Assembly (NCBI GenBank): GCA_021777135.1
Contig: JAJYDX010000001.1
Coordinates: forward strand, 1 to 64,000
Origin: a bacterium
GTDB taxonomy: Bacteria > SZUA-79 > Acidulodesulfobacterales > Acidulodesulfobacteraceae
Reading direction: 5' to 3'
DNA: 64,000 nt
Shown here one piece after another: positions 1 to 64,000 of the stretch (the stretch's first letter is position 1; each line of letters begins with the position of its first letter). A program made the translations under genes and the position numbers. Under the pieces are notes generated by a model. It was not told the DNA's origin. It worked only from the letters and a program-made list of their open reading frames with translations, and did not search any database.

Positions 1-542
1 TCCGGCACGATAAAAACGGGGTCGTAGCCGAAACCTTTCGTTCCGCTTATTTCTTCCGCAATTAAACCTTTTAATTCTCCGTAAAAATACTCGAAACTAT
101 TTTTTTTAATATCGTAAAGGCAGGCATAGCAGACGAATTTAGCGCGCCTGTTTTCCGCACATTCCTTTTTAAACCTCATGTTGCTAAGAAGTTTTTCTAT
201 GTTGGCAATATCTGAAGTATTTTCGCCCGCATACCTTGCTGTAAAAAGACCGGGGGCGCCTTCCAGGCACTCTACCTCAAGCCCCGAATCTTCACTTACG
301 ATAAAATCAATGTTTAATTTTGTCTTTAACTCAGGATTTTCGTCCAAAAATTTAAGGTAACCTTCCGCTTTAATTTTTGCGTTTTCTTCGTAAGTCGCTC
401 CGTCTTCTATTATTTCAATATGGTAATTCTTATCAAGATAAATTAAGTTTAAATCTGAATTTAAACCAGTATATTTACCCATTATAGATTCAATCTCTTG
501 AAACTTATGCGCATTACCGGTAGCTATCAGGATATTAGACAT
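1..542 (-). CDS. rdgB: XTP/dITP diphosphatase RdgB (HAM1 family), 3' end outside window
   Basis: House-cleaning pyrophosphatase that hydrolyses non-canonical purine triphosphates (dITP, XTP, ITP) to monophosphates in the cytoplasm. The ATG lies at 542-540 and the frame stays open to the window edge, so the C-terminus is missing. Visible family motifs are the N-terminal ILIATGNAHKFQEI, the central SEDSGLEV, GAPGLFTARYAG, and GTKGFGYDPVF near the edge. About 180 residues are present out of a usual 190-200. It follows the PHP gene in the same direction about 100 bases downstream and may be cotranscribed with it. Family assignment is secure. Confidence 0.93.
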   Translation of the reverse strand, partial: MSNILIATGNAHKFQEIESIMGKYTGLNSDLNLIYLDKNYHIEIIEDGATYEENAKIKAEGYLKFLDENPELKTKLNIDFIVSEDSGLEVECLEGAPGLFTARYAGENTSDIANIEKLLSNMRFKKECAENRRAKFVCYACLYDIKKNSFEYFYGELKGLIAEEISGTKGFGYDPVFIVP

Positions 543-593
543 ACTTAACTGTTATTAAAGGCGGCTATTTATTATATATTATTAAAGTATTAT

Positions 594-612
594 AACATAT
601 AATAAATATGTT
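594..612. other. Short AT-rich inverted repeat between the PHP gene and rdgB
   Basis: Perfect 7-bp arms (594-600 and 606-612) around a 5-base loop. It sits in the gap upstream of rdgB, beside a TATAAT-like hexamer on the minus strand. It could be an operator or a weak mRNA hairpin. AT-rich palindromes arise easily by chance in this genome, so the support is weak. Confidence 0.2.
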
Positions 613-645
613 TTATATTTTAAATTATTATGCGTCAGCGGTAGG

Positions 646-1371
646 TTATGCAGCGTCTTTCTCTTTGTGGCTCTTATTTCCGAAGAAATAAAAATAAAAG
701 GATTTGGCGGACTGAATAGTATTGAGTTTGAATTCCTGTAAGGAATAATGATTAAAATGAGCGGTAGTTTTCTTTTCTTTTATCTGCAGCCTAAAATCCG
801 AAGCTGTTTTTCCGTAAAAGCCCGTGTAACCTTTGCCTATAAAATCGCTTCTATGAGCGTCGCTTACGCCAAGTTGCGGAAGCCCAATAGACACGTTTGC
901 AAGAGAAGCCGCCGCATTAGAGAAAATAGAAAACGTACTTGAATTGTTAATAACCTCTACGGCATCGAAATCTAATTCTTTTAAAAGTTTTCTGACGGGT
1001 TGATAGCCTTTTTCGCTATAGGAAACGAAATAATACGGATGCGGAGCTATCGCGAGTCCGCCTTGCGAATGTATTTCATCGATAGTTTCTTGAGCCGTTT
1101 TGCCTGGAATTATCTTTTTTTCCAAAAATAAGCCTATAATATGCCCGTTCTTCGTTGAAATCTCCTCGCCTATAATAACGTCCACTTCTAGAAAATTGTT
1201 TTTTAAAGCATATTCTTTTGCTTTAAATGCCCCTTTAATCCTGTTATGGTCTGTTATGGCGATTACGTCTAGTTTTCCGGCCGCCGCCTCAACGATATCT
1301 TCAGGGGAGCTGTTACCGTCGCTGTAACTTGTATGTATATGGGTATCCGCTTTAGAATATTTCATAATCAA
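646..1371 (-). CDS. PHP-domain phosphoesterase (YciV/RnmAM-like)
   Basis: 241-aa PHP-fold metal-dependent phosphoesterase. The N-terminal DTHIHTSYSDG supplies the His-x-His metal ligands, followed by VIAITDHN, GEEISTKNGHIIGLF and APHPYYF, and a late GVSDAHR. These are the conserved metal sites of the PHP superfamily (DNA polymerase III PHP domain, histidinol phosphatase, YciV 5'-3' exonuclease/phosphatase). The length matches single-domain members such as YciV (RNase AM), which act on 5' ends of RNA or on 3',5'-bisphosphonucleotides. The substrate cannot be read from the sequence. It lies upstream of rdgB in the same orientation and downstream of the MFS gene. Confidence 0.8.
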   Translation of the reverse strand: MIMKYSKADTHIHTSYSDGNSSPEDIVEAAAGKLDVIAITDHNRIKGAFKAKEYALKNNFLEVDVIIGEEISTKNGHIIGLFLEKKIIPGKTAQETIDEIHSQGGLAIAPHPYYFVSYSEKGYQPVRKLLKELDFDAVEVINNSSTFSIFSNAAASLANVSIGLPQLGVSDAHRSDFIGKGYTGFYGKTASDFRLQIKEKKTTAHFNHYSLQEFKLNTIQSAKSFYFYFFGNKSHKEKDAA

Positions 1372-1414
1372 CTCCGATATATTTTATTATATATATTATA
1401 TCGCATTTTGTGTC

Positions 1415-2866
1415 TTATTTAGATATAACAGACGGCAAACCTTCACCTTTAACGTATTTTTCTTCTTCAGCTGCGTCTCTTAAAGACATTTCTTTAGTTT
1501 CCGGCAAGGCAAAAGCTGTAAGAATCGCTCCAAGGAATGAAATTATTACAAGAACCATGAAAGTACCTTGAATTTTAATCGTAGCTAAAAGAAAGGGGAA
1601 TAACATAGTGCCCAAAAACGCGCCAGCCTTTCCGGTTCCTGCCGATATACCGTCACCCATTCCTCTTATAGGCGTAGGAAAAACTTCGGATGGATAAACA
1701 AAAGTGGTAGTATTTGGTCCAAATTCAACAAAAATATAGCTTACTCCGAATACTAAAATGAACATTGCAGGAATAAGTTCATAACCGCCGAAACTGGTTA
1801 GGGAAATTATAAGATAGCACAACGCCATACCAAGAAAACCTAAAATCTGAATGAATTTCCTTCCGAGTTTATCCATGCTGAATGCGGCAAGCCAGTAAAA
1901 TGGGGCGGCGAAAACTACAAACACTATGGTGGATGCGGCAAGACTCTGAATAAACGTTGCATGAGGCATAACAGATTTCATGACTAGCGGCCAACTTATG
2001 GAATTTCCGTAAAAAGCCCAGTCCAATAAAAACCATGACCCCGCAGTTCCAAGAAGTCTTAAATTATTTGGATATTTAAAAATATCTTGCCATTTTGTTT
2101 TTAATTTAACGACGCCGTTTAGGTAGCTATCCGCTAATTTTGACGCAACATTGTCGTCGGTTTTAATATTTGCTCCGGTTATATCGTTTATTGCGGCAAC
2201 GGTGCTATAAACGTCCCCTTTTACTCCAAGACTGTAATAAGGCGTTTCCTTAATTTTTCTTCTTAAGTATATTACGCTTGCGGCAGGTATTGCACCTAAT
2301 CCTAGTAATATTCTCCAAGCAATATCGTGAGGGACTCCAAGCATTAAAATAAGGATGGCTACCATTGGTCCGACTATTAAACCGATTCCCTGAAGCGAAA
2401 AAACCATTGAAACAAGTTTTCCCCTGTCTTTCCTGTTAGAATATTCGCTCATTATTATTGCGCTTATAGGATAATCGCCCCCAATGCCTATTCCTAAAAT
2501 AATCCTCCATATTATAAGCTGGGTAATATCCTGCGAAAACGCAGAACCTACTGCGCCTACTGTTAGTATAATTACTTCTAAACCGTAAATCGCTTTCCTG
2601 CCAAATATATCCGAAATCCTTCCAAAAAAATATGCTCCAAACGCTGCGGCAATCAACGATGAACCACCAAGAAACGCAACTTCCGCCGTAGTAAGATGCC
2701 ATATAGGCGTGAGCAATGCAATAACGACACCTATTATAAAAAGGTCATAAGCGTCCGTAAAAAATCCCATTCCAGCGGTAAACATAGTCCTAAAGTGATG
2801 TTTTACAAGTTCGACTTCGTCGACCTTGTCTAGCAAGTTGTTCCTTAAGCCGTTAGCCGTTTCCAT
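1415..2866 (-). CDS. MFS transporter, phosphate:H+ symporter (Pho84-like) subfamily
   Basis: 483-aa polytopic membrane protein with the 12-helix MFS pattern. TM1 carries AYDLFIIGVVIALL, the loop 2-3 signature is GRISDIFGRKAIYG, and TM4 has GIGIGGDYPISAIIMSEYS, the fingerprint of the phosphate:H+ symporter family (eukaryotic PHO84). The second-half signature is SMDKLGRKF, and the C-terminal FPTPIRGMGDGISAGTGKAGA is also typical. A central cytoplasmic loop of about 60 residues (roughly 210-265) separates the halves. The substrate is inferred; related prokaryotic carriers also take up organic acids or sugars. Upstream, on the same strand, is a small Cys-rich gene. Subfamily confidence is moderate. 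Confidence 0.75.
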   Translation of the reverse strand: METANGLRNNLLDKVDEVELVKHHFRTMFTAGMGFFTDAYDLFIIGVVIALLTPIWHLTTAEVAFLGGSSLIAAAFGAYFFGRISDIFGRKAIYGLEVIILTVGAVGSAFSQDITQLIIWRIILGIGIGGDYPISAIIMSEYSNRKDRGKLVSMVFSLQGIGLIVGPMVAILILMLGVPHDIAWRILLGLGAIPAASVIYLRRKIKETPYYSLGVKGDVYSTVAAINDITGANIKTDDNVASKLADSYLNGVVKLKTKWQDIFKYPNNLRLLGTAGSWFLLDWAFYGNSISWPLVMKSVMPHATFIQSLAASTIVFVVFAAPFYWLAAFSMDKLGRKFIQILGFLGMALCYLIISLTSFGGYELIPAMFILVFGVSYIFVEFGPNTTTFVYPSEVFPTPIRGMGDGISAGTGKAGAFLGTMLFPFLLATIKIQGTFMVLVIISFLGAILTAFALPETKEMSLRDAAEEEKYVKGEGLPSVISK

Positions 2867-2908
2867 AAAAAATCCCCCTTAACAATTATAGATTTTTATT
2901 AGCCACAT

Positions 2909-3178
2909 TTAATTTTTAAAATTAAAATCGATTTTTATATTTTCGCCACAGGTAGGACATTTTTTGGCAAACCTGCCATAAACCCTTTCTATGTCTTCCT
3001 CGGTAACAAGAACATTAAAATTGTTTTCATCGCATTTGCATTTGACGTTCATAACGCAACCTTTAGCCGCAGAAGCTTTTATTTGTCTTTTTATAATATT
3101 GAGGAATTTCGACCTCATTAAAACTGCATTCTGGCTTGCGCTTTTAACTAATTTTTCAAAAAAAGCCGAGTTTTCCAC
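2909..3178 (-). CDS. Small Cys-rich hypothetical protein (possible zinc ribbon)
   Basis: 89-aa basic protein, not recognised. The N-terminal half is a Lys/Arg-rich helix. The C-terminal half holds two Cys clusters, CVMNVKCKC and CPTCGENIKI, which could form a four-Cys zinc site. It has no signal peptide or membrane segment. It is the first gene of a minus-strand run, about 42 bases upstream of the MFS gene, and a purine-rich AAGGGGG precedes its start. It might bind nucleic acid, but nothing in it fixes a role. Confidence 0.6.
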   Translation of the reverse strand: MENSAFFEKLVKSASQNAVLMRSKFLNIIKRQIKASAAKGCVMNVKCKCDENNFNVLVTEEDIERVYGRFAKKCPTCGENIKIDFNFKN

Positions 3179-3313
3179 TTATTACGCCCCCTTATTTCTT
3201 TTTTTTGTAAAATAGTTTTTCTGTTTTAATAATTATTTAGATTATTTCTTAATTTATTCTATTAATGAATATTCCGGCCTTGTTATATTTTCTTTAAATT
3301 GTTATTCAGTAAT

Positions 3314-3349
3314 ACTTTCGGGGGTAATTTTATTATTATCCCCGAAAGT
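3314..3349. other. 14-bp stem-loop upstream of the response regulator
   Basis: The arms 3314-3327 and 3336-3349 pair over 14 positions (one G-T wobble) around an 8-base loop. The GC-rich core contrasts with its AT-rich surroundings. No U-tract follows on either strand, so a classical terminator is unlikely. It may be an operator or an mRNA element of the divergent region. Confidence 0.45.
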
Positions 3350-3415
3350 TAATGGAGGTAATGGATATTGCTTACAGTATTATTAAAATCTTAACATAAC
3401 AAATATTACATTTGG

Positions 3416-3442
3416 GTTAAGATTCTGTTAAATTTTTGTAAT
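3416..3442 (+). promoter_or_regulatory. Candidate OmpR/PhoB-type binding repeats
   Basis: GTTAA at 3416-3420, GTTAA at 3427-3431 and GTAAT at 3438-3442 are spaced exactly 11 bp apart. Tandem half-sites on one DNA face at this spacing are typical of winged-helix OmpR/PhoB regulators, and such a regulator is encoded just downstream. Autoregulation is an inference. AT-rich background lowers the weight of the match. Confidence 0.3.
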
Positions 3443-3506
3443 ATATTATTGCTTTGTATTGTTTTAAATCAGTCAAATTTATTTTTATTCATAGTATATT
3501 AATAAT

Positions 3507-3535
3507 TTGTTTACATTGCCTCGTTATACTATAAA
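3507..3535 (+). promoter_or_regulatory. Candidate sigma-70 promoter for the two-component operon
   Basis: TTGTTT (3507-3512) and TATAAA (3530-3535) are separated by 17 bases, about 40 bases before the response-regulator ATG. No Shine-Dalgarno sequence is visible before that ATG. The match is imperfect and the region is AT-rich. Confidence 0.35.
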
Positions 3536-3575
3536 TGTATATAATGAATATAATATTAAAATTTAATATAAATTT

Positions 3576-4247
3576 ATGATAAAAGCTTTAATGATAGAAG
3601 ACGACAGGGAAATCGCCGAACTTCTAAAGGAATATCTTAACCGCTTTAATATAGACCTGACTAATTTTGAAAATGCCAAAGAAGGTTTAGACGCAATAAA
3701 TAAAAAAAGTAGATGGTTCGACATATTAATATTAGACCTTACCCTCCCAGATATGGACGGTTTAGAAATATGCAAAACCGTTTCCCGCGACTGCGGCATA
3801 CCTATAATAATATCTTCCGCGAGGGGCGACTATTCCGACGTTGTGACCGGTCTGGAAATAGGCGCCGACGATTATGTGGCAAAACCTTATAACCCGCGTG
3901 AATTAGTAGCACGGATAAGGTCTTTAATCCGAAGAAAGACAGGGCAAAAAAGTGAATTTAAGCTTTTTGAAATAGACGAAAACAAAATGGCGGTAAAAAA
4001 AGACGGAAAAATCGTCGATTTGACATCGGCAGAGTATGAACTGTTTCTTACTTTATATAAAAATAAGGGCAATGTTATTACTCGGGACTTCATACTGGAA
4101 AACATTAAAACTATGAGCTACGAAAGTATAGACAGGAGCGTTGACGTTTTAGTAGGAAGGATAAGAAAAAAAATAGGGGACGACCCAAAAAATCCAAAAT
4201 ATATAAAATCTGTTAGGGGTTACGGGTATAAATTTTATGAAGATTAA
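3576..4247 (+). CDS. OmpR-family response regulator (CpxR/ArsR-like)
   Basis: 223-aa two-component response regulator. The receiver domain (about 1-120) has acidic residues IEDD, phospho-acceptor Asp54 in LILDLTLPDMDG, and the conserved Lys in DDYVAKPYNPREL. The C-terminal winged helix (about 130-223) ends with the typical RSVDVLVGRIRKKI and SVRGYGYKF. Its stop overlaps the kinase start by 11 bases, so the pair is translationally coupled. The kinase resembles ArsS/CpxA and a CpxP-like gene follows, so acid or envelope-stress sensing is the best guess. Phased repeats upstream suggest autoregulation. Confidence 0.9.
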   Translation: MIKALMIEDDREIAELLKEYLNRFNIDLTNFENAKEGLDAINKKSRWFDILILDLTLPDMDGLEICKTVSRDCGIPIIISSARGDYSDVVTGLEIGADDYVAKPYNPRELVARIRSLIRRKTGQKSEFKLFEIDENKMAVKKDGKIVDLTSAEYELFLTLYKNKGNVITRDFILENIKTMSYESIDRSVDVLVGRIRKKIGDDPKNPKYIKSVRGYGYKFYED

Positions 4248-5487
4248 TATTCACTCGATAATCTTTAAAATAAATATAGCCTTTTTATTAATTTTAATCA
4301 TTCTTTTATTTTCTTTTGCTTTTGCCTACAGGATAGTTTCACATATAGAAACGTTCCGCTTTGTCAAGAAAACGGTTTTTTTAGCTAAAAAAAATAAACT
4401 TAAAGATGGAAAATATCTTGGGATTAACATTATAAATAATAAAGCAAACGCTACGAAAATTTTAAAAGGCGGGAAGCTAATTTTAAAAAGAAAACTTCCG
4501 CGTCTTAAATATACATTATTTTTGTTGCTGTTTAAAGGAAACAAATACATATATTTAAAATCAAAAACCGGGCTTGGCAATTTTTTATTACAAAGAAACG
4601 GCAGAGTATATCACAGGCGCGAAATTTTGTTAATTGCGGCTTTAAGCCTAAGCATTCTTCTTATTCTTCTTTATATAAGCATTTACAGGCAGATACGCCC
4701 TCTTAGAAAACTTAGGAATAAGATAGAAGAATTTAAAAACGGCGACATCGACATAAATTTGGAATCTTATACGAGCAGAAGAGACGAAATCGGCTACGTA
4801 GCAAAAGAATTTAAAGAGGCTATAGATAGCGTCAAAAAAACACTTAACGCCAGAACTTGGTTTATAAGAAATATAGCGCATGAATTAAAAACTCCTATTA
4901 CAAAAGGAAAAATTGCTTTAGAGCTCTTAAAAAATGAAGATGAAATCAAAAAACAAATATTTAACGATATCTTTACCAGAATGGAAACGCTTATAAACGA
5001 ATTATTTTCCTCCGAAAAAATTGCGGCTGGTAGCAATGAATTAAATATGACGCTTTGCTGTATGGACGACGTTATAAACAAGGCGGAGGATTTTTTATTC
5101 GTAAACGGTAAAAACGGTTACCCTAAAAACATTGAGGTTTCGTCTGACGGAGATTATTACGTTAAAGCCGACTTTCAACTGTTAAGTATAGCCGTAAAAA
5201 ATTTAATCGATAACGCTATTAAATTCGGAGACGGTAAAAAAGTAACGGTAACAATAAATAAAGGGGTTTTAAGTTTTATAAATATTGGAAATAAACCTTC
5301 TATTTCTGAAAATACGATGTTCGAGCCTTTTTTGAAAGAGGTAAATACAAAGAATAAAGATGGATTCGGGCTCGGACTTTATATAACTAAGCAGATATTA
5401 GAAAAACACGGATTAAAAATAGATTATAAATATATGGATGGTAAAAATATATTTTATATAGACATGCGATCGATAATAAAGAGTTAA
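4237..5487 (+). CDS. Sensor histidine kinase (ArsS/CpxA-like)
   Basis: 416-aa inner-membrane sensor kinase. TM1 is at about residues 9-30, a roughly 95-residue periplasmic loop follows, and TM2 is at about 130-150. A HAMP linker leads to the HisKA domain with phospho-acceptor His215 in NIAHELKTPITKGK. The ATPase domain has the N-box NLIDNAIKF and G-box DGFGLGLYI. The TPITKGK form of the H-box is characteristic of ArsS kinases of epsilonproteobacteria, which respond to acid. The periplasmic sensor is unusually basic. It pairs with the overlapping regulator upstream. The signal sensed cannot be determined from the sequence. Confidence 0.88.
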   Translation: MKINIHSIIFKINIAFLLILIILLFSFAFAYRIVSHIETFRFVKKTVFLAKKNKLKDGKYLGINIINNKANATKILKGGKLILKRKLPRLKYTLFLLLFKGNKYIYLKSKTGLGNFLLQRNGRVYHRREILLIAALSLSILLILLYISIYRQIRPLRKLRNKIEEFKNGDIDINLESYTSRRDEIGYVAKEFKEAIDSVKKTLNARTWFIRNIAHELKTPITKGKIALELLKNEDEIKKQIFNDIFTRMETLINELFSSEKIAAGSNELNMTLCCMDDVINKAEDFLFVNGKNGYPKNIEVSSDGDYYVKADFQLLSIAVKNLIDNAIKFGDGKKVTVTINKGVLSFINIGNKPSISENTMFEPFLKEVNTKNKDGFGLGLYITKQILEKHGLKIDYKYMDGKNIFYIDMRSIIKS

Positions 5488-5587
5488 TTCCGTTTATAAT
5501 ACATTTAAAAAGTAATGATATTATTATAATCACAATGGTACGATGTATCAAATAATTTAAACTTCTAAAATTAAAAGGAGAACTATC

Positions 5588-6148
5588 ATGAATCAAGATT
5601 TAAAACGTCAAGTTAAAATTAAAAATTTTTATGTTTTTTTTATATTTTTTTCGGCATTATTAATTTTTGCCGGAACTTACTTTGCGGGCTACGCTTCAGC
5701 AATGCAACGGAATAATTTCTCTCATAGAAAATTCATGATGCACTGTAAGGGACACATGGGATTTGCGATGTTTAACCCGTTTATGCTAAAAAGAAAACTT
5801 CACTTAACCAAAAAACAGATAAGTCTTATTAAAGCAGCAAAAAAAGAAGAATTTAAGTCGATTAGCTTAAAAAACAAACCTCTTAAAAGTCCAATGTTTA
5901 ATGCACTAAAATCCGGAAACTTCAATAAATCGGTTTTTATTGAATCGGTCACGCAAAATGTAAAAAATATGGCGGAAACCAAAGCGGATTTTCTTTCAAA
6001 ATTCTTTAATATCTTAACGCCTTCGCAAAGAACTAAGTTTATCAGCTTAATGAAAAACAGAATTAAAAATAAAATAAAACATTTAGAGTTTATGAAAAAA
6101 ATGCTAAATAGAAAAATAAATATTATGAGAGAAAATTTAGCGCAATAA
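5588..6148 (+). CDS. CpxP/Spy-like periplasmic protein with LTxxQ motifs
   Basis: 186-aa exported protein. A hydrophobic segment at about residues 14-38 acts as signal peptide or anchor. The mature part is helical and very basic and holds two LTxxQ motifs, LTKKQ and LTPSQ, the hallmark of the CpxP/Spy/CnrX group of periplasmic chaperones and stress sensors. A His/Met-rich stretch after the signal (HRKFMMHCKGHMG) could bind metal. A strong AAAAGGAG ribosome site precedes the ATG. Its place directly after a CpxA/ArsS-like kinase mirrors cpxRA-cpxP logic, in which the CpxP protein restrains the kinase. Confidence 0.7.
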   Translation: MNQDLKRQVKIKNFYVFFIFFSALLIFAGTYFAGYASAMQRNNFSHRKFMMHCKGHMGFAMFNPFMLKRKLHLTKKQISLIKAAKKEEFKSISLKNKPLKSPMFNALKSGNFNKSVFIESVTQNVKNMAETKADFLSKFFNILTPSQRTKFISLMKNRIKNKIKHLEFMKKMLNRKINIMRENLAQ

Positions 6149-6180
6149 ATTAATTATATGTTTTAATAAAGTTTTAATTT

Positions 6181-6222
6181 GCCTGCGTGGAAATGACGTA
6201 ATAAAAGCATTTACGCGCAGGC
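6181..6222. terminator. Hairpin after the CpxP-like gene, probable terminator
   Basis: Arms 6181-6195 and 6208-6222 (15 positions, one mismatch and one wobble) enclose a 12-base loop. The GC-rich stem stands out in AT-rich DNA between the CpxP-like gene and fxsA. No clean U-tract follows, so termination strength is uncertain. Confidence 0.5.
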
Positions 6223-6284
6223 TTGAACAATATATTTACGCATAACTGGAATATTAAGGTTTATTTGATTAATCTTTAAAATCG

Positions 6285-6794
6285 TTGTATATTAAAGAAA
6301 TGGGGTTCTTAGGAAAAATTTTTTTTGCGGTTCTACTCGATATATTTCTTGAAATATACGTTTTTATTGAAATAGCCGAAAGACTTGGCTACCTCCAAAC
6401 CGCCGGATTTTTATTTTTTTTTAGCGTTGCTGGCTATATAATAACAAAAAGAATAAAATACATTTCTTTTCAGAATGCCGTCGCAGATATTTCTAAAGGA
6501 AAAATTATAAATAAAAATTTAATTAAATCTATAGCCTTTTTTATAGCTGGAATACTATTTTTCATACCGGGGTTTGTTACGGATTTCATCGCCTTTCTTT
6601 TTTTAATTCCATTCTTGAATTACTATCTAGTTTATTTAATATTCAAATATTTAAAAAATAAATTTAAAACTGGAGCAGGCTATACCTATTATTATTCCGG
6701 AGGATATGGCGAACCTGAAGAGAGACCGGCGGAAACAGTTAAAACCAACAAAGGTCAAATAGAAAATTCAAAGAATTTCAAGATAGAATTATAA
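6285..6794 (+). CDS. fxsA: FxsA family membrane protein
   Basis: 169-aa inner-membrane protein with about four hydrophobic helices. LFFIPGFVTDFIAFLFLIP matches the most conserved FxsA segment (GxLLlxPGFltDxiGllLLlP). In E. coli, FxsA (YjeF region) relieves F-plasmid exclusion of phage T7; its general role is unknown. The TTG at 6285 is only one possible start; the ATG at 6300 (residue 6) leaves the whole domain intact. Neither has a clear ribosome site. The C-terminal tail is hydrophilic. It converges with rph across 20 bases. Confidence 0.82.
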   Translation: MYIKEMGFLGKIFFAVLLDIFLEIYVFIEIAERLGYLQTAGFLFFFSVAGYIITKRIKYISFQNAVADISKGKIINKNLIKSIAFFIAGILFFIPGFVTDFIAFLFLIPFLNYYLVYLIFKYLKNKFKTGAGYTYYYSGGYGEPEERPAETVKTNKGQIENSKNFKIEL

Positions 6795-6814
6795 TGATTA
6801 CAACATAGACCTTA

Positions 6815-7543
6815 TTAATAAATCGTATGAGAAATTGCTTTATTTTGTAAATCCGTGATATTTGCAACGGCAGTCTTAGAAAATTCGTAAAGTTTTTCGA
6901 GGATATCGAATCCTATAGGGGTTTTTTCGGCGCATCCCTGAATCTCGATGATTTTTTTAGAACCGGTTAATACGAAATTAAAATCAAGTTCGGCTATGGA
7001 GTCTTCAGAATAATCAAGGTCGAGAAGAATTTCTCCGTTTGCGATGCCTATACTTATTGCGGCGACTGAGTCGTAAAACGGCATTTTTTCTATTTTTTCA
7101 TCTCTAATGAGTTTTAAAAAAGCAAGATAGGCAGCTACATATGCCCCAGTTATTGACGCAGTCCTTGTTCCGCCGTCAGCGCTTATCACGTCGCAGTCTA
7201 TTAATAAGGTTATCCCTGGAAAATACGAAAAATTAATTACCGACCTTAGCGACCTTCCTATTAACCTCTGTATTTCCTGAGCCCTTCCGTTTACTTTTCC
7301 TTTTGAAGAGTCCCTGGGTATCCTGCTATGGGCAGACCTTGGAAGCATAGAATATTCTGCGGTAAGCCAACCTTCGTTCCTGTCTTTTAAAAATGGCGGC
7401 ACCTTATAATCAACGGATGCCGTGCATATTACCTTAGTATCACCGGATTCTATAAGACACGAACCTTCCGCATATTTCATATAACCGGAAACGATATTCA
7501 CAGGCCTAATTTCATTTGCGGCTCTATTATTATTCCTTTTCAA
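6815..7543 (-). CDS. rph: Ribonuclease PH
   Basis: 242-aa phosphorolytic 3'-5' exoribonuclease that trims tRNA 3' ends using phosphate. Motifs include the N-terminal PVNIVSGYMKYAEGSCLIESG, AEYSMLPRSAHSRIPRDSSKG, EIQRLIGRSLRSV and the catalytic-region CDVISADGGTRTASITGA. Length is normal for the family. It starts 11 bases after the stop of the selenocysteine-type TusA gene and is probably in one operon with it and nusB. In many proteobacteria rph neighbours rdgB; here rdgB is 6 kb away. Confidence 0.96.
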   Translation of the reverse strand: MKRNNNRAANEIRPVNIVSGYMKYAEGSCLIESGDTKVICTASVDYKVPPFLKDRNEGWLTAEYSMLPRSAHSRIPRDSSKGKVNGRAQEIQRLIGRSLRSVINFSYFPGITLLIDCDVISADGGTRTASITGAYVAAYLAFLKLIRDEKIEKMPFYDSVAAISIGIANGEILLDLDYSEDSIAELDFNFVLTGSKKIIEIQGCAEKTPIGFDILEKLYEFSKTAVANITDLQNKAISHTIY

Positions 7544-7554
7544 AGTTTATTCCA

Positions 7555-7809
7555 TTACCATTTCTTATTTTTAATAAAAAAAATATAAAGGTCTTTTAAG
7601 CTGACAGCGTTTAACAATTGCACGCTTATGAGGGAACACAGAGCCGGAATGTCTTTCAGTAAAGAATCTTTATCAGAAATTACCGTCAAAACATCATCCT
7701 GCTTTAAAGTTTTAAGTTTTTGGACGACCGCCCATACAGGAGGTCCTCAGCAAAGACCCCTTATATCAAGTACGATTCCGCCGTAATTCAAACCTGATTT
7801 AATCTCCAT
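7555..7809 (-). CDS. TusA/SirA-family sulfurtransferase-like selenoprotein (in-frame UGA)
   Basis: 84-residue TusA-family protein read through one in-frame TGA at 7749-7747. The family signature is D-x-R-G-L-x-C-P-x-P; here it reads LDIRGLC-U-GPPV, so UGA (codon 21) falls exactly on the catalytic Cys that carries the persulfide. Downstream the usual TusA pattern continues without a break: LKQDDVLTVISDKDSLLKDI, then a C-terminal strand ending LYIFFIKNKKW. The ATG at 7809 has AAAAGGG upstream. A SECIS-like hairpin follows the UGA. The gene lies in an operon between nusB and rph. TusA proteins pass sulfur or selenium; a Sec version would be a selenoprotein. The main alternative is a nonsense mutation. 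Confidence 0.82.
7720..7746 (-). promoter_or_regulatory. Bacterial SECIS-like hairpin after the UGA codon
   Basis: On the minus strand, bases 13-17 after the UGA (UGGGC) pair with bases 22-26 (GUCCA), with one G-U pair, exposing a GGUC loop at bases 18-21 (7729-7726). The E. coli fdhF SECIS shows GGUC at about bases 19-22 after its UGA, so both loop and distance fit SelB recognition. A competing hairpin (7745-7726, GUAU loop) uses overlapping bases. The structure was assigned by eye. Confidence 0.7.
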
Positions 7810-7855
7810 TTTTTTACCCTTTTCGGTTATTTTAAGTTTTTATAAGCCGATTAAC

Positions 7856-8317
7856 TTATTTAACCTTAACCGCCGCATCCAAGATTCCGTTAATAAAAGC
7901 CGGCGATTCGTCGTTTCCGAATTTTTTTGCTATTTCGATTGCTTCGTTAATAATCACGTTTTTAGGGGTTTCGGGAATAAACATAATCTCGTAAATCGAT
8001 AGCCGTAAAATATTTCTATCTATCCTAGACATCCGTTCAATAGTCCAGTTTTTAGCCAGCAACTTTATGAGACCATCGATTTTTTCCAAGTTAGATAAGG
8101 TCCCTCTTACGATATTCGTAAAGAAATCAAAGATCTCAGAAACATCCTTTTTCCTGTTCAAATCTTCTTTTGTCTTTATAAATCCGTCCCTCATAAGGCT
8201 TTCCGAAGCAAAATCATTATAAAAACGATTTATCTTATAATCTAAATTGCTTATATTTCCGTCTTCTTCGTATAAAAACTGTAAGGCAAGTTCTCTCGCT
8301 TTTCTTCTTTTCGTCAT
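7856..8317 (-). CDS. nusB: Transcription antitermination factor NusB
   Basis: 153-aa all-helical RNA-binding protein that, with S10, binds boxA RNA in rRNA antitermination. The start TKRRKARELALQFLYEEDGN, the core NWTIERMSRIDRNILRLSIYEI and the end VIINEAIEIAKKFGNDESPAFINGILDA are typical. It starts 17 bases after the stop of ribH, the classical ribH-nusB arrangement, and belongs to the riboflavin operon. Confidence 0.96.
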   Translation of the reverse strand: MTKRRKARELALQFLYEEDGNISNLDYKINRFYNDFASESLMRDGFIKTKEDLNRKKDVSEIFDFFTNIVRGTLSNLEKIDGLIKLLAKNWTIERMSRIDRNILRLSIYEIMFIPETPKNVIINEAIEIAKKFGNDESPAFINGILDAAVKVK

Positions 8318-8334
8318 AAATAAATAATTAAAGT

Positions 8335-8814
8335 TCAGCTCTTCTTAATTTTTGCGTAAAGGCTTGCCATTTCTACGGCGGACATCGCAGCATCAAAACC
8401 CTTATTACCCATTTTAGTGCCTGCGCGCGATATCGCCTGCTCAATAGATTCCGCCGTTATTATTCCGTAACTCACCGGAACATTATAATGAATCGAGAGT
8501 TCAGAAATTAATTTAGTAACCTGATTAGACAGTAGGTCGAAATGGTTAGTTTCACCCCTTATGAGCGTTCCAAGACATATTACCGCATCATATTTTTTAG
8601 AGTCAAGAAGCATTTTTACCGCCATAGGGAGCTCGAATGCGCCAGGAACTTTAATTACGAAAACATTATCTTCACTTGCACCAGCTCTTTTAAGATAATC
8701 TAACGCTCCGTCAAGTAATTTAGAGTTAATAAATTCATTAAATCTCGATATAACAATACCAAACTTAAAACCGGCGGCTTTAAGTTCACCTTCTATTAAA
8801 TTAAAGTTGCTCAT
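8335..8814 (-). CDS. ribH: 6,7-dimethyl-8-ribityllumazine synthase
   Basis: 159-aa lumazine synthase that condenses 5-amino-6-ribitylaminouracil with dihydroxybutanone phosphate, the penultimate riboflavin step. Visible motifs are FGIVISRFNEFI (substrate-binding Phe), VPGAFELPMAVK, ICLGTLIRGETNHFD (catalytic His) and PVSYGIITAESIEQAISRAG. It is cotranscribed with ribBA upstream and nusB downstream. Confidence 0.97.
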   Translation of the reverse strand: MSNFNLIEGELKAAGFKFGIVISRFNEFINSKLLDGALDYLKRAGASEDNVFVIKVPGAFELPMAVKMLLDSKKYDAVICLGTLIRGETNHFDLLSNQVTKLISELSIHYNVPVSYGIITAESIEQAISRAGTKMGNKGFDAAMSAVEMASLYAKIKKS

Positions 8815-8851
8815 TTAACTCTCCTAATATTAAATAATTTTATATTTATTA

Positions 8852-10057
8852 TTATTTTATTTTTAATAAATGCCCCAGTTTGGTCTTTTTAGTTTCCAGA
8901 TAGTGCTTGTTTGTTTCATTAGGACATATTTCTATAGGCACTCTTTCGACTATACTTAAACCGTATCCTTCCAATCCTATAATTTTTTTAGGGTTATTAG
9001 TCATAAGCCTCATTTTTCCAACTCCAAGATCGGCTAAAATCTGGGCACCTACGCCGTATTCTCTCAAATCGGGTTTAAACCCTAATTTTTCGTTGGCTTC
9101 AACAGTATCATATCCCTGATCCTGAAGATTATAAGCTTTCAATTTATTTACAAGACCGATGCCCCTGCCTTCCTGCATTAAATATAGCACAACGCCTTTG
9201 CCTTCCTTGTCTATCATTTCCATAGCAGTATAAAGCTGATCTCCGCAGTCGCATCTCATTGACCCGAATATATCTCCGGTAAGACACTGGGAATGAACTC
9301 TGACCAGAACAGGTTCGTCTTTATTAATTTCTCCTTTTACAAGAGCTATATGCTCTTTAAAATCGATATCGTTCGAATAAACTATAATTTTAAAATCCCC
9401 AGCGAATTCAGTTGGTATTTTAGACTCGACAAGGCGTTTAACATGCTTTTCATGTTTAAGCCTGTAATTTATTAAATCTTTAATTGTTAAAATTTTAATA
9501 TCAAATTTTTTTGAAAATTCTATCAAATCTGGCATTCTTGCCATAGTTCCGTCATCGTGCATTATTTCGCAAATTACACCATAAGGCTTAAGCCCTGCTA
9601 TTCGAGCAATGTCTATCGAACCTTCAGTCTGTCCAGTTCTAGTTAACACTCCCCCGTTTTTTCCCCTTAAAGGAAAAATATGACCTGGCCTAACCAAATC
9701 ATCAGGCTTTGCATCGTCTTTTATTGCCGTTAAAATAGTTTTTGCCCTATCATGAGCGGATATACCGGTCGTAACACCCTCTTTTGCCTCTATTGATACT
9801 GTAAAAGCAGTAGTAAATTTGGACTCGTTATTTACAACCATCGGAGGCAAATCTAAAGCGTCTGCCTTTTCCTCGGTTAATGTTAAACATATCAAACCTC
9901 TGGCATATTTCGTCATAAAATTAATAATTTCAGGAGTAGTGTGCTCTGCTGCTACAACCAAATCTCCTTCATTTTCTCTGTCTTCGTCATCTACGAGAAT
10001 AATCATTTTCCCGTTTTTAATATCGAGGGCAGTTTCTTCTACAGTGGCTAAACTCAT
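8852..10057 (-). CDS. ribBA: Bifunctional DHBP synthase / GTP cyclohydrolase II
   Basis: 401-aa fusion making both riboflavin precursors. Residues 1-200 are the RibB domain ([13 protein letters not shown] metal/substrate loop, [21 protein letters not shown]). Residues about 205-401 are GTP cyclohydrolase II ([20 protein letters not shown] zinc site, [25 protein letters not shown]). Both halves retain their catalytic motifs, so the protein should be truly bifunctional. It sits between ribE and ribH. No FMN riboswitch was recognised ahead of the operon. Confidence 0.97.
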
Positions 10058-10131
10058 AAATTAACCTTCCTTTTATGTGGCAGCATTAAAACCTTAAATA
10101 TTCGCCTTTAATTTATCAAAATTTAAATTTA

Positions 10132-10812
10132 TTATATAAACCCGTTTTCAGCTAAAAATTCCATACTTAATCCGCTGCGAACCGAAGATAACTTTGCGGA
10201 TTTATCACCTTCAGCTTCTGCCGTAATACTTTTTAAACGGTTCGCCACTGTTCTTTCTATTATATCAGATTCAAGATTTACATAATCGCCAATCATTTTA
10301 AATTTTAGATTCGTTTCGTCATACGTTAAAGGTATTATGCTTACAAAAAAAACATCGTTTTCAATGCCGTTTATTGTTAAGCTTATTCCATCAATACTTA
10401 TTGAACCTTTGTTTATAACATAATCTTTAACATCAGCATCTATATAATTTATTATTTTTATACCTATAATTACAGAATTACCGTTTATTTTTTTAGCAGA
10501 AATCCTTCCTATGCCATCTATATGACCAAGGACAAAATGACCGGAAATATCTGAATTCACGGAAAGAGCCGGTTCTATATTAACGTTTTCGTTTATTTTT
10601 AAATATTTCAATGCAGAATCTTTTAAAGTAGCAGGCGTATAATTAAAATATAAAATCGGATAGCTAATCTTTTTAACAGTAAGACAGATGCCGTTAACGG
10701 CAATACTCTGTCCGATATATGCGTTTTTTCCGGCAACTTTAACCGATACAGACAAAATCCCGTTATTTAAAGACTTTACGACTCCCTGTTCTTTTATTAT
10801 ACCGCTAAACAT
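10132..10812 (-). CDS. ribE: Riboflavin synthase alpha chain
   Basis: 226-aa homotrimeric enzyme that dismutates two lumazine molecules into riboflavin. It shows the N-terminal MFSGIIKEQGVV and two lumazine-binding repeats, each with a VNGICLTV or IDGISLTI block, the first followed by FNYTPATLKDSAL and then GHFVLGHIDGIGRI. It is slightly longer than typical (about 200-215) owing to a C-terminal tail. Part of the ribD-ribE-ribBA-ribH operon. Confidence 0.96.
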   Translation of the reverse strand: MFSGIIKEQGVVKSLNNGILSVSVKVAGKNAYIGQSIAVNGICLTVKKISYPILYFNYTPATLKDSALKYLKINENVNIEPALSVNSDISGHFVLGHIDGIGRISAKKINGNSVIIGIKIINYIDADVKDYVINKGSISIDGISLTINGIENDVFFVSIIPLTYDETNLKFKMIGDYVNLESDIIERTVANRLKSITAEAEGDKSAKLSSVRSGLSMEFLAENGFI

Positions 10813-10849
10813 ATCTCATTAAGACCGTTGAAATTTATTATTAAATTTA

Positions 10850-11998
10850 TTATTGCTTCGGATAATAAGACAAAAAAACCTCATCTCCAAATTTTTTAAC
10901 ATCTAAGCTGCCTAATTTTATCTTCTCTTTACCTTTTAAGTTTAGATGTTTAAATAAGTCAATGCCATTTTTATCCCCTAAAATATTCGGGGTTAAATTA
11001 ATAATCAGCTTATCGTAATTTTTTTCGCAAATCAAAGAACTAAAAAGTGCCGGCCCTGCCTCGACAAGTATGCTGGTAATTTTTAACCCTCCGCATATTT
11101 TAAATATTTCCTGCAGGTTTAAAAACCTTTTTCCATTTATATAATTATAATATACATCTTCTATAATTGCACCTTTTTCTTTCAAAAGCCTTTTTCTATT
11201 ATCTTTTTCACTATCGTAATCGTTTGAAGTAAAAATTAAAACGTTCCCGTATGAGCTAAAAATTTTAGAACTTGCCGGCGTTGTTAAATCTAAATCTAAA
11301 ATTATCTTAGTCCATTTTTTAGTCAAGAATTTATTTTTAATGCCGTTCCTGTTTGTGCGAACATCCAGTATAGGATCGTCATGCAATACTGTTTTCGCGG
11401 AAACCATTATTGCATCGTTTATGAATCTTAAATAATGCGTATATTCCCGCGACCTGACTGACGAAAGATAATATTTTTTTTGGCTGTTTTTATAGCCTAT
11501 ATTACCATCTAAAGTCACAGCCTCTTTAATCGTTATAAACGGAAGTCCGCTAGCTATATTTTTAAAAAAAACTTCGTTCAGTTTTTTAGCTTGTTCTTCT
11601 AAAATGCCGTAAGCCACTTCTATCCCGTTATTTCTCAAATAATCGAAACCTTTGCCGGCTACCAAAGGATTAGGATCTTTAACAGCCGCTACTACTCTTT
11701 TTATGCCGGATTCTTTTATTTTATAAACGCAAGGAGGGGTTTTTCCAAAATGACCGCACGGTTCTAAGCTGACATAAATTGTGGCACCTCTGGCTTTTTC
11801 TCCTGCATTGTTCAGTGCCTCTACTTCGGCATGTGGCATTCCGGCTTTTTCATGCCAACCTTCGCCTACTATTATCCCGTCTTTAACGACTAATGCGCCT
11901 ACCATAGGATTTGGCGAGGTCAAGCCTGAGGCTTTTTTTGCAAGCTCTATAGTTTTTGATATGAAATATTTATCGGGATTACTGGCTTTCTTATCCAT
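10850..11998 (-). CDS. ribD: Bifunctional riboflavin deaminase/reductase RibD
   Basis: 382-aa enzyme that deaminates and then reduces the pyrimidine intermediate. The N-terminal zinc deaminase has the HAEVEAL and PCGHFGKTPPC ligands, GATIYVSLEPC and VKDPNPLVAGKG. The C-terminal reductase has ITIKEAVTLDGNIGYK and ILVEAGPAL. First gene of the riboflavin block, 33 bases after nrdR. Confidence 0.95.
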   Translation of the reverse strand: MDKKASNPDKYFISKTIELAKKASGLTSPNPMVGALVVKDGIIVGEGWHEKAGMPHAEVEALNNAGEKARGATIYVSLEPCGHFGKTPPCVYKIKESGIKRVVAAVKDPNPLVAGKGFDYLRNNGIEVAYGILEEQAKKLNEVFFKNIASGLPFITIKEAVTLDGNIGYKNSQKKYYLSSVRSREYTHYLRFINDAIMVSAKTVLHDDPILDVRTNRNGIKNKFLTKKWTKIILDLDLTTPASSKIFSSYGNVLIFTSNDYDSEKDNRKRLLKEKGAIIEDVYYNYINGKRFLNLQEIFKICGGLKITSILVEAGPALFSSLICEKNYDKLIINLTPNILGDKNGIDLFKHLNLKGKEKIKLGSLDVKKFGDEVFLSYYPKQ

Positions 11999-12031
11999 AA
12001 AATATAATGGAAAATATTTGCGGTTTTAATT

Positions 12032-12496
12032 CTATGCTTGTTTTTTTATAAGTTCGGAAACATTTTCGTAAAGCTCGTTTATATCTTTAAAAGAAAGATA
12101 AACTGAGGCAAAACGTACATAGCTTATAGCATCCGTATTTTTTAATTTATCGAGGACGTGTTTTCCTATTTCTTCGCTTTTTATCTCTTTTAAATTTGTT
12201 TCTTCAATCCACTTTTCAATAGACTGGACTATTTCTTCGATATTCCGGTAAGGAACGGGTCTTTTTTCACATGCTTTTATAAGACCGTTAAGGAGCTTCT
12301 GCTTATCAAACGTTTCTCTTCTTCCGTCTTTTTTAATAATTAAAGGAGAAGAAGCTACAATCGTTTCTAAAGTAGTAAATCTTTTTCCGCAAATATTACA
12401 CTGTCTTTTTCTTTTAGTTGACCTTCCATCTTTAGATACCCTCGAATCGACTACTTTGTCGTCGTCGTTAAAGCAGTAAGGACATTTCATATACAA
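12032..12496 (-). CDS. nrdR: Transcriptional repressor NrdR
   Basis: 154-aa regulator of ribonucleotide reductase genes. An N-terminal zinc ribbon (Cys5, Cys8, Cys33, Cys36, in KCPYCF and RQCNICGKRF) precedes an ATP-cone domain (about 50-140; IIKKDGRRETFDKQKLLNGL, EIGKHVLDKLKNTDAISYVRFASVY). It lies between glyA and ribD, a common order (glyA-nrdR-ribD) in deltaproteobacteria and others. Confidence 0.97.
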   Translation of the reverse strand: MYMKCPYCFNDDDKVVDSRVSKDGRSTKRKRQCNICGKRFTTLETIVASSPLIIKKDGRRETFDKQKLLNGLIKACEKRPVPYRNIEEIVQSIEKWIEETNLKEIKSEEIGKHVLDKLKNTDAISYVRFASVYLSFKDINELYENVSELIKKQA

Positions 12497-12505
12497 TATA
12501 AAATA

Positions 12506-13753
12506 TTAAATATTTTCATATAGAGGAAATTTATCGCATAAAAGCTTAACTTCTTTTTTAACGCTGTTTTTTATTGTCTCGTCATTCGGATTATTCAGAA
12601 TTTCTATTATTAATTCGCCTATTTTTATCATTTCACCTTCTTTCATACCTCTTGTAGTAACTGCCGGAGTCCCTATTCTTATTCCGCTTGTAACAAAAGG
12701 GGATCTTTCGTCGAAAGGAATTTTGTTTTTATTGACAGTTATGCCTACTTCGTCTAAAAGCGCTTCCGCCTGTTTACCAGTCATTTCAGATTTTCTGAAG
12801 TCTAAAAGCATAAGATGATTATCGGTGCCTCCTGATATTAAGGAAAAACCGTTATTTTTGAGTGTATTTGCAAGCGCGGAAGCATTGAAAACAACTTGCC
12901 TCTGGTAATTTCTAAAATTTTCGCTAAGCGCCTCCTTAAAAGCAACCGCTTTGGCGGCTATTATATGTTCCAGGGGTCCACCCTGGATTCCCGGGAAAAT
13001 AGCAGAATTTAACTCTTTTTCATATTTAGCCTTTGCAAGAATAATTCCGCCTCTGGGACCCCTCAAGGTCTTATGCGTCGTTGTTGTAACAAAATCGGCA
13101 TAAGGAACCGGACTGGGGTGAAGGTCGGCAGCTACAAGTCCAGCAATATGCGCCATATCCACCATAAGATAACATCCGGCTTCATCCGCTATATCCCTGA
13201 ATTTTTTAAAATCTATAGTTCTAGGATAGGCGCTTGCTCCGGCTATTATCATTTTCGGTTTATTCTGCAGGGCGATCTTTCTCAACTCATCATAGTCGAT
13301 AGTCTCAGTAGATTTGTTTACTCCATATGGAACTATATTAAAATATTTTCCCGAAAAATTTACGGAACTTCCATGCGTCAAATGGCCGCCATGCGATAAA
13401 TCCATCCCTAAAACGGTATCACCCGGCTTTAAAAAGGCATAAAATATAGCCATATTCGCCTGTGAGCCGGAATGGGGCTGAACATTTGCATACTCAGCTT
13501 TAAATATCTGCTTAATCCTGTCGATTGCCAACTGTTCTATATCATCTATAAAACCGCATCCACCATAATATCTTTTTTTAGGATACCCCTCGGCATATTT
13601 ATTGGTCAGAACAGAACCCTGCGCTTGCATAACAGCTTTTGAAACAAAATTTTCAGAAGCTATAAGTTCTAAAGAATTTCTTTGCCTGTTTATTTCTTTT
13701 CCTATAAACTCGTAAACTTCGCTGTCTGTTTCTTTTAAATCTTCAAAATTCAA
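12506..13753 (-). CDS. glyA: Serine hydroxymethyltransferase
   Basis: 415-aa PLP enzyme that interconverts serine and glycine and charges tetrahydrofolate with one-carbon units. Motifs: [60 protein letters not shown], and the PLP-lysine motif [15 protein letters not shown]. Normal length. The stop is 9 bases from the nrdR start. Confidence 0.98.
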
Positions 13754-13783
13754 TTTATCTCACCCTTTTCTTATAAATTGCAG

Positions 13784-14233
13784 TTATATATTTAGTTTTT
13801 CAATAGAACTTATTTTAGAAATTCTATTTTCATGCCTACCGTCCTCATATTCCGACGACATAAACTTATTTATATACCTTGCCGCTTCGGTAGGAGTCGT
13901 CGTTCTCCCGCCCAGAGTGATTATATTTGCATTATTATGAGCTTTTGCGACCTCTGCGGTATATTCATCATAGATTAATGCGGCCCTTATGCCGTCCACT
14001 TTATTTGCGGCTATGTCCATTCCAATACCTGTTCCGCAAACAAGTATGCCGAAAGAATTTTTATCTTTGTCTTCCCTTACTTTTTCAGCTACTTTAAGAG
14101 CATAATCAGGATAATCCACACTTTTTAAAGAATCCGTCCCTAGATCAATGTATTTTAAGCCCCTTTTTGCAAGGTCTTCTTTTATAGATTCTTTTAATTC
14201 AAAACCGGCATGGTCAGAACCTAAATATATCAT
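13784..14233 (-). CDS. rpiB: Ribose-5-phosphate isomerase B
   Basis: 149-aa isomerase of ribose 5-phosphate and ribulose 5-phosphate. It shows the N-terminal YLGSDHAGFELKESIKEDL, the active-site Cys in ILVCGTGIGMDIAANKV, RAALIYDEYTAEVAKAHNNANIITLGGRT and a late HENRI. It lies 7 bases after fabF. Confidence 0.96.
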   Translation of the reverse strand: MIYLGSDHAGFELKESIKEDLAKRGLKYIDLGTDSLKSVDYPDYALKVAEKVREDKDKNSFGILVCGTGIGMDIAANKVDGIRAALIYDEYTAEVAKAHNNANIITLGGRTTTPTEAARYINKFMSSEYEDGRHENRISKISSIEKLNI

Positions 14234-14240
14234 TTATGTT

Positions 14241-15497
14241 TTAACCCTCCCATTTTTTAAAAACTAATGTTGCATTAGTTCCGCCGAATCCGAATGAATT
14301 GGATATAGCAAATTTAATATCAGCTTTCTGCGCTACATTTGGAACATAATCGAGATCGCATTCCGGGTCGGGTTCTTCTAAATTAATGGTAGGCGGTATA
14401 ATGCCCGTATTAACTGTCAATACGGTTGCAACTGCTTCTATGCCTCCCGCCGCTCCGAGCGCATGTCCTATCATAGATTTAATAGAACTAATTTTAAGGT
14501 TCCCTGCTTTATCTCCAAAAAGTTGTTTTATTGCTTTAGTTTCGTTTAGGTCGTTATAATAAGTAGATGTTCCATGAGCATTTACATAATTAATATCATC
14601 AGGCATTAAACCGCCGTCTTCTATTGCATTTTTCATACTATAATATGCTCCGGTAGCCTCTGGATCAGGCGTAGATAGATGATATGCGTCTGAAGACACA
14701 CCGTATCCGACTATTTCTGCGTATATTGTTGCCCCTCTTTCTATAGCTGCGTTCATTTCTTCAAGGATAACTATACCTGAACCTTCGCTGACAACGAATC
14801 CGTCCCTGTTTTTATCAAACGGCCTGGATGCTTTCGTTGGCTCGTCGTTTCGGGTGGAAAGTGCCTTCATAGCGTTAAATCCGGAAATGCACAAAGGGGA
14901 CACTGTAGATTCTGCACCGCCCGCTATCATTGCGTCTGCATCCCCTCTGACAATAATTTTATATGCGTCTCCTATGGAATTAGTTCCTGTAGAACAGGCA
15001 GAAACAGTACTTGCATTAGGACCTTTAGCTCCGGTCATTATAGAAACCTGTCCTGGAGCAAGGTTTATTAAAAGCATAGGTATAAAAAATGGAGATATCT
15101 TTTTAGGACCGCCTTCCAAAAGCATAGTATGATATTTCTCTATGGTCATAAGCCCACCTATGCCAGCCCCTATCCATACACCTATCCTGTGGGCGTTTGT
15201 GTTTGTAATCTGCAGCCCTGACATATCTAGCGCCATCTTAGAACTGGCAATAGCATAATGTATAAACTGATCCATTTTTTTTACTTCTTTTTTTTCTATA
15301 AATTTTTCCGGATCAAATCCCTTTACCTCTCCTGCTATTTTTGTGGAATATCCTTCAGTGTCGAACCTCGTAATAGGTCCTACGCCGCTTTCTCCCTTTA
15401 CCATTCTATTCCATGAAGTTTCGGCATCATTGCCTAATGCCGTAAGCATGGAATATCCAGTTATAACGACTCTCCTGTTGCAATTAATTTTTTCCAT
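14241..15497 (-). CDS. fabF: 3-oxoacyl-ACP synthase II
   Basis: 418-aa condensing enzyme elongating acyl-ACP in type II fatty-acid synthesis. The Cys-His-His active site is visible: Cys in STVSACSTGTNSIGDA, His in VNAHGTSTYYNDLNET, His in SMIGHALGAAGGIEA, with the C-terminal SFGFGGTNATLVF. It follows acpP, as in E. coli. Confidence 0.98.
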   Translation of the reverse strand: MEKINCNRRVVITGYSMLTALGNDAETSWNRMVKGESGVGPITRFDTEGYSTKIAGEVKGFDPEKFIEKKEVKKMDQFIHYAIASSKMALDMSGLQITNTNAHRIGVWIGAGIGGLMTIEKYHTMLLEGGPKKISPFFIPMLLINLAPGQVSIMTGAKGPNASTVSACSTGTNSIGDAYKIIVRGDADAMIAGGAESTVSPLCISGFNAMKALSTRNDEPTKASRPFDKNRDGFVVSEGSGIVILEEMNAAIERGATIYAEIVGYGVSSDAYHLSTPDPEATGAYYSMKNAIEDGGLMPDDINYVNAHGTSTYYNDLNETKAIKQLFGDKAGNLKISSIKSMIGHALGAAGGIEAVATVLTVNTGIIPPTINLEEPDPECDLDYVPNVAQKADIKFAISNSFGFGGTNATLVFKKWEG

Positions 15498-15521
15498 AAT
15501 AAAAACCGGTCTAATAATAAA

Positions 15522-15755
15522 TTATTTTGTATGTTCGTCGATATATGAAACCGCATCTTGAACCGTCTTAATTTTTTCTGCGTCTTCATCTGATATCTCT
15601 ATCCCGAACTCCTCTTCGAATGCCATAACTAATTCAACGGTATCTAATGAATCCGCACCAAGATCTTCTACGAATGAAGCTTCGTTAGTAACTTCTTCGG
15701 GAGTAACCCCTAGCTGTTCAACTATAATTTCTTTAACTTTGTTTTCTACTGACAT
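15522..15755 (-). CDS. acpP: Acyl carrier protein
   Basis: 77-aa acidic acyl carrier protein. The phosphopantetheine serine is in [20 protein letters not shown]. The start has a strong GGAGGGGGTGAAA-type ribosome site, in line with the high expression of ACP. It sits between fabG and fabF. Confidence 0.98.
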
Positions 15756-15795
15756 TTAATTTCACCCCCTCCTTTTTATTGGTTTTTAATATTTA

Positions 15796-16548
15796 TTACA
15801 TATACATTCCGCCATTTACGTTCATAACCGAACCGGTTATATAGGCGGAAAGTTCTGAACAAAGGAATAGCACCGCATTGGCTATTTCATCCGGTTCGGC
15901 TATTTTATTAAGCGGAATACTTTTTTTGATAGCTTCTTTAATATCTTCCGGAAGTTTATCTGTCATAACCGTTTTAATAAAACCTGGCGCGATTGCGTTT
16001 GCAAGAATACCTCTGGCGGCATATTCTTTAGCTATCGATTTTGTAAGGGCAATTATGCCGGCTTTAGATGCGGCATAATTTGCCTGTCCGGTATTTCCTA
16101 TTTCACCTATTACCGAAGCAATGCTTATTATTCTGCCAGTTTTAGCTTTAACCATGTGTTTTAAAACGTTTTTGGTAATATAAAACATACCGTTCAAGTT
16201 TACGTTTATGACGTCCAACCAGTCTTCGTCGCTCATTCTTATTAGAAGACCGTCTTTAACAATACCGGCATTGTTGACGAGAATATCTATTTTAGATTCT
16301 TTAGATATGATATTTTGAATAATTTCAGATATCTTCTCAGAATTTTTGATATCGGCTTCATAAAAATCAAATTCAGGAGAAATTTTCCCTATTTCGTCTT
16401 TTACGTTTATAAACCTTTTCTCATCTATGTCGATTATTATAACTCTTGCTCCTGCTTTAAGCAAAATTCTGGATATTGATAGACCTATACCGGAAGATCC
16501 GCCTGTAACTATGGCCGTTTTACCTTTCAAATCGATACAGATAGACAT
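15796..16548 (-). CDS. fabG: 3-oxoacyl-ACP reductase
   Basis: 250-aa NADPH-dependent short-chain dehydrogenase, the first reduction of the fatty-acid cycle. Features: GGSSGIGLSISRILL cofactor loop, LVNNAGIVKDGLL, and the Ser-Tyr-Lys set in ISIASVIGEIGNTGQANYAASKAG, ending with INVNGGMYM-like VMNVNGGMYM. It is flanked by fabD and acpP. Confidence 0.96.
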   Translation of the reverse strand: MSICIDLKGKTAIVTGGSSGIGLSISRILLKAGARVIIIDIDEKRFINVKDEIGKISPEFDFYEADIKNSEKISEIIQNIISKESKIDILVNNAGIVKDGLLIRMSDEDWLDVINVNLNGMFYITKNVLKHMVKAKTGRIISIASVIGEIGNTGQANYAASKAGIIALTKSIAKEYAARGILANAIAPGFIKTVMTDKLPEDIKEAIKKSIPLNKIAEPDEIANAVLFLCSELSAYITGSVMNVNGGMYM

Positions 16549-16571
16549 AAAACCACCTCTTTATTTTTACC

Positions 16572-16595
16572 GGGGATAGATTATGGTCTATCCCT
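16572..16595. other. Stem-loop between fabD and fabG
   Basis: An 8-bp perfect stem (16573-16580 with 16587-16594), extended by a G-T pair, around a 6-base loop. In the transcribed (minus) direction no U-tract follows, so it is more likely an mRNA processing or stability element in the fab operon than a terminator. On the plus strand a T-rich run follows. Confidence 0.45.
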
Positions 16596-16630
16596 TTATT
16601 TATCTTACCTTCTATATTACCGATTTTATA

Positions 16631-17596
16631 CTATACCCCTATTAAACTTTTTAATTCCTTAAAGGTTGAAACGGAATTTACTGACATAACATCCGCATTC
16701 TTATCTATCCTCTTAATTAAGCCGCTTAAAACATTAGAAGGCCCTATCTCGATAAATTTGGAAACCTCTGATATTTTTTCCATATTAACAATAATATCCT
16801 TCCACATAACTGGAGAAACTATCTGCTCGAGCAGAAGCCTGACCGCATCGTCTTTCCTGGAATAATTCAACGATGTAGCATTTGAAAATATATCGCATCC
16901 GGCGTCTCTAAACCAATCCTTTTTGATAAAAGAAGAAAGGTTTTCCTTTGCGCTGTCCATAAAAGGCGTATGAAACGGGGCGCTGACTGACAGAATAACT
17001 ATTTTTTTTGCTCCGCGTTCCCTAAGCAGCAGACATGTCTCATCAACGAATGACGATATTCCGGATATTACGTTTTGGATTGCAGAATTGATATTTGCTA
17101 TAAAAACTCCGGCTTTATTTTTTAAAAGATTAACCTCGTCTATAACGGATTTTATTACATTTTCGTCAAGCCCTATAACAGCCGCCATTTTGCCAAATCC
17201 TACCGGACAAGCCGTCTGCATAAAAAAACCTCTTTTCTTTGTAATTAAAAGAGTGTTTGAAAAATCGATGGAACCGGCCGAAACGTTGGCGCTGTATTCA
17301 CCCAGACTGTGGCCTGAAACGCAAACGGGTTTTAATCCGGTTTCTTTCTCGATAACTCTGAGAATAGCTATGCTCACGGTTAGAATAGCCGGCTGGGTAT
17401 TTTCGGTCAGATTAAGCGCCGCTTCGTCTTCTCCTAAAATTAGGTTTTTCATATCCAGTCCTAAAATATCAGAAGATTCTTCTAAAGTAAGACGTGCTTC
17501 ATTAAAATTTTCAAATATATCCTTCCCCATTCCAATATGCTGGGATCCTTGTCCGGGAAAAACAAACGCAATATTAGGGTTTGACAATTTTTCCAT
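16631..17596 (-). CDS. fabD: Malonyl-CoA:ACP transacylase
   Basis: 321-aa enzyme that loads malonyl groups onto ACP. Motifs: FVFPGQGSQHIGMG, the nucleophile Ser in VSGHSLGEYSA, the conserved Arg/Gln region MQTACPVGFGKMAAVIG, and the catalytic His in SAPFHTPFM. Starts 12 bases after fabK. Confidence 0.97.
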   Translation of the reverse strand: MEKLSNPNIAFVFPGQGSQHIGMGKDIFENFNEARLTLEESSDILGLDMKNLILGEDEAALNLTENTQPAILTVSIAILRVIEKETGLKPVCVSGHSLGEYSANVSAGSIDFSNTLLITKKRGFFMQTACPVGFGKMAAVIGLDENVIKSVIDEVNLLKNKAGVFIANINSAIQNVISGISSFVDETCLLLRERGAKKIVILSVSAPFHTPFMDSAKENLSSFIKKDWFRDAGCDIFSNATSLNYSRKDDAVRLLLEQIVSPVMWKDIIVNMEKISEVSKFIEIGPSNVLSGLIKRIDKNADVMSVNSVSTFKELKSLIGV

Positions 17597-17608
17597 TTTA
17601 TATTTTTA

Positions 17609-18553
17609 TTATTTTAAAAATTTTGACATGTTTTTCATAAAATCTTCCGCCTGCGAAACAATTTCTTCTATTACTTCTTTTACAGTTTTTTCTTCTTTTA
17701 TAAGCCCCGCAATTTGTCCGCTCATTAAAGAACCCATTTCGACGTCTCCGTCAACCGAAGCTGCCTTTAATTTTCCGGTTCCAAGTTTTTCGTATTCAGA
17801 AGCAGGCGCACATTTTTCTTCCAGTTCTAAAAACATTTTAGCAAGCCTGTTTTTTAAAACTCTTACGGGATGTCCGGTCGGTCTTCCAGTAACAACGGTA
17901 TCCCTATCGGATGCTTTTACTACCGAATCTTTCCAATTTTGATGTATATGACACTCCTTTGTAGCAAGAAATCTAGTTCCCATTTGAATACCGCCTGCGC
18001 CTAGGCATAAAGCAGCCGCAAATCCTCTGTAATCGGCAATACCGCCTGCTGCTATAACCGGAATACTAACGGCATCAACAACTTGCGGAACTATTGTCAT
18101 TGTAGTAAGTTCGCCTATATGCCCTCCAGATTCTGTTCCCTCCGCAATAACGGCATCGGCACCAGCTTTCTCAACCCTCTTTGCCAGGGCGGAAGACGGG
18201 ATTACCGGTATGACTTTTATTCCCGCGTCGTGAAATTTTTTTATATAAGGACCCGCATTACCAGCGCCGGTAGTAACTACGGGAACGCCTTCCTGAATAA
18301 CAGCATCTACAAGCTCGTCTATATATGTAAGGTAAAGTATTAGGTTAACGCCGAAGGGCTTGTCGGTATTATCCTTAGCTTTTTTTATTTCCTGAACCAG
18401 AAGTTCTGGCGGCATTTGTCCTGCGCCGATTATGCCTAAACCGCCGGCATTCGAAACTGAGCTCGCAAGCTCATAATTAGACGCCCATGCCATTCCGCCT
18501 TGAAATATAGGATATTTTATTCCTAATTTATCGCATACGGGAGATTTTATCAT
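17609..18553 (-). CDS. fabK: Enoyl-ACP reductase II (FabK-like flavoprotein)
   Basis: 314-aa FMN-dependent TIM-barrel protein. The start KYPIFQGGMAWASNYELASSVSNAG (read in parts), NAGGLGIIGAG, GVNLILYL, IPVIAAGGIADYRGFAAALC and GIQMGTRFLATKEC match FabK, the flavin enoyl-ACP reductase. Nitronate monooxygenase is a close relative, but the position between fabH and fabD, and no fabI in the window, support the fatty-acid role. FabK-bearing bacteria are usually insensitive to triclosan. Confidence 0.9.
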   Translation of the reverse strand: MIKSPVCDKLGIKYPIFQGGMAWASNYELASSVSNAGGLGIIGAGQMPPELLVQEIKKAKDNTDKPFGVNLILYLTYIDELVDAVIQEGVPVVTTGAGNAGPYIKKFHDAGIKVIPVIPSSALAKRVEKAGADAVIAEGTESGGHIGELTTMTIVPQVVDAVSIPVIAAGGIADYRGFAAALCLGAGGIQMGTRFLATKECHIHQNWKDSVVKASDRDTVVTGRPTGHPVRVLKNRLAKMFLELEEKCAPASEYEKLGTGKLKAASVDGDVEMGSLMSGQIAGLIKEEKTVKEVIEEIVSQAEDFMKNMSKFLK

Positions 18554-18595
18554 TTTATTATTTCACCCTATATATCTATCTATATATCTATAATC

Positions 18596-19579
18596 CTACC
18601 ATCTAATTACAGAAGACGCCCATGTTAAACCGGCGCCTATGGCATCTATTAAAACGATGCCGCCTTCTTTTAAACGGCCCGACATATAAGCTTCGTCGAG
18701 AGCTATAGGTATGGAGCCGCTTGAAGTATTGCCATATTTTTCTACGTTTACAAAAACTTTTTCCATGGGAAAATTTAATTTTTTCGCAGTAGCTTCTATA
18801 ATCCTGATATTTGCCTGATGCGGAACGAATAAATCGATATCTTCGGGCTTAAGATTGTTAAATTTTATAGCTTCTTCCGCTACAGCCTTAAGGTAATTAA
18901 CCGCATACCTAAAAAGTTCCGAACCTTTCATTTTAATATAGTGCTCGCGGTTATTAACGCTTTCAATGCTTGCAGGCATCAGTGAACCGCCGCCTTTAAG
19001 CATAAGAATATCGTCATGCCCTCCTTCCGAATGCATATGCGTAGATAAAATGCCTCTGGTATTTTCAGTATTTGCCGTCAATACTATTGCTCCGCCCCCG
19101 TCACCGAACAGAACGCAGGTTGACCTGTCGGTATAATCCGTAATTCTAGACAATAAATCGGCGCCTATAACCAGAACATTTTTATATTTGCCTGATTTAA
19201 TAAAACTGTCGGCTACTGACAAGGAATATATAAAACCGCTGCATCCGGCGCTAATGTCAAAAGCCGCCGCATTTTTAAGCCCTAACTTTTCCTGCACTAT
19301 GCAGGCAGTTGAAGGGAAAATCATATCTGGAGTAATTGTTCCAACCAATATTAATTCAATATCGAGCGGGTTTAATCCCGAAAGTTTTAAGGCTTTTTTT
19401 GCGGCTTCAGCTGCTATGTCTGACGTAACTAAGCCATCTTCTGCAATCCTTCTTTCTTTTATGCCAGTCCTAGAAGTAATCCACTCGTCCGATGTATCAA
19501 CTATATTACATAATTCGTCGTTATTAAGCACTTTTTCGGGAACGAACGAACCAACGCCTATGACTTTAGAGTATATCAA
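18596..19579 (-). CDS. fabH: 3-oxoacyl-ACP synthase III
   Basis: 327-aa initiating condensing enzyme joining acetyl-CoA with malonyl-ACP. The triad is visible: Cys in DISAGCSGFIYSLSVA, His in LFVPHQANIRIIEA, Asn in YGNTSSGSIPIALDEA. Also DEWITSRTGIKERRIA near the start. It follows plsX, the standard plsX-fabH order. Confidence 0.97.
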   Translation of the reverse strand: MIYSKVIGVGSFVPEKVLNNDELCNIVDTSDEWITSRTGIKERRIAEDGLVTSDIAAEAAKKALKLSGLNPLDIELILVGTITPDMIFPSTACIVQEKLGLKNAAAFDISAGCSGFIYSLSVADSFIKSGKYKNVLVIGADLLSRITDYTDRSTCVLFGDGGGAIVLTANTENTRGILSTHMHSEGGHDDILMLKGGGSLMPASIESVNNREHYIKMKGSELFRYAVNYLKAVAEEAIKFNNLKPEDIDLFVPHQANIRIIEATAKKLNFPMEKVFVNVEKYGNTSSGSIPIALDEAYMSGRLKEGGIVLIDAIGAGLTWASSVIRW

Positions 19580-19615
19580 TTTTTAACCTTCGCCAAAAAA
19601 TTAAATTTATTTATT

Positions 19616-20629
19616 TCAACAACCTATATTTTTTGCATTCGCTTCTATCTTGTGACTTATATTGATATTTATGCCTTTTTCTACAAAATGTTTTGCGACT
19701 AATACCGCGCTTGTTAAAGCCTTGGCGCTTGCACCGCCGTGCGCAATAAAAGCAGCGCCGTTAACTCCAAGAAGCGGGGCGCCGCCGTATTCATTATGGT
19801 CAACAAGTTTTTTAAATTTCTTTAATGATTTTCTAGCCATAAAGAAACCTAATTTAGCCATAAAACTTTTATTTATTTCTTCTCTTAAAAGATTAAATAT
19901 TGTTTCAGCAAGTGTTTCAGAAGCTTTTAAAATAACGTTTCCAGTAAATCCGTCGCATACTACCACGTCAACTTTTCCGTTAAATATTTCCCTGCCCTCA
20001 ACATAGCCGTAAAAATTTAAATCCGTATTTTTTATTATCCCGAATGCCTCTCTGGTAAGGTCGTTGCCTTTAGACGCTTCCTCGCCGTTACTGAGAATTC
20101 CTATTTTTGGATTCTTAATGCCTTTCATAAAAGAAGCGTATTCAGAACCCATTATCGCAAATTCCGCAAGATGATAAGGCTTTACATCGACATTGGCGCC
20201 GGCGTCTATCAAAACGGTATAGCCTCCTACAGCAGGCATGATCGTAGCAATAGCAGGTCTGTCTATTCCTTTGATTCTTTTAAAAACAAACATCGCTATA
20301 GCCAGTGATGCTCCGCTGTTACCGGCACTAATAATAGCATCAGCCTCTTTATTTTTAACGAGTTCATAGGCAACGCGCATAGAAGAGTTTTTTTTATTCC
20401 TTACTATCGCAGAGGGAGAATCGTCCATCGTTATCCGTTCAGGCGCATGCACTATTTTAATTCTGGAACCGCGGTAATTATTTCTTTGAAGAAAATCTTT
20501 TAATACAGCATCATCTCCCGTTATTATAATCTCTAAATCTTTGTTAGACTCTACGGCGGCTATCGCCCCCATAATCTCAGGTTCAGGAGCCCTATCGGAA
20601 CCAAAACCGTCCAGAGCTATTCTAATCAT
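19616..20629 (-). CDS. plsX: Phosphate acyltransferase PlsX
   Basis: 337-aa peripheral membrane enzyme that makes acyl-phosphate from acyl-ACP for phospholipid synthesis. Motifs: IALDGFGSDRAPEPEIMGA, SMRVAYELVKNKEADAIISAGNSGA in parts, TVLIDAGANVDVKP, VVCDGFTGNVILKASE and GAPLLGVNGAAFIAHG. It lies between rpmF and fabH, the rpmF-plsX-fabH arrangement shared by many bacteria. Confidence 0.97.
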   Translation of the reverse strand: MIRIALDGFGSDRAPEPEIMGAIAAVESNKDLEIIITGDDAVLKDFLQRNNYRGSRIKIVHAPERITMDDSPSAIVRNKKNSSMRVAYELVKNKEADAIISAGNSGASLAIAMFVFKRIKGIDRPAIATIMPAVGGYTVLIDAGANVDVKPYHLAEFAIMGSEYASFMKGIKNPKIGILSNGEEASKGNDLTREAFGIIKNTDLNFYGYVEGREIFNGKVDVVVCDGFTGNVILKASETLAETIFNLLREEINKSFMAKLGFFMARKSLKKFKKLVDHNEYGGAPLLGVNGAAFIAHGGASAKALTSAVLVAKHFVEKGININISHKIEANAKNIGC

Positions 20630-20676
20630 TAAATAGTCTCCCTATTCTTATTAAAATTGACGGGATATATAATGAA

Positions 20677-20868
20677 TCAAGAGTTTTCCGGCATTTTTTC
20701 GGTTACGATTTTTCTGCCCTTGTATGTTTTGCAGTTTGGACACATTCTGTGAGATAGAACGGGTTCTCCGCAATTTGGACACTTAGAATAATTCACCGGC
20801 GTAAGGCTGTCGTGAGTTCTTCTTTTATCCCTTCTGCATTTAGAATGTCTTTTTTTTGGATTTGCCAT
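20677..20868 (-). CDS. rpmF: 50S ribosomal protein L32
   Basis: 63-aa basic ribosomal protein. The start MANPKKRHSKCRRDKRRTHD and a four-Cys zinc ribbon (CPNCGEPVLSHRMCPNC) define the zinc-containing L32 form. A clear AAAGGAGAA ribosome site precedes it, and a good promoter lies upstream. It heads the plsX-fab operon. Confidence 0.97.
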   Translation of the reverse strand: MANPKKRHSKCRRDKRRTHDSLTPVNYSKCPNCGEPVLSHRMCPNCKTYKGRKIVTEKMPENS

Positions 20869-20905
20869 ATAGTTCTCCTTTATAAAATATAAAAATATAT
20901 GCTAT

Positions 20906-20934
20906 ATTATTAAATTAAAATCTTAAAATGTCAA
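20906..20934 (-). promoter_or_regulatory. Sigma-70-type promoter for rpmF-plsX-fab operon
   Basis: On the minus strand TTGACA (20934-20929) and AATAAT (20911-20906) are 17 bases apart, between the valS stop and the rpmF start. The -35 is a perfect consensus and the -10 has one mismatch. Confidence 0.6.
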
Positions 20935-20936
20935 TT

Positions 20937-23441
20937 TCATTTTTCTAATGATATGAAAATGTCGGCATCCGCGGTTTGAAAATCTGCTTTATCTGAAAAT
21001 ATTAACCGTTCTGATCTCACCGCAGACCTTATATCGCCCGATATTTCATTTATAATGTCGATATAATCGGCGTTTAACGATTTAATTAAAATCTTGTTTA
21101 CTTTGTGATTCTGATGAAGGTTTAAATTAGTTCGTAATTTTCTGGAAGCATCCAAAATATTTAATAAAATAGCGGAAATTTTTGCTGAATCGCTGAAAAT
21201 AAGCTCTTTTTTTAATTCCGGCCAATTAGATAAATGTATGCTATTACCTTTCTCAAAATTTTTATAAAAAGTCAGATATAGTTCTTCTGTAATAAATGGC
21301 ATAAAAGGAGCAAAGATTTTTGATATATTTAAAGAAATAAAATACATGACGTTTAAAACTGTTTTTTTTCTATCGGCGTTTTCTTCTTCTTCGTCCCAGA
21401 AAACATTTTTTATAATTTCAAGATAATTGTCGCAATAAATATTATAAAAAAAATCGGTTGCCGTTCTTAAAGCGAATGAATATTCATAAGATTCCATATT
21501 GTTTTCGCAAATATTGATAGTATTTTCTAATTCCGTAAGCACCCATTTATCTATCTGACTTAAATTGAGTTCTGTCATGTTTTTTTCGTAAGGATTGAAT
21601 TCTGCAGATACATTAGTAATCAAGAATCTTGTCGCATTCCATATCTTAATTAAAAGCTTTCTGCCGGCAATTACGTCTTCTTCGTTAAAACGCAAATCCT
21701 GTCCTAGATTTGCTTTAGACGCCCAATATCTAAGAGCGTCTGCTGAATATTTTTTTATAATATCTTCAGGAGCTACGAAATTTCCAAGACTTTTAGACAT
21801 TTTTTTGCCGCTTTTATCTAAACCCCACCCGCTTATCATAATATCTTTAAAAGGTATGTTCTCAGTATGATAAATAGATTTAACTACTGTATAGAACAGC
21901 CATGTCCTTATAATTTCCTGGGCCTGCGGGCGCAAACCCATGGGATAAATCATATTTAAAAGTTCCTTACTATCATGGTCGTTATATGCCCACCTGGAAT
22001 TTATAAGAGGTGTCATAGATGACGTCATCCAAGTATCCATAACATCTGTCTCTGGCTTAAGCTTTTCACCTCCGCATTTAGGGCATTTATTTGTGCCAGG
22101 CAAATCAGTAACCGGATCTACTGGCAGTTTCGATTCCACTGCTGTAATAATTTCTCCGCATTCGGAACAATACCATACCGGAAAAGGAACGCCGTAAAAT
22201 CTCTGCCTCGAAATATTCCAATCCCATTTGAGATTATTAATCCATTCGTCATAGCGGGCTTTCATAAATTCCGGATGCCAAACCATCTGATTGCCGGCGT
22301 TTATAAACTTATCTTTGCTGTCTAATATTTTTATAAACCACTGTTCGGCAAGAATAAACTCTACTGGCGTTGAGCATCTATCGTGGACTCCAACGTTATG
22401 CATAAGGGATTTTTCGCCTTTTATTAAAAAAAGTTCGTTTAAATCAGCTACAACCGCTTTTTTGGCATCCTTAACGCTTAATCCGTTGTATTTTTCCGAT
22501 AACGCGTTTAACCTGCCCGCCTTATCTACCACTATTGCCGTATTTAATTTATGCTCCTTCCATTTTTTAACGTCTTCGACGTCGCCCCATGTGCAGACCA
22601 TCATAAGTCCTGTCCCATAACCCATATCAACCGATTCGTCGAATCTAACAGGAACTTCTCTATTATATAAAGGCGTCTTAACATTACGTCCTTCCAAAAA
22701 TTTGTATCTATCGTCCGCAGGGTTTGCGTAAACCGCCACGCATCCGCCGAGAAGTTCAGGGCGTGTCGTAGATATTATAAGGCTTTTACCATCCATTGAT
22801 TTAAACTCAATATCGTAAAGAACTCCGGTTAATTCTTCTAGGACTACATCCGCTTGCGCAAGAGAAGTTCTGCATTGAGGACACCATAATATTGGTTCAT
22901 TGCGTCTTTCTATCAATCCTTTATTATAAAGGTCCAAAAACGATTTTTGGGAAGTTTTTCTGCATCTTTCATCTATGGTTGAATATGATAAATCATAATC
23001 CGCGCTTATTCCTGCGGATTTCCATAACGATTTATAAATTTCTATGCCCTCTTTGGTTTCCTTAAGGCATAAATCTATAAAATCTTCCCTGGTGATTTTA
23101 GATTTATTTATTTTATATTTTTTCTCAACATAACGCTCGGTTGGAAGGCCGTTATCGTCGAAACCCATTGGATAAAAAACGTTAAATCCTTTCATTCTCT
23201 TATATCTGATAATAAATTCCGCCTGGGAATAACTCATTACATGTCCTACATGGAGATGTGAAGACGAAACATAAGGCGGGGGCGTATCTACAGAATAAAT
23301 TTTCCTGCTTTTATCAGAAGTTTCGAATTTATAAATCTTATTATCTTCCCAATATTGCGATATTTTTTTTTCTACTGTCTGGTAATCGTAATTTTTAGGA
23401 AAATCTTTAAAATCTATATAATTTTCAGTATTTTTTTGCAT
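20937..23441 (-). CDS. valS: Valyl-tRNA synthetase (archaeal/Rickettsia-type)
   Basis: 834-aa class I aminoacyl-tRNA synthetase. The HIGH motif is HLHVGHVMSY and the KMSKS motif is SGKKMSKSLGN. GFDDNGLPTERYVEKKYKIN, CTWGDVEDVKKW in the editing domain, and PVDPVTDLPGTNKCPKCGGEK with a zinc-type CxxC pair are diagnostic of the ValRS form found in archaea, rickettsiae and some anaerobes. It is shorter than E. coli ValRS (951 aa) and appears to lack the long C-terminal coiled coil. It diverges from dnaX. Confidence 0.92.
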   Translation of the reverse strand: MQKNTENYIDFKDFPKNYDYQTVEKKISQYWEDNKIYKFETSDKSRKIYSVDTPPPYVSSSHLHVGHVMSYSQAEFIIRYKRMKGFNVFYPMGFDDNGLPTERYVEKKYKINKSKITREDFIDLCLKETKEGIEIYKSLWKSAGISADYDLSYSTIDERCRKTSQKSFLDLYNKGLIERRNEPILWCPQCRTSLAQADVVLEELTGVLYDIEFKSMDGKSLIISTTRPELLGGCVAVYANPADDRYKFLEGRNVKTPLYNREVPVRFDESVDMGYGTGLMMVCTWGDVEDVKKWKEHKLNTAIVVDKAGRLNALSEKYNGLSVKDAKKAVVADLNELFLIKGEKSLMHNVGVHDRCSTPVEFILAEQWFIKILDSKDKFINAGNQMVWHPEFMKARYDEWINNLKWDWNISRQRFYGVPFPVWYCSECGEIITAVESKLPVDPVTDLPGTNKCPKCGGEKLKPETDVMDTWMTSSMTPLINSRWAYNDHDSKELLNMIYPMGLRPQAQEIIRTWLFYTVVKSIYHTENIPFKDIMISGWGLDKSGKKMSKSLGNFVAPEDIIKKYSADALRYWASKANLGQDLRFNEEDVIAGRKLLIKIWNATRFLITNVSAEFNPYEKNMTELNLSQIDKWVLTELENTINICENNMESYEYSFALRTATDFFYNIYCDNYLEIIKNVFWDEEEENADRKKTVLNVMYFISLNISKIFAPFMPFITEELYLTFYKNFEKGNSIHLSNWPELKKELIFSDSAKISAILLNILDASRKLRTNLNLHQNHKVNKILIKSLNADYIDIINEISGDIRSAVRSERLIFSDKADFQTADADIFISLEK

Positions 23442-23485
23442 AGCTTATAAAGTTTAGCAATTTTTTATCTAAAAATCAACTTCGC

Positions 23486-23516
23486 TTGCAAAATTTTGGT
23501 CATTATATGTTATAAT
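23486..23516 (+). promoter_or_regulatory. Candidate dnaX promoter, possibly giving a leaderless mRNA
   Basis: TTGCAA (23486-23491) and a perfect TATAAT (23511-23516) are separated by 19 bases. The expected start of transcription, about 7 bases after the -10, falls next to the dnaX ATG at 23524, and no ribosome-binding sequence is present. Initiation without a leader is therefore plausible. Confidence 0.5.
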
Positions 23517-23523
23517 AAATAAA

Positions 23524-25050
23524 ATGTATCAGGTTCTTGCGAGAAAATATAGACCAAAGATTTTCGATGAAATTATCGGACAGGACGCGATTATCCAAAC
23601 GCTTAAAAATGCGGTCGTAAACGACAGGGTTTCGCATGCTTACATATTTACGGGAACAAGAGGCGTAGGCAAAACCTCCATCGCAAGGATACTTGCAAAA
23701 TCGATAAACTGCGTAAAAGGACCTACTGCCGACCCGTGCGGCGTATGTTCGGCCTGTATTCAGATTCAAAACGGAAACTCAGTCGATGTTATTGAAATTG
23801 ACGGAGCATCTAATACAGGAGTTGATTCCATAAGAGATTTAAAAGAAAGTATAATATATTCCCCTCAGAGTTTAAAGTTTAAGATTTATATAATAGACGA
23901 AGTTCATATGTTGTCTAACAGCGCATTCAACGCCCTTTTGAAAACGCTTGAAGAACCGCCTGCCCATGCAAAATTTGTTTTCGCCACAACGGAGATACAT
24001 AAGGTTCCTGAAACTATTTTATCTAGGTGCCAGAGATTCAATTTTAAAAGAATACCTACCGGTATAATTTTCGAAAAACTAAAAGAAATTGCTCTTGCCG
24101 AAGATGTTTCGGTAACCGATGAAAATCTTATGATTATAGCATCGATGGCTGACGGGTCTCTAAGAGACTCGCTTTCTATTTTCGACACTGCTATATCGCA
24201 CTTCGGAAAAAATATAAAAGAAGATGTTTCGACGGTGCTTGGACTAACTAACAAAGCGATAATATCCAAACTTGTATCAGCCATATTTATGGAAGATTAT
24301 GAAAACGGTATAAAGGCTGCCAGGGAAATATATGAATCTGGAGCAGATATAAGACAGTTCATGAAACAGGCGGCTTTTTATATAAGAAACATTTTAATCG
24401 TAAAACTTAAATATAAAGATTTGATTTACGATTTAACAAATGAAGAAATTAATACTTTAATTCCATTAGCCGAACAAAAATCGACGGAAGAACTTTTAGA
24501 TATGATAGATATAATGATAAACGCTGATATAAAATATCAGAGGGTTTCATCTCCCCTGTTAATGCTGGAGCTGACTTTATTTAGGCTTTTTAGCATTCCA
24601 CAAAAAAAGAACGTGCAGGAACTCATAAACAAAATCAATAATTTTAATACGGCTAATGACATTGAAACACACGTCGAACATACAGGCTTAATGAAACAAA
24701 ACGTCTCAAATAATAATAAAATAAATGAAGGTGGTATAGCGCCAGATACTGCTGACATTAAAAATGTAAATTTAACGCCCAATAAATCCTCTAAATTAGA
24801 CAACGGTAACGCCGCTTTAATTGAACATGAAAAATTATTTGACCATTTTTTAAAAACTGACGAAAAATTAAATAAAATAAATAAGGAAACTGAAAAAATT
24901 AATTATAAAGAGGCGGCAAAAATAATTGAAGATTCACAAGCCGCAGAATATCAGTATAACAAAAAGCAAGATAAAAAAGACGCCGACGGCATTATTAAAA
25001 ATATCAGGGAAATATTTGGTAACGATATAGAAAAAATTGAAAAAAATTAA
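23524..25050 (+). CDS. dnaX: DNA polymerase III subunit tau (and possibly gamma)
   Basis: 508-aa clamp-loader ATPase. Walker A is FTGTRGVGKTSIARIL, the zinc Cys set is in CVKGPTADPCGVCSAC, Walker B is IIDEVHMLS, sensor 1 follows in FVFATTEIHKVPETILSRCQ, and SRCQRFNF marks the arginine-finger region. The C-terminal third (after about residue 365) is low-complexity, Lys/Asn-rich and poorly conserved, as usual for tau. An A-AAA-AAG heptamer at codons 360-362 could yield a shorter gamma-like product. It is followed by ybaB and recR, the standard recombination trio. Confidence 0.95.
   Translation: MYQVLARKYRPKIFDEIIGQDAIIQTLKNAVVNDRVSHAYIFTGTRGVGKTSIARILAKSINCVKGPTADPCGVCSACIQIQNGNSVDVIEIDGASNTGVDSIRDLKESIIYSPQSLKFKIYIIDEVHMLSNSAFNALLKTLEEPPAHAKFVFATTEIHKVPETILSRCQRFNFKRIPTGIIFEKLKEIALAEDVSVTDENLMIIASMADGSLRDSLSIFDTAISHFGKNIKEDVSTVLGLTNKAIISKLVSAIFMEDYENGIKAAREIYESGADIRQFMKQAAFYIRNILIVKLKYKDLIYDLTNEEINTLIPLAEQKSTEELLDMIDIMINADIKYQRVSSPLLMLELTLFRLFSIPQKKNVQELINKINNFNTANDIETHVEHTGLMKQNVSNNNKINEGGIAPDTADIKNVNLTPNKSSKLDNGNAALIEHEKLFDHFLKTDEKLNKINKETEKINYKEAAKIIEDSQAAEYQYNKKQDKKDADGIIKNIREIFGNDIEKIEKN
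24603..24609 (+). promoter_or_regulatory. A-AAA-AAG slippery heptamer in dnaX
   Basis: Zero-frame codons CAA AAA AAG (24601-24609) contain the heptamer A AAA AAG used for -1 frameshifting in E. coli dnaX. A -1 shift would add ten residues and stop at 24639-24641, giving a product of about 372 aa, just past the clamp-loader core. The run of seven A could also cause transcript slippage. No clear stimulatory hairpin or internal ribosome site was seen. Confidence 0.45.
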
Positions 25051-25121
25051 AAAGTCGATTTGCAAAAAAACGCAAAATTAAATAAAATAAATTTAAAAAA
25101 ATAATTCGGAGGAGCAGTAAA

Positions 25122-25436
25122 ATGTCTAAAAATATTGCCGGTATGTTAAAACAGGCGCAGAAACTTCAATCGGATATGCTTAAAATGCAGGAAGAATTAG
25201 GCTCTAAAATAGTGGAGGCAGGTTCTGGCGGCGGTATGGTAACGACAAAGGTAAACGGAAAACAAGAACTGCTTGAAATTAAAATTGATAAGGCAGTAGT
25301 TAATCCTGACGATGTAGAAATGCTGCAAGACCTTATAGTGGCCTCAATAAATGAAGCGCTCAATAAATCAAAAGATATGGTAACCGGAGAAATGTCTAAA
25401 TTAACTGGCGGACTTAATCTGCCGGGTCTTTTTTAA
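25122..25436 (+). CDS. ybaB: Nucleoid-associated protein YbaB/EbfC family
   Basis: 104-aa DNA-binding dimer. MLKQAQKLQSDMLKMQEELGS, then GGMVTTKVNGKQELLEIKIDK and PDDVEMLQDLIVASINEALNK match the family. It has a clear GGAGGAG ribosome site. It lies between dnaX and recR as in most bacteria. Confidence 0.96.
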   Translation: MSKNIAGMLKQAQKLQSDMLKMQEELGSKIVEAGSGGGMVTTKVNGKQELLEIKIDKAVVNPDDVEMLQDLIVASINEALNKSKDMVTGEMSKLTGGLNLPGLF

Positions 25437-25447
25437 CCGGTGGCTCT

Positions 25448-26053
25448 ATGTCTTTAAATCATTCTGATTATATTAAAGATATTGTTTTTGCATTTAAAAA
25501 GCTTCCTGGTATAGGTGAGAGATCGGCAAGAAGATTAGCTTTTTATATACTTTCTCAAAACGAATCTGTTGCCTACAATCTTTCGGACGCCATAAAAAAT
25601 GCTAAACAAAATATAAAACTATGTAAAAACTGTTTTAACCTTAGTTCTGAAGACCTGTGCCCTATCTGTAACAACCAGTCTAGAAATCACAGGCAGCTTT
25701 GTATAGTAGAAAACCCCGAAATAATATACGTATTTGAAAAAAGCGGCAATTATAACGGTTATTACCATGTTTTACACGGTTTAATTAATCCGCTTGAGGG
25801 TATTACACCATCGGACATCAGACTCAAAGAACTGGCGGGCAGAGTTGAAGCCGGCGGTTTTGAAGAAATAATACTTGCCCTAAACCCTAACTCAAACGGA
25901 GAGGCGACTTCCATATATATACAAAAAATTCTATCTCCTTATAACGTTAACATATCGGTTCTGGCACGCGGAATACCCATAGGTTCCGACCTGGAATACG
26001 TTGATAAAGACACTCTATCGGAGGCGATTAACTATAGAAAAAGATTTGATTAA
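25448..26053 (+). CDS. recR: Recombination protein RecR
   Basis: 201-aa RecFOR-pathway protein. It has a helix-hairpin-helix near the start (KLPGIGERSARRLAFYIL), a four-Cys zinc finger (CKNCFNLSSEDLCPIC) and a Toprim domain (CIVENPEIIYVFEKSG, HVLHGLINPLEGI). It starts 11 bases after ybaB and completes the operon. Confidence 0.97.
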   Translation: MSLNHSDYIKDIVFAFKKLPGIGERSARRLAFYILSQNESVAYNLSDAIKNAKQNIKLCKNCFNLSSEDLCPICNNQSRNHRQLCIVENPEIIYVFEKSGNYNGYYHVLHGLINPLEGITPSDIRLKELAGRVEAGGFEEIILALNPNSNGEATSIYIQKILSPYNVNISVLARGIPIGSDLEYVDKDTLSEAINYRKRFD

Positions 26054-26180
26054 TTTTATATATTAAAAAAACAAAATTTTATAGTTTCTAAATTAAGATT
26101 TAAAGTTATACTTATGCCCCCTGCATAAACCCACTATAGACTGTAATTTTCTATCATCGAATTATATATTTTCCCGCATA

Positions 26181-26218
26181 TTGACATATTTTTAAAAAAC
26201 TAATAAAATATTAGTTTT
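26181..26218 (+). promoter_or_regulatory. Sigma-70 promoter with overlapping palindrome, upstream of ffh
   Basis: TTGACA (26181-26186) and TAAAAT (26204-26209), 17 bases apart. A perfect 10-bp inverted repeat (26196-26205 with 26209-26218, 3-base centre) overlaps the -10. The promoter would serve ffh-rpsP-rimM-trmD-rplS with a leader of about 80 bases. The palindrome could be an operator or, less likely, a terminator for recR. Confidence 0.55.
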
Positions 26219-26295
26219 CGATTATATAAATCTGCTTGTAAATAATTTACAAATTATATTAATTATTAAAATTAAACTTTAGTTAAACTATTTAA

Positions 26296-27672
26296 ATGTT
26301 CGACGGATTAAGCACAAAATTAGAAAAAGTTTTTAAAAATCTTAAGGGATATGGAAAACTGTCTGAAAAAAATATAGAAGACAGCCTTAAGGAAGTCAGA
26401 CTTTCGTTGCTGGAAGCTGATGTAAATTACCTTATCGTCAAGGAATTTATAGAATCTGTAAAAAATAAGGCCATAGGCGAAAAAGTCGCGGACAGCCTTA
26501 CGCCTGCCCAGCAAATTATAAAAATAATTAGGGACGAACTTGTAAACTTACTTGGAAACAACGAACCTCTTAATATAAAAGCGAAGCCGCCCGTTATTAT
26601 TATGCTAATAGGCCTTCAGGGTTCAGGTAAAACAACTACTGCAGGAAAACTTGCTTTATATCTTCAAAGAATGAAGCGCAGGACATATTTAGTCCCGGCA
26701 GACGTGTACAGGCCTGCGGCAATACTTCAGCTAAAAAAAATTGGCTTGAGCATCAATATTCCAGTTTATGAGACTCCTGAAGAAAACGGAAAAGTTTTAC
26801 AGAAACCTGAAGAAATTTTAAAAAATGCTTTAGAAATTGCTGAAAAACAGGCTTATGACACTGTAATCGTCGATACTGCAGGTCGTCTCGAGATAGACGA
26901 ACCTTTGATGGACGAACTTAAACTTCTTAAAAATAAATTTGAACCAAACGAGATTTTATTCGTTGCAGATTCTATGTTAGGTCAAAGCGCCGTTACAGTT
27001 GCAAAGACTTTCAACGAAACCTTAGATATATCCGGCGTAATATTGACCAAGGTCGACGGAGATGCTAGGGGCGGAGCGGCTCTTTCTATTAAAAAAACTG
27101 TAAATAAACCCATTAAATTTATTGGCGTAGGAGAAAAATTAAATGATTTTGAAGTTTTTTACGGAGATAGAATAGCTGACAGAATACTTGGGATGGGCGA
27201 TATTTTAAGCCTTATTGAAAAAGCCCAGGAATCCATAGACGAAAAATCTGCGAAATCCATTGAAGAATCACTGAATAAAAAAGATTTTACAGTAAAAGAC
27301 TTTGCTGAACAGCTTAAAATGATGTCTAAAATAGGTGGAATTACTCAGATAGCAGGAATGATTCCCGGATTTTCTAAAATTAAAGACAAGTTTAATTCAG
27401 AAGCCGCAGAAAAAGAAATAATCAAAATTAAAGCTATTATTAATTCTATGACGGAAAAAGAGCGTATTAACCCGGATATTCTTAATGGAGGAAGACGCAA
27501 AAGAATATCTCTGGGAAGCGGCACTACCGTAAATGACGTGAATATTTTTATTAATAAATTTGAAGAAATCAAAAAAATTATGAAATCATTCAAAAAAAAT
27601 AAATTAGGTTCTCTAAAAAATATAAATAATATTAAAAACATGTTTAACAAAGGAGATTTAAAGTGGCGGTAA
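26296..27672 (+). CDS. ffh: Signal recognition particle protein Ffh
   Basis: 458-aa SRP GTPase for cotranslational targeting of membrane proteins. It has N and G domains (G1 GLQGSGKTTTAGKLA, DVYRPAAILQL, G3 DTAGRL, G4 TKVDGDARGGAALS) and a Met-rich M domain from about residue 300 (MMSKIGGITQIAGMIPGF, SMTEKERINPDIL). The end overlaps rpsP by 10 bases. Confidence 0.97.
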   Translation: MFDGLSTKLEKVFKNLKGYGKLSEKNIEDSLKEVRLSLLEADVNYLIVKEFIESVKNKAIGEKVADSLTPAQQIIKIIRDELVNLLGNNEPLNIKAKPPVIIMLIGLQGSGKTTTAGKLALYLQRMKRRTYLVPADVYRPAAILQLKKIGLSINIPVYETPEENGKVLQKPEEILKNALEIAEKQAYDTVIVDTAGRLEIDEPLMDELKLLKNKFEPNEILFVADSMLGQSAVTVAKTFNETLDISGVILTKVDGDARGGAALSIKKTVNKPIKFIGVGEKLNDFEVFYGDRIADRILGMGDILSLIEKAQESIDEKSAKSIEESLNKKDFTVKDFAEQLKMMSKIGGITQIAGMIPGFSKIKDKFNSEAAEKEIIKIKAIINSMTEKERINPDILNGGRRKRISLGSGTTVNDVNIFINKFEEIKKIMKSFKKNKLGSLKNINNIKNMFNKGDLKWR

Positions 27673-27902
27673 AAATCAGACTTGCAAGAATAGGTTCTCA
27701 CAAAAAACCTTTTTACAGAATCGTTGCGGCTTCAGGCGAAAAAGCCGTGCAGAAAAAATTTATAGAGATTTTGGGAACTTACAATCCCGGCTCAAGCACC
27801 AGCCAATTCAATATCGATAAAGATAAATTCGATAAATGGATAAGTTTAGGCGCAAAACCAAGCGATACTGTTATGTCCTTAGTTAAAAAACAGGGTAAAT
27901 GA
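27663..27902 (+). CDS. rpsP: 30S ribosomal protein S16
   Basis: 79-aa ribosomal protein. Start VKIRLARIGSHKKPFYRIVA, then FIEILGTYNPG and KWISLGAKPSDTV are typical. It begins with GTG at 27663 after AAAGGAG, inside the ffh 3' end, which implies coupled translation. The stop overlaps rimM by 4 bases. Confidence 0.97.
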   Translation: MAVKIRLARIGSHKKPFYRIVAASGEKAVQKKFIEILGTYNPGSSTSQFNIDKDKFDKWISLGAKPSDTVMSLVKKQGK

Positions 27903-28399
27903 ACGAGTGCGTCTGCATAGGGGAATTTATAAAACCCCATGGCATTTATGGTGAGATTTTTTTTGTCACATATAATCCCTTATCGGACGCGTTAGATTCT
28001 AAAATTGCTCTTTTTATTACTAAAGAGTATGGATTTGAACAGTTAAAAATTGAAAAAATAAGGCGCGTAAACAAAGGATATCTTATTAAGCTTTTTGGCG
28101 TTAATTCTATAGAATCTGCCGAAAATTTTAAAAAAATTCAAGTCTTTATTAAGAAAGATGATATAAACATAAAAAAGGGTGAATATTTAATTTCTGACTT
28201 AATAGGCTTAAACTGTTTTAACGGAGACGGCCAAAATATTGGAGCGGTTTCGGATATTTATACCGGCGATACCGATATAATTGAAATAAAATCAAAAGAA
28301 TCGACTTATTTGATTCCTATGATAGAAACCAATATTTCATTAATAGATATTAAAAATTTAAAAATAGCAGTAAAAAACGAAAAGAATTATAAAATATGA
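27899..28399 (+). CDS. rimM: Ribosome maturation factor RimM
   Basis: 166-aa 16S rRNA processing factor. The N-terminal domain starts CIGEFIKPHGIYGEIFF; the PRC-barrel C-terminal half has YLISDLIGLNCFN and STYLIPMIETNISLID. It overlaps rpsP and trmD by 4 bases each, the conserved rpsP-rimM-trmD-rplS operon. Confidence 0.95.
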   Translation: MNECVCIGEFIKPHGIYGEIFFVTYNPLSDALDSKIALFITKEYGFEQLKIEKIRRVNKGYLIKLFGVNSIESAENFKKIQVFIKKDDINIKKGEYLISDLIGLNCFNGDGQNIGAVSDIYTGDTDIIEIKSKESTYLIPMIETNISLIDIKNLKIAVKNEKNYKI

Positions 28400-29139
28400 T
28401 TCATCAAATAGACGAAAATAAAAAAGTCATTGATATTATTTCTATAATGCCGGAATATTTTACATCCTTCCTTAAAGTAGGACTAGTAGAAAGAGCTTTA
28501 AAAACTGGGCTTGTAGAAATAAATATAATAAATCCGAGGGATTTCTCCGAAGATAAACACAAAAGGGTAGATGACAAGGTTTATGGAGGCGGTGCCGGTC
28601 AGCTTTTAATGGCCGAACCTATCCTTAAAGCATATGAATATTCCTTAGCTAATTATAAATATAAAAACAAAAAGCATATTACCGTAATAATGTCTGCGTC
28701 AGGAAAATTACTTGATTCAAAGATGGCAGAAGATATTTCCGGTTACAGCCACATAATTATAATTTGCGGGAGATACGAAGGTATAGACGCAAGAGTAACT
28801 GATATAAGCGGCGGAGTTGAGGTATCAATCGGAAACTACATATTATCCGGTGGCGAAATTGCCTCCATAGTTCTCATAGAAACGATAGGGCGATACTTTA
28901 AGGGATTTATGGGTAATCCAGATTCTCTTAAAGAAGAAAGTCTTTCCGGCAATTTGGGCAAGATACTTGAATATCCACAATATACTAAACCGAAAATTTT
29001 AAAAGGCAAGTCTGTTCCAGATGTTCTACTTGGCGGTAATCACAAGATGATAAGTGAATGGAGAGCAGAAAGCGCTTTAAAAAAAACTGCGGAAAACAGG
29101 CGCGATTATTTCAGCGAAAATAATAAAAAAACAGAATAA
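28396..29139 (+). CDS. trmD: tRNA (guanine-N1)-methyltransferase TrmD
   Basis: 247-aa SPOUT methyltransferase that modifies G37 of tRNA. Motifs: IDIISIMPEYFTSFL, DDKVYGGGAGQLL, ICGRYEGIDARV, IGNYILSGGEIASIVLIE (trefoil knot) and the C-terminal YPQYTKPKILKGKSVPDVLL. Fourth gene of the conserved operon. Confidence 0.97.
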   Translation: MIHQIDENKKVIDIISIMPEYFTSFLKVGLVERALKTGLVEINIINPRDFSEDKHKRVDDKVYGGGAGQLLMAEPILKAYEYSLANYKYKNKKHITVIMSASGKLLDSKMAEDISGYSHIIIICGRYEGIDARVTDISGGVEVSIGNYILSGGEIASIVLIETIGRYFKGFMGNPDSLKEESLSGNLGKILEYPQYTKPKILKGKSVPDVLLGGNHKMISEWRAESALKKTAENRRDYFSENNKKTE

Positions 29140-29183
29140 AATTTTTAAAAATTAAAATTTAATAAAAAATAAAGGAGATTCCA

Positions 29184-29537
29184 ATGAATATTATCGAAAA
29201 AATCGAAAGTTCATCTTTGAAAACAGATACGCCGATATTTAAATCTGGAGATACCGTCAAGGTGCATCAAAAGATAAAAGAAGGCGATAAAGAAAGGATT
29301 CAGGTTTATGAAGGGGTTGTAATCGCAATAAAAGGGAGCGGGATAAGGTCCGCTTTTACCGTTAGAAAAAATTCTTACGGTGTAGGAGTAGAAAAAACTT
29401 TTTTAGTTAATTCACCTTTAATAGATAAAATAGAATTACTTTATCAGGGAAAAGTTCGCAGGGCAAAATTATACTATTTAAGAAAGAAGAAGGGCAAAGA
29501 AGCCAAAATAGAAAGACTTGATATGGTTCAGCAATAG
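29184..29537 (+). CDS. rplS: 50S ribosomal protein L19
   Basis: 117-aa ribosomal protein. [50 protein letters not shown] and [19 protein letters not shown] are characteristic. A good AAAGGAGA ribosome site lies upstream. Last ribosomal gene in this operon. Confidence 0.97.
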
Positions 29538-29639
29538 TAAATAAAAAAATACATTTATATATGCTGAATCCTTTATAAATATTAGTGGTATACTTATATA
29601 TAAACATAAGTTCGTTAATATTAAATAAAGGAGGTTTTT

Positions 29640-30017
29640 ATGGAAAATTTAAAAACACCTATGGATAAGTTTACTGAATTTATCGGAACGGTTATTACCG
29701 CGACTGAGGATAAATTTCAAAAGGTTCTCGATGAATTCATAGTAAATCAAAATTTTGGAAAAAAAGAAGCTGAAGATTTTTCTAAAAAAATGAAAGGCAT
29801 ATATGATTCTAACAAAATTAAATTATTGTCTTTAATAGACGAATCTGTAAAGAAAGCACTAAATAAAGCTGATATTGCGCGCGGCTCGGAACTTAAAGAG
29901 CTTGAAGAAAAATTAAAAACATTGGAAGTAAAAATAGATAAGCACGGACATAATTCTCATACTCATACAGAACATCATGAACACCATACGAATAAGCATA
30001 CGCATCATGTCAAATAA
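29640..30017 (+). CDS. Phasin-like helical protein with His-rich tail
   Basis: 125-aa protein. The N-terminal 80 residues are amphipathic helices resembling PhaF/PhaI-type polyhydroxyalkanoate granule proteins, and SELKELEEKLKTLEVKID is the coiled-coil stretch usual at the end of that domain. The last 25 residues are packed with His (HGHNSHTHTEHHEHHT and on), a likely Ni/Zn/Co-binding tail absent from ordinary phasins. No signal peptide. A perfect AAAGGAGG ribosome site precedes the ATG. No PHA synthase is in the window, so granule binding is unproven; a related role in organising membranes or metal storage is possible. Confidence 0.6.
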   Translation: MENLKTPMDKFTEFIGTVITATEDKFQKVLDEFIVNQNFGKKEAEDFSKKMKGIYDSNKIKLLSLIDESVKKALNKADIARGSELKELEEKLKTLEVKIDKHGHNSHTHTEHHEHHTNKHTHHVK

Positions 30018-30038
30018 TAAGTTTTAAACTTAATAATA

Positions 30039-30314
30039 ATGTTAAAATCTTACCGGGTTATAATTAAAGGGATAGTTCAAGGGGTAAATTTCCGTAATTT
30101 CACTAAACTAGAAGCCGAAAGAATAGGCATTAAAGGTTATGTAATGAATACGCATGATGGTCATGTGGAAGCATTTTTTGAAGGCGAAGACGAACTATTA
30201 AAGGAAATGATTGCTTCTGTTCATGTAGGGCCTGCTCGTTCTAAAGTAAAAGAAGTTAAACTTTATGAACAAGACGGACTATCCAATTTTAAAGATTTTA
30301 GAATCATAAGGTAA
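30039..30314 (+). CDS. acyP: Acylphosphatase
   Basis: 91-aa enzyme hydrolysing acyl phosphates. The catalytic Arg lies in GIVQGVNFRNFTKLEAERIG and the Asn in GYVMNTHDGHVEAFFEG, both in the canonical pattern. It ends one base before the end of the convergent rsmI gene; no terminator is visible between them. Confidence 0.94.
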   Translation: MLKSYRVIIKGIVQGVNFRNFTKLEAERIGIKGYVMNTHDGHVEAFFEGEDELLKEMIASVHVGPARSKVKEVKLYEQDGLSNFKDFRIIR

Positions 30315-30315
30315 T

Positions 30316-31032
30316 TTAAAACATATTATGGTTTAGATTAACATCTGAATTATAATCAGGGTCAGGATTTACGACTAGGGTAATTTCTCCTTTAATGAGT
30401 TCTGGCCTGCTTTGAATTTCAAGAAGTATTGTTTTTAAATCCTTAGTTTCTATAAATTCATATATTTTGGTCAACTCTTTTGCATAACAAATTTTTATAT
30501 TTCCGAAAATTTCGTTAATTTCTGCAAGTAATTTTTCTACGCTTCTTCCCGGTTCAAATAATATAAAAACTCTTTTTTCTTCTTTAAGTTTCACTAATAG
30601 CTTCTTTCTCTTGCCTCCTTTTTTCGGCAAAAACCCAATAAAAGTAAATTCAGAAGTATCAAGTCCGCTTGCCGAAAGTGCGGTCAATAAGCTTGATGGT
30701 CCGGGAATAGGAACTACTTTTATGTTGTTTTTTAGGCATAACCTTACTAAATAGGAACCTGGATCAGATATAAGCGGGGTTCCGGCTTCGCTAACCAAAG
30801 CAAAGTCGTTGCCCTTAGAAATACTTGCGACTATGCCGTCAGCCGCAGATTTTTTATTATATTCATGGTAAGGGATTAAACGCGTTTTTATATGATAACG
30901 AGAGGTTAATATCCTTGTTTTTCTTGTGTCCTCGCAGGCTATAAAATCAACCTGCCTCATTGTCTTTAGGGCTCTTATCGTAATATCTTCAAGATTTCCA
31001 ATAGGTGTAGCGACGACGTATAATGCGGCCAT
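30316..31032 (-). CDS. rsmI: 16S rRNA 2'-O-ribose C1402 methyltransferase
   Basis: 238-aa tetrapyrrole-methylase-fold enzyme. Motifs: LYVVATPIGNLEDITIRAL, CEDTRKTRIL, LVSEAGTPLISDPGSYLVR, PGPSSLLTALSASGL and FIGFLPKKGGKR. It starts 4 bases after nadE and closes the minus-strand operon beginning further right. Confidence 0.96.
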   Translation of the reverse strand: MAALYVVATPIGNLEDITIRALKTMRQVDFIACEDTRKTRILTSRYHIKTRLIPYHEYNKKSAADGIVASISKGNDFALVSEAGTPLISDPGSYLVRLCLKNNIKVVPIPGPSSLLTALSASGLDTSEFTFIGFLPKKGGKRKKLLVKLKEEKRVFILFEPGRSVEKLLAEINEIFGNIKICYAKELTKIYEFIETKDLKTILLEIQSRPELIKGEITLVVNPDPDYNSDVNLNHNMF

Positions 31033-31036
31033 CAGT

Positions 31037-31885
31037 TTATGCCCAGTCCCTTAAATATCTAAAGTCTATATTTATAGTCCTCTCAGAAACCTTGGCTATC
31101 AAGGGCATGCGTCTTTTATACTGTGATTTTTTTATTTTATCGTATATTTTGTCAACAAGATTTTCGTCGTATCCTAAAGAAACGACTACCTCAGGTTTAT
31201 ACATTTTATCTATTAAAAGATACATTATGTCGTCCGCTATTTCATAAGTAAAGCCTAGTTCGCTTTCATCGGACTGACCGGCCCATAAATCAGCCGATGG
31301 GGGCTTCGCTATTATACTTTTCGGAATATCGAGATACCCGGAGAGTTGATATATCTGGGTTTTATAAATATCGCCTATAGGATTTAATGCCGAAGCCATA
31401 TCTCCATAAAGGGTTCCGTAACCTAAAAGAAGCTCTGATTTATTGCTTGTTCCTAAAACTAAAGAATTTAGCTTATAAGAATAATCGTATAAAATGGACA
31501 TTCTTTCCCTGGCCATTTTATTGCCTTTTCTAACTCTTATATTTTGCGTATCAGCTGCATCTTTTTCTTTTTCAAAATAGTCATCTATCTGCTTAGTTAT
31601 ATCTATAATATAATAAGAGATACCGAGCGTCTTTACTACTTTCAAGGCATCTTCAAAGCTTGATTCCGAACTGCTTTCATAAGGCATAATAAGCGCCGCG
31701 ACATTTTCTTTCCCTAAGGCGTTTGAAGCCAGATAACATGCCGCCGCGGAATCAATGCCACCTGATAATCCCAAAACTACGCTATTTACTCCTGCTTTTG
31801 AAACTTCTATCTTGATAAAATTTGAAAGGTGCTTATAAATTAGAGGAAAATTATATTCGTCTATCTTAGGAAGCTCTTTTTTCAT
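31037..31885 (-). CDS. nadE: NAD+ synthetase, ATP-pyrophosphatase domain only
   Basis: 282-aa adenylating synthetase that amidates nicotinate adenine dinucleotide. PP-loop VLGLSGGIDSAAACYLA, then GTSNKSELLLGYGTLYGDMASALNPIGD (in two parts) and KPPSADLWAGQSDESELGF match NadE. It lacks the N-terminal glutaminase found in long NadE. A separate amidase gene lies directly upstream, 14 bases away, suggesting a split two-protein glutamine-dependent enzyme. Confidence 0.94.
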   Translation of the reverse strand: MKKELPKIDEYNFPLIYKHLSNFIKIEVSKAGVNSVVLGLSGGIDSAAACYLASNALGKENVAALIMPYESSSESSFEDALKVVKTLGISYYIIDITKQIDDYFEKEKDAADTQNIRVRKGNKMARERMSILYDYSYKLNSLVLGTSNKSELLLGYGTLYGDMASALNPIGDIYKTQIYQLSGYLDIPKSIIAKPPSADLWAGQSDESELGFTYEIADDIMYLLIDKMYKPEVVVSLGYDENLVDKIYDKIKKSQYKRRMPLIAKVSERTINIDFRYLRDWA

Positions 31886-31899
31886 GGTTTTAATAATAT

Positions 31900-32778
31900 T
31901 TATAATTTTTTATTTAAAATATTTTCTATCTCCTTCATCGTCAGGTTAAGATTTTCATCCCTGATTAGAGGCGTTTTAAATCGTTCGTTATTCAGGAGAT
32001 CTAAATTAATTTCGGCAGATATTTCACCTTCTTCTAAATAATCCAGCCTTGTTTCGGTCTCGCCTAAAGGGTTAAATACGCAAGAACCGCCTGAAAAACC
32101 TATTCCATCTTCAAAGCCAACCCTGTTAACGTATATTACGTAACTTTTATAATAGAAAGCTATGACTGAAAGGAGTTCTTCCCACATATTCATAGAATTA
32201 AACTTATTAAGCCCCGCGGTAATCCCCCTTGCTGGAGATGCAGAATTAATTATAATTATATGGGCTCCTTTATTTACGGCAATATAAGACGAGGATAGAT
32301 GCCAGGCGTCCTCGCATGTTAAAACGGAAACTTTAACGCCGTCCAGATCAAAAACTCCGAAGGTGTTTCCAGGCTTAAAATATCTTAATTCTTCGAACAT
32401 TCCATATGTAGGAAGATAAACTTTTCTATGAACGTTTATTAATCTGCCTTTAGATATGCAACAAGACGAATTGTAAAAATTAAAATCCTGGTCTTTTTCC
32501 ACAAAGCCCGCAATTACAGAAATGTCCATATCTTTGCTTATTTTGTATATGCCGCTCAAAACTTCCGATTCATCGGTGTAAATATTTATCCCCATATCGT
32601 AAACGCTATCTTTTAGAAAATAACCCGTCAAAGAAAGCTCTGGGAAAATTACAAGATTTGCTCCTTTTTTATTAGCTCTGCCAATAACTTCAATATGGTT
32701 TTCGATATTTTTATTTAAATCCCCAACCTTTGGATTCGTCTGGGCAAGACAGATTCTTAATGAATTATTTTTTTTCAT
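31900..32778 (-). CDS. Carbon-nitrogen hydrolase (glutaminase partner of NadE)
   Basis: 292-aa nitrilase-fold amidase. The catalytic Glu-Lys-Cys triad is visible: Glu in VIFPELSLTGY, Lys in HRKVYLPTYGMFEE, Cys in VSVLTCEDAWH. The sequence follows the N-terminal glutaminase domain of glutamine-dependent NAD synthetase closely (LAQTNPKVGDLNKNIENH, YFKPGN). It sits immediately upstream of a short nadE, so it probably supplies ammonia from glutamine to it. A free-standing amidase such as a deaminated-glutathione amidase is a less likely alternative. Confidence 0.88.
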   Translation of the reverse strand: MKKNNSLRICLAQTNPKVGDLNKNIENHIEVIGRANKKGANLVIFPELSLTGYFLKDSVYDMGINIYTDESEVLSGIYKISKDMDISVIAGFVEKDQDFNFYNSSCCISKGRLINVHRKVYLPTYGMFEELRYFKPGNTFGVFDLDGVKVSVLTCEDAWHLSSSYIAVNKGAHIIIINSASPARGITAGLNKFNSMNMWEELLSVIAFYYKSYVIYVNRVGFEDGIGFSGGSCVFNPLGETETRLDYLEEGEISAEINLDLLNNERFKTPLIRDENLNLTMKEIENILNKKL

Positions 32779-32791
32779 ATTGTTTATTTAT

Positions 32792-33187
32792 TTAATCAAA
32801 AATATTTTCAAAAAAAATTAATTTAATTGAACTGCGTTCTATATACTCAATCGAAACTATTCCGTAATTTATTATTTTTTTTCCTCTGTCTATATTAGAA
32901 TTTATTAAAAAAAAATTTGAAACATCTATTATTTTTTTTAGTTTCTTTTTGTCAACTGCTTCATAAGGCTTGCCGAAACTGTTTTCAAATCTTGTTTTGA
33001 CTTCTATAAAATTCAAAACTCCATTTTCGGATTCGGCAATAATATCTATTTCATTCCTTCCTTTCCTGAATTTTGTTTTAATAATTTTATACCCTATTTT
33101 TTCCAGAAAACCGGAGGCTATAGCTTCTCCTTCATCTCCCTTTGCTTTATTTAAAAATTTACCGCATGTTTTATTAGTTTTATCCAT
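32792..33187 (-). CDS. yraN: UPF0102/YraN family endonuclease-like protein
   Basis: 131-aa Holliday-junction-resolvase-fold protein. GDEGEAIASGFLEKIGYKII and the PD-(D/E)xK-type site NEIDIIAESENGVLNFIEVKTR are typical. Function is poorly known. As usual it neighbours rnhB, 33 bases away. Confidence 0.93.
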   Translation of the reverse strand: MDKTNKTCGKFLNKAKGDEGEAIASGFLEKIGYKIIKTKFRKGRNEIDIIAESENGVLNFIEVKTRFENSFGKPYEAVDKKKLKKIIDVSNFFLINSNIDRGKKIINYGIVSIEYIERSSIKLIFFENIFD

Positions 33188-33220
33188 ATATTATTTTTAT
33201 TATCTTATACTTAGTTATAT

Positions 33221-33793
33221 TTAAAAATTAAAAGTTTTTCTATGAACCTCGCTAAGTCCATATTTCTTAAGATTATTTTTGTGTTCTACAGTTGCATAAC
33301 CCTTATGTTTTCTAAAACCGTAATCCGGATATTTTTCATCCAACAAGACCATCAATTTGTCCCTGAAGACTTTGGCTATTACAGAAGCACAGGAAACTAG
33401 CTTAACTCTGTCATCACCTTTAACGACTGGAATAGCTTTTAATCCGGCTTTAGCAGTTAAACCTGCCGGAACGATAGGACCATCGATTATTGCGACATCC
33501 GGTTGGACAGCCAAACCGTCGAACGCTCTTTCCATTGAAAGCATAGCCGCCTTTAAGATATTGATTTTATCTATTTCTGCATGCGATGCCGTACCGATTG
33601 AATAAGAGAAGGCATTTGAAATAAGTATATTATAATACTCGTTTCTTTTTGCCTCAGTTAACTGCTTGGAATCTTTAATTCCTAAGGGGATTCTTTCTTT
33701 TTCTATTATTATCGCGGCAGATACCACAGGGCCGGCAAGACTTCCTCTGCCCGCCTCGTCTATTCCGCATATCTTTAACGGCATAATAATCAA
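33221..33793 (-). CDS. rnhB: Ribonuclease HII
   Basis: 190-aa enzyme that cuts at ribonucleotides in DNA. The metal-binding motif is CGIDEAGRGSLAGPVV, with DSKQLTEAKR, AIIDGPIVPAG, KGDDRVKLVSCASVIAKVFRD and YGFRKHKGYAT. It directly abuts gltX with no spacer. Confidence 0.97.
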   Translation of the reverse strand: MIIMPLKICGIDEAGRGSLAGPVVSAAIIIEKERIPLGIKDSKQLTEAKRNEYYNILISNAFSYSIGTASHAEIDKINILKAAMLSMERAFDGLAVQPDVAIIDGPIVPAGLTAKAGLKAIPVVKGDDRVKLVSCASVIAKVFRDKLMVLLDEKYPDYGFRKHKGYATVEHKNNLKKYGLSEVHRKTFNF

Positions 33794-35293
33794 TTAACGT
33801 TTTATATTTATGATATAATCGTAAAATTTATCGATTCTTTGAACGCATCTTTCTTTTCCAAGCGCAAATATAATCTCGTATATAGGCGGAGATACCTTTT
33901 CTCCGACAAAAGCCAACCTTATTATCATAGCTTTTTCTTTCATCGTCCAATTATTTTTAGACAGGAAACCGTTAAATTCATTTTTTATAGATTCTATAGA
34001 ATTTTTCAATGTTTCTAAAATATTTTCTTTATCTGTTTCGTTGTTCAAATCTATACTCCCGCAATTGAAAATTCCATCTTCTAACTTATCTACAAATTCT
34101 TTGAACGATTTTAAAAATAAAAGATCGTTTTCATTAAAATTAAATTCGCTTAAAATATCTTTTTTATAATCTATTGTTTTATTAACAAAAAAATCTAACT
34201 TTTGCCTCAGCTCTACAAGAGTTTTTACGCGGGATTTAAGAGAATCTACAAGGGATGCGGTTTTTATATTAATATTCAAAGGAGATTCTAAATCGCCGCT
34301 TATATCGTTTATTGAATCAATTAGAACAAACGGGTCTTTTGATTTTATATAATGAGAATTTAGCCATAATAGTTTTTCGGTATTAAATATAGCGGCTGAT
34401 TTGCTTATATTTTTTAAATCGAAATATTGGATTAATTCCTCTATGGAAAATATTTCGTCGTTTCCGTGCGACCAGCCTAGTCTTATTAAGTAGTTAACAA
34501 GGGCTTCAGGCAAAAAACCCTCTTGTTTGTATTGGTTCACGGAGGTCGCGCCGTGTCTTTTAGATAACCTTTTTCCATCCGAACCAAGTATCATGGAAAC
34601 ATGAGCAAATTCTGGCACATTAAAACCCAACGCATTATACAGCATTATTTGTTTCGGGGTATTGCTTACATGGTCGTCTCCCCTAATTATATGCGTTATT
34701 TCAGTGAGAGCGTCGTCTATTACTACGGCTAAATTATAAGTGGGAATACCGTCTTCACGGACAAGGACAAAATCGTCAATTTCATTGTTGGACACGCTTA
34801 TATTTTGCTTCCTTATCAAATCTTTAAACCCGGTTACGGCACCCGGACTTCTATCAACCTTAAATCTAATTACATGAGGGGTTCCTAAAAGAGCTTCATT
34901 AAGCTTTAATTCACGGCATCTGCCGATGTACATAGGCTTTTTATTTTCGGCAATAAGTTTATTCCTGTCTTCTTCAATAAGTTCTTTAGAGCAAAAACAG
35001 TAATAAGCCTTACCTTCTTTTAGGAGTTTGTCTATATAAGACCTGTAAATATCGAGACGTTCGGATTGAAATATTATTTCATTGTCAGGGACTATAGAAA
35101 GCCACTTTAGGCTTTCTATTATGTCATCCTCGAATTTTTTCTCGGATCGTTCAAAGTCTGTATCTTCAATCCTTAAAACAAATTTTCCGCCGTTATGTTT
35201 TGCGTAAACATAATTAAAAAGGGCCGTCCTTGCCCCTCCTATATGCAGATAACCTGTTGGACTGGGGGCAAATCTAGTTTTCATATTATTCAT
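33794..35293 (-). CDS. gltX: Glutamyl-tRNA synthetase
   Basis: 499-aa class I synthetase. HIGH motif in FAPSPTGYLHIGGARTALFN and KMSKS-type motif in SDGKRLSKRHGATSV; also LRIEDTDFERS and GIPTYNLAVVIDDAL. The C-terminal anticodon-binding region is about 170 residues. Whether it is discriminating or not was not resolved. Confidence 0.96.
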   Translation of the reverse strand: MNNMKTRFAPSPTGYLHIGGARTALFNYVYAKHNGGKFVLRIEDTDFERSEKKFEDDIIESLKWLSIVPDNEIIFQSERLDIYRSYIDKLLKEGKAYYCFCSKELIEEDRNKLIAENKKPMYIGRCRELKLNEALLGTPHVIRFKVDRSPGAVTGFKDLIRKQNISVSNNEIDDFVLVREDGIPTYNLAVVIDDALTEITHIIRGDDHVSNTPKQIMLYNALGFNVPEFAHVSMILGSDGKRLSKRHGATSVNQYKQEGFLPEALVNYLIRLGWSHGNDEIFSIEELIQYFDLKNISKSAAIFNTEKLLWLNSHYIKSKDPFVLIDSINDISGDLESPLNINIKTASLVDSLKSRVKTLVELRQKLDFFVNKTIDYKKDILSEFNFNENDLLFLKSFKEFVDKLEDGIFNCGSIDLNNETDKENILETLKNSIESIKNEFNGFLSKNNWTMKEKAMIIRLAFVGEKVSPPIYEIIFALGKERCVQRIDKFYDYIINIKR

Positions 35294-35321
35294 TAATTTT
35301 ATATAATTTATATTATTTTTT

Positions 35322-36146
35322 TTAATATATCACTATAGAAGAATATCCGACCACGCTTGAATAGTCTCCGGATACATCTCCTGAATTAGTATAGCCTGTC
35401 AGTTTTGATTTTGTGCGACCTGCCATTTTAGCGACATTAAGCATAATAGCCGCAGGAATAAATCCGCACATCGTAATATCATTCTCTCTGACTTTTTCAT
35501 ATAAACCGCGCGGATTCAAATTTAAAATCTCATTAATGGCGATATCGTCTTTCAATCTAGCTGATTCGGCAGATTCGTAATGTGTCATATCCGAACTTGC
35601 AACTATTAATACGTCGTCAAGCAGGTTTAACTTTTTCAAGGCGTTAAATATCGCTTTTGAAGCATTTAATACATCATTATAACTTATAAAAGAAACCACT
35701 ATCGGAACAATATTGAAATCTTTTTTTAAGTTATATATAAGGGGTATCTGTACTTCGACTGAATGTTCTTTTAAATGCGCAAGTTCATCGGAAACAAAAG
35801 GGCTTCCGTCATCTTTTATTATAGCTTCGGCAAGCTCTGAGTTGATAGGGACTGAAAAATCTTGAAAGTCGTATTTACCCTTATTTATTAAGGAAAATTC
35901 GGCTCCAATGCCGGTGTGGTTTGGGCCTATAACGATAATATTATTTTTTATATTGATACTTGAAAATCCGGAATATGAGGTTTTTCCAGAATATATATAT
36001 CCGGCATGAGGCGACATAATGCCGAAAGCGTTTATTTTTTCTTTAGGGGGAACTACTCCAAAGGAATCTATTAGACTCCTTATGTTGTTTAGTCCTTCCG
36101 GATAAAAATAACCTATTGCGGCAGGTTTTCTAATCAATTCGTTCAC
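35322..36146 (-). CDS. amrB: MEMO family protein (AmmeMemoRadiSam system protein B)
   Basis: 274-aa member of the MEMO1/AmrB dioxygenase-like fold. Markers: RKPAAIGYFYPEG, IMSPHAGYIYSGKTSYSGF, IVIGPNHTGIG, LKEHSVEVQIPLIY, ASSDMTHYES and TMCGFIPAAIML. In full systems it pairs with an AMMECR1 protein (AmrA) and a radical SAM enzyme (AmrS); neither is in the window. The function remains undefined. Located between gltX and the pyruvate carboxylase genes. Confidence 0.92.
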   Translation of the reverse strand: MNELIRKPAAIGYFYPEGLNNIRSLIDSFGVVPPKEKINAFGIMSPHAGYIYSGKTSYSGFSSINIKNNIIVIGPNHTGIGAEFSLINKGKYDFQDFSVPINSELAEAIIKDDGSPFVSDELAHLKEHSVEVQIPLIYNLKKDFNIVPIVVSFISYNDVLNASKAIFNALKKLNLLDDVLIVASSDMTHYESAESARLKDDIAINEILNLNPRGLYEKVRENDITMCGFIPAAIMLNVAKMAGRTKSKLTGYTNSGDVSGDYSSVVGYSSIVIY

Positions 36147-36181
36147 CTTCTTTGCGATATTATGTTAATTATATCACAAAA

Positions 36182-38089
36182 TTAAGCATTGCAAGCCTCT
36201 ACGTAAATTAAGGTTTCGTCAGGATTTACACTGTCGCCCTCTTTTATATAAATTTCTTTTACTACGCCGTCTATAGGCGTATGTATTTCATTTTCCATTT
36301 TCATGGCTTCGACAATTAAAACCGTATCACCGGCTTTTACATGGTTGCCTTCTTTAACGATAACCTTGGTAATCCTTCCCGGCATAGGCGCATAAACATC
36401 ACCGTCTCTTTTCGGGGAAGGCCTTTTTGACCTTGCTATACTTTCGCCGACTATTTCTCCGCCGGCGCTTGGAACAATTTCTGTAAGCGACTCTATGACA
36501 ACTTCTTCAAGAGCGCCGTCTATATTTAAGAAAAATGGTCTTTTTTGATCGGACTTATGCCCTACGCCGGCAATTTTTATTTTATAGCTTTCGCCGTGAA
36601 CGGTAACAATGAACTCGCTGGGAGCAAGTCCTCCGTCTTTTTCCAAAACCGCGGCGGTTGATTCTTCCTGAATATTTTGCTCGTTTGCGGAATTTAAAAC
36701 AGATTCCTTGTCCGTAGGCTTTGAATAATCTGGAAGACTGCCTGCTTTTCTTTCTTTAAAAAATTCTAAAGCAATATTGGGAAACAAAACATACGATAGT
36801 AAGTCTTCGCCATTTATATTAAATTCTATGACGTCTTTATATTCTTTGGATAACTCAGGTTCAATTAAATCTGCAGGTCTCACGCTAACGACTTCTTCGT
36901 TTCCAAGAACCCTTTTCTGTATTTCAGAATTAATTTCAGCGGGCGGTTTGCCATAATAGCCTTTTAGATAATTTTTAGTTTCGCTTGTTACCACTTTATA
37001 CTTTTCGCCTGTTATTACGTTGAGCGCAGCTTGAGTCCCTACTATCTGGGAGGTCGGCGTTACCAAAGGAGGAAAACCGAAATCTTCCCTTACTTGAGGA
37101 ACTTCATAAAGCACCTCTTCCATCTTATCAAGCGCGTTTTGTTCTTTTAGTTGATTCGCTAGATTAGACATCATTCCACCGGGAACTTGAGTGACAATTA
37201 TGTCCGCATTAATGTTAGTATATTCGCTTTCCAGAGAACCGTACCTTTTTCTTACTCTTCTAAAATAATCGGCAACTTCTTTAAGTTTTTCTAGATCAAG
37301 GTCTATATCGTAACCCATCTCTGATAAAGTAAAAACCATTGACTCGGTTGGTGGATGGGACGTGCCGCACGACATTGACGAAATAGCTGTATCTATGATA
37401 TCAGCTCCGGCTTCTACACCCTTTAACAAAGACATCGAAGCAAATCCGCTTGTTGAATGAGAATGCAAGTGTATTGGAAGACTTGTTTTTTTTCTAATCA
37501 TCGATACTAGATTATATGCGTTTGTGGGAGAAAGAAGACCGGCCATATCTTTTATACATATAGTATCCGCCCCCATATTCTCAAGTTCAAGAGCCATTTG
37601 AGTAAACAGTTCATTAGTATGGACGGGACTGGTAGTATAACATATAGTAGCTTCAACAATCTTTTTTTTCTTTTTTGCCGTTTCTACCGCTTTTTTTATA
37701 TTTCTGAAATCATTTAGGGAGTCGAATATTCTGAACACGTCTATGCCGTTATCTGCACTTAGCGAAACAAACTTTTCAACGACATCGTCCGCATAATGCC
37801 TGTACCCTACTAAGTTTTGACCCCTTAAAAGCATCTGGAGCCTGGAATTTTTATATGCCTTTCTGACTCTTTTAAGCCTCTCCCACGGATCTTCTTTTAA
37901 GAATCTCAAACATGAATCAAAAGTAGCCCCGCCCCAAACTTCCAATGACCAAAATCCTATATTATCGAGAACGCTTGCTATTCCAAGTATATCGGGAGTA
38001 ATCATCCTGGTAGCTAAAAGCGATTGATGAGCGTCCCTTAGTACCGTTTCAGTAACACCTATTTTTCTTATGTAGCTTTTTTCTTCCAT
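36182..38089 (-). CDS. pycB: Pyruvate carboxylase subunit B (carboxyltransferase + biotin domain)
   Basis: 635-aa protein. The HMGL-type carboxyltransferase domain starts GVTETVLRDAHQSLLATRM and carries ICIKDMAGLLSP with the catalytic Lys/metal region and LHLHSHSTSG-type PIHLHSHSTSGFASM. A conserved carboxylase domain follows, then a Pro-rich linker and a C-terminal biotinyl domain with biotin Lys in VEAMKMENEIHTP. It partners the biotin carboxylase encoded just upstream (subunit A). The order resembles two-subunit anaplerotic pyruvate carboxylases. Oxaloacetate decarboxylase alpha is the close alternative, but no membrane beta or gamma subunits are nearby. Confidence 0.88.
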   Translation of the reverse strand: MEEKSYIRKIGVTETVLRDAHQSLLATRMITPDILGIASVLDNIGFWSLEVWGGATFDSCLRFLKEDPWERLKRVRKAYKNSRLQMLLRGQNLVGYRHYADDVVEKFVSLSADNGIDVFRIFDSLNDFRNIKKAVETAKKKKKIVEATICYTTSPVHTNELFTQMALELENMGADTICIKDMAGLLSPTNAYNLVSMIRKKTSLPIHLHSHSTSGFASMSLLKGVEAGADIIDTAISSMSCGTSHPPTESMVFTLSEMGYDIDLDLEKLKEVADYFRRVRKRYGSLESEYTNINADIIVTQVPGGMMSNLANQLKEQNALDKMEEVLYEVPQVREDFGFPPLVTPTSQIVGTQAALNVITGEKYKVVTSETKNYLKGYYGKPPAEINSEIQKRVLGNEEVVSVRPADLIEPELSKEYKDVIEFNINGEDLLSYVLFPNIALEFFKERKAGSLPDYSKPTDKESVLNSANEQNIQEESTAAVLEKDGGLAPSEFIVTVHGESYKIKIAGVGHKSDQKRPFFLNIDGALEEVVIESLTEIVPSAGGEIVGESIARSKRPSPKRDGDVYAPMPGRITKVIVKEGNHVKAGDTVLIVEAMKMENEIHTPIDGVVKEIYIKEGDSVNPDETLIYVEACNA

Positions 38090-38107
38090 ATATTTATACC
38101 CTTTAGC

Positions 38108-38132
38108 GGAACAGACTCACGTGTGTCTGTCC
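38108..38132. other. Stem-loop between the two pyruvate carboxylase genes
   Basis: GGAACAGAC and GTCTGTCC pair (bulged A) around an 8-base loop in the 62-base gap between the genes. No U-tract follows in the transcribed direction. It may tune expression of the B subunit relative to the A subunit. Confidence 0.35.
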
Positions 38133-38151
38133 TCATAAATATTAAAAATGC

Positions 38152-39576
38152 TTAAATTCCGTAATAAGCTGATATAGCCGCAGATATTGCAAGTATCCTG
38201 TCGAAAGGATCCTTCTGTAATTTATAATCTCTTAAATAAAGTCTTTCATCGATAAAATGCGTATCGAAATTGCCTTTTAAAAAATCTTCATCCTGAATTA
38301 TTTTTAGCTGAAACGGTACGGTCGTCTTAATGCCTTTTATAACATACTCGTCCAACGCTCTTTGCGCCCTTCTGACGGTTTCTTCCCATGTTCTGCCGCT
38401 TACCATCAACTTTGCAATCATTGAATCATAAAACGGCTGAATAATATAATCTTTATAAACTGCTCCATCTATCCTTACGCCTATTCCTCCGGGAGAATAA
38501 TAAGCCGTAATCTTTCCGGTGCTAGGAATAAAATCTTTTCTAGGGTTTTCAGCATTTATACGGCATTCTATGGCATAGCCTCTCATAGAAACGTCTTCCT
38601 GTTTAATGTCGAGTTCTTTACCCATAGCTATCTGTATCTGCTCCCCTACTATATCGACCCCGGTAACTATTTCCGTAACGCCGTGTTCGACCTGTATCCT
38701 GGTATTCATTTCCATAAAATAATAATTTCCGTTTTTATCGACTATATATTCTATAGTTCCTGCATTTTGGTAATTACAGGCGCGGGCGGCTTCTATGGAA
38801 GATTCCCCCATCTTTTTACGCTTTTCTTCATCTAATATAAGCGAAGGGGCAATTTCAATAAGTTTTTGATGCCTTCTCTGAATAGAGCAGTCTCTTTCGC
38901 CGAGATGTATAATATTGCCATAATTATCAGCAAGTATTTGAAATTCTATATGATGGGGTTTCTCTATGTATTTTTCTATAAAAACTTCAGGATTTCCGAA
39001 AGATTTTTCAGCTTCTGAACGTGATAAAGAAAAGTTTTTAATTAGTTCTGCGTCGTTAAAGCAAATTCTTATGCCTTTACCTCCGCCGCCGGCGGAAGCT
39101 TTTATCATTACGGGATAGCCAATTTTATTGGCGATGGCAACAGCCTCTTCTTCAGATTCTACCCCGCCTTCGGATCCTTCAACCACTGGAACCCCAACTG
39201 ATTTCATCAACCTTTTGGATTCTATCTTATCTCCCATCATAGCGATAGTTTTGGAAGAAGGCCCTATGAATATTACGCCTCTTTTTTCGCATATCTCCGG
39301 GAATTTTGGATTTTCGGATAAAAAACCGTAGCCTGGATGAATGGCGTCTGCTCCTGTATTTACAGCTAAATCTACTATCCTGTTGACATTAAGATAACCC
39401 GATATAGGTCCGGGTCCTACAAGATAAGCCTCGTCTGCTTTTTTAACATGAAGAGCCTGACTGTCGGCTTCAGAATAAATCGCCACTGTTTTAATGCCGA
39501 GCTCTTTACATGCCCTTATAACTCTCGAAGCAATTTCGCCCCTATTAGCTATCAATACTTTTTTAAATTGTTTCAT
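38152..39576 (-). CDS. pycA: Pyruvate carboxylase subunit A (biotin carboxylase)
   Basis: 474-aa ATP-grasp biotin carboxylase. Motifs: KVLIANRGEIASRVIRAC, ADAIHPGYGFLSENP, MIKASAGGGGKGIR, ERDCSIQRRHQKLIEIAP and EMNTRIQVEHGVTE. The family is shared with acetyl-CoA carboxylase AccC; the adjacent carboxyltransferase gene favours pyruvate carboxylase. In a genome without another accC it might serve both enzymes. Confidence 0.88.
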   Translation of the reverse strand: MKQFKKVLIANRGEIASRVIRACKELGIKTVAIYSEADSQALHVKKADEAYLVGPGPISGYLNVNRIVDLAVNTGADAIHPGYGFLSENPKFPEICEKRGVIFIGPSSKTIAMMGDKIESKRLMKSVGVPVVEGSEGGVESEEEAVAIANKIGYPVMIKASAGGGGKGIRICFNDAELIKNFSLSRSEAEKSFGNPEVFIEKYIEKPHHIEFQILADNYGNIIHLGERDCSIQRRHQKLIEIAPSLILDEEKRKKMGESSIEAARACNYQNAGTIEYIVDKNGNYYFMEMNTRIQVEHGVTEIVTGVDIVGEQIQIAMGKELDIKQEDVSMRGYAIECRINAENPRKDFIPSTGKITAYYSPGGIGVRIDGAVYKDYIIQPFYDSMIAKLMVSGRTWEETVRRAQRALDEYVIKGIKTTVPFQLKIIQDEDFLKGNFDTHFIDERLYLRDYKLQKDPFDRILAISAAISAYYGI

Positions 39577-39806
39577 AAAATTTATAGACTTATAGCGATG
39601 TTTTTTTATTTAACAGTTAAGACAAAATATATTGGCGGAAACAGTCTGTATTATTGAATTTGAACAAATACAAACGGTGATTAAATATTTACAAACAGCG
39701 GTTGATTATTAATTTTAAACCATTATTTTAAAAAAGTCAATCAAATATAGGGCCGCCAAGTAATTTAATATATAAAACGCATAAGAAAAATTAAGAGGAA
39801 AATATT
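39577..39806. other. Intergenic region upstream of pycA with paired short repeats
   Basis: 230 bases with no gene. Two similar elements, TACAAAC-GGTGATTA at about 39669-39682 and TACAAAC-AGCGGTTGATTA at about 39690-39707, lie about two helical turns apart and could be regulator sites for the carboxylase operon. The remainder is AT-rich with no evident terminator for ygjP. Confidence 0.25.
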
Positions 39807-40553
39807 TTAGTTATCGGAAGGCAATAAATTATTTAATTCTTTTTTATAACTTCTCCACTGAGGGCTGAATTTATCCATAATTGCCACAAATTTTTTATTA
39901 TGATTTTTTTCGATAAGATGGGCTAATTCGTGAATTACAATATATTCTAGGCAATAAACAGGCTTTTTAATAAGTTCTAAATTAATCCATATCCTTCTTG
40001 CACGAATGTTGCAAGTGCCCCATTTGGTTTTCATTTGCTTTATCCTGCACTCATTTGCCGTAACTCCCATAATTTTTTGCCACTTAATAAAAAATATGGA
40101 AAGTTCTTTTATTAATTCCTCTCTCTGCCAATGCGAAAAAATCTTCTTTTTTTGTTCAAGACCTGCGCTTTGTTTTACATAAAAATCGATATATTTTTTA
40201 TTATTTATTGCGATATGCGGCTTACCATCATATTCTATAATGTTTAGCAGATATTTTTCACCTTTGTAATAATGGCTTTCGCCCGTAATATATCTTCTTG
40301 GGACATCGATAGGCTGTTCTCTAAATTTATTAACGTGTTTTTGAATCCATTGAAGTTTTGATATTATGAATAGCCTGACTGAGTCGTCATCCATTCTAAT
40401 TGGAACGGAAACCCTAACCCTGCCGTCGGGAGGCAGAACATTCAAATGAAGGTTTTTTATATCTTTTTTTACAACTACGACTACAATGTTTGCTATTATA
40501 ATTTCAGATTTTATAACGGTTTTATCAAACTTTTTTCTTAAAAATCCAAACAT
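39807..40553 (-). CDS. YgjP-like metal-dependent hydrolase (DUF45, WLM/SprT-like)
   Basis: 248-aa protein with the zinc protease-type motif VIHELAHLIEKNHNKKF (HExxH-type HELAH plus third His). MKTKWGTCNIRARRIWINLELIKKP and the C-terminal PQWRSYKKELN are typical of the YgjP family. Such proteins have been linked to type I restriction and DNA repair contexts, but here it sits beside hisS. Substrate unknown. Confidence 0.88.
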   Translation of the reverse strand: MFGFLRKKFDKTVIKSEIIIANIVVVVVKKDIKNLHLNVLPPDGRVRVSVPIRMDDDSVRLFIISKLQWIQKHVNKFREQPIDVPRRYITGESHYYKGEKYLLNIIEYDGKPHIAINNKKYIDFYVKQSAGLEQKKKIFSHWQREELIKELSIFFIKWQKIMGVTANECRIKQMKTKWGTCNIRARRIWINLELIKKPVYCLEYIVIHELAHLIEKNHNKKFVAIMDKFSPQWRSYKKELNNLLPSDN

Positions 40554-40560
40554 ATATATT

Positions 40561-41925
40561 TTAGAAAATTTTAAATAAATCGTAGGCTTCTTCTACGGAA
40601 ACAGATATTTCTTTTCTCGTTTTGAGATTTTTTAATGTAAGTTTTTGTTCAAATATTTCTCTTTCGCCTATAACGGCAAAATATTCTATCCCTTTTTTTC
40701 CGGCATATTTTATCTCTTTTCCTATATTTGGCTCAATTGAAACAGATAATTCTGTATTGATACCTTTTAAGCGAAAAAACTTTGCGGTTTGCATTGCAAA
40801 TGTTCTTTCCTTTTCGCTTAAATATAATATATAAAGTTTCACGGGAGAAGAAACCGATTTTAAAATGTCTTCGTCTCTTTTGGTAATAATATCTATTATC
40901 CTTTCTACGCCGAACGATATTCCGCAGGCTCCTTCCGGGCGTACTCCGTATAGTTCGACTAAGTTATCGTATCTTCCTCCCGCGGCAAAACTTCCTATGG
41001 CGATATCTTTAGACTTTATCTCAAAAATAGGTCCGGTATAATAACCCAAACCTCTTACTAAAAGCGGATCAAATTTAACGGCGTTACCGGAGTTTAAACC
41101 AAAGGCTGCGGCTGCTTCAGCTTTTAGTATATTTTTTATTATGGAAGAAAGTTCTTCTATGCCTTCGTTAGTTTTATTTTTAACTTTCTCTTCTTTTACG
41201 GATTGGTTCACACGTTCTTTTAATATGGACAGCTTTTTTAAATCGTCGAGTCCGTCGTCTAAATCTATTAGTCGCATAAATGAACGATAATTTTCTTCGC
41301 AGATGCCATTTTCTTTAAATTCTTTAATTACCTCGTCTTCTCCTATTTTTGCAGTTTTATCTAAAGCCCTGAGCGCTGCGTCTTTTTTGATTTCATCTAT
41401 ACCTGCGGCTTGAATTATTCCGTCTAATATTTTTCTGTTATTTATTATAATTTCATAATTGCCCATTCCTAATTTTTCTAAAGTAAAACCGGCAAGGTCA
41501 AGCAGTTCGTTTTCTACGTTCATAGAATAGGAACCTATTATGTCGGCATCGGACTGATAAAATTCCCTGTATCTACCAGCCTGAGTATTTTCATATCTGT
41601 AAACTTTGCCTATTATATATCTCTTGAAAGGTCTGGTAAGCTTTTCTGAGTTACTTGCGTAATAACGGCCTAAAGGAGACGTAAATTCAAACCTCAAACC
41701 GAGCTTTCTTTTTGCCTTATCCTCGAAAACATATATTTCTCTTTCTATTTCGCTTCCGCATTTTCTGGATAGCAGTTCGAAATATTCAAAAACGGGAGAA
41801 TCAATTTCTATAAATCCGTAAAGAGCAAAACATTCCCGTATGGTTTCTATAACTCTTCTCCTTAACAACATTTCTTCCGGTAGGAAATCTCTTGTGCCTT
41901 TTGGCGGCTGTATAAGTATGCTCAT
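40561..41925 (-). CDS. hisS: Histidyl-tRNA synthetase
   Basis: 454-aa class II synthetase. Motif 1 region PKGTRDFLPEEMLLRRRVIE, motif 2 RFEFTSPLGRYYASN and YRYENTQAGRYREFYQSDADIIG, histidine motifs LVRGLGYYTGPIFEIKS and AAGGRYDNLVELYG, and motif 3 GISFGVERI. A C-terminal anticodon domain is present. It is slightly longer than E. coli HisRS (424 aa). Confidence 0.96.
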   Translation of the reverse strand: MSILIQPPKGTRDFLPEEMLLRRRVIETIRECFALYGFIEIDSPVFEYFELLSRKCGSEIEREIYVFEDKAKRKLGLRFEFTSPLGRYYASNSEKLTRPFKRYIIGKVYRYENTQAGRYREFYQSDADIIGSYSMNVENELLDLAGFTLEKLGMGNYEIIINNRKILDGIIQAAGIDEIKKDAALRALDKTAKIGEDEVIKEFKENGICEENYRSFMRLIDLDDGLDDLKKLSILKERVNQSVKEEKVKNKTNEGIEELSSIIKNILKAEAAAAFGLNSGNAVKFDPLLVRGLGYYTGPIFEIKSKDIAIGSFAAGGRYDNLVELYGVRPEGACGISFGVERIIDIITKRDEDILKSVSSPVKLYILYLSEKERTFAMQTAKFFRLKGINTELSVSIEPNIGKEIKYAGKKGIEYFAVIGEREIFEQKLTLKNLKTRKEISVSVEEAYDLFKIF

Positions 41926-41937
41926 ATTTTATAAGAA

Positions 41938-42267
41938 TTAAAGCGCAATATACGCGCATCCTTCTTTTGAAAGTTTAGCTATTTTTTCTACGCCTGCAGG
42001 AACTATTTTAGCGTAATCTGGAATGTCGCCGTCTTTAAGTTCGAACATATTCATAGCATTTCGGCAGACGAAAATATTCACTTTATTGTTAAGTGCCGAC
42101 CTAAGCTGCTCTTTAAGCTGTGAATGGTGTAATAACGAAACCACGGCCGGACCGAATACCACAACGTTGATTTCTTCAGTTTCGCTTATTGCGCTAATAT
42201 TTTTAATTACATTCATTAAAAGACCGGGGTTGATAGTGCCGTTAGACGTTTGAATAACGTATTTCAT
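41938..42267 (-). CDS. DsrE/DsrF-like family protein
   Basis: 109-aa protein of the DsrE superfamily (small sulfur-relay or regulatory proteins). Supporting features are the N-terminal YVIQTSNGTINPGLLMNVI, the strand VNVVVFGPAVVSLL-like NVVVFGPAVVSLLH, and the conserved Cys in IFVCRNAMNMFEL. It lacks the CxxC pattern of DsrE proper. DsrE-like and TusA-like proteins act in one relay in sulfur oxidisers and reducers; a Sec-TusA gene is in this window but 34 kb away. Confidence 0.8.
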   Translation of the reverse strand: MKYVIQTSNGTINPGLLMNVIKNISAISETEEINVVVFGPAVVSLLHHSQLKEQLRSALNNKVNIFVCRNAMNMFELKDGDIPDYAKIVPAGVEKIAKLSKEGCAYIAL

Positions 42268-42340
42268 AATAATGCCTCCATTTTAATTTTTTATTTTAAT
42301 CGTTATTCCTGTTATTTCTATATTTTTATTTCGATTAAAA

Positions 42341-43132
42341 TTACTTATCTTGTTCAGATGCGAGTCGAAATATATTATAAAAAATAAGGGGGTCTAGACT
42401 TGCACCTCCTACTAATACACCGTCTATATGTGTTTTTGACATTAATTCTACAATATTTGCCTCGGTAACGCTTCCGCCGTATATAACCCTTAACTCCCGT
42501 ATTGAATAGTTAGAATTAAGATAACTGCGTATAAACTTATGCATTACTTCCCCGTCATCCGCTTTTATGGGCATGCCTGTGCCTATCGCCCATACAGGTT
42601 CGTAAGCTACTATTAGAGAGGGGATGACTTTTTGCTTCACAAGATTAAGCCCTATAGACAATTGATTAGCTACAAATTTTTCCTGACCGTTTTGTCGTCT
42701 TTTATCCAAATTTTCCCCTACGCATAATATAGGTGTTAATTCACCGTCGTTATACACTGCTTCTATTTTTTTACTTATCAGCTCGTCATTTTCTTTAAAT
42801 ATATTCCTTCTTTCGGAATGGCCCAAAATTGCATGGGTACAACCGCAAGACTTAACCATATCGATAGAAATTTCTCCCGTATAAGCGCCACTTTTTTCAA
42901 AATAAATGTTTTGCGAAGATAGTTTAGCAAAATCTAAATAGGGCTTAATAATTTCATAAGTTTCACATAGAGACACAAAGGGCGGTGAAAATATAAGCTC
43001 TACATCTAAATTATTAAAAGATTTTTTGTTTTTAAACCCGTTAGCTTTATCAAGGAAAACGGCAAAATATTTTTTTATATCTACGGCAGTTTTATTCATT
43101 TTAAAATTTGCCGCGATTATCTTTTTTTTCAT
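42341..43132 (-). CDS. tpiA: Triosephosphate isomerase
   Basis: 263-aa glycolytic enzyme. Lys in AANFKMNKTAV, catalytic His in AILGHSERR, Glu in VAYEPVWAIGTG, phosphate loop YGGSVTEAN and DGVLVGGASL are present. It follows ileS by 22 bases. Confidence 0.97.
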   Translation of the reverse strand: MKKKIIAANFKMNKTAVDIKKYFAVFLDKANGFKNKKSFNNLDVELIFSPPFVSLCETYEIIKPYLDFAKLSSQNIYFEKSGAYTGEISIDMVKSCGCTHAILGHSERRNIFKENDELISKKIEAVYNDGELTPILCVGENLDKRRQNGQEKFVANQLSIGLNLVKQKVIPSLIVAYEPVWAIGTGMPIKADDGEVMHKFIRSYLNSNYSIRELRVIYGGSVTEANIVELMSKTHIDGVLVGGASLDPLIFYNIFRLASEQDK

Positions 43133-43154
43133 TTTAATAATTTTCTAATAAGGT

Positions 43155-45947
43155 TTACAAATGCGAAACTACGCCGTAACATCTTTCGCAAATATCGGGG
43201 TAATCTTCATGCTTTCCCACGGTAATTTCATATTTCCAACACCTTGCGCATTTATCTCCGTCAGCTTTTTCAACTTCGACTTCGGTTATGGCAGTTTCAG
43301 ATAGTTCTTTCTTTTGCAGAACGACCCCCGAAACTATAAATAAATCTTTTAATTCATCTTGGTTGACATTACTTAATAAGGCGTAATCTTCATCGTTTGC
43401 TTTTAAAATTAACTTTGCCTCAAGAGAACTCCCTATAATTTTATCTACCCTTGCTTTCTCCAATACAGCTAATGCTACATTTCTAATTTCGATTAATTTA
43501 TCGAATTTTTCTTCCACTTCAAAATTTTGAAACGACTCGTTAATTTCTTCGAAATTTTCAAAAAAAATACTATCTGGCTTTTCGGACTTCTTAAAGTATC
43601 CCCAAGTTTCTGATGCGCTGAAGGGAATAATAGGCGAAAGAAATTTTATAAATATGTTTAATGCGTAATGAAATACGGTCTGCACTGCGCGTCTTTTTAC
43701 ATAATTTTTTCCTTCCGCATAAAGCGTGTCTTTGACTATATCTAAATAAAAAGAAGAAAATTCTATTAAAAATTTATAAATACCCTGATAAACTAAATGA
43801 AAATCAAAATTTTCGTAGTGTCTTAAGATATCCCCTGAAATAATGGTGATTTTATGTAATGCGTATTTGTCTAATGCGGCAAGGTTTTCATATTGCACCG
43901 AATCCGTATTTTCGTCAAAATCGTACAAGTTTCCGAGCATAAAACGCATGGTATTTCTTATCTTTCTATATCCTTCGGAAAGTCTTAGTATTATTTCCTG
44001 GGATATTCTCATATCATTTTTATAATCTTCGGAGGCCGCCCAAAGCCTTAAAATATCAGCGCCGTATTTGTTTATAATATCATCCGGACTAATAACGTTG
44101 CCGATAGATTTTGACATTTTTTTGCCTGAACTGTCAACGACAAAACCATGAGTTAAGACAGTTTTATAGGGCGCTGCATTTTCTGTTCCCACGCCTATAA
44201 GAAGACTGGAATGAAACCATCCTCTGTGCTGATCTGAGCCTTCTAGATATAAATCTGCTGGGAAACCCACGGATTTAATCTCTGCATCATTCTTAAGAAC
44301 ACAGTAATAGCTAACACCGCTGTCGAACCATACGTCGAGTATATCTTCTTCTTTCTCAAAATCTTTTGAACCGCACTTTTCGCATTTTACTTCTTTTTTG
44401 TTCAAGTTTATAAAATATTCGGCGGGCTTATCGAACCATACGTCAGCGCCGTATTTATCGAATTCGTCGGCGATTTTGAGAGTGAGGTCATAATCTATAT
44501 ATGCCTCTCCGCAGTTTTTACAGTAAAATGCCGTTATAGGCACACCCCAAGACCTCTGCCTGGAAACACACCAGTCAGGACGCGTTTCAAGCATACCGGA
44601 AATCCTATCTATCCCCCATTTAGGAATCCATTTTACTTTTTCCAACTCATCAAGGGACTTATCACGCAAATTATTAATCTCCATAGAAATAAACCACTGC
44701 TTAGTCGACCTTAAAATTACTGGATGTTTACATCTCCAGCAATGGGGATAGGAATGTTCTATTTTTTCTTCCAGGACTAAGGCTCCAACTTCTTTAAGTT
44801 TTTCTATAACATGCGGATTAGATTCAAAAACATGCATGCCGGCAAACGTATCAACGTCTTTCAAAAATCTTCCTTCGTTATTTATGGGAGCATAAGCCGG
44901 AAGATTATATTTAAGCCCGACGGCGTAATCGTCGTCGCCGTGACCTGGAGCTGTGTGGACAAGACCTGTTCCAGCGTCTTTTTTAACGTGAGAACCGAGT
45001 ATAAGCAGGGAATCTCTGTCTATAAAAGGATGGCGGGCAATCTTATTTTCTAAGTTTTTCCCGTTTGTTTTTCCTATAATTTCATATTCTCCGAAGCCGA
45101 ATTTTTTCATAAGCTCTTCGGAAAGACTCTCCTCTATTATAAAAATTTCGGTACCGTTATTTATAAATACATATTCGAAATCAGGATTTAAAGAAATAGC
45201 TAAATTAGATGGTATAGTCCACGGCGTCGTTGTCCAGATTACTGCAAAAACATCTTTTTCTCCAACTTTGGAATAATCTATAATGCCTTCAAGGTTAGAT
45301 TTTATTCTAAACTTAACAAAGATTGAGGGGGACGTCCTTTCGGCATATTCCACTTCTGCTTCCGCAAGAGCAGTTTTACATGACGAGCACCAGTATATGG
45401 GCTTATTTGCCCTGTATAGACCTCCGTTTTTTATAAAATCAGCAAGTTTCCTGACGGTATTTGCTTCATAAGCATAATTCATGGTGAGGTAAGGTTCACC
45501 GTATCTTCCAATGCTTCCCAGTCTTTTAAATTCCTGCCTCTGAATATCAACAAATTTATGCGCGTACTCGCGGCACAGTTTTCTTTTTTCGCTTTTAGAA
45601 ATAGAGTCTTTAGACTTTAAAGTTTTATCGACGTTATGCTCTATAGGAAGACCGTGGCAGTCCCATCCTGGAATAAACGGAGCATAATATCCGGACATAA
45701 GTTTAAATCGAATTATTATATCTTTTAATATTTTATTTAAAGCCGTACCAAGATGAATATGCCCGTTGGCATAAGGAGGTCCGTCGTGAAGAATAAAAGT
45801 TTTAGTTCTTTCTTTTGCTTTTTCTATTATATTTTTATAAAGCTCCGTTTCTTCCCAATCTTTGAGAAATCTTTCTTCAGTAGCCTTTAAATTTGCTTTC
45901 ATTGGAAAATCGGTTTTTGGAAGGTTTAATGTGTCTTTATATTCCAT
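43155..45947 (-). CDS. ileS: Isoleucyl-tRNA synthetase
   Basis: 930-aa class I synthetase. HIGH motif in HDGPPYANGHIHLGTALN, KMSKS motif in SSGKKMSKSIGNVI; also WCSSCKTALAEAEVEY, editing domain HTAPGHGDDDY and TTPWTIPSN, and a C-terminal zinc ribbon with CARCW and CERC. The domain set is of the bacterial (mupirocin-sensitive type) form. Confidence 0.97.
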   Translation of the reverse strand: MEYKDTLNLPKTDFPMKANLKATEERFLKDWEETELYKNIIEKAKERTKTFILHDGPPYANGHIHLGTALNKILKDIIIRFKLMSGYYAPFIPGWDCHGLPIEHNVDKTLKSKDSISKSEKRKLCREYAHKFVDIQRQEFKRLGSIGRYGEPYLTMNYAYEANTVRKLADFIKNGGLYRANKPIYWCSSCKTALAEAEVEYAERTSPSIFVKFRIKSNLEGIIDYSKVGEKDVFAVIWTTTPWTIPSNLAISLNPDFEYVFINNGTEIFIIEESLSEELMKKFGFGEYEIIGKTNGKNLENKIARHPFIDRDSLLILGSHVKKDAGTGLVHTAPGHGDDDYAVGLKYNLPAYAPINNEGRFLKDVDTFAGMHVFESNPHVIEKLKEVGALVLEEKIEHSYPHCWRCKHPVILRSTKQWFISMEINNLRDKSLDELEKVKWIPKWGIDRISGMLETRPDWCVSRQRSWGVPITAFYCKNCGEAYIDYDLTLKIADEFDKYGADVWFDKPAEYFINLNKKEVKCEKCGSKDFEKEEDILDVWFDSGVSYYCVLKNDAEIKSVGFPADLYLEGSDQHRGWFHSSLLIGVGTENAAPYKTVLTHGFVVDSSGKKMSKSIGNVISPDDIINKYGADILRLWAASEDYKNDMRISQEIILRLSEGYRKIRNTMRFMLGNLYDFDENTDSVQYENLAALDKYALHKITIISGDILRHYENFDFHLVYQGIYKFLIEFSSFYLDIVKDTLYAEGKNYVKRRAVQTVFHYALNIFIKFLSPIIPFSASETWGYFKKSEKPDSIFFENFEEINESFQNFEVEEKFDKLIEIRNVALAVLEKARVDKIIGSSLEAKLILKANDEDYALLSNVNQDELKDLFIVSGVVLQKKELSETAITEVEVEKADGDKCARCWKYEITVGKHEDYPDICERCYGVVSHL

Positions 45948-46013
45948 GCTAATCCCGTTTAATTTAATTGCGGTTAATTTATTTAATTATTTTCAGTTTT
46001 ATTTTTCTATCAT

Positions 46014-47027
46014 TTATTTTTTATTTACGCAGTTAGTCAAGTCTCCTTTATCTATCCAGCGGTTTATATTTTGTGCGCACATACGCGAAATATCCGCGAT
46101 AGATTCATATGTCGCGCCTCCTATATGTGGAGTGGCTATGACGTTAAAATGGAATATCTCGTCGCTTATATGAACCGGTTCCTTCCAGAATACGTCAAGA
46201 CCGGCACCTTTTATTTTGCCGGTTTTTAGACCTTTTACCAACGACTCCTTTTTAATTAAGCCTGCTCTCCCTACATTTATGACACAAGAACCAGATTTCA
46301 TTAAATCTATGGTTGAGCAGTCGATTAAATTTTCCGTATTTTTTTCTAAAGGAACTGCGAGTATAACATAATCGACTAAAGGCAAAACTCTTTTAAAATC
46401 GTCGTCCACAGTTCCTGCAAATTTAATTCCAAGCTTTTCCGCATAATCCTTTTCCGGTTTGTTATGTTTTAATCCATAAATTTCAGGATTAAACGGCTTC
46501 AATACCTTAATTAATTCCTGCCCTATTCCGCCAAGTCCTACTATAGCAAATTTCTTGCCGGAAATACTATGCCCCATGGGCTGGTTAGCGATTCCGTGGC
46601 TAATAGAATTTACGCATCCGTTATAATCCCTTGCAAGCGCAAGAATAAAAAACAGGGATAATTCAGCAACCGAAACAGCATTGTATGTTCCCACCGTAGG
46701 AACGTTAAATATTAAAATATTTTTTTTTGAAGCATAATCCACGTCAACATTTTCATAGCCTATGCCAAACTGCTGCACTAATTTGATATTATCAAACGAT
46801 AAAATATCTTCTCCTATATTAATTCCGGCATTTACTATCAATGCAATATTTTCTGACAAAAAAGATTGCGAACATTGTCCGCCTTTATCTATGCTATCTT
46901 CTCTGGCTTTTTTAATCTCTGTTAAAAAATCCTCTTTGCTTGTATAATGCGTAATGTTATGACCTTCGAGAAAAGGCTTTAAAATAGCAAACATTTCCCT
47001 TGACCTTAATATCACCGCAATATTCAT
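46014..47027 (-). CDS. D-isomer-specific 2-hydroxyacid dehydrogenase
   Basis: 337-aa NAD-dependent dehydrogenase of the PGDH/FDH/GyaR family. Dinucleotide motif AIVGLGGIGQELIKVL; catalytic Arg in NVGRAGLIKKESLV, Glu in LDVFWKEPVH and His in TPHIGGAT. Without a regulatory domain it resembles glycerate or lactate-type enzymes more than full SerA. It is read in the same direction as ileS, about 67 bases upstream. Confidence 0.88.
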   Translation of the reverse strand: MNIAVILRSREMFAILKPFLEGHNITHYTSKEDFLTEIKKAREDSIDKGGQCSQSFLSENIALIVNAGINIGEDILSFDNIKLVQQFGIGYENVDVDYASKKNILIFNVPTVGTYNAVSVAELSLFFILALARDYNGCVNSISHGIANQPMGHSISGKKFAIVGLGGIGQELIKVLKPFNPEIYGLKHNKPEKDYAEKLGIKFAGTVDDDFKRVLPLVDYVILAVPLEKNTENLIDCSTIDLMKSGSCVINVGRAGLIKKESLVKGLKTGKIKGAGLDVFWKEPVHISDEIFHFNVIATPHIGGATYESIADISRMCAQNINRWIDKGDLTNCVNKK

Positions 47028-47066
47028 TATATTATTTGATTAAAGTAGAATATTTATATTTATATT

Positions 47067-47459
47067 TTACGATTTAACTTTTTTTGAAGTTTTTTGGGCT
47101 TTTTTTACAGATTTTTTTGAAGCCTTTGCAGCGATTGCAGTCTTAACGGTAGGCTGAGCGGTACTGCCTTTTAAAGAACCCTCTCCCTTGCATAGCTGCA
47201 TTTTTTTAGAATATATATATTTATCGGGACAAATATATATGTGATTTTTTCCTTTAAACACATTAATTTTAGTAGCAGGTAAAGCATTATAACCTTTAAG
47301 GCTATCTTTTCCTACGCAAAGTTGAATTTTAGAATTATAAGAATACCCTAACGGGCAATAGAATTTTGCAAAAGATACCGCTGAAAAAAAAGATAAAATA
47401 AAAGCTGCTGCAAAAAAAGAAAATAGTGTCTTAAAAGCTGAATATTTAAAGCTTTTCAT
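47067..47459 (-). CDS. Secreted duplicated small protein with Lys/Ala-rich tail
   Basis: 130-aa protein, not recognised. It has a signal peptide (about 1-32, LFSFFAAAFILSFFSAVSFA). The mature part has two copies of a roughly 45-residue unit: CPLGYSYNSKIQLCVGKDSLKG and then CPDKYIYSKKMQLCKGEGSLKG (each C-P-x-x-Y-x-Y-x-x-K-x-Q-L-C), so each copy has one likely disulfide. The last 25 residues are Lys/Ala/Ser-rich (histone H1-like). A surface or periplasmic polyanion-binding role is conceivable. Confidence 0.6.
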   Translation of the reverse strand: MKSFKYSAFKTLFSFFAAAFILSFFSAVSFAKFYCPLGYSYNSKIQLCVGKDSLKGYNALPATKINVFKGKNHIYICPDKYIYSKKMQLCKGEGSLKGSTAQPTVKTAIAAKASKKSVKKAQKTSKKVKS

Positions 47460-47544
47460 AAATTTAAACCCCCCAATTTTAAAATTAATTTTAATTATTA
47501 TAACATCAAAGGTTTAATTTGTGAATATTTTTAAATGAAATATG

Positions 47545-48156
47545 CTATAAAGAACCGATATAACTTACGAGTCCTGTAATCGGATAGATATAAAAGGTAA
47601 GCTGCGGCAATGAAACGCCAAAAGATAAAGATATTGGCGGGATATTGTTATTATTATAGCCATACGGCTGAAATGCGGCGCCTATGGATGGACAAGGATT
47701 GCCGTTATTTTTAAACGTCCCCGGCTCGCCCTGCGAATTAAAGGCGATATAGTCTGCCATGAAACCCTGCCCCTGCACGCTGTAACTTATGCCGTAATTC
47801 ATAGTTACGTAAAAATTATCGGCTGTTTGCGCCAACGGATTAACAAGCGGCTGTATCGAGGAACTATTTGAATTGCCGTTGCAGGCGCATACTGCGTAAC
47901 CGGAATAGGCCGCGCTGCTGTTACCCAGGTTGCACGAAGGGCTTGAACCGGCCGGCGAAAATATAACTGTGGTATAGGTAAAATGGCTCATGGCATAATT
48001 TTGCGCATACCTTACGGCTGATTGAAGCTGCCTTTCATACATTCCCCTATCGCTGGAAACTGCCGAATTCAACCCTATCGTTCCGATAATGCCAAGAACG
48101 CCTAATAGTATTATAACCATTACTATTTCAACCAGAGTAAAACCTTTTTGATTCAT
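47545..48156 (-). CDS. GspH/FimT-like type II/IV pseudopilin
   Basis: 203-aa prepilin-like protein. The short leader MNQKG ends at a prepilin-peptidase site (G|FTLVE) and runs into the hydrophobic helix FTLVEIVMVIILLGVLGIIG. The C-terminal part has four Cys residues and Gly/Ser/Asn-rich regions, like GspH or FimT minor pilins. No other pilus or secretion gene is nearby, so the partner machine is unknown. Confidence 0.82.
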   Translation of the reverse strand: MNQKGFTLVEIVMVIILLGVLGIIGTIGLNSAVSSDRGMYERQLQSAVRYAQNYAMSHFTYTTVIFSPAGSSPSCNLGNSSAAYSGYAVCACNGNSNSSSIQPLVNPLAQTADNFYVTMNYGISYSVQGQGFMADYIAFNSQGEPGTFKNNGNPCPSIGAAFQPYGYNNNNIPPISLSFGVSLPQLTFYIYPITGLVSYIGSL

Positions 48157-48295
48157 AATGTTTTTATTGTTGCATAAGTTAATTACTGCTTAGGCGTGTT
48201 TTTAAATTATATCATTATTTTATTGAAATTATAATATTAAGAATATATAATAAATTCAGTCTATTAATGTTTATTTTAATTATTATAAGTGCAAA

Positions 48296-48682
48296 ATGAA
48301 ATTAATACATTCAGCAATAAGAACAAGCGACTTAAATAAATCCATAAATTTTTACGTTAATGTTTTCGGTTTTGCAATAAGAGAAAAACGTTATATCGAA
48401 GCCCATAAAACAACTTTGGTTTTCCTAAATAATCTAAAAACAGACTGCGAAATAGAGCTTATCGCGGATGACAATCCAAAACCTCTTGCTAAATGTGAAA
48501 ATTCTTTTGCACATTTAGCATTTCAAACGGACAATATCGACGAAGACGCAAAAAAAATGAAAGATGCAGGTGTAAATTTTTTAAGAGAGCCTTTCTATTC
48601 TATGGATAAAAGTATGAAAATAGCCTTCCTTGCCGACCCTAACGATATCATGATAGAAATTATCGAGTACTTAAAAAGCTAA
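48296..48682 (+). CDS. Glyoxalase/VOC family protein (lactoylglutathione lyase-like)
   Basis: 128-aa vicinal-oxygen-chelate protein in the GloA style. Start LIHSAIRTSDLNKSINFYVN holds the first metal His; also SFAHLAFQTDNI (His) and IMIEIIEYL (Glu). These are the glyoxalase I metal ligands. It lies next to aldehyde-detoxification genes, so methylglyoxal removal is plausible. No strong ribosome site is visible. Confidence 0.82.
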   Translation: MKLIHSAIRTSDLNKSINFYVNVFGFAIREKRYIEAHKTTLVFLNNLKTDCEIELIADDNPKPLAKCENSFAHLAFQTDNIDEDAKKMKDAGVNFLREPFYSMDKSMKIAFLADPNDIMIEIIEYLKS

Positions 48683-48738
48683 AACTAATTTGCAAGATAT
48701 AAAGTTATATATAAACATCTATTTAATTTATTAAATAT

Positions 48739-49638
48739 TTATATAGCGGCAACTTCAATATTGCGCAAATTTTCAACATCCCGCAACGGCGGATTGCCGA
48801 ACAGGCGGCTGTATTCGCGGCTGAATTGCGACGGACTCTCGTAGCCTACCTGGAAAGCTGCAGTAGCAGCATCGGTTCGTTCTGCCAACATAAGCCTTCG
48901 CGCTTCGTTAAGCCGCAGCCACTTTTGGAACTGCAGGGGACTCATAGCTGTAATAGTTCGGAAGTGATAATGAAATGCCGACCTGCTCATATTTGCGTGT
49001 TTTATAAGGACGTCAATTTGTAACGGTCTGGTAAAATTGTTTTTAATCCAGCTTATTGTTTGTGCAATTTGATGGCCTTGACTTCCAGCCGAAATAATAT
49101 GCCGCAAACGCATACCCTGGTCGCTTATAAGCAGTCGATAAAAAATTTCTCTTTTTATTATAGGCGCTAAAACCGTTATATTTTCGGGCTCTGCTAGTAA
49201 TTCTATTAGGCGCCTGAATGCGTTAAGCAGCGAAAAAGTAATCTCTCCCGTAGCCATACCTCTTTCGGGCTGCTGACGGCGGGGGTTTGGAATATTGTTG
49301 CCAGCGATTAATTCTAAAATTTCACGGTAGTCTAACTTAAGTACTAATCCAAGATATGGTTTTTCCATGCTTGCTTCGGTAATCTGAACTAAGGCAGGAA
49401 GATCTACCGACGTTAACAAAAAACGGTTTTCGTCGTATATGTAAGTTTCATTCGCCAGAACAACCCTCTTTGCCCCCTGAACTATCAAACAAATACGAGG
49501 TTCATACAATATATTTTCGGGCTTAGTCGGACTATTAGTCCTGTAAAGGGATAAACCGGATATTGCAGTTATATTACGTTCATTATTTTTGGTTAATTCG
49601 GCAATAATTTTCCTTAAAGCAAAAAGCTCGGCTTCCAT
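48739..49638 (-). CDS. AraC-family regulator (YqhC-like)
   Basis: 299-aa regulator. An N-terminal AraC-type cupin (PRICLIVQGAKRVVLANETYIYDENRFLL in parts) precedes a two-HTH C-terminal domain (LIKHANMSRSAFHYHFR and ATAAFQVGYESPSQFSREYSRLFG). It is divergent from an aldo/keto reductase and a YqhD-like dehydrogenase. In E. coli, YqhC activates yqhD and dkgA in response to reactive aldehydes; the local order fits that scheme. Confidence 0.9.
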   Translation of the reverse strand: MEAELFALRKIIAELTKNNERNITAISGLSLYRTNSPTKPENILYEPRICLIVQGAKRVVLANETYIYDENRFLLTSVDLPALVQITEASMEKPYLGLVLKLDYREILELIAGNNIPNPRRQQPERGMATGEITFSLLNAFRRLIELLAEPENITVLAPIIKREIFYRLLISDQGMRLRHIISAGSQGHQIAQTISWIKNNFTRPLQIDVLIKHANMSRSAFHYHFRTITAMSPLQFQKWLRLNEARRLMLAERTDAATAAFQVGYESPSQFSREYSRLFGNPPLRDVENLRNIEVAAI

Positions 49639-50865
<1,227 letters not shown>

Positions 50866-50895
50866 TTAAATAATGTTAATTAAGGAGAATTTAAA

Positions 50896-52062
50896 ATGTT
50901 AGATTTTGATTTTTATAATCCTACACATATTTTATTCGGCAAGGATAGGATAGGAGAAATTAATAAATATGTTCCATTAAACTCTGCCGTATTAATCATC
51001 TATGGAGGTGGAAGCGCAAAAAGAAACGGCTTGATCGATAAAGTTAAAACTGCGCTTGGTAATAGAAATGTTTTTGAATTTGGAGGTATTGAGGCAAATC
51101 CGCATTATGAAACCGCAATGAAAGCCGTTGAAATAGTGCGTAATAAAAATATAGATTTATTGCTTGCGGTCGGCGGAGGTTCTGTTATAGACGCAACAAA
51201 GTTTATAGCTTTGGCTTCATATTACAAAGGCGATACTATTGAACTTTTAAATTACGGATTTAAGCTAGTTCCTTCTGATGCCATAAAAAAACACGTTCCA
51301 TTCGGTACTGTATTGACATTGCCTGCGGCTGGATCAGAAATGAACAGCGGCGCTGTAATAAGCCATAAGGACGGGAAGTTTCCAGTTTTAAGCGAACTAT
51401 CATTTCCTAAATTTTCTATATTGGATCCAACTATCACTTTCACGCTTCCGCAGGTTCAAGTTGCAAACGGAGTAATAGACGCATTTGTGCATGTAATAGA
51501 ACAATACATTACATATCCTGTAGGAGCCTTAATTCAGGACCGTATAGCCGAGGGTATTTTGCAAACGTTAATAGAAGTTGGAAAAACTTCCGTTACGGAA
51601 AAAAATAATTATAATGCGAGAGCTAACCATATTTGGTGCGCTTCACTGGCGTTATGCGGTATAGTAGGTTCAGGGGTTCCGAAAGACTTAGCGACGCATA
51701 TGATAGGTCACGAGCTTACGGCTTATTTCGGAATCGATCACGCTCAGACATTGGCGGTAGTGCTTCCTTCTATGTTAAATGTCAGGCGCGATAAAAAACG
51801 TGAAAAACTATTGCAATACGCAGAAAGGGTTTTGCATATAGAAAAAGGTACAGAAAAGGAAAAGATAGACGCTGCAATTCAAAAAACGAGAGAGTTTTTT
51901 GAAAGCCTCGGCATAAAAACCCGTTTATCGGATTATGGAGTCAAGGTTGAGGATATTCCTATCATTATAGAGCAATTAAAAAAGCACGGAATGACCGCGC
52001 TTTCGGAAACACACGACCTTACGCCGGATATAAGCCAAAAAATATTAGAAGAGGCTATGTAG
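50896..52062 (+). CDS. yqhD: Iron-type alcohol dehydrogenase (YqhD-like aldehyde reductase)
   Basis: 388-aa group III alcohol dehydrogenase. Cofactor motif AVGGGSVIDATKFIA, metal ligands in ANGVIDAFVHVIEQY, MIGHELTAYFGIDHAQTLAVVLP, and the start DFYNPTHILFGKDRIGE match E. coli YqhD closely along the length. It reduces short and lipid-derived aldehydes with NADPH. It follows the aldo/keto reductase gene by 38 bases with AAGGAGA. Confidence 0.92.
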   Translation: MLDFDFYNPTHILFGKDRIGEINKYVPLNSAVLIIYGGGSAKRNGLIDKVKTALGNRNVFEFGGIEANPHYETAMKAVEIVRNKNIDLLLAVGGGSVIDATKFIALASYYKGDTIELLNYGFKLVPSDAIKKHVPFGTVLTLPAAGSEMNSGAVISHKDGKFPVLSELSFPKFSILDPTITFTLPQVQVANGVIDAFVHVIEQYITYPVGALIQDRIAEGILQTLIEVGKTSVTEKNNYNARANHIWCASLALCGIVGSGVPKDLATHMIGHELTAYFGIDHAQTLAVVLPSMLNVRRDKKREKLLQYAERVLHIEKGTEKEKIDAAIQKTREFFESLGIKTRLSDYGVKVEDIPIIIEQLKKHGMTALSETHDLTPDISQKILEEAM

Positions 52063-52085
52063 TATTTTAAGGAATATCAAATTAA

Positions 52086-52463
<378 letters not shown>

Positions 52464-52513
52464 TGGCTGGGGGAGAAGGATTCGAACCTCCGTAATGGGA
52501 GTCAGAGTCCCAG
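52464..52513 (-). other. 3' half of tRNA-Gln(CTG), candidate attachment site
   Basis: On the minus strand the sequence runs from the anticodon stem (TGGGA, loop CTCTGAC with anticodon CTG, TCCCA) through a T-arm (GGAGG TTCGAAT CCTTC) to TCCCCCAGCCA. The 5' half (acceptor and D arm) is absent. Such 3' halves are left when elements integrate into tRNA genes. The geometry predicts the element lies to the right and an intact minus-strand tRNA-Gln outside the window. Confidence 0.75.
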
Positions 52514-52732
52514 AATGCGGTTTGTAAGTGGTTGATATTAGAGGGTTTATTTAATGAGTAAAAAGAGGTATAGGAAATGTATAGGAAAATAATCTAACAG
52601 CAGCCCTTTTCCTCAGAGATATTCAGAACTTATTTAACTAAACCTTCCTCAGTCTATGCTTATAGAACTTTATACTATTTTCGGTCTTCCTGTTATCGGC
52701 AATTTTAAAATATGCACGAATGAATAATGGAA
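52514..52732. other. Gene-free stretch at the left end of the accessory region
   Basis: About 220 AT-rich bases between the tRNA fragment and the membrane-anchored gene. Only a 12-codon frame starting at 52554 is seen. No integrase remnant or clear repeat was recognised. Confidence 0.4.
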
Positions 52733-53509
52733 TTATTTCCATGGAAAAAGTTCTCTTAATTCATCCCTTTTCTTTATTTCTTTTCCTATATCCGCTTTAT
52801 TGATAGTAGAAGTATTAAATGACGATTTATTTCGTTCTCTCGAATGAAATACTGCTTGCGTTTCGCTATTGATATCTGATATAGCATAGGCAATTTCTGT
52901 TTCATACCTGCTATAAAAATACTGGTCAAGGCTATTCTTGTAATATACGTAGATAATCAGTTTTGTAGTGTGAAAAGGACTCAATATAGGCGTAAAAGTG
53001 TTGTAGCCTGCTTTGGAGTCTAAAAATACCAATTCATTGAAATCCTTATTGAGAGCTTCCACTAGGTCTTTTGTGTAAAACAGATTAAACCCGTATTCAA
53101 CGGTAGTCCCGTATTTATCCTTTTTATCTTTAATGTAATAGTTTGGTCTTATAAACTGACGGATTAATACCCTATTTTTCATAGGAATTACTTTTCGTCC
53201 AGATATTTCGGAGTATTTTAATTGTATTTCCGAATCCACAACGATATCTAAAGCAGCGGCAGTTCCTAAATTAGCCAATTCTATATCGATACTTAAAAAA
53301 TTATTTGATTTTAGAATGACGCTATTAGTAATACTAACCCCTATTATTGGCACTAAAGATAATTTTGATTGTTTAATCGTTTCTGATAAAGTTTTTTTAG
53401 TGAAGAAAACATAAACAAAAGTTAAAACCGCCAAAACAACAGTAGCTAATGCGGTAATAGCACCCGAATACGTTTGCGTGAAGCTGAGAAATTTTAAGAA
53501 TATCTGCAT
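52733..53509 (-). CDS. Membrane-anchored hypothetical protein
   Basis: 258-aa protein, not recognised. One N-terminal transmembrane helix (about 15-36, ITALATVVLAVLTFVYVFF) is followed by a 200-residue domain rich in beta strands. The profile (single anchor, then IELANLGTAAALDIVVDSEI) resembles small membrane proteins of unknown role that often neighbour defence genes. It is in the same direction as hsdR, about 103 bases downstream of it. No catalytic motif. Confidence 0.55.
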   Translation of the reverse strand: MQIFLKFLSFTQTYSGAITALATVVLAVLTFVYVFFTKKTLSETIKQSKLSLVPIIGVSITNSVILKSNNFLSIDIELANLGTAAALDIVVDSEIQLKYSEISGRKVIPMKNRVLIRQFIRPNYYIKDKKDKYGTTVEYGFNLFYTKDLVEALNKDFNELVFLDSKAGYNTFTPILSPFHTTKLIIYVYYKNSLDQYFYSRYETEIAYAISDINSETQAVFHSRERNKSSFNTSTINKADIGKEIKKRDELRELFPWK

Positions 53510-53612
53510 AATATATTAAACATACCGATTTATTTTATCTTGAATAGTATAACTTAAAAACAATGAGCGCAAGCATATACGGAATCCAAATTTTAATAAC
53601 CCTTTAATAACC

Positions 53613-56600
53613 CTAAAGCTTCCCGTTAGAAATATCAAAAAACCGCTCAAAAAATCGCGCTAACTTATTCAAAACGGTCTCGCGTTTTTTGGAGCGCTCT
53701 CCTCCGGGAGAAAAACGCGATACCGGAGGCAACACCTTTGCCAAAGCAGTACCCGTGGCCGCGACGCTTCCGTTACGGAAAGCATTCCGCACAAATTTAT
53801 AGGTTTCGTCGCGGTCAAGGTTTTCTTGCTTAATAATCTCATCCAGCTCCTCGGTCTTTTTCTTTTCGACATACTTATTCCAGTCCTCATCCACTAAGGA
53901 ATTGACATCGAGGGAATTAATAAACTGGTTTATCAGGTCCTTTTTATTGCGCAGTTCGACGCTTGAGTCGATTGCCTTGTTAATGTCAACGAGCAGTTCG
54001 CGGTTATTAACGTGGTCCTCGTGGTATTTCTTGACGAGAACTAGTATATAATCAATATTAATCTCAATCTGTTTAATCATCTCCATTTCAAACACGAGAT
54101 CGTCGTTGACGTTTTCCTTTTCGCCGCCGTCTGTTTTCCGAAACTCGTTATAAAGGTCGATATAGGCGCTGTGGTAATCCTGGATATCCCGCTCGGTTAG
54201 AATTTCATTGCCGATAAATTGGTCAAAGGAAACCAGGATGTTTCTTAACCGCAAAATTTTGCCATATAACCTGATAAAATCTTTCTGATTCTGCTCTCCT
54301 TCAATCCTCTCGCCGACCGGAAATCTTGACAATAGCTCTTCAACCAGGCTGGCGTATCCACGAACTTCCCTATCTCCTTCTTTGTAGCCGTTGTAGTACT
54401 CCTCGTAGGACTTTAGCAGTACAATCCCGCAGGCTTCCTTGTCCCCAAAGAGGGCAATGGATTCATTGGTCGCTTTCTCCAAATTACGGAAACAGACAAT
54501 GTTTCCGAAGGTTTTGACGGTGTTTAATATGCGGTTGGTACGCGAAAACGCCTGAAGTAGGCCGTGCAGACGAAGGTTTTTATCCACCCATAAGGTATTT
54601 AGCGTGGTCGCGTCAAAGCCGGTCAAAAACATGTTTACCACGAGAAGAATATCGACTTCGCGGTTTTTTACCCGTTCGCTTACATCCTTATAGTAATTCT
54701 GGAATTTATAGGAAGACGTGTCAAAGGACGTCCCGAACATCGCGTTGTAGTCTTTTATGGCGTTTTCAAGAAAATCCCTTGAACTTTTGTCCAGTCCGCC
54801 TGTATCTTCGGAGTTTTCATCCACCATTCCGTCAATTTCTTCCTCGTTTACGCCGAAGCTGTAAATAAGCGCCACCTTAAGCCTCTTGTCGCTCGGCTCG
54901 TCCGCAAGCTGCTTTTTAAATTCCGCGTAGTACTGCTTTGCGGTATCTATGGAAGAAACGGCAAAAATGGAGTTAAATCCCGCCAGCCTGCGGTCTTTGA
55001 GTTTATAAAAGCTGTTGCGTTTGGTTTTCTGATTAAAGTGTCCTCGGATATATTTTATGATATTAGCCAGGCGTTCAGACGCGGTTAGCGCCGCTTCCCG
55101 GTCGATGTCGCGCACTTTCTTATCTTCAATGTTTTCGGCTTCGCGAACGGTGGAAACATAATCCACCTTGAACGGCAAAACATTTCTGTCGTTTATTGCG
55201 TCCACGATAGTGTACGTATGCAACTTATCGCCGAAAGCCTGCCCGGTGGTCTTAAAATCTGGTCGTCCGTTTGAAGAGGCGTTCACGGCAAAGATGGGCG
55301 TGCCGGTAAAGCCGAACAAATGATAGTTTTTAAACGCTTTGGTAATAGCTGAGTGCATATCGCCGAACTGGGAACGGTGGCATTCGTCAAAGATAAGCAC
55401 GACGTGTCCTCCGAATATAGTATGCCCTTTATTGAGGCCGACGAACCTACCTAGCTTTTGAATGGTCGTTATAATAATATGGGTGCTTGGGTCTTCAAGC
55501 TGTTCCTTTAATTTAGCCGTGCTGGTATTGCTGTTGGCCGAGTCTTTCTCAAACTTGTCGTACTCGCGCATGGTCTGGTAATCAAGGTCTTTGCGGTCAA
55601 CGACAAAAAGCACCTTGTCGACGTAGGGTAATTTACTGGCCAGTTGCGCGGTCTTGAAACTGGTGAGGGTTTTGCCGGAACCGGTGGTATGCCAGACGTA
55701 GCCGCCGGCATCCAAAGAGCCCAATTTTTTATAATTGGTGCTGACTTCGATTTTGCTAAGTATTTTCTCGGTCGCCACTATCTGATAAGGGCGCATAGCC
55801 AAAAGCTGCTTGTCAGTGGTGAATACGCAGTAACGGGTGAGGATGTTGAGAAGCACGTGCTTGGCGAAAAAGGTTTTGGCAAAATCAACGAGGTCCGTGA
55901 TGGGCCTATTGGCCGCATCCGCCCACCAGCTGGTAAACTCGAAGGAGTTACTCGAACGTTTGCCTTTTTTGACGGGTCCCTCGCTTGATTCCTTGATATG
56001 CTCCGAGCGCGTGGTGTTGCTGTAGTATTTGGTATGGGTGCCGTTGGAAACGACAAATATCTGCACGTATTCGAAAAGCCCGGAACCGGCCCAGAAGCTC
56101 TCCCGCTGATAGCGGTTTATCTGATTGAACGCTTCCTGAATTGCTACCCCCCGGCGTTTAAGTTCGATATGAACGAGCGGCAGGCCGTTTACCAGCACCG
56201 TTACGTCATAGCGGTTTTTTCGTTGACCCTCTTCGGTGACATACTGATTAATCACCTGTAAACTGTTTTCATGGATTTTGTCTTTTCTGAGCAGGTAGAT
56301 ATTTTTAACAGTCCCGTCATCTCGTTTTAGATTTTTGACGTAATCTTCCTGGATAGTAGCCGTTTTATCAGCTATGCTATGGTTGGGATTGGCGACATCT
56401 CCGGTAAAAAAAGCGTCCCATTCTGCGTCGGAAAAGGTAAGGTTATTGAGCTTTTCCAGTTGGCGGCGCAGGTTTAACACTAGGTCGGCTTCTGTTGTTA
56501 TAGGCAGATACTCGTATGCCTGCAACTTTAGTTGCTCAATAAAAGCGCGTTCCAGTTCCGCTTCGCCCTGGTAATTGGTTGGGCGCTTTTTATCGGGAGT

Positions 56601-56666
56601 GTATTCCGCCACAACCGTACTCTGCGGGTTTTCAGCCACTAAATTATATCTGTTATTGGTCGGCAT
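53613..56666 (-). CDS. hsdR: Type I restriction enzyme R subunit
   Basis: 1017-aa motor and nuclease subunit. An N-terminal PD-ExK nuclease (RYDVTVLVNGLPLVHIELKRRG) precedes a superfamily 2 helicase: Walker A HTTGSGKTLTS, DEAD-type IFDECHRSQFG, motif III FGFTGTPIF, motif VI region LLQAFSRTNRIL. The start is placed at the ATG at 56666, which has GGAAAAAG upstream and overlaps hsdS by 14 bases; an upstream ATG (56735) would add 23 atypical residues. Sequence is richer in GC than the core chromosome, suggesting transfer. Part of hsdM-hsdS-hsdR. Confidence 0.93.
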   Translation of the reverse strand: MPTNNRYNLVAENPQSTVVAEYTPDKKRPTNYQGEAELERAFIEQLKLQAYEYLPITTEADLVLNLRRQLEKLNNLTFSDAEWDAFFTGDVANPNHSIADKTATIQEDYVKNLKRDDGTVKNIYLLRKDKIHENSLQVINQYVTEEGQRKNRYDVTVLVNGLPLVHIELKRRGVAIQEAFNQINRYQRESFWAGSGLFEYVQIFVVSNGTHTKYYSNTTRSEHIKESSEGPVKKGKRSSNSFEFTSWWADAANRPITDLVDFAKTFFAKHVLLNILTRYCVFTTDKQLLAMRPYQIVATEKILSKIEVSTNYKKLGSLDAGGYVWHTTGSGKTLTSFKTAQLASKLPYVDKVLFVVDRKDLDYQTMREYDKFEKDSANSNTSTAKLKEQLEDPSTHIIITTIQKLGRFVGLNKGHTIFGGHVVLIFDECHRSQFGDMHSAITKAFKNYHLFGFTGTPIFAVNASSNGRPDFKTTGQAFGDKLHTYTIVDAINDRNVLPFKVDYVSTVREAENIEDKKVRDIDREAALTASERLANIIKYIRGHFNQKTKRNSFYKLKDRRLAGFNSIFAVSSIDTAKQYYAEFKKQLADEPSDKRLKVALIYSFGVNEEEIDGMVDENSEDTGGLDKSSRDFLENAIKDYNAMFGTSFDTSSYKFQNYYKDVSERVKNREVDILLVVNMFLTGFDATTLNTLWVDKNLRLHGLLQAFSRTNRILNTVKTFGNIVCFRNLEKATNESIALFGDKEACGIVLLKSYEEYYNGYKEGDREVRGYASLVEELLSRFPVGERIEGEQNQKDFIRLYGKILRLRNILVSFDQFIGNEILTERDIQDYHSAYIDLYNEFRKTDGGEKENVNDDLVFEMEMIKQIEINIDYILVLVKKYHEDHVNNRELLVDINKAIDSSVELRNKKDLINQFINSLDVNSLVDEDWNKYVEKKKTEELDEIIKQENLDRDETYKFVRNAFRNGSVAATGTALAKVLPPVSRFSPGGERSKKRETVLNKLARFFERFFDISNGKL

Positions 56667-57792
56667 ATTCTTTTTCCAACGGCTTAAAGATAAGGAGCCT
56701 ATTGCGGTAGTATTCGTATTGTTTACGCCGGGCATTTATTTCCGCCGGCAACCCGGCAGAAATGTCATTCACCATGGCGTCGAATTTATCCAGAACGCCG
56801 ACGATGCGTTCTTGTTCGGCAAGTGGCGGAAGGGGAATTTTAATTTTATATATGCTATTTCTATTTAGCCCGGGAACACCGCCATCTTGTTTTCTAATAG
56901 TCAGTTTCAAAGTTTTTAATTTATAGAACAAGTACTTTAAAAGTAGGTTTTTATTTTCAATTTTTACATAAAATGTTGTATCTATTGGATAACAATTATT
57001 TTCTTCCCACACCAACGCACCAGCACTACCCTTTCTGCCAATAACTAGACATGGGCCTTCTGTTATGTATAAATTATGAAATCCTACACGGCCATTTGAA
57101 CCTAATACCGGAAATTCGCCACCAGTTCTATAATTTTCCTTTAAAGACTTACCATATTCTAACGATATAAGTTCTCCCAACGTTTTATACTCAACCCCAT
57201 CCCTAAACGTCAGCAAACTATCCCTATAATACTCATACTGCTTTTTTCGCGCCTCCAGCTCCGCCTCCAGCTCCGCCTCCAGCTCCGCCTCCAGCGTGGT
57301 AAAGGTGTCCAGAATTTTCACGATCTCTTGTTGGATGGCAAGAGGTGGAAGAGGGATTTTAAATTTGGAATACTTGGAAATCCAATGACGTGCATGATCT
57401 TGGGGTGAATACTCAATGCATTTCATTGCGTAGTAAATAAACTTAAAAATAACACCATTATTATTTTTAAGTCTGAGCATCTTCATTGCCGAAGATTTAA
57501 CCTTAAAATCAAATACAACCCAATGGAATGATGTAGTGAAATCGTCAAAAATAATAGTTGGGTTTTCTTCGCTTGCTTTATATATTCCCATGTCTTCATC
57601 CGTATAACCCAGAATAAAGCTTTGGCCAGCAGTTAATACTGGGGTAGTAAAATTATCGTCGTATTCAGTATATTGCACGAGATATTTAGTTGGTTGTTCG
57701 TAATCTAATATATCTCCCAACTCTTTAGACTCAACTCCCTCCGGGCAGAGTTCCGCTATAAGTTTTTCTATCTTATTCATAGGCTTATTCAT
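56653..57792 (-). CDS. hsdS: Type I restriction enzyme S (specificity) subunit
   Basis: 379-aa specificity subunit with two target-recognition domains, each followed by a conserved region: [19 protein letters not shown] and [19 protein letters not shown], then [14 protein letters not shown] and [14 protein letters not shown]. The central helix between the domains carries [16 protein letters not shown], coded by a 12-bp tandem repeat (57251-57295). In EcoR124-type enzymes the copy number of a similar tetrapeptide sets the spacer length of the recognised DNA. It overlaps hsdM by 8 bases. Confidence 0.92.
57251..57295 (-). repeat. 12-bp tandem repeat coding LEAE units in hsdS
   Basis: Three perfect copies of GCCTCCAGCTCC (plus strand) and a 9-base partial copy, head to tail. 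Each copy codes four residues (LEAE/ELEA), so changes in copy number keep the frame and lengthen or shorten the helix joining the two recognition domains. Confidence 0.95.
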
Positions 57793-59365
57793 GGCTACCT
57801 TCTATATCTGCAACGATTTCATCAATGGCTATACGTAATTCGCTTTGCCTGGCAACTATGTCCTTAATCTCGGCGTTTAGTTTTTTAATATCGATAACCT
57901 CCCGGGTATCCTTTTGCGCCACGTAGGTCGATACAGCGATATTGTAGTCGTTTTTTTCAATTATTTTATTGTCTATTATCTTGGCGAAATGGTCTGCGTC
58001 CTTACGCTCTATAAACGCTTTTAAGATTCTGGCGCGGTTTTCATCGCTCAGTTTGTTTTTGTTCCCCCCTCGCACAAATTCGGCTGAGGCGTCGATAAAC
58101 AGGGTTTTATTATCCGTCTTGCTTTTTTTAAGAACGATAACACAGGTCGCGATGGTCGTACCGAAGAATAGATCGGGCGGCAGCTGAATCACGGTATCGA
58201 TATAGTTATTATCTACCAAATATTTGCGTATCTTTTGTTCCGCTCCGCCGCGATAAAGTACTCCCGGAAATTCTACTATAGCCGCCGTGCCGCTGGTGGA
58301 TAGCCAAGATAGCATGTGCATGGTAAATGCAAGGTCGGCCTTGCTCTTTGGCGCCAATACTCCCGCCGGTGAAAAGCGCGGGTCGTTTATTAGGAGAGGA
58401 TTACTATCGCCTTCCCATTTGATGGAATAGGGCGGATTGGAAACAATAGCGTCAAACGGCTCATCATCCCAGTGCTTTGGGTCTGTCAGCGTGTCGCCGT
58501 GGGCAATATCGAAATGGTTGTAGTTGATATCGTGCAAAAACATATTGATTCGGCAAAGGTTATACGTGGTAAGATTGATCTCCTGGCCGAAAAATCCTAT
58601 CCTAACGTTTTCCTTGCCGAGAATTTTTGCAAACTTCAAAAGAAGAGAGCCGGAACCGCACGCCGGATCGTATACCTTGTTGACTTCGGTTTTCCCGACG
58701 GTCGCAATGCGGGCCAGCAGTTCGCTTACTTCCTGGGGCGTAAAAAACTCTCCTCCGGATTTACCGGCGTTGGAAGCGTACATGGTCATAAGATATTCGT
58801 AGGCGTCCCCGAAGGCGTCTATCGTGTTGTCGGAGTAATTGCCCAGCCGCAAATCGCCTATTGCCTCCAGAAGCTTTACAAGCTTTTGATTTCTTTTTTC
58901 AACCGTATTGCCAAGCTTATTGGAATTTACATCAAGGTCGTCGAACAAACCCTTTAGATCGTCCTCGCTGTCCGAACCTTTTGCGGAATTTTCAATGTTG
59001 CGAAATACGCTGGAAAGCGTTTCGTTGAGGTTGGCATCCTGCCGGGCATTAGAGCGGACATTGATAAAAAGTTCACTTGGCAATATATAGAATCCCTTTT
59101 CCTTTACCGTATCGGCACGGCCTAACTCCGCCTCCTTGTCCGAAAGCCCGACGTAGTCAAAATCTTTGTCGCCGCTACGCCGTTCGTCTTGGTTGATGTA
59201 GCTGGCGAGATTCTCGCTAATAAAGCGGTAAAAGAGCATTCCTAAGACGTATTGCTTAAAGTCCCAACCGTCCACGCTTCCGCGCAAATCGTTGGCCATC
59301 TGCCAGATGGCGCGGTGCAACTCGGCGCGTTCTTGCTCCTTGGTTGCATTAATATTATTTGCCAT
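57785..59365 (-). CDS. hsdM: Type I restriction enzyme M (methyltransferase) subunit
   Basis: 526-aa adenine-N6 methyltransferase subunit. The N-terminal helical domain starts [22 protein letters not shown] motif I is [16 protein letters not shown] and the catalytic motif IV is [19 protein letters not shown] ribosome site upstream. First gene of the RM operon. Confidence 0.96.
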
Positions 59366-59377
59366 CGCTATTCTCCA

Positions 59378-60208
59378 TTAACAATTTTTAGATTTATTAT
59401 CAGAACCATACCTTGCTTTAACACAGTCAATAAATCTAAGGGTATTATTATATTTAGATTCTGAGGATATACCTATAGATTTTTCTAAAGAAAATGATTC
59501 AAGCACTTTTTTTCTTACTTTTTTTAACATTTTATCGGCTTCTTTTGGATTTACTTTTTTGTTCCAAGATAAATTTTGCAGCGGCCATAAAAGAGCAAAA
59601 CTGTCTATATTCTTACCGTCTTTCATTGGAACATCATATGGCATATATTCCGGAGGAAATTTACCGCGTTCTTTTAACAGTTGTAGCCCATAGGTAGCAC
59701 TCGGCGTCGTTGATATTCCAATCCAATCCGGCCTCTCAAACCATTCCGCCGCCTCTTCAACGGCCGGCCCTATTATCATATTCTTTGAAAAATGATATTC
59801 CCCAAAACCTATCACTCCCCGAAAATATATTCCTTTTTTAATTGCTTTATAAAACGACTCTGAAAGTATTATGCCTAAACTAGCCAATTGATACAATCCA
59901 TAAAGGCGATCATATTTGTCTTTTACCCTATCGAACTGTTCGTAAAGAAACATTATTACAGTATCGGAAAAAGACCTAATCTCCAGTTTTAAGAAATTAC
60001 TTTCAGGGTCGTTTTGAAATTCTTCGGCAACGCCGTCATACTCCTTTTTCCCGGATTTAAAGGATTTCAAAATATTTTCAAAAGTATCTATATACTTTTT
60101 TGGCTCTTTGTTTGTCCATGACATTTTAGTTCCCAGAGCATCAAGAAAAACTATAGCTCCTAAGGCATGGGTTGTTTTATCGCTTAATTTTATATTTTTA
60201 CCTTTCAT
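59378..60208 (-). CDS. Class III nucleotidyl-cyclase-like protein
   Basis: 276-aa protein not matched to a named family by eye. It has the layout of a class III nucleotidyl cyclase: AIVFLDALGTK (Asp23) fits the first metal-binding strand, EIRSFSDTVIMFLY (Asp82) fits the beta2-beta3 Asp turn, and FRGVIGFGEYHFSKNMIIGPAVEEAAEWFE fits the later strand-helix with the Gly-Pro-x-Val. No transmembrane segment or receiver. Cyclase-like domains serve as signal makers in antiphage systems such as Pycsar, but no cyclic-nucleotide effector is evident here. It overlaps the HTH gene by 11 bases and sits beside hsdM. Confidence 0.6.
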   Translation of the reverse strand: MKGKNIKLSDKTTHALGAIVFLDALGTKMSWTNKEPKKYIDTFENILKSFKSGKKEYDGVAEEFQNDPESNFLKLEIRSFSDTVIMFLYEQFDRVKDKYDRLYGLYQLASLGIILSESFYKAIKKGIYFRGVIGFGEYHFSKNMIIGPAVEEAAEWFERPDWIGISTTPSATYGLQLLKERGKFPPEYMPYDVPMKDGKNIDSFALLWPLQNLSWNKKVNPKEADKMLKKVRKKVLESFSLEKSIGISSESKYNNTLRFIDCVKARYGSDNKSKNC

Positions 60209-61004
60209 TGCAAGTTGATTTTAATGTTGTAAAATCTATAAATTTATCCATAACCTCTAATGTATTGAGCCAATATGAATCTTTAAATATTTTGTTTCCG
60301 GGCACTATGCTCGTTAAAACCTGAATATAGTCATTTGCCACGGCCGGATAGCTTTTTCTCAGAAAACATGGCAATAAATTAATGTCATGCGTCACTTTAT
60401 TATCCAGTATTCTAACTATGGCAATGGCATTATTCAGGGTTGGATATATTTTATGCTTTTTATATAGTGATTCTAAAAACTCTTTTTCCTTTTTGTCCAT
60501 TTTATCTTCTTTACGTTGCTCTCTAAGATATTTTCCCAAACGGCTTGAAGTCGGGGGAAGTATCAAACCATTCCTTTTTATAAGCCTTAGCAAGCTTCTT
60601 TCACTTAAGTAATAACTCCCGTCATTTAACTGCAATCTAACTATCTCACTTATCCTAACGCCCTGCAACAATAAAAATGAAATATTTTTGAAAAAATTAA
60701 TATTTTCTATTGGTGGCATTGCTGGATCCAATAATTCGGCGAATTTATCATGTTTAATAATTTCATTCATGTCAAAACCATTAAACATTCTGGCAGTTTT
60801 CGCCAGACCAGAAATCATAACTTGGTTTATGACAACGTCAATGGATAACTTTTCTATAGGCTCATAATTCGTTTTTTGAGACTTCGGAATACCTTTTAAA
60901 ATTCTGTCTAATCTCGGACGGGATATACGATAATAGGCAGCTATGTTTTTTTTAGTAATCCCGGCCTTGAAACACTCTATTATATCCTTGGTATTAGCTA
61001 TCAT
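60198..61004 (-). CDS. HTH protein cotranscribed with the cyclase-like gene
   Basis: 268-aa predicted DNA-binding protein, not recognised. The N-terminus has a resolvase-like helix-turn-helix (IIECFKAGITKKNIAAYYRI followed by SRPRLDRIL); a second possible HTH lies at LLQGVRISEIVRLQLNDGSYYLSERSLLRLI in parts. The start is placed at ATG 61004 because GGAG precedes it by 7 bases; an ATG at 61028 lacks one. The stop overlaps the cyclase-like start. Two 16-bp direct repeats lie in the promoter region just upstream and could be its operator. Confidence 0.65.
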   Translation of the reverse strand: MIANTKDIIECFKAGITKKNIAAYYRISRPRLDRILKGIPKSQKTNYEPIEKLSIDVVINQVMISGLAKTARMFNGFDMNEIIKHDKFAELLDPAMPPIENINFFKNISFLLLQGVRISEIVRLQLNDGSYYLSERSLLRLIKRNGLILPPTSSRLGKYLREQRKEDKMDKKEKEFLESLYKKHKIYPTLNNAIAIVRILDNKVTHDINLLPCFLRKSYPAVANDYIQVLTSIVPGNKIFKDSYWLNTLEVMDKFIDFTTLKSTCNER

Positions 61005-61067
61005 ATTCTTACTCCATAAATTCTTCACAGCAATATCTTATCCATCATTATATATAAAAAAATAAAA

Positions 61068-61116
61068 AATGTAACGAATGGCCCCCAAAATAATTCTAAG
61101 AATGTAACGAATGGCC
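61068..61116. repeat. Pair of 16-bp direct repeats in the divergent promoter region
   Basis: AATGTAACGAATGGCC occurs at 61068-61083 and again at 61101-61116, start-to-start distance 33 bp, about three helical turns. They lie between the HTH gene (minus) and the excisionase-like gene (plus), the usual place for an operator or a recombination-directionality site. Confidence 0.85.
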
Positions 61117-61152
61117 TTTGATTGGTAATAAAAAAGTGGGCATAATAAAAAT

Positions 61153-61350
61153 ATGAAAAATAATTCAGAAGAAGCATTGCTAATGGATATGCATCAGGCC
61201 GCACAGAAATTGGGTGTCTGTTATAGGACTATGCAGGATTTAGTATATCAGAGGCTTATCGGTTTTGTTAAAATCGGCAGGATTTATAAATTCCGCCCGG
61301 AAGATTTAAATGAATTTATCAATAAAAATTATACAAAACCTATCGAATAA
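61153..61350 (+). CDS. Excisionase/MerR-like HTH protein
   Basis: 65-aa DNA-binding protein of the excisionase-family HTH_17 type. MDMHQAAQKLGVCYRTMQDLVYQRL, KIGRIYKFRPEDLNEFI is the classic pattern. Such proteins direct integrase action or regulate element genes. It is divergent from the HTH/cyclase operon. No obvious ribosome site; an internal ATG (residue 11, LLMDMHQ) could be the real start. Confidence 0.75.
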   Translation: MKNNSEEALLMDMHQAAQKLGVCYRTMQDLVYQRLIGFVKIGRIYKFRPEDLNEFINKNYTKPIE

Positions 61351-61374
61351 TAATATTTTATGGAGGTATATCAA

Positions 61375-61698
61375 ATGAATATAAGGTTAAAATCTAATAT
61401 TAATTTACGCGCTATGAGTTCTTCTGGCGGGCTATGCTTTCTTGTTCCGTTCGAAAAAATTATGGGTTATGACGAATCTGATACCAAATATAACGGTTAC
61501 ACCTACGTTTTACCTTGGAAAAAGACAAACTTTACCAATTTTGCCAAGGGGCAAGATATTAGCGTTTATGTCGAGAAAATAGATATCATAAATAAACGCG
61601 TTTATGTTTCCCAGATTCATTGGTTATATATGCGGAACATTATCAAAGATAAGTTGGGTTTAGATGTTAAGATATTAAAAAGATACCTGGCAAGCTAA
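61375..61698 (+). CDS. Hypothetical protein of the element
   Basis: 107-aa protein, not recognised. The ATG at 61375 has GGAGG 8 bases upstream; the upstream ATG at 61360 lies before that site and is unlikely. The sequence is mixed alpha/beta with SSSGGLCFLVPFEKIMGYD near the start. Coding-like sequence continues after its stop in the -1 frame to 61838 (LTVAQLRTAGQIIDKTALKI), so the gene may have been frameshifted at an A5 run near 61670 or another ORF may overlap. Confidence 0.55.
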   Translation: MNIRLKSNINLRAMSSSGGLCFLVPFEKIMGYDESDTKYNGYTYVLPWKKTNFTNFAKGQDISVYVEKIDIINKRVYVSQIHWLYMRNIIKDKLGLDVKILKRYLAS

Positions 61699-61838
61699 CT
61701 GTAGCGCAGCTTAGAACGGCAGGTCAAATAATAGATAAAACTGCTCTGAAAATTCTGTCGCAAGAAGTGAAAGAAAAAATCTATATAAAACGGGTAAATA
61801 AAGCGCATGCGACCAGCGGGATCGGGAACGCCTGGTGA
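61666..61838 (+). pseudogene. Out-of-frame continuation of the 61375 gene
   Basis: A frame without start codon reads IPGKLTVAQLRTAGQIIDKT, then ALKILSQEVKEKIYIKRV and stops at 61836-61838. Its composition looks coding. It would join the preceding gene if one base were added in the run of five A near 61670. Its last residues run into the structured GC-rich stretch and are probably not meaningful. Confidence 0.35.
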
Positions 61839-61924
61839 CTTCGATTTTCCTAACACCCCCTGCGGTCAAGCGTGCATACGCTTGTCGGGTTCGGGCGGAA
61901 AGTCCGATATAATGCCGTTAACCT
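61800..61924. other. GC-rich stretch with small hairpins, possible RNA or recombination DNA
   Basis: About 125 bases clearly richer in GC than the flanks. It holds a perfect 7-bp hairpin with GCAT loop (61867-61884), a bulged hairpin (61812-61836) and a 5-bp stem with 7-base loop (61891-61907). No known RNA family was recognised. It leads directly into the branched inverted repeats. Confidence 0.4.
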
Positions 61925-62016
61925 TTTGTTTCGCCAGAGTTTGATTTTGCCGAAAGGCTCGCTTTTCAAACCGCTTGCCGGTTTGGAAAGCAAAATCAAA
62001 CGGAGCAAGAAACAAA
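61925..62016. repeat. Branched inverted repeat 1 (three-way junction)
   Basis: Outer stem 61925-61932 with 62009-62016 (8 bp). After an internal loop, the main stem 61939-61950 pairs with 61990-62001 (12 bp perfect). Inside are a small hairpin (CGA-TCG, 61951-61961) and a long hairpin (61963-61973 with 61979-61989, one wobble, loop CTTGC). It could fold as RNA or single-stranded DNA. Confidence 0.7.
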
Positions 62017-62021
62017 CTACC

Positions 62022-62093
62022 ATCCCCCTCCTTCAGTTTGAGCGGTAGCGCTAATTTTTACGAAGTAAAAATTACAAACTGAAGGAGGGGGAT
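62022..62093. repeat. Branched inverted repeat 2 (three-way junction)
   Basis: A perfect 19-bp stem (62022-62040 with 62075-62093) encloses two abutting hairpins: AGCG/CGCT with loop GTAG (62041-62052) and a perfect 10-bp arm with loop GAA (62052-62074). Same plan as repeat 1, six bases apart, though the sequences differ. Confidence 0.8.
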
Positions 62094-62762
62094 TTAAAGG
62101 CTTAAAATATTATGCTTCGCAAAAGTGATTACTATTTTAAAATTTGATTTTTTCTAAAATTATGATATTATTAAATTATTAGTCAATTCAATCTTATGAT
62201 TCCGCGCTTTAATTGGCGGCGCTTAAAAAGAATCATTTATCTTCGCAAAAGATTCAAACTTGCCTATCTTCGAAAGAAGATCAAAAACTTTCCAATCCGA
62301 ACAGGCGGATTATTAATTCTGTAAGTATTTGCTTTAGCCATATTGTAAATTTTCAAGTTTCTGGTGATTTTTAAGCCTCTTAACAGGCGATGAAAATACC
62401 TCTTAAACTTAAACTTTACGATAGCTGCACGGAAAAAAATTTAATTCCTGCGGCTTACGCAAATATCCTTTCTAATGCAAGCCGAAATCTTGCACAGTTT
62501 TTCAATTCCTTAAAGGTTTAACTCTAAAAAACCTTCCAAGACTTGCCGGGTCTTTAAATCCGGAAATAACTTTAAAAAACATACAGGGATTATTGGCTTA
62601 TCCCCCAAAGATTAGCTTATTAAATTGCTGGTATTGTCTTTCCAGTCATAAAGCCATTATTTCAAAAAGACATTTTTCGACCTTAAAATTTAATAGCAGC
62701 TAAAATATGGCAGATATAAATGCCAATAGCTGAATTTTACCTAATTGCGGAGGATAATATAA
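62094..62762. other. Long gene-poor stretch with small hairpins and two decayed short frames
   Basis: About 670 AT-rich bases upstream of the recombinase. It has hairpins at 62266-62281 (6 bp, GAAA loop), 62230-62255 and 62697-62732, and an 11-bp direct repeat CTTCGCAAAAG (62115-62125, 62241-62251). Two overlapping open frames look coding-like: 62390-62521 (43 aa, ATG) and 62476-62703 (no start). Together they may be remnants of one frameshifted gene. Confidence 0.4.
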
Positions 62763-63635
62763 ATGACGAAAATCGAATACAATATTAACAAAGAATTAAA
62801 TGGAATAAATCATTTCCATAAAATGGACTCTCCCTTATCCGTTGTTTCTAATAAATCCGACCACGACATAAGGAAGGATATGCGTATGATTGCAAAAGAC
62901 GCCCGGGGTTTCGATATAGGGGCTACCCACAAAAAGTGCAACATCGAGAAATGGACAAATGCGGATGTTGCAAAAATGGTTAGCTATTATAAGGCTCAAG
63001 GGCTAAAAGACTCGACGATTATAAATTATGTTTCTTCTCTGCGGTCATTCCTGCATGAAACCGGCAGGACTAATATCAATATATCCAACGGGGAGCTAGG
63101 GCTTAAAAGGGAGATGGAGTATAAAGATAAAAGCCTTAATGCAAAAGGAGTTGATATAAACGAAAAGCTTATCTTTTTCAAAGAAAAAGACGTAAATGTT
63201 TACGTCCAGCTAAAACTTGCTGAAATTGCCGGATTAAGAAGGGAAGAAAGCGTACATGCCGGCCTTGCTCTTGCTAAGGGCTATGCAGTTCTGAAAGGCA
63301 ACGCATTGGAACTTAAAGGAAGCTGGTGTAAGAACGGCAGACCAAGGAGCATTACGCTTTCGGATGAAAAAGTCAAAGAAATTAAAGAACTCCAAAAATA
63401 TGCGCAAGGAGGTAAATACACAATGAACAGAAATTTAAAGCAGGAAAAAGACCATTTGTCGAACTCGATAAAATCTCAAGGATTTAATATGCATGCCGTA
63501 AGGCACTCCGAAGCCCAGGAAAGGTATAGGGAATTAACTGCCGGGGGCAAATCGGACAAGGAAGCCAGGGAGGTCGTTTCCAATGAGCTTGGACACGGAA
63601 GAATTTACGTGACGAAGGTTTATCTGGGAAAATGA
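62763..63635 (+). CDS. Tyrosine recombinase/integrase
   Basis: 290-aa site-specific recombinase. An N-terminal SAM-like DNA-binding domain (NADVAKMVSYYKAQGLKDST, YVSSLRSFLHETGR) precedes the catalytic domain with the active-site set: Arg159 in IAGLRREE, Lys in the beta-hairpin LKGSWCKNGRPRSI, His244-x-x-Arg247 in MHAVRHSE, His278 in LGHGRIYV and nucleophile Tyr287, nine residues later. It fits the Integrase_1/Phage_int_SAM_2 group. Good ribosome site GCGGAGG. It is compact (290 aa) with a very short tail after the Tyr. Likely drives mobility of the element or acts on the branched repeats upstream. Confidence 0.88.
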   Translation: MTKIEYNINKELNGINHFHKMDSPLSVVSNKSDHDIRKDMRMIAKDARGFDIGATHKKCNIEKWTNADVAKMVSYYKAQGLKDSTIINYVSSLRSFLHETGRTNINISNGELGLKREMEYKDKSLNAKGVDINEKLIFFKEKDVNVYVQLKLAEIAGLRREESVHAGLALAKGYAVLKGNALELKGSWCKNGRPRSITLSDEKVKEIKELQKYAQGGKYTMNRNLKQEKDHLSNSIKSQGFNMHAVRHSEAQERYRELTAGGKSDKEAREVVSNELGHGRIYVTKVYLGK

Positions 63636-63714
63636 CACGGAATGCTAAATCCTAATAAAAGGAAGCAGCTATATTATCTTCCATCGAGCTTGGCTTCAAA
63701 CCTTGTTTGTTTTT

Positions 63715-63927
63715 TTATGCGGCGTTATAATTGAGGGATACTTCCAGGGGTTTATTCTCCAACGCGCTTACGTTTAAAATGGAAAATCCTATAACCGCGC
63801 CGTTTTCATCGACCTTTTCCATTACCGCGTCGTTCGCGGTTTCTTTGAAGTATCCTTTCCTTTTTTCGAACATTACTTCGAAATAATCCCCTTCTTTGTC
63901 GTAATATACCGTTATTTCTTTTGCCAT
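63715..63927 (-). CDS. DUF2283 family protein
   Basis: 70-aa protein; ITVYYDKEGDYFEVMFEKRKG and AVIGFSILNVSAL match DUF2283, small proteins often found beside a toxin-like partner such as DUF4258. It overlaps nothing and starts 7 bases after the stop of another minus-strand gene that enters from the right edge. A role as antitoxin is only a suggestion. Confidence 0.8.
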   Translation of the reverse strand: MAKEITVYYDKEGDYFEVMFEKRKGYFKETANDAVMEKVDENGAVIGFSILNVSALENKPLEVSLNYNAA

Positions 63928-63934
63928 ATCAATT

Positions 63935-64000
63935 TTATTTTTTTTCTATTATGCGCACGGTGCGTTCCGTAACCACGGTAAAATTACCGGCAAGTTTGTC
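63935..64000 (-). CDS. C-terminal end of an unidentified protein
   Basis: The last 21 residues (LAGNFTVVTERTVRIIEKK, then stop at 63937-63935) of a gene running in from the right edge, upstream of the DUF2283 gene. DUF2283 partners (DUF4258-like, RelE-like) are candidates, but the fragment is too short to tell. Confidence 0.4.
   Translation of the reverse strand, partial: DKLAGNFTVVTERTVRIIEKK

Follow-up and report, generated by a model that had tools for sequence, protein, structure and literature searches.

A predicted TusA-family selenoprotein gene between nusB and rph in acidophilic sulfur-cycling Acidulodesulfobacteraceae

TusA proteins are central sulfur relays that serve tRNA thiolation, the molybdenum cofactor, and Dsr sulfur oxidation. 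In the window analyzed here (positions 1 to 64,000 of contig JAJYDX010000001.1, assembly GCA_021777135.1), an initial annotation made from the sequence alone had proposed that the interval between rph and nusB reads as one TusA-type protein if an in-frame TGA at the position of the catalytic cysteine is decoded. This raises the question of whether the UGA codon specifies selenocysteine (Sec) and, if so, what selenium would do in a protein of this family.

The reading frame and its protein family

Decoding of the TGA in the minus-strand translation of positions 7555 to 7809 gives the protein MEIKSGLNYGGIVLDIRGLC-U-GPPVWAVVQKLKTLKQDDVLTVISDKDSLLKDIPALCSLISVQLLNAVSLKDLYIFFIKNKKW*, here called Sec-TusA. 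The features of the locus are as follows.

6815..7543, minus strand: rph (RNase PH), downstream neighbor (Pfam RNase_PH, E 1.2e-27), 11-nt gap to the Sec-TusA gene
7555..7809, minus strand: predicted TusA-family selenoprotein gene, 84 aa, ATG at 7809, TAA at 7557-7555 (translation, Pfam TusA, 27 orthologs, AlphaFold)
7636..7638, minus strand: Cys58, the second Cys, invariant (27/27 orthologs), also present in E. coli TusA and most Cys homologs
7747..7749, minus strand: in-frame UGA, predicted Sec21, at the catalytic Cys position of the TusA motif (TGA in 27/27 orthologs)
7750..7752, minus strand: Cys20, adjoining Sec (C-U pair), invariant (Cys in 27/27 orthologs)
7811..7820, minus strand: ribosome-binding-site region (AGGGTAAAAA) upstream of the ATG, read from the sequence
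7856..8317, minus strand: nusB, upstream neighbor (Pfam NusB, E 6.5e-37), 46-nt gap to the Sec-TusA gene

As the initial annotation had described, the frame continues past the TGA for 63 residues to a TAA stop, the start codon is preceded by a ribosome site (AAGGG-like in the window, a clearer AGGAG in many relatives), and the gene escapes open reading frame (ORF) calling, in which only a stop is seen at the UGA. The distance between rph and nusB, which had been given as 253 bp, was found to be 312 bp (7544-7855), the gene itself measuring 255 bp. Upstream of nusB lies ribH.

With Cys put at the TGA site, the protein matched Pfam TusA (PF01206) with an E value of 4e-10 and 39.8 bits against a cut-off of 28.6, and scored 44.4 bits with the NCBIfam TusA equivalog NF001423, below the cut-off of 78. 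The AlphaFold model (pLDDT 87.5) had the order E-H-E-H-E-E, that is, the beta-alpha-beta-alpha-beta-beta TusA fold, and its best PDB match was TusA in the E. coli IscS-TusA complex, with a TM score of 0.78-0.85. In alignments, Sec21 fell on Cys19 of E. coli TusA and on the corresponding cysteine of the Cys homologs, which together with the Pfam match upheld the proposed TusA-family protein with UGA at the catalytic Cys. The C-P-x-P active-site motif reads U-G-P-P, with Sec for the catalytic Cys, Gly for the first Pro (a replacement already noted in the initial annotation), and the second Pro kept. E. coli TusA (PF01206/COG0425), the partner of IscS, shares with Sec-TusA the fold, the position within D-x-R/x-G-L-x-C, the second Cys in DIPxxC, and a length of ~80 residues; the protein studied here differs from it by having Sec rather than Cys, U-G-P-P rather than C-P-x-P, and an extra Cys directly before Sec.

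In a profile search of 252 genomes, the matches outside the Sec orthogroup had no internal stop, and those whose site was read carried Cys at the Sec position, mostly within C-P-x-P. The further TusA loci listed in the 30 genomes of the window's family were likewise all free of internal stops. The nearest relatives in the tree (support 99/97) were small GLCCSxPI proteins from the same genomes. These CC-type paralogs have the adjacent pair at the same two positions and have also lost the Pro after the catalytic Cys, whereas they carry Cys instead of Sec and lie in another neighborhood, beside a TetR-type regulator gene (L066:4287-5123, L063, L067, L068). The L066:4287-4541 copy carries insertions both around the motif and at the DKxSM loop. 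No SECIS remnant was seen in the CC-type paralogs, which had no GGUC hairpin after the site. From the tree, Sec probably replaced Cys, and this replacement probably came after the adjacent Cys-Cys/Cys-Sec pair had arisen and the first Pro had been lost.

Conservation of the UGA codon

A protein query against 61 genomes returned 27 strong matches, all of them within the window's own family (30 genomes, six genera). All 27 orthologs, from 27 of the 30 family genomes, contained exactly one in-frame stop, a TGA at the same aligned codon, and none had Cys, Trp, or Arg at this site. The random stops, frameshifts, or Trp/Arg replacements that the initial annotation had named as signs against a selenoprotein were thus not found among these relatives. 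Cys20, Sec21, Gly22, Pro24, and Cys58 were invariant in the alignment. A degenerate DNA motif for L-C-U-G-[PT]-P-V was present in 27 of the 30 family genomes compared with 1 of 356 others; statements on the distribution of Sec-TusA outside the family refer to these sampled genomes. The lone match outside the family (G186) was due to chance, as the frame is closed and the product is not a TusA protein.

The flanking ORFs, with same-strand upstream ORFs of nusB-like size, showed the order nusB - tusA - rph across the family, and an rph-sized ORF followed Sec-TusA in nearly all family loci. Three family genomes (G010, G011, and G025) lacked a match. The absence from G011 and G025 is uninformative because neither assembly has a nusB match. 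In G010 (contig C131, L059), nusB runs almost directly into rph with no Sec-TusA gene between them, which indicates that the gene is dispensable. This assembly, which is 84% complete, has selC but no full selB match, and loss of Sec may be in progress there.

Predicted selenocysteine decoding and the hairpin after the UGA

Insertion of Sec would require SelA, SelB, SelC, and SelD, as well as a SECIS hairpin within the coding region, directly downstream of the UGA, to guide them. All four genes, whose presence had been suggested as a check, were found in the same genome: selA with 550 bits, selB with 303 bits (above the cut-off), selC with 69.5 bits against a gathering threshold of 47, and selD with 360 bits. 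The selD gene (L062:8887-9939; contig C70, about 36.9-37.9 kb) is itself of the Sec type: its H-G-U-G-C-K motif contains an in-frame UGA and precedes a hairpin, so that ORF callers would truncate it at the N-terminus.

A candidate hairpin was located downstream of the UGA.

7719..7736, minus strand: probable bacterial SECIS hairpin core, stem 7736-7730 with 7725-7719, apical loop GGUC at 7729-7726

Within the genus, pS dropped from about 0.4-0.8 to 0.00, 0.05, and 0.17 in three 3-codon windows from +4 to +12 and then recovered; the low synonymous change spans ~30 nt past the TGA, with GCG-GTC-GTC nearly fixed. Most members of the genus carry the hairpin UAUGGGC-GGUC-GUCCAUA; in genus g2 it reads UUCUGGC-GGUC-GUCGGAA, and genus g6 has UUCUGGC-GGUC-GCCAGAA. 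Pairing was kept in 96% of cells, with 24 two-sided changes compared with 9.9 +/- 3.5 in shuffles, and the covariation of 0.356 stood against at most 0.11 in slid control versions. RNAalifold recovered the GGUC hairpin unaided.

The published bSECIS model has G in the first two loop positions, a spacing of 16-37 nt, a stem of 4-16 bp, and an energy of at most -7.5 kcal/mol (PMC13188914). The GGUC loop, the 7-bp stem (a 5-bp core in the window), the spacing of 17 nt between UGA and loop, and the covariation agree with this model, and the conserved hairpin reached the energy threshold in 12 of 26 sequences. In the window copy the stem is weakened by an A-A mismatch, its 5-bp core having -5.6 kcal/mol, and taken alone the sequence folds more stably into a competing structure (-9.6 kcal/mol); for these reasons we regard the hairpin in this copy as a probable bacterial SECIS. 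This competing structure, a hairpin GGACC...GGUC with the loop UGUA, was rejected, as it showed no covariation, its share of paired cells (81%) was lower than the shuffle mean, and its loop lies nearer to the UGA than the 16-nt minimum of the published model (PMC13188914). An Rfam scan of the window matched no family and hence gave no SECIS call.

Three other readings of the UGA were weighed against decoding as Sec. If it were a true stop, the locus would hold a 20-residue peptide and the remains of a pseudogene, as might be suggested by ORF callers seeing a stop only and by the gene loss in G010. A decaying gene is, however, difficult to reconcile with a single TGA common to 27 genomes from six genera and no other stop or frameshift: downstream of the UGA these genomes had no stop in the gene frame, which is open in every copy, compared with 177 and 168 stops in the other two frames, and dN/dS within the genus was 0.08 before the UGA and about 0.15 after it. 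This open frame under purifying selection excludes a pseudogene, a reading to which we assign a negligible probability. Equally negligible is an organism-wide reading of UGA as an ordinary amino acid (a Trp or Gly code), in whose favor nothing speaks beyond the open frame itself. UGA ends 5 of the 54 window ORFs that reach 120 aa or more, the frame after it soon closing, and three orthologs of the Sec-TusA gene terminate in TGA themselves; moreover, the other TusA loci listed have no internal stops, and the homologs have Cys at the site, not Trp or Gly. A regulated, mostly terminating stop, with selenium-dependent read-through controlling the downstream rph and with translation, more than the chemistry of the peptide, being what counts as a selenium sensor, would fit the conserved position of the gene 11 nt before rph and the fact that ribosomes terminating at the UGA would stop far short of rph. 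We consider it very improbable, although somewhat less so than the two preceding readings, since the strong conservation over all 84 residues, including Cys20 and Cys58, calls for a working protein. On the basis of these sequence comparisons, positions 7555 to 7809 almost certainly encode a selenoprotein.

Possible function and significance

It is very likely that the selenoprotein acts as a TusA-type carrier in a broad sense, a claim that includes neither the redox pair nor the acceptor. Sec-TusA would be a paralogous, small cytoplasmic carrier of sulfur, possibly of selenium. The genome has ten TusA-family matches, nine besides Sec-TusA. From the neighboring ORFs, one paralog lies between iscU and iscS, one with MoaD/MoeB-type genes, two with DsrE-type and sulfide:quinone-reductase-like genes, and three near HdrA/MvhD-type genes. 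Three TusA genes of nearly identical sequence (L099, L100, and L101; contigs C59, C69, and C58) adjoin HdrA/MvhD-type genes and large regulator-like ORFs, possibly a repeated cluster in the genome. At L061:1682-2694 (contig C36), next to a DsrE-type and a sulfide:quinone-reductase-like gene, two TusA-like genes stand in tandem; one has the usual CPGP motif and the other has VSCCMPP, making it a second TusA with adjacent cysteines in the group.

In the proposed mechanism, Sec would take sulfane sulfur from a donor, for example a cysteine desulfurase or rhodanese; the Cys-Sec pair would close to a selenylsulfide, and the sulfur would be released as sulfide or handed on. Closure of the pair is conceivable because the invariant Cys directly precedes Sec and the rigid Pro after it has become Gly. 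Such a relay might be faster or more oxidation resistant than one with Cys-TusA. We hold the role of a sulfur or persulfide relay tentatively, at slightly below an even chance, and consider it possible but rather doubtful that Cys-Sec works as a redox pair. By position and similarity, the genome contains a dsr locus (dsrAB-D-L-C-M-K-EFH-sat-apr, with dsrC and dsrE also identified by profile). Ca. Acidulodesulfobacterales are known to have dsrEFH alongside reductive dsrAB (PMC6776010). No tusA is included in the dsr locus of the genome, and DsrEFH is therefore among the candidate acceptors. The flanking nusB and rph do not point to a specific sulfur pathway, and no other conserved neighbor does. 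The link to tRNA thiolation that the initial annotation had considered is not specifically supported, given that other TusA paralogs exist, one of them between iscU and iscS.

The main rival for function is a selenoprotein that, like YedF, would carry selenium instead of sulfur and supply SelD with selenide. YedF, which has a TusA domain, is linked to selD by gene neighborhood in other bacteria (PMC2432076, PMC5322559), and Sec-TusA matches the YedF TusA domain weakly. YedF/FdhU shares with Sec-TusA the TusA-type domain and an association with selenium; it is, however, a Cys protein with a second, DsrE domain and a link to selD, whereas Sec-TusA is a single-domain protein without the DsrE-like domain, scores 12 bits with the YedF model TIGR03527 against a cut-off of 110, and is not near selA/selD (contig C70 rather than C54). 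In addition, no mnmH, which would provide a link to selenouridine, was found in the genome. We therefore judge the role of a selenium carrier to be unlikely, and the TusA-type carrier in the broad sense stays the preferred reading.

The 119 families of prokaryotic selenoproteins compiled in a 2026 review include rhodanese-like, DsrE-like, and YeeE/YedE proteins, but neither TusA nor SirA, PF01206, or COG0425 (PMC13188914). The rhodanese-like forms 1-5 and the DsrE-like and YeeE/YedE selenoproteins also carry Sec in the active site of a sulfurtransferase or sulfur-handling protein, but they belong to other protein families. TusA is not named as a selenoprotein in the searched passages of earlier surveys and of deep-Sep, no NCBIfam model covers Sec-TusA, and the full text of open-licence papers yielded nothing that paired selenocysteine or selenoprotein with the TusA family or TusA-like proteins. 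Sec in place of the key Cys in a TusA-type protein is thus uncatalogued for the TusA family. As the gene is missed by standard ORF calling, annotation of selenoproteins could use Sec-TusA as an additional seed family.

Mammalian thioredoxin reductase, with its Cys-Sec pair, offers an analogy. Sec-TusA could be the first Sec-containing TusA family in which Cys20-Sec21 with Gly22 forms a vicinal selenylsulfide redox center of this kind, which we consider possible but rather doubtful; if true, it would turn a passive carrier into a persulfide/polysulfide reductase or relay in sulfur metabolism at low pH. The presence of a Cys-Cys sister paralog in some of the same genomes provides a natural Sec/Cys comparison by which to judge the contribution of selenium to the transfer of sulfane sulfur. 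Fixed across a family of acidophilic sulfur-cycling (acid-mine) bacteria, Sec-TusA would put selenium directly into sulfur trafficking.
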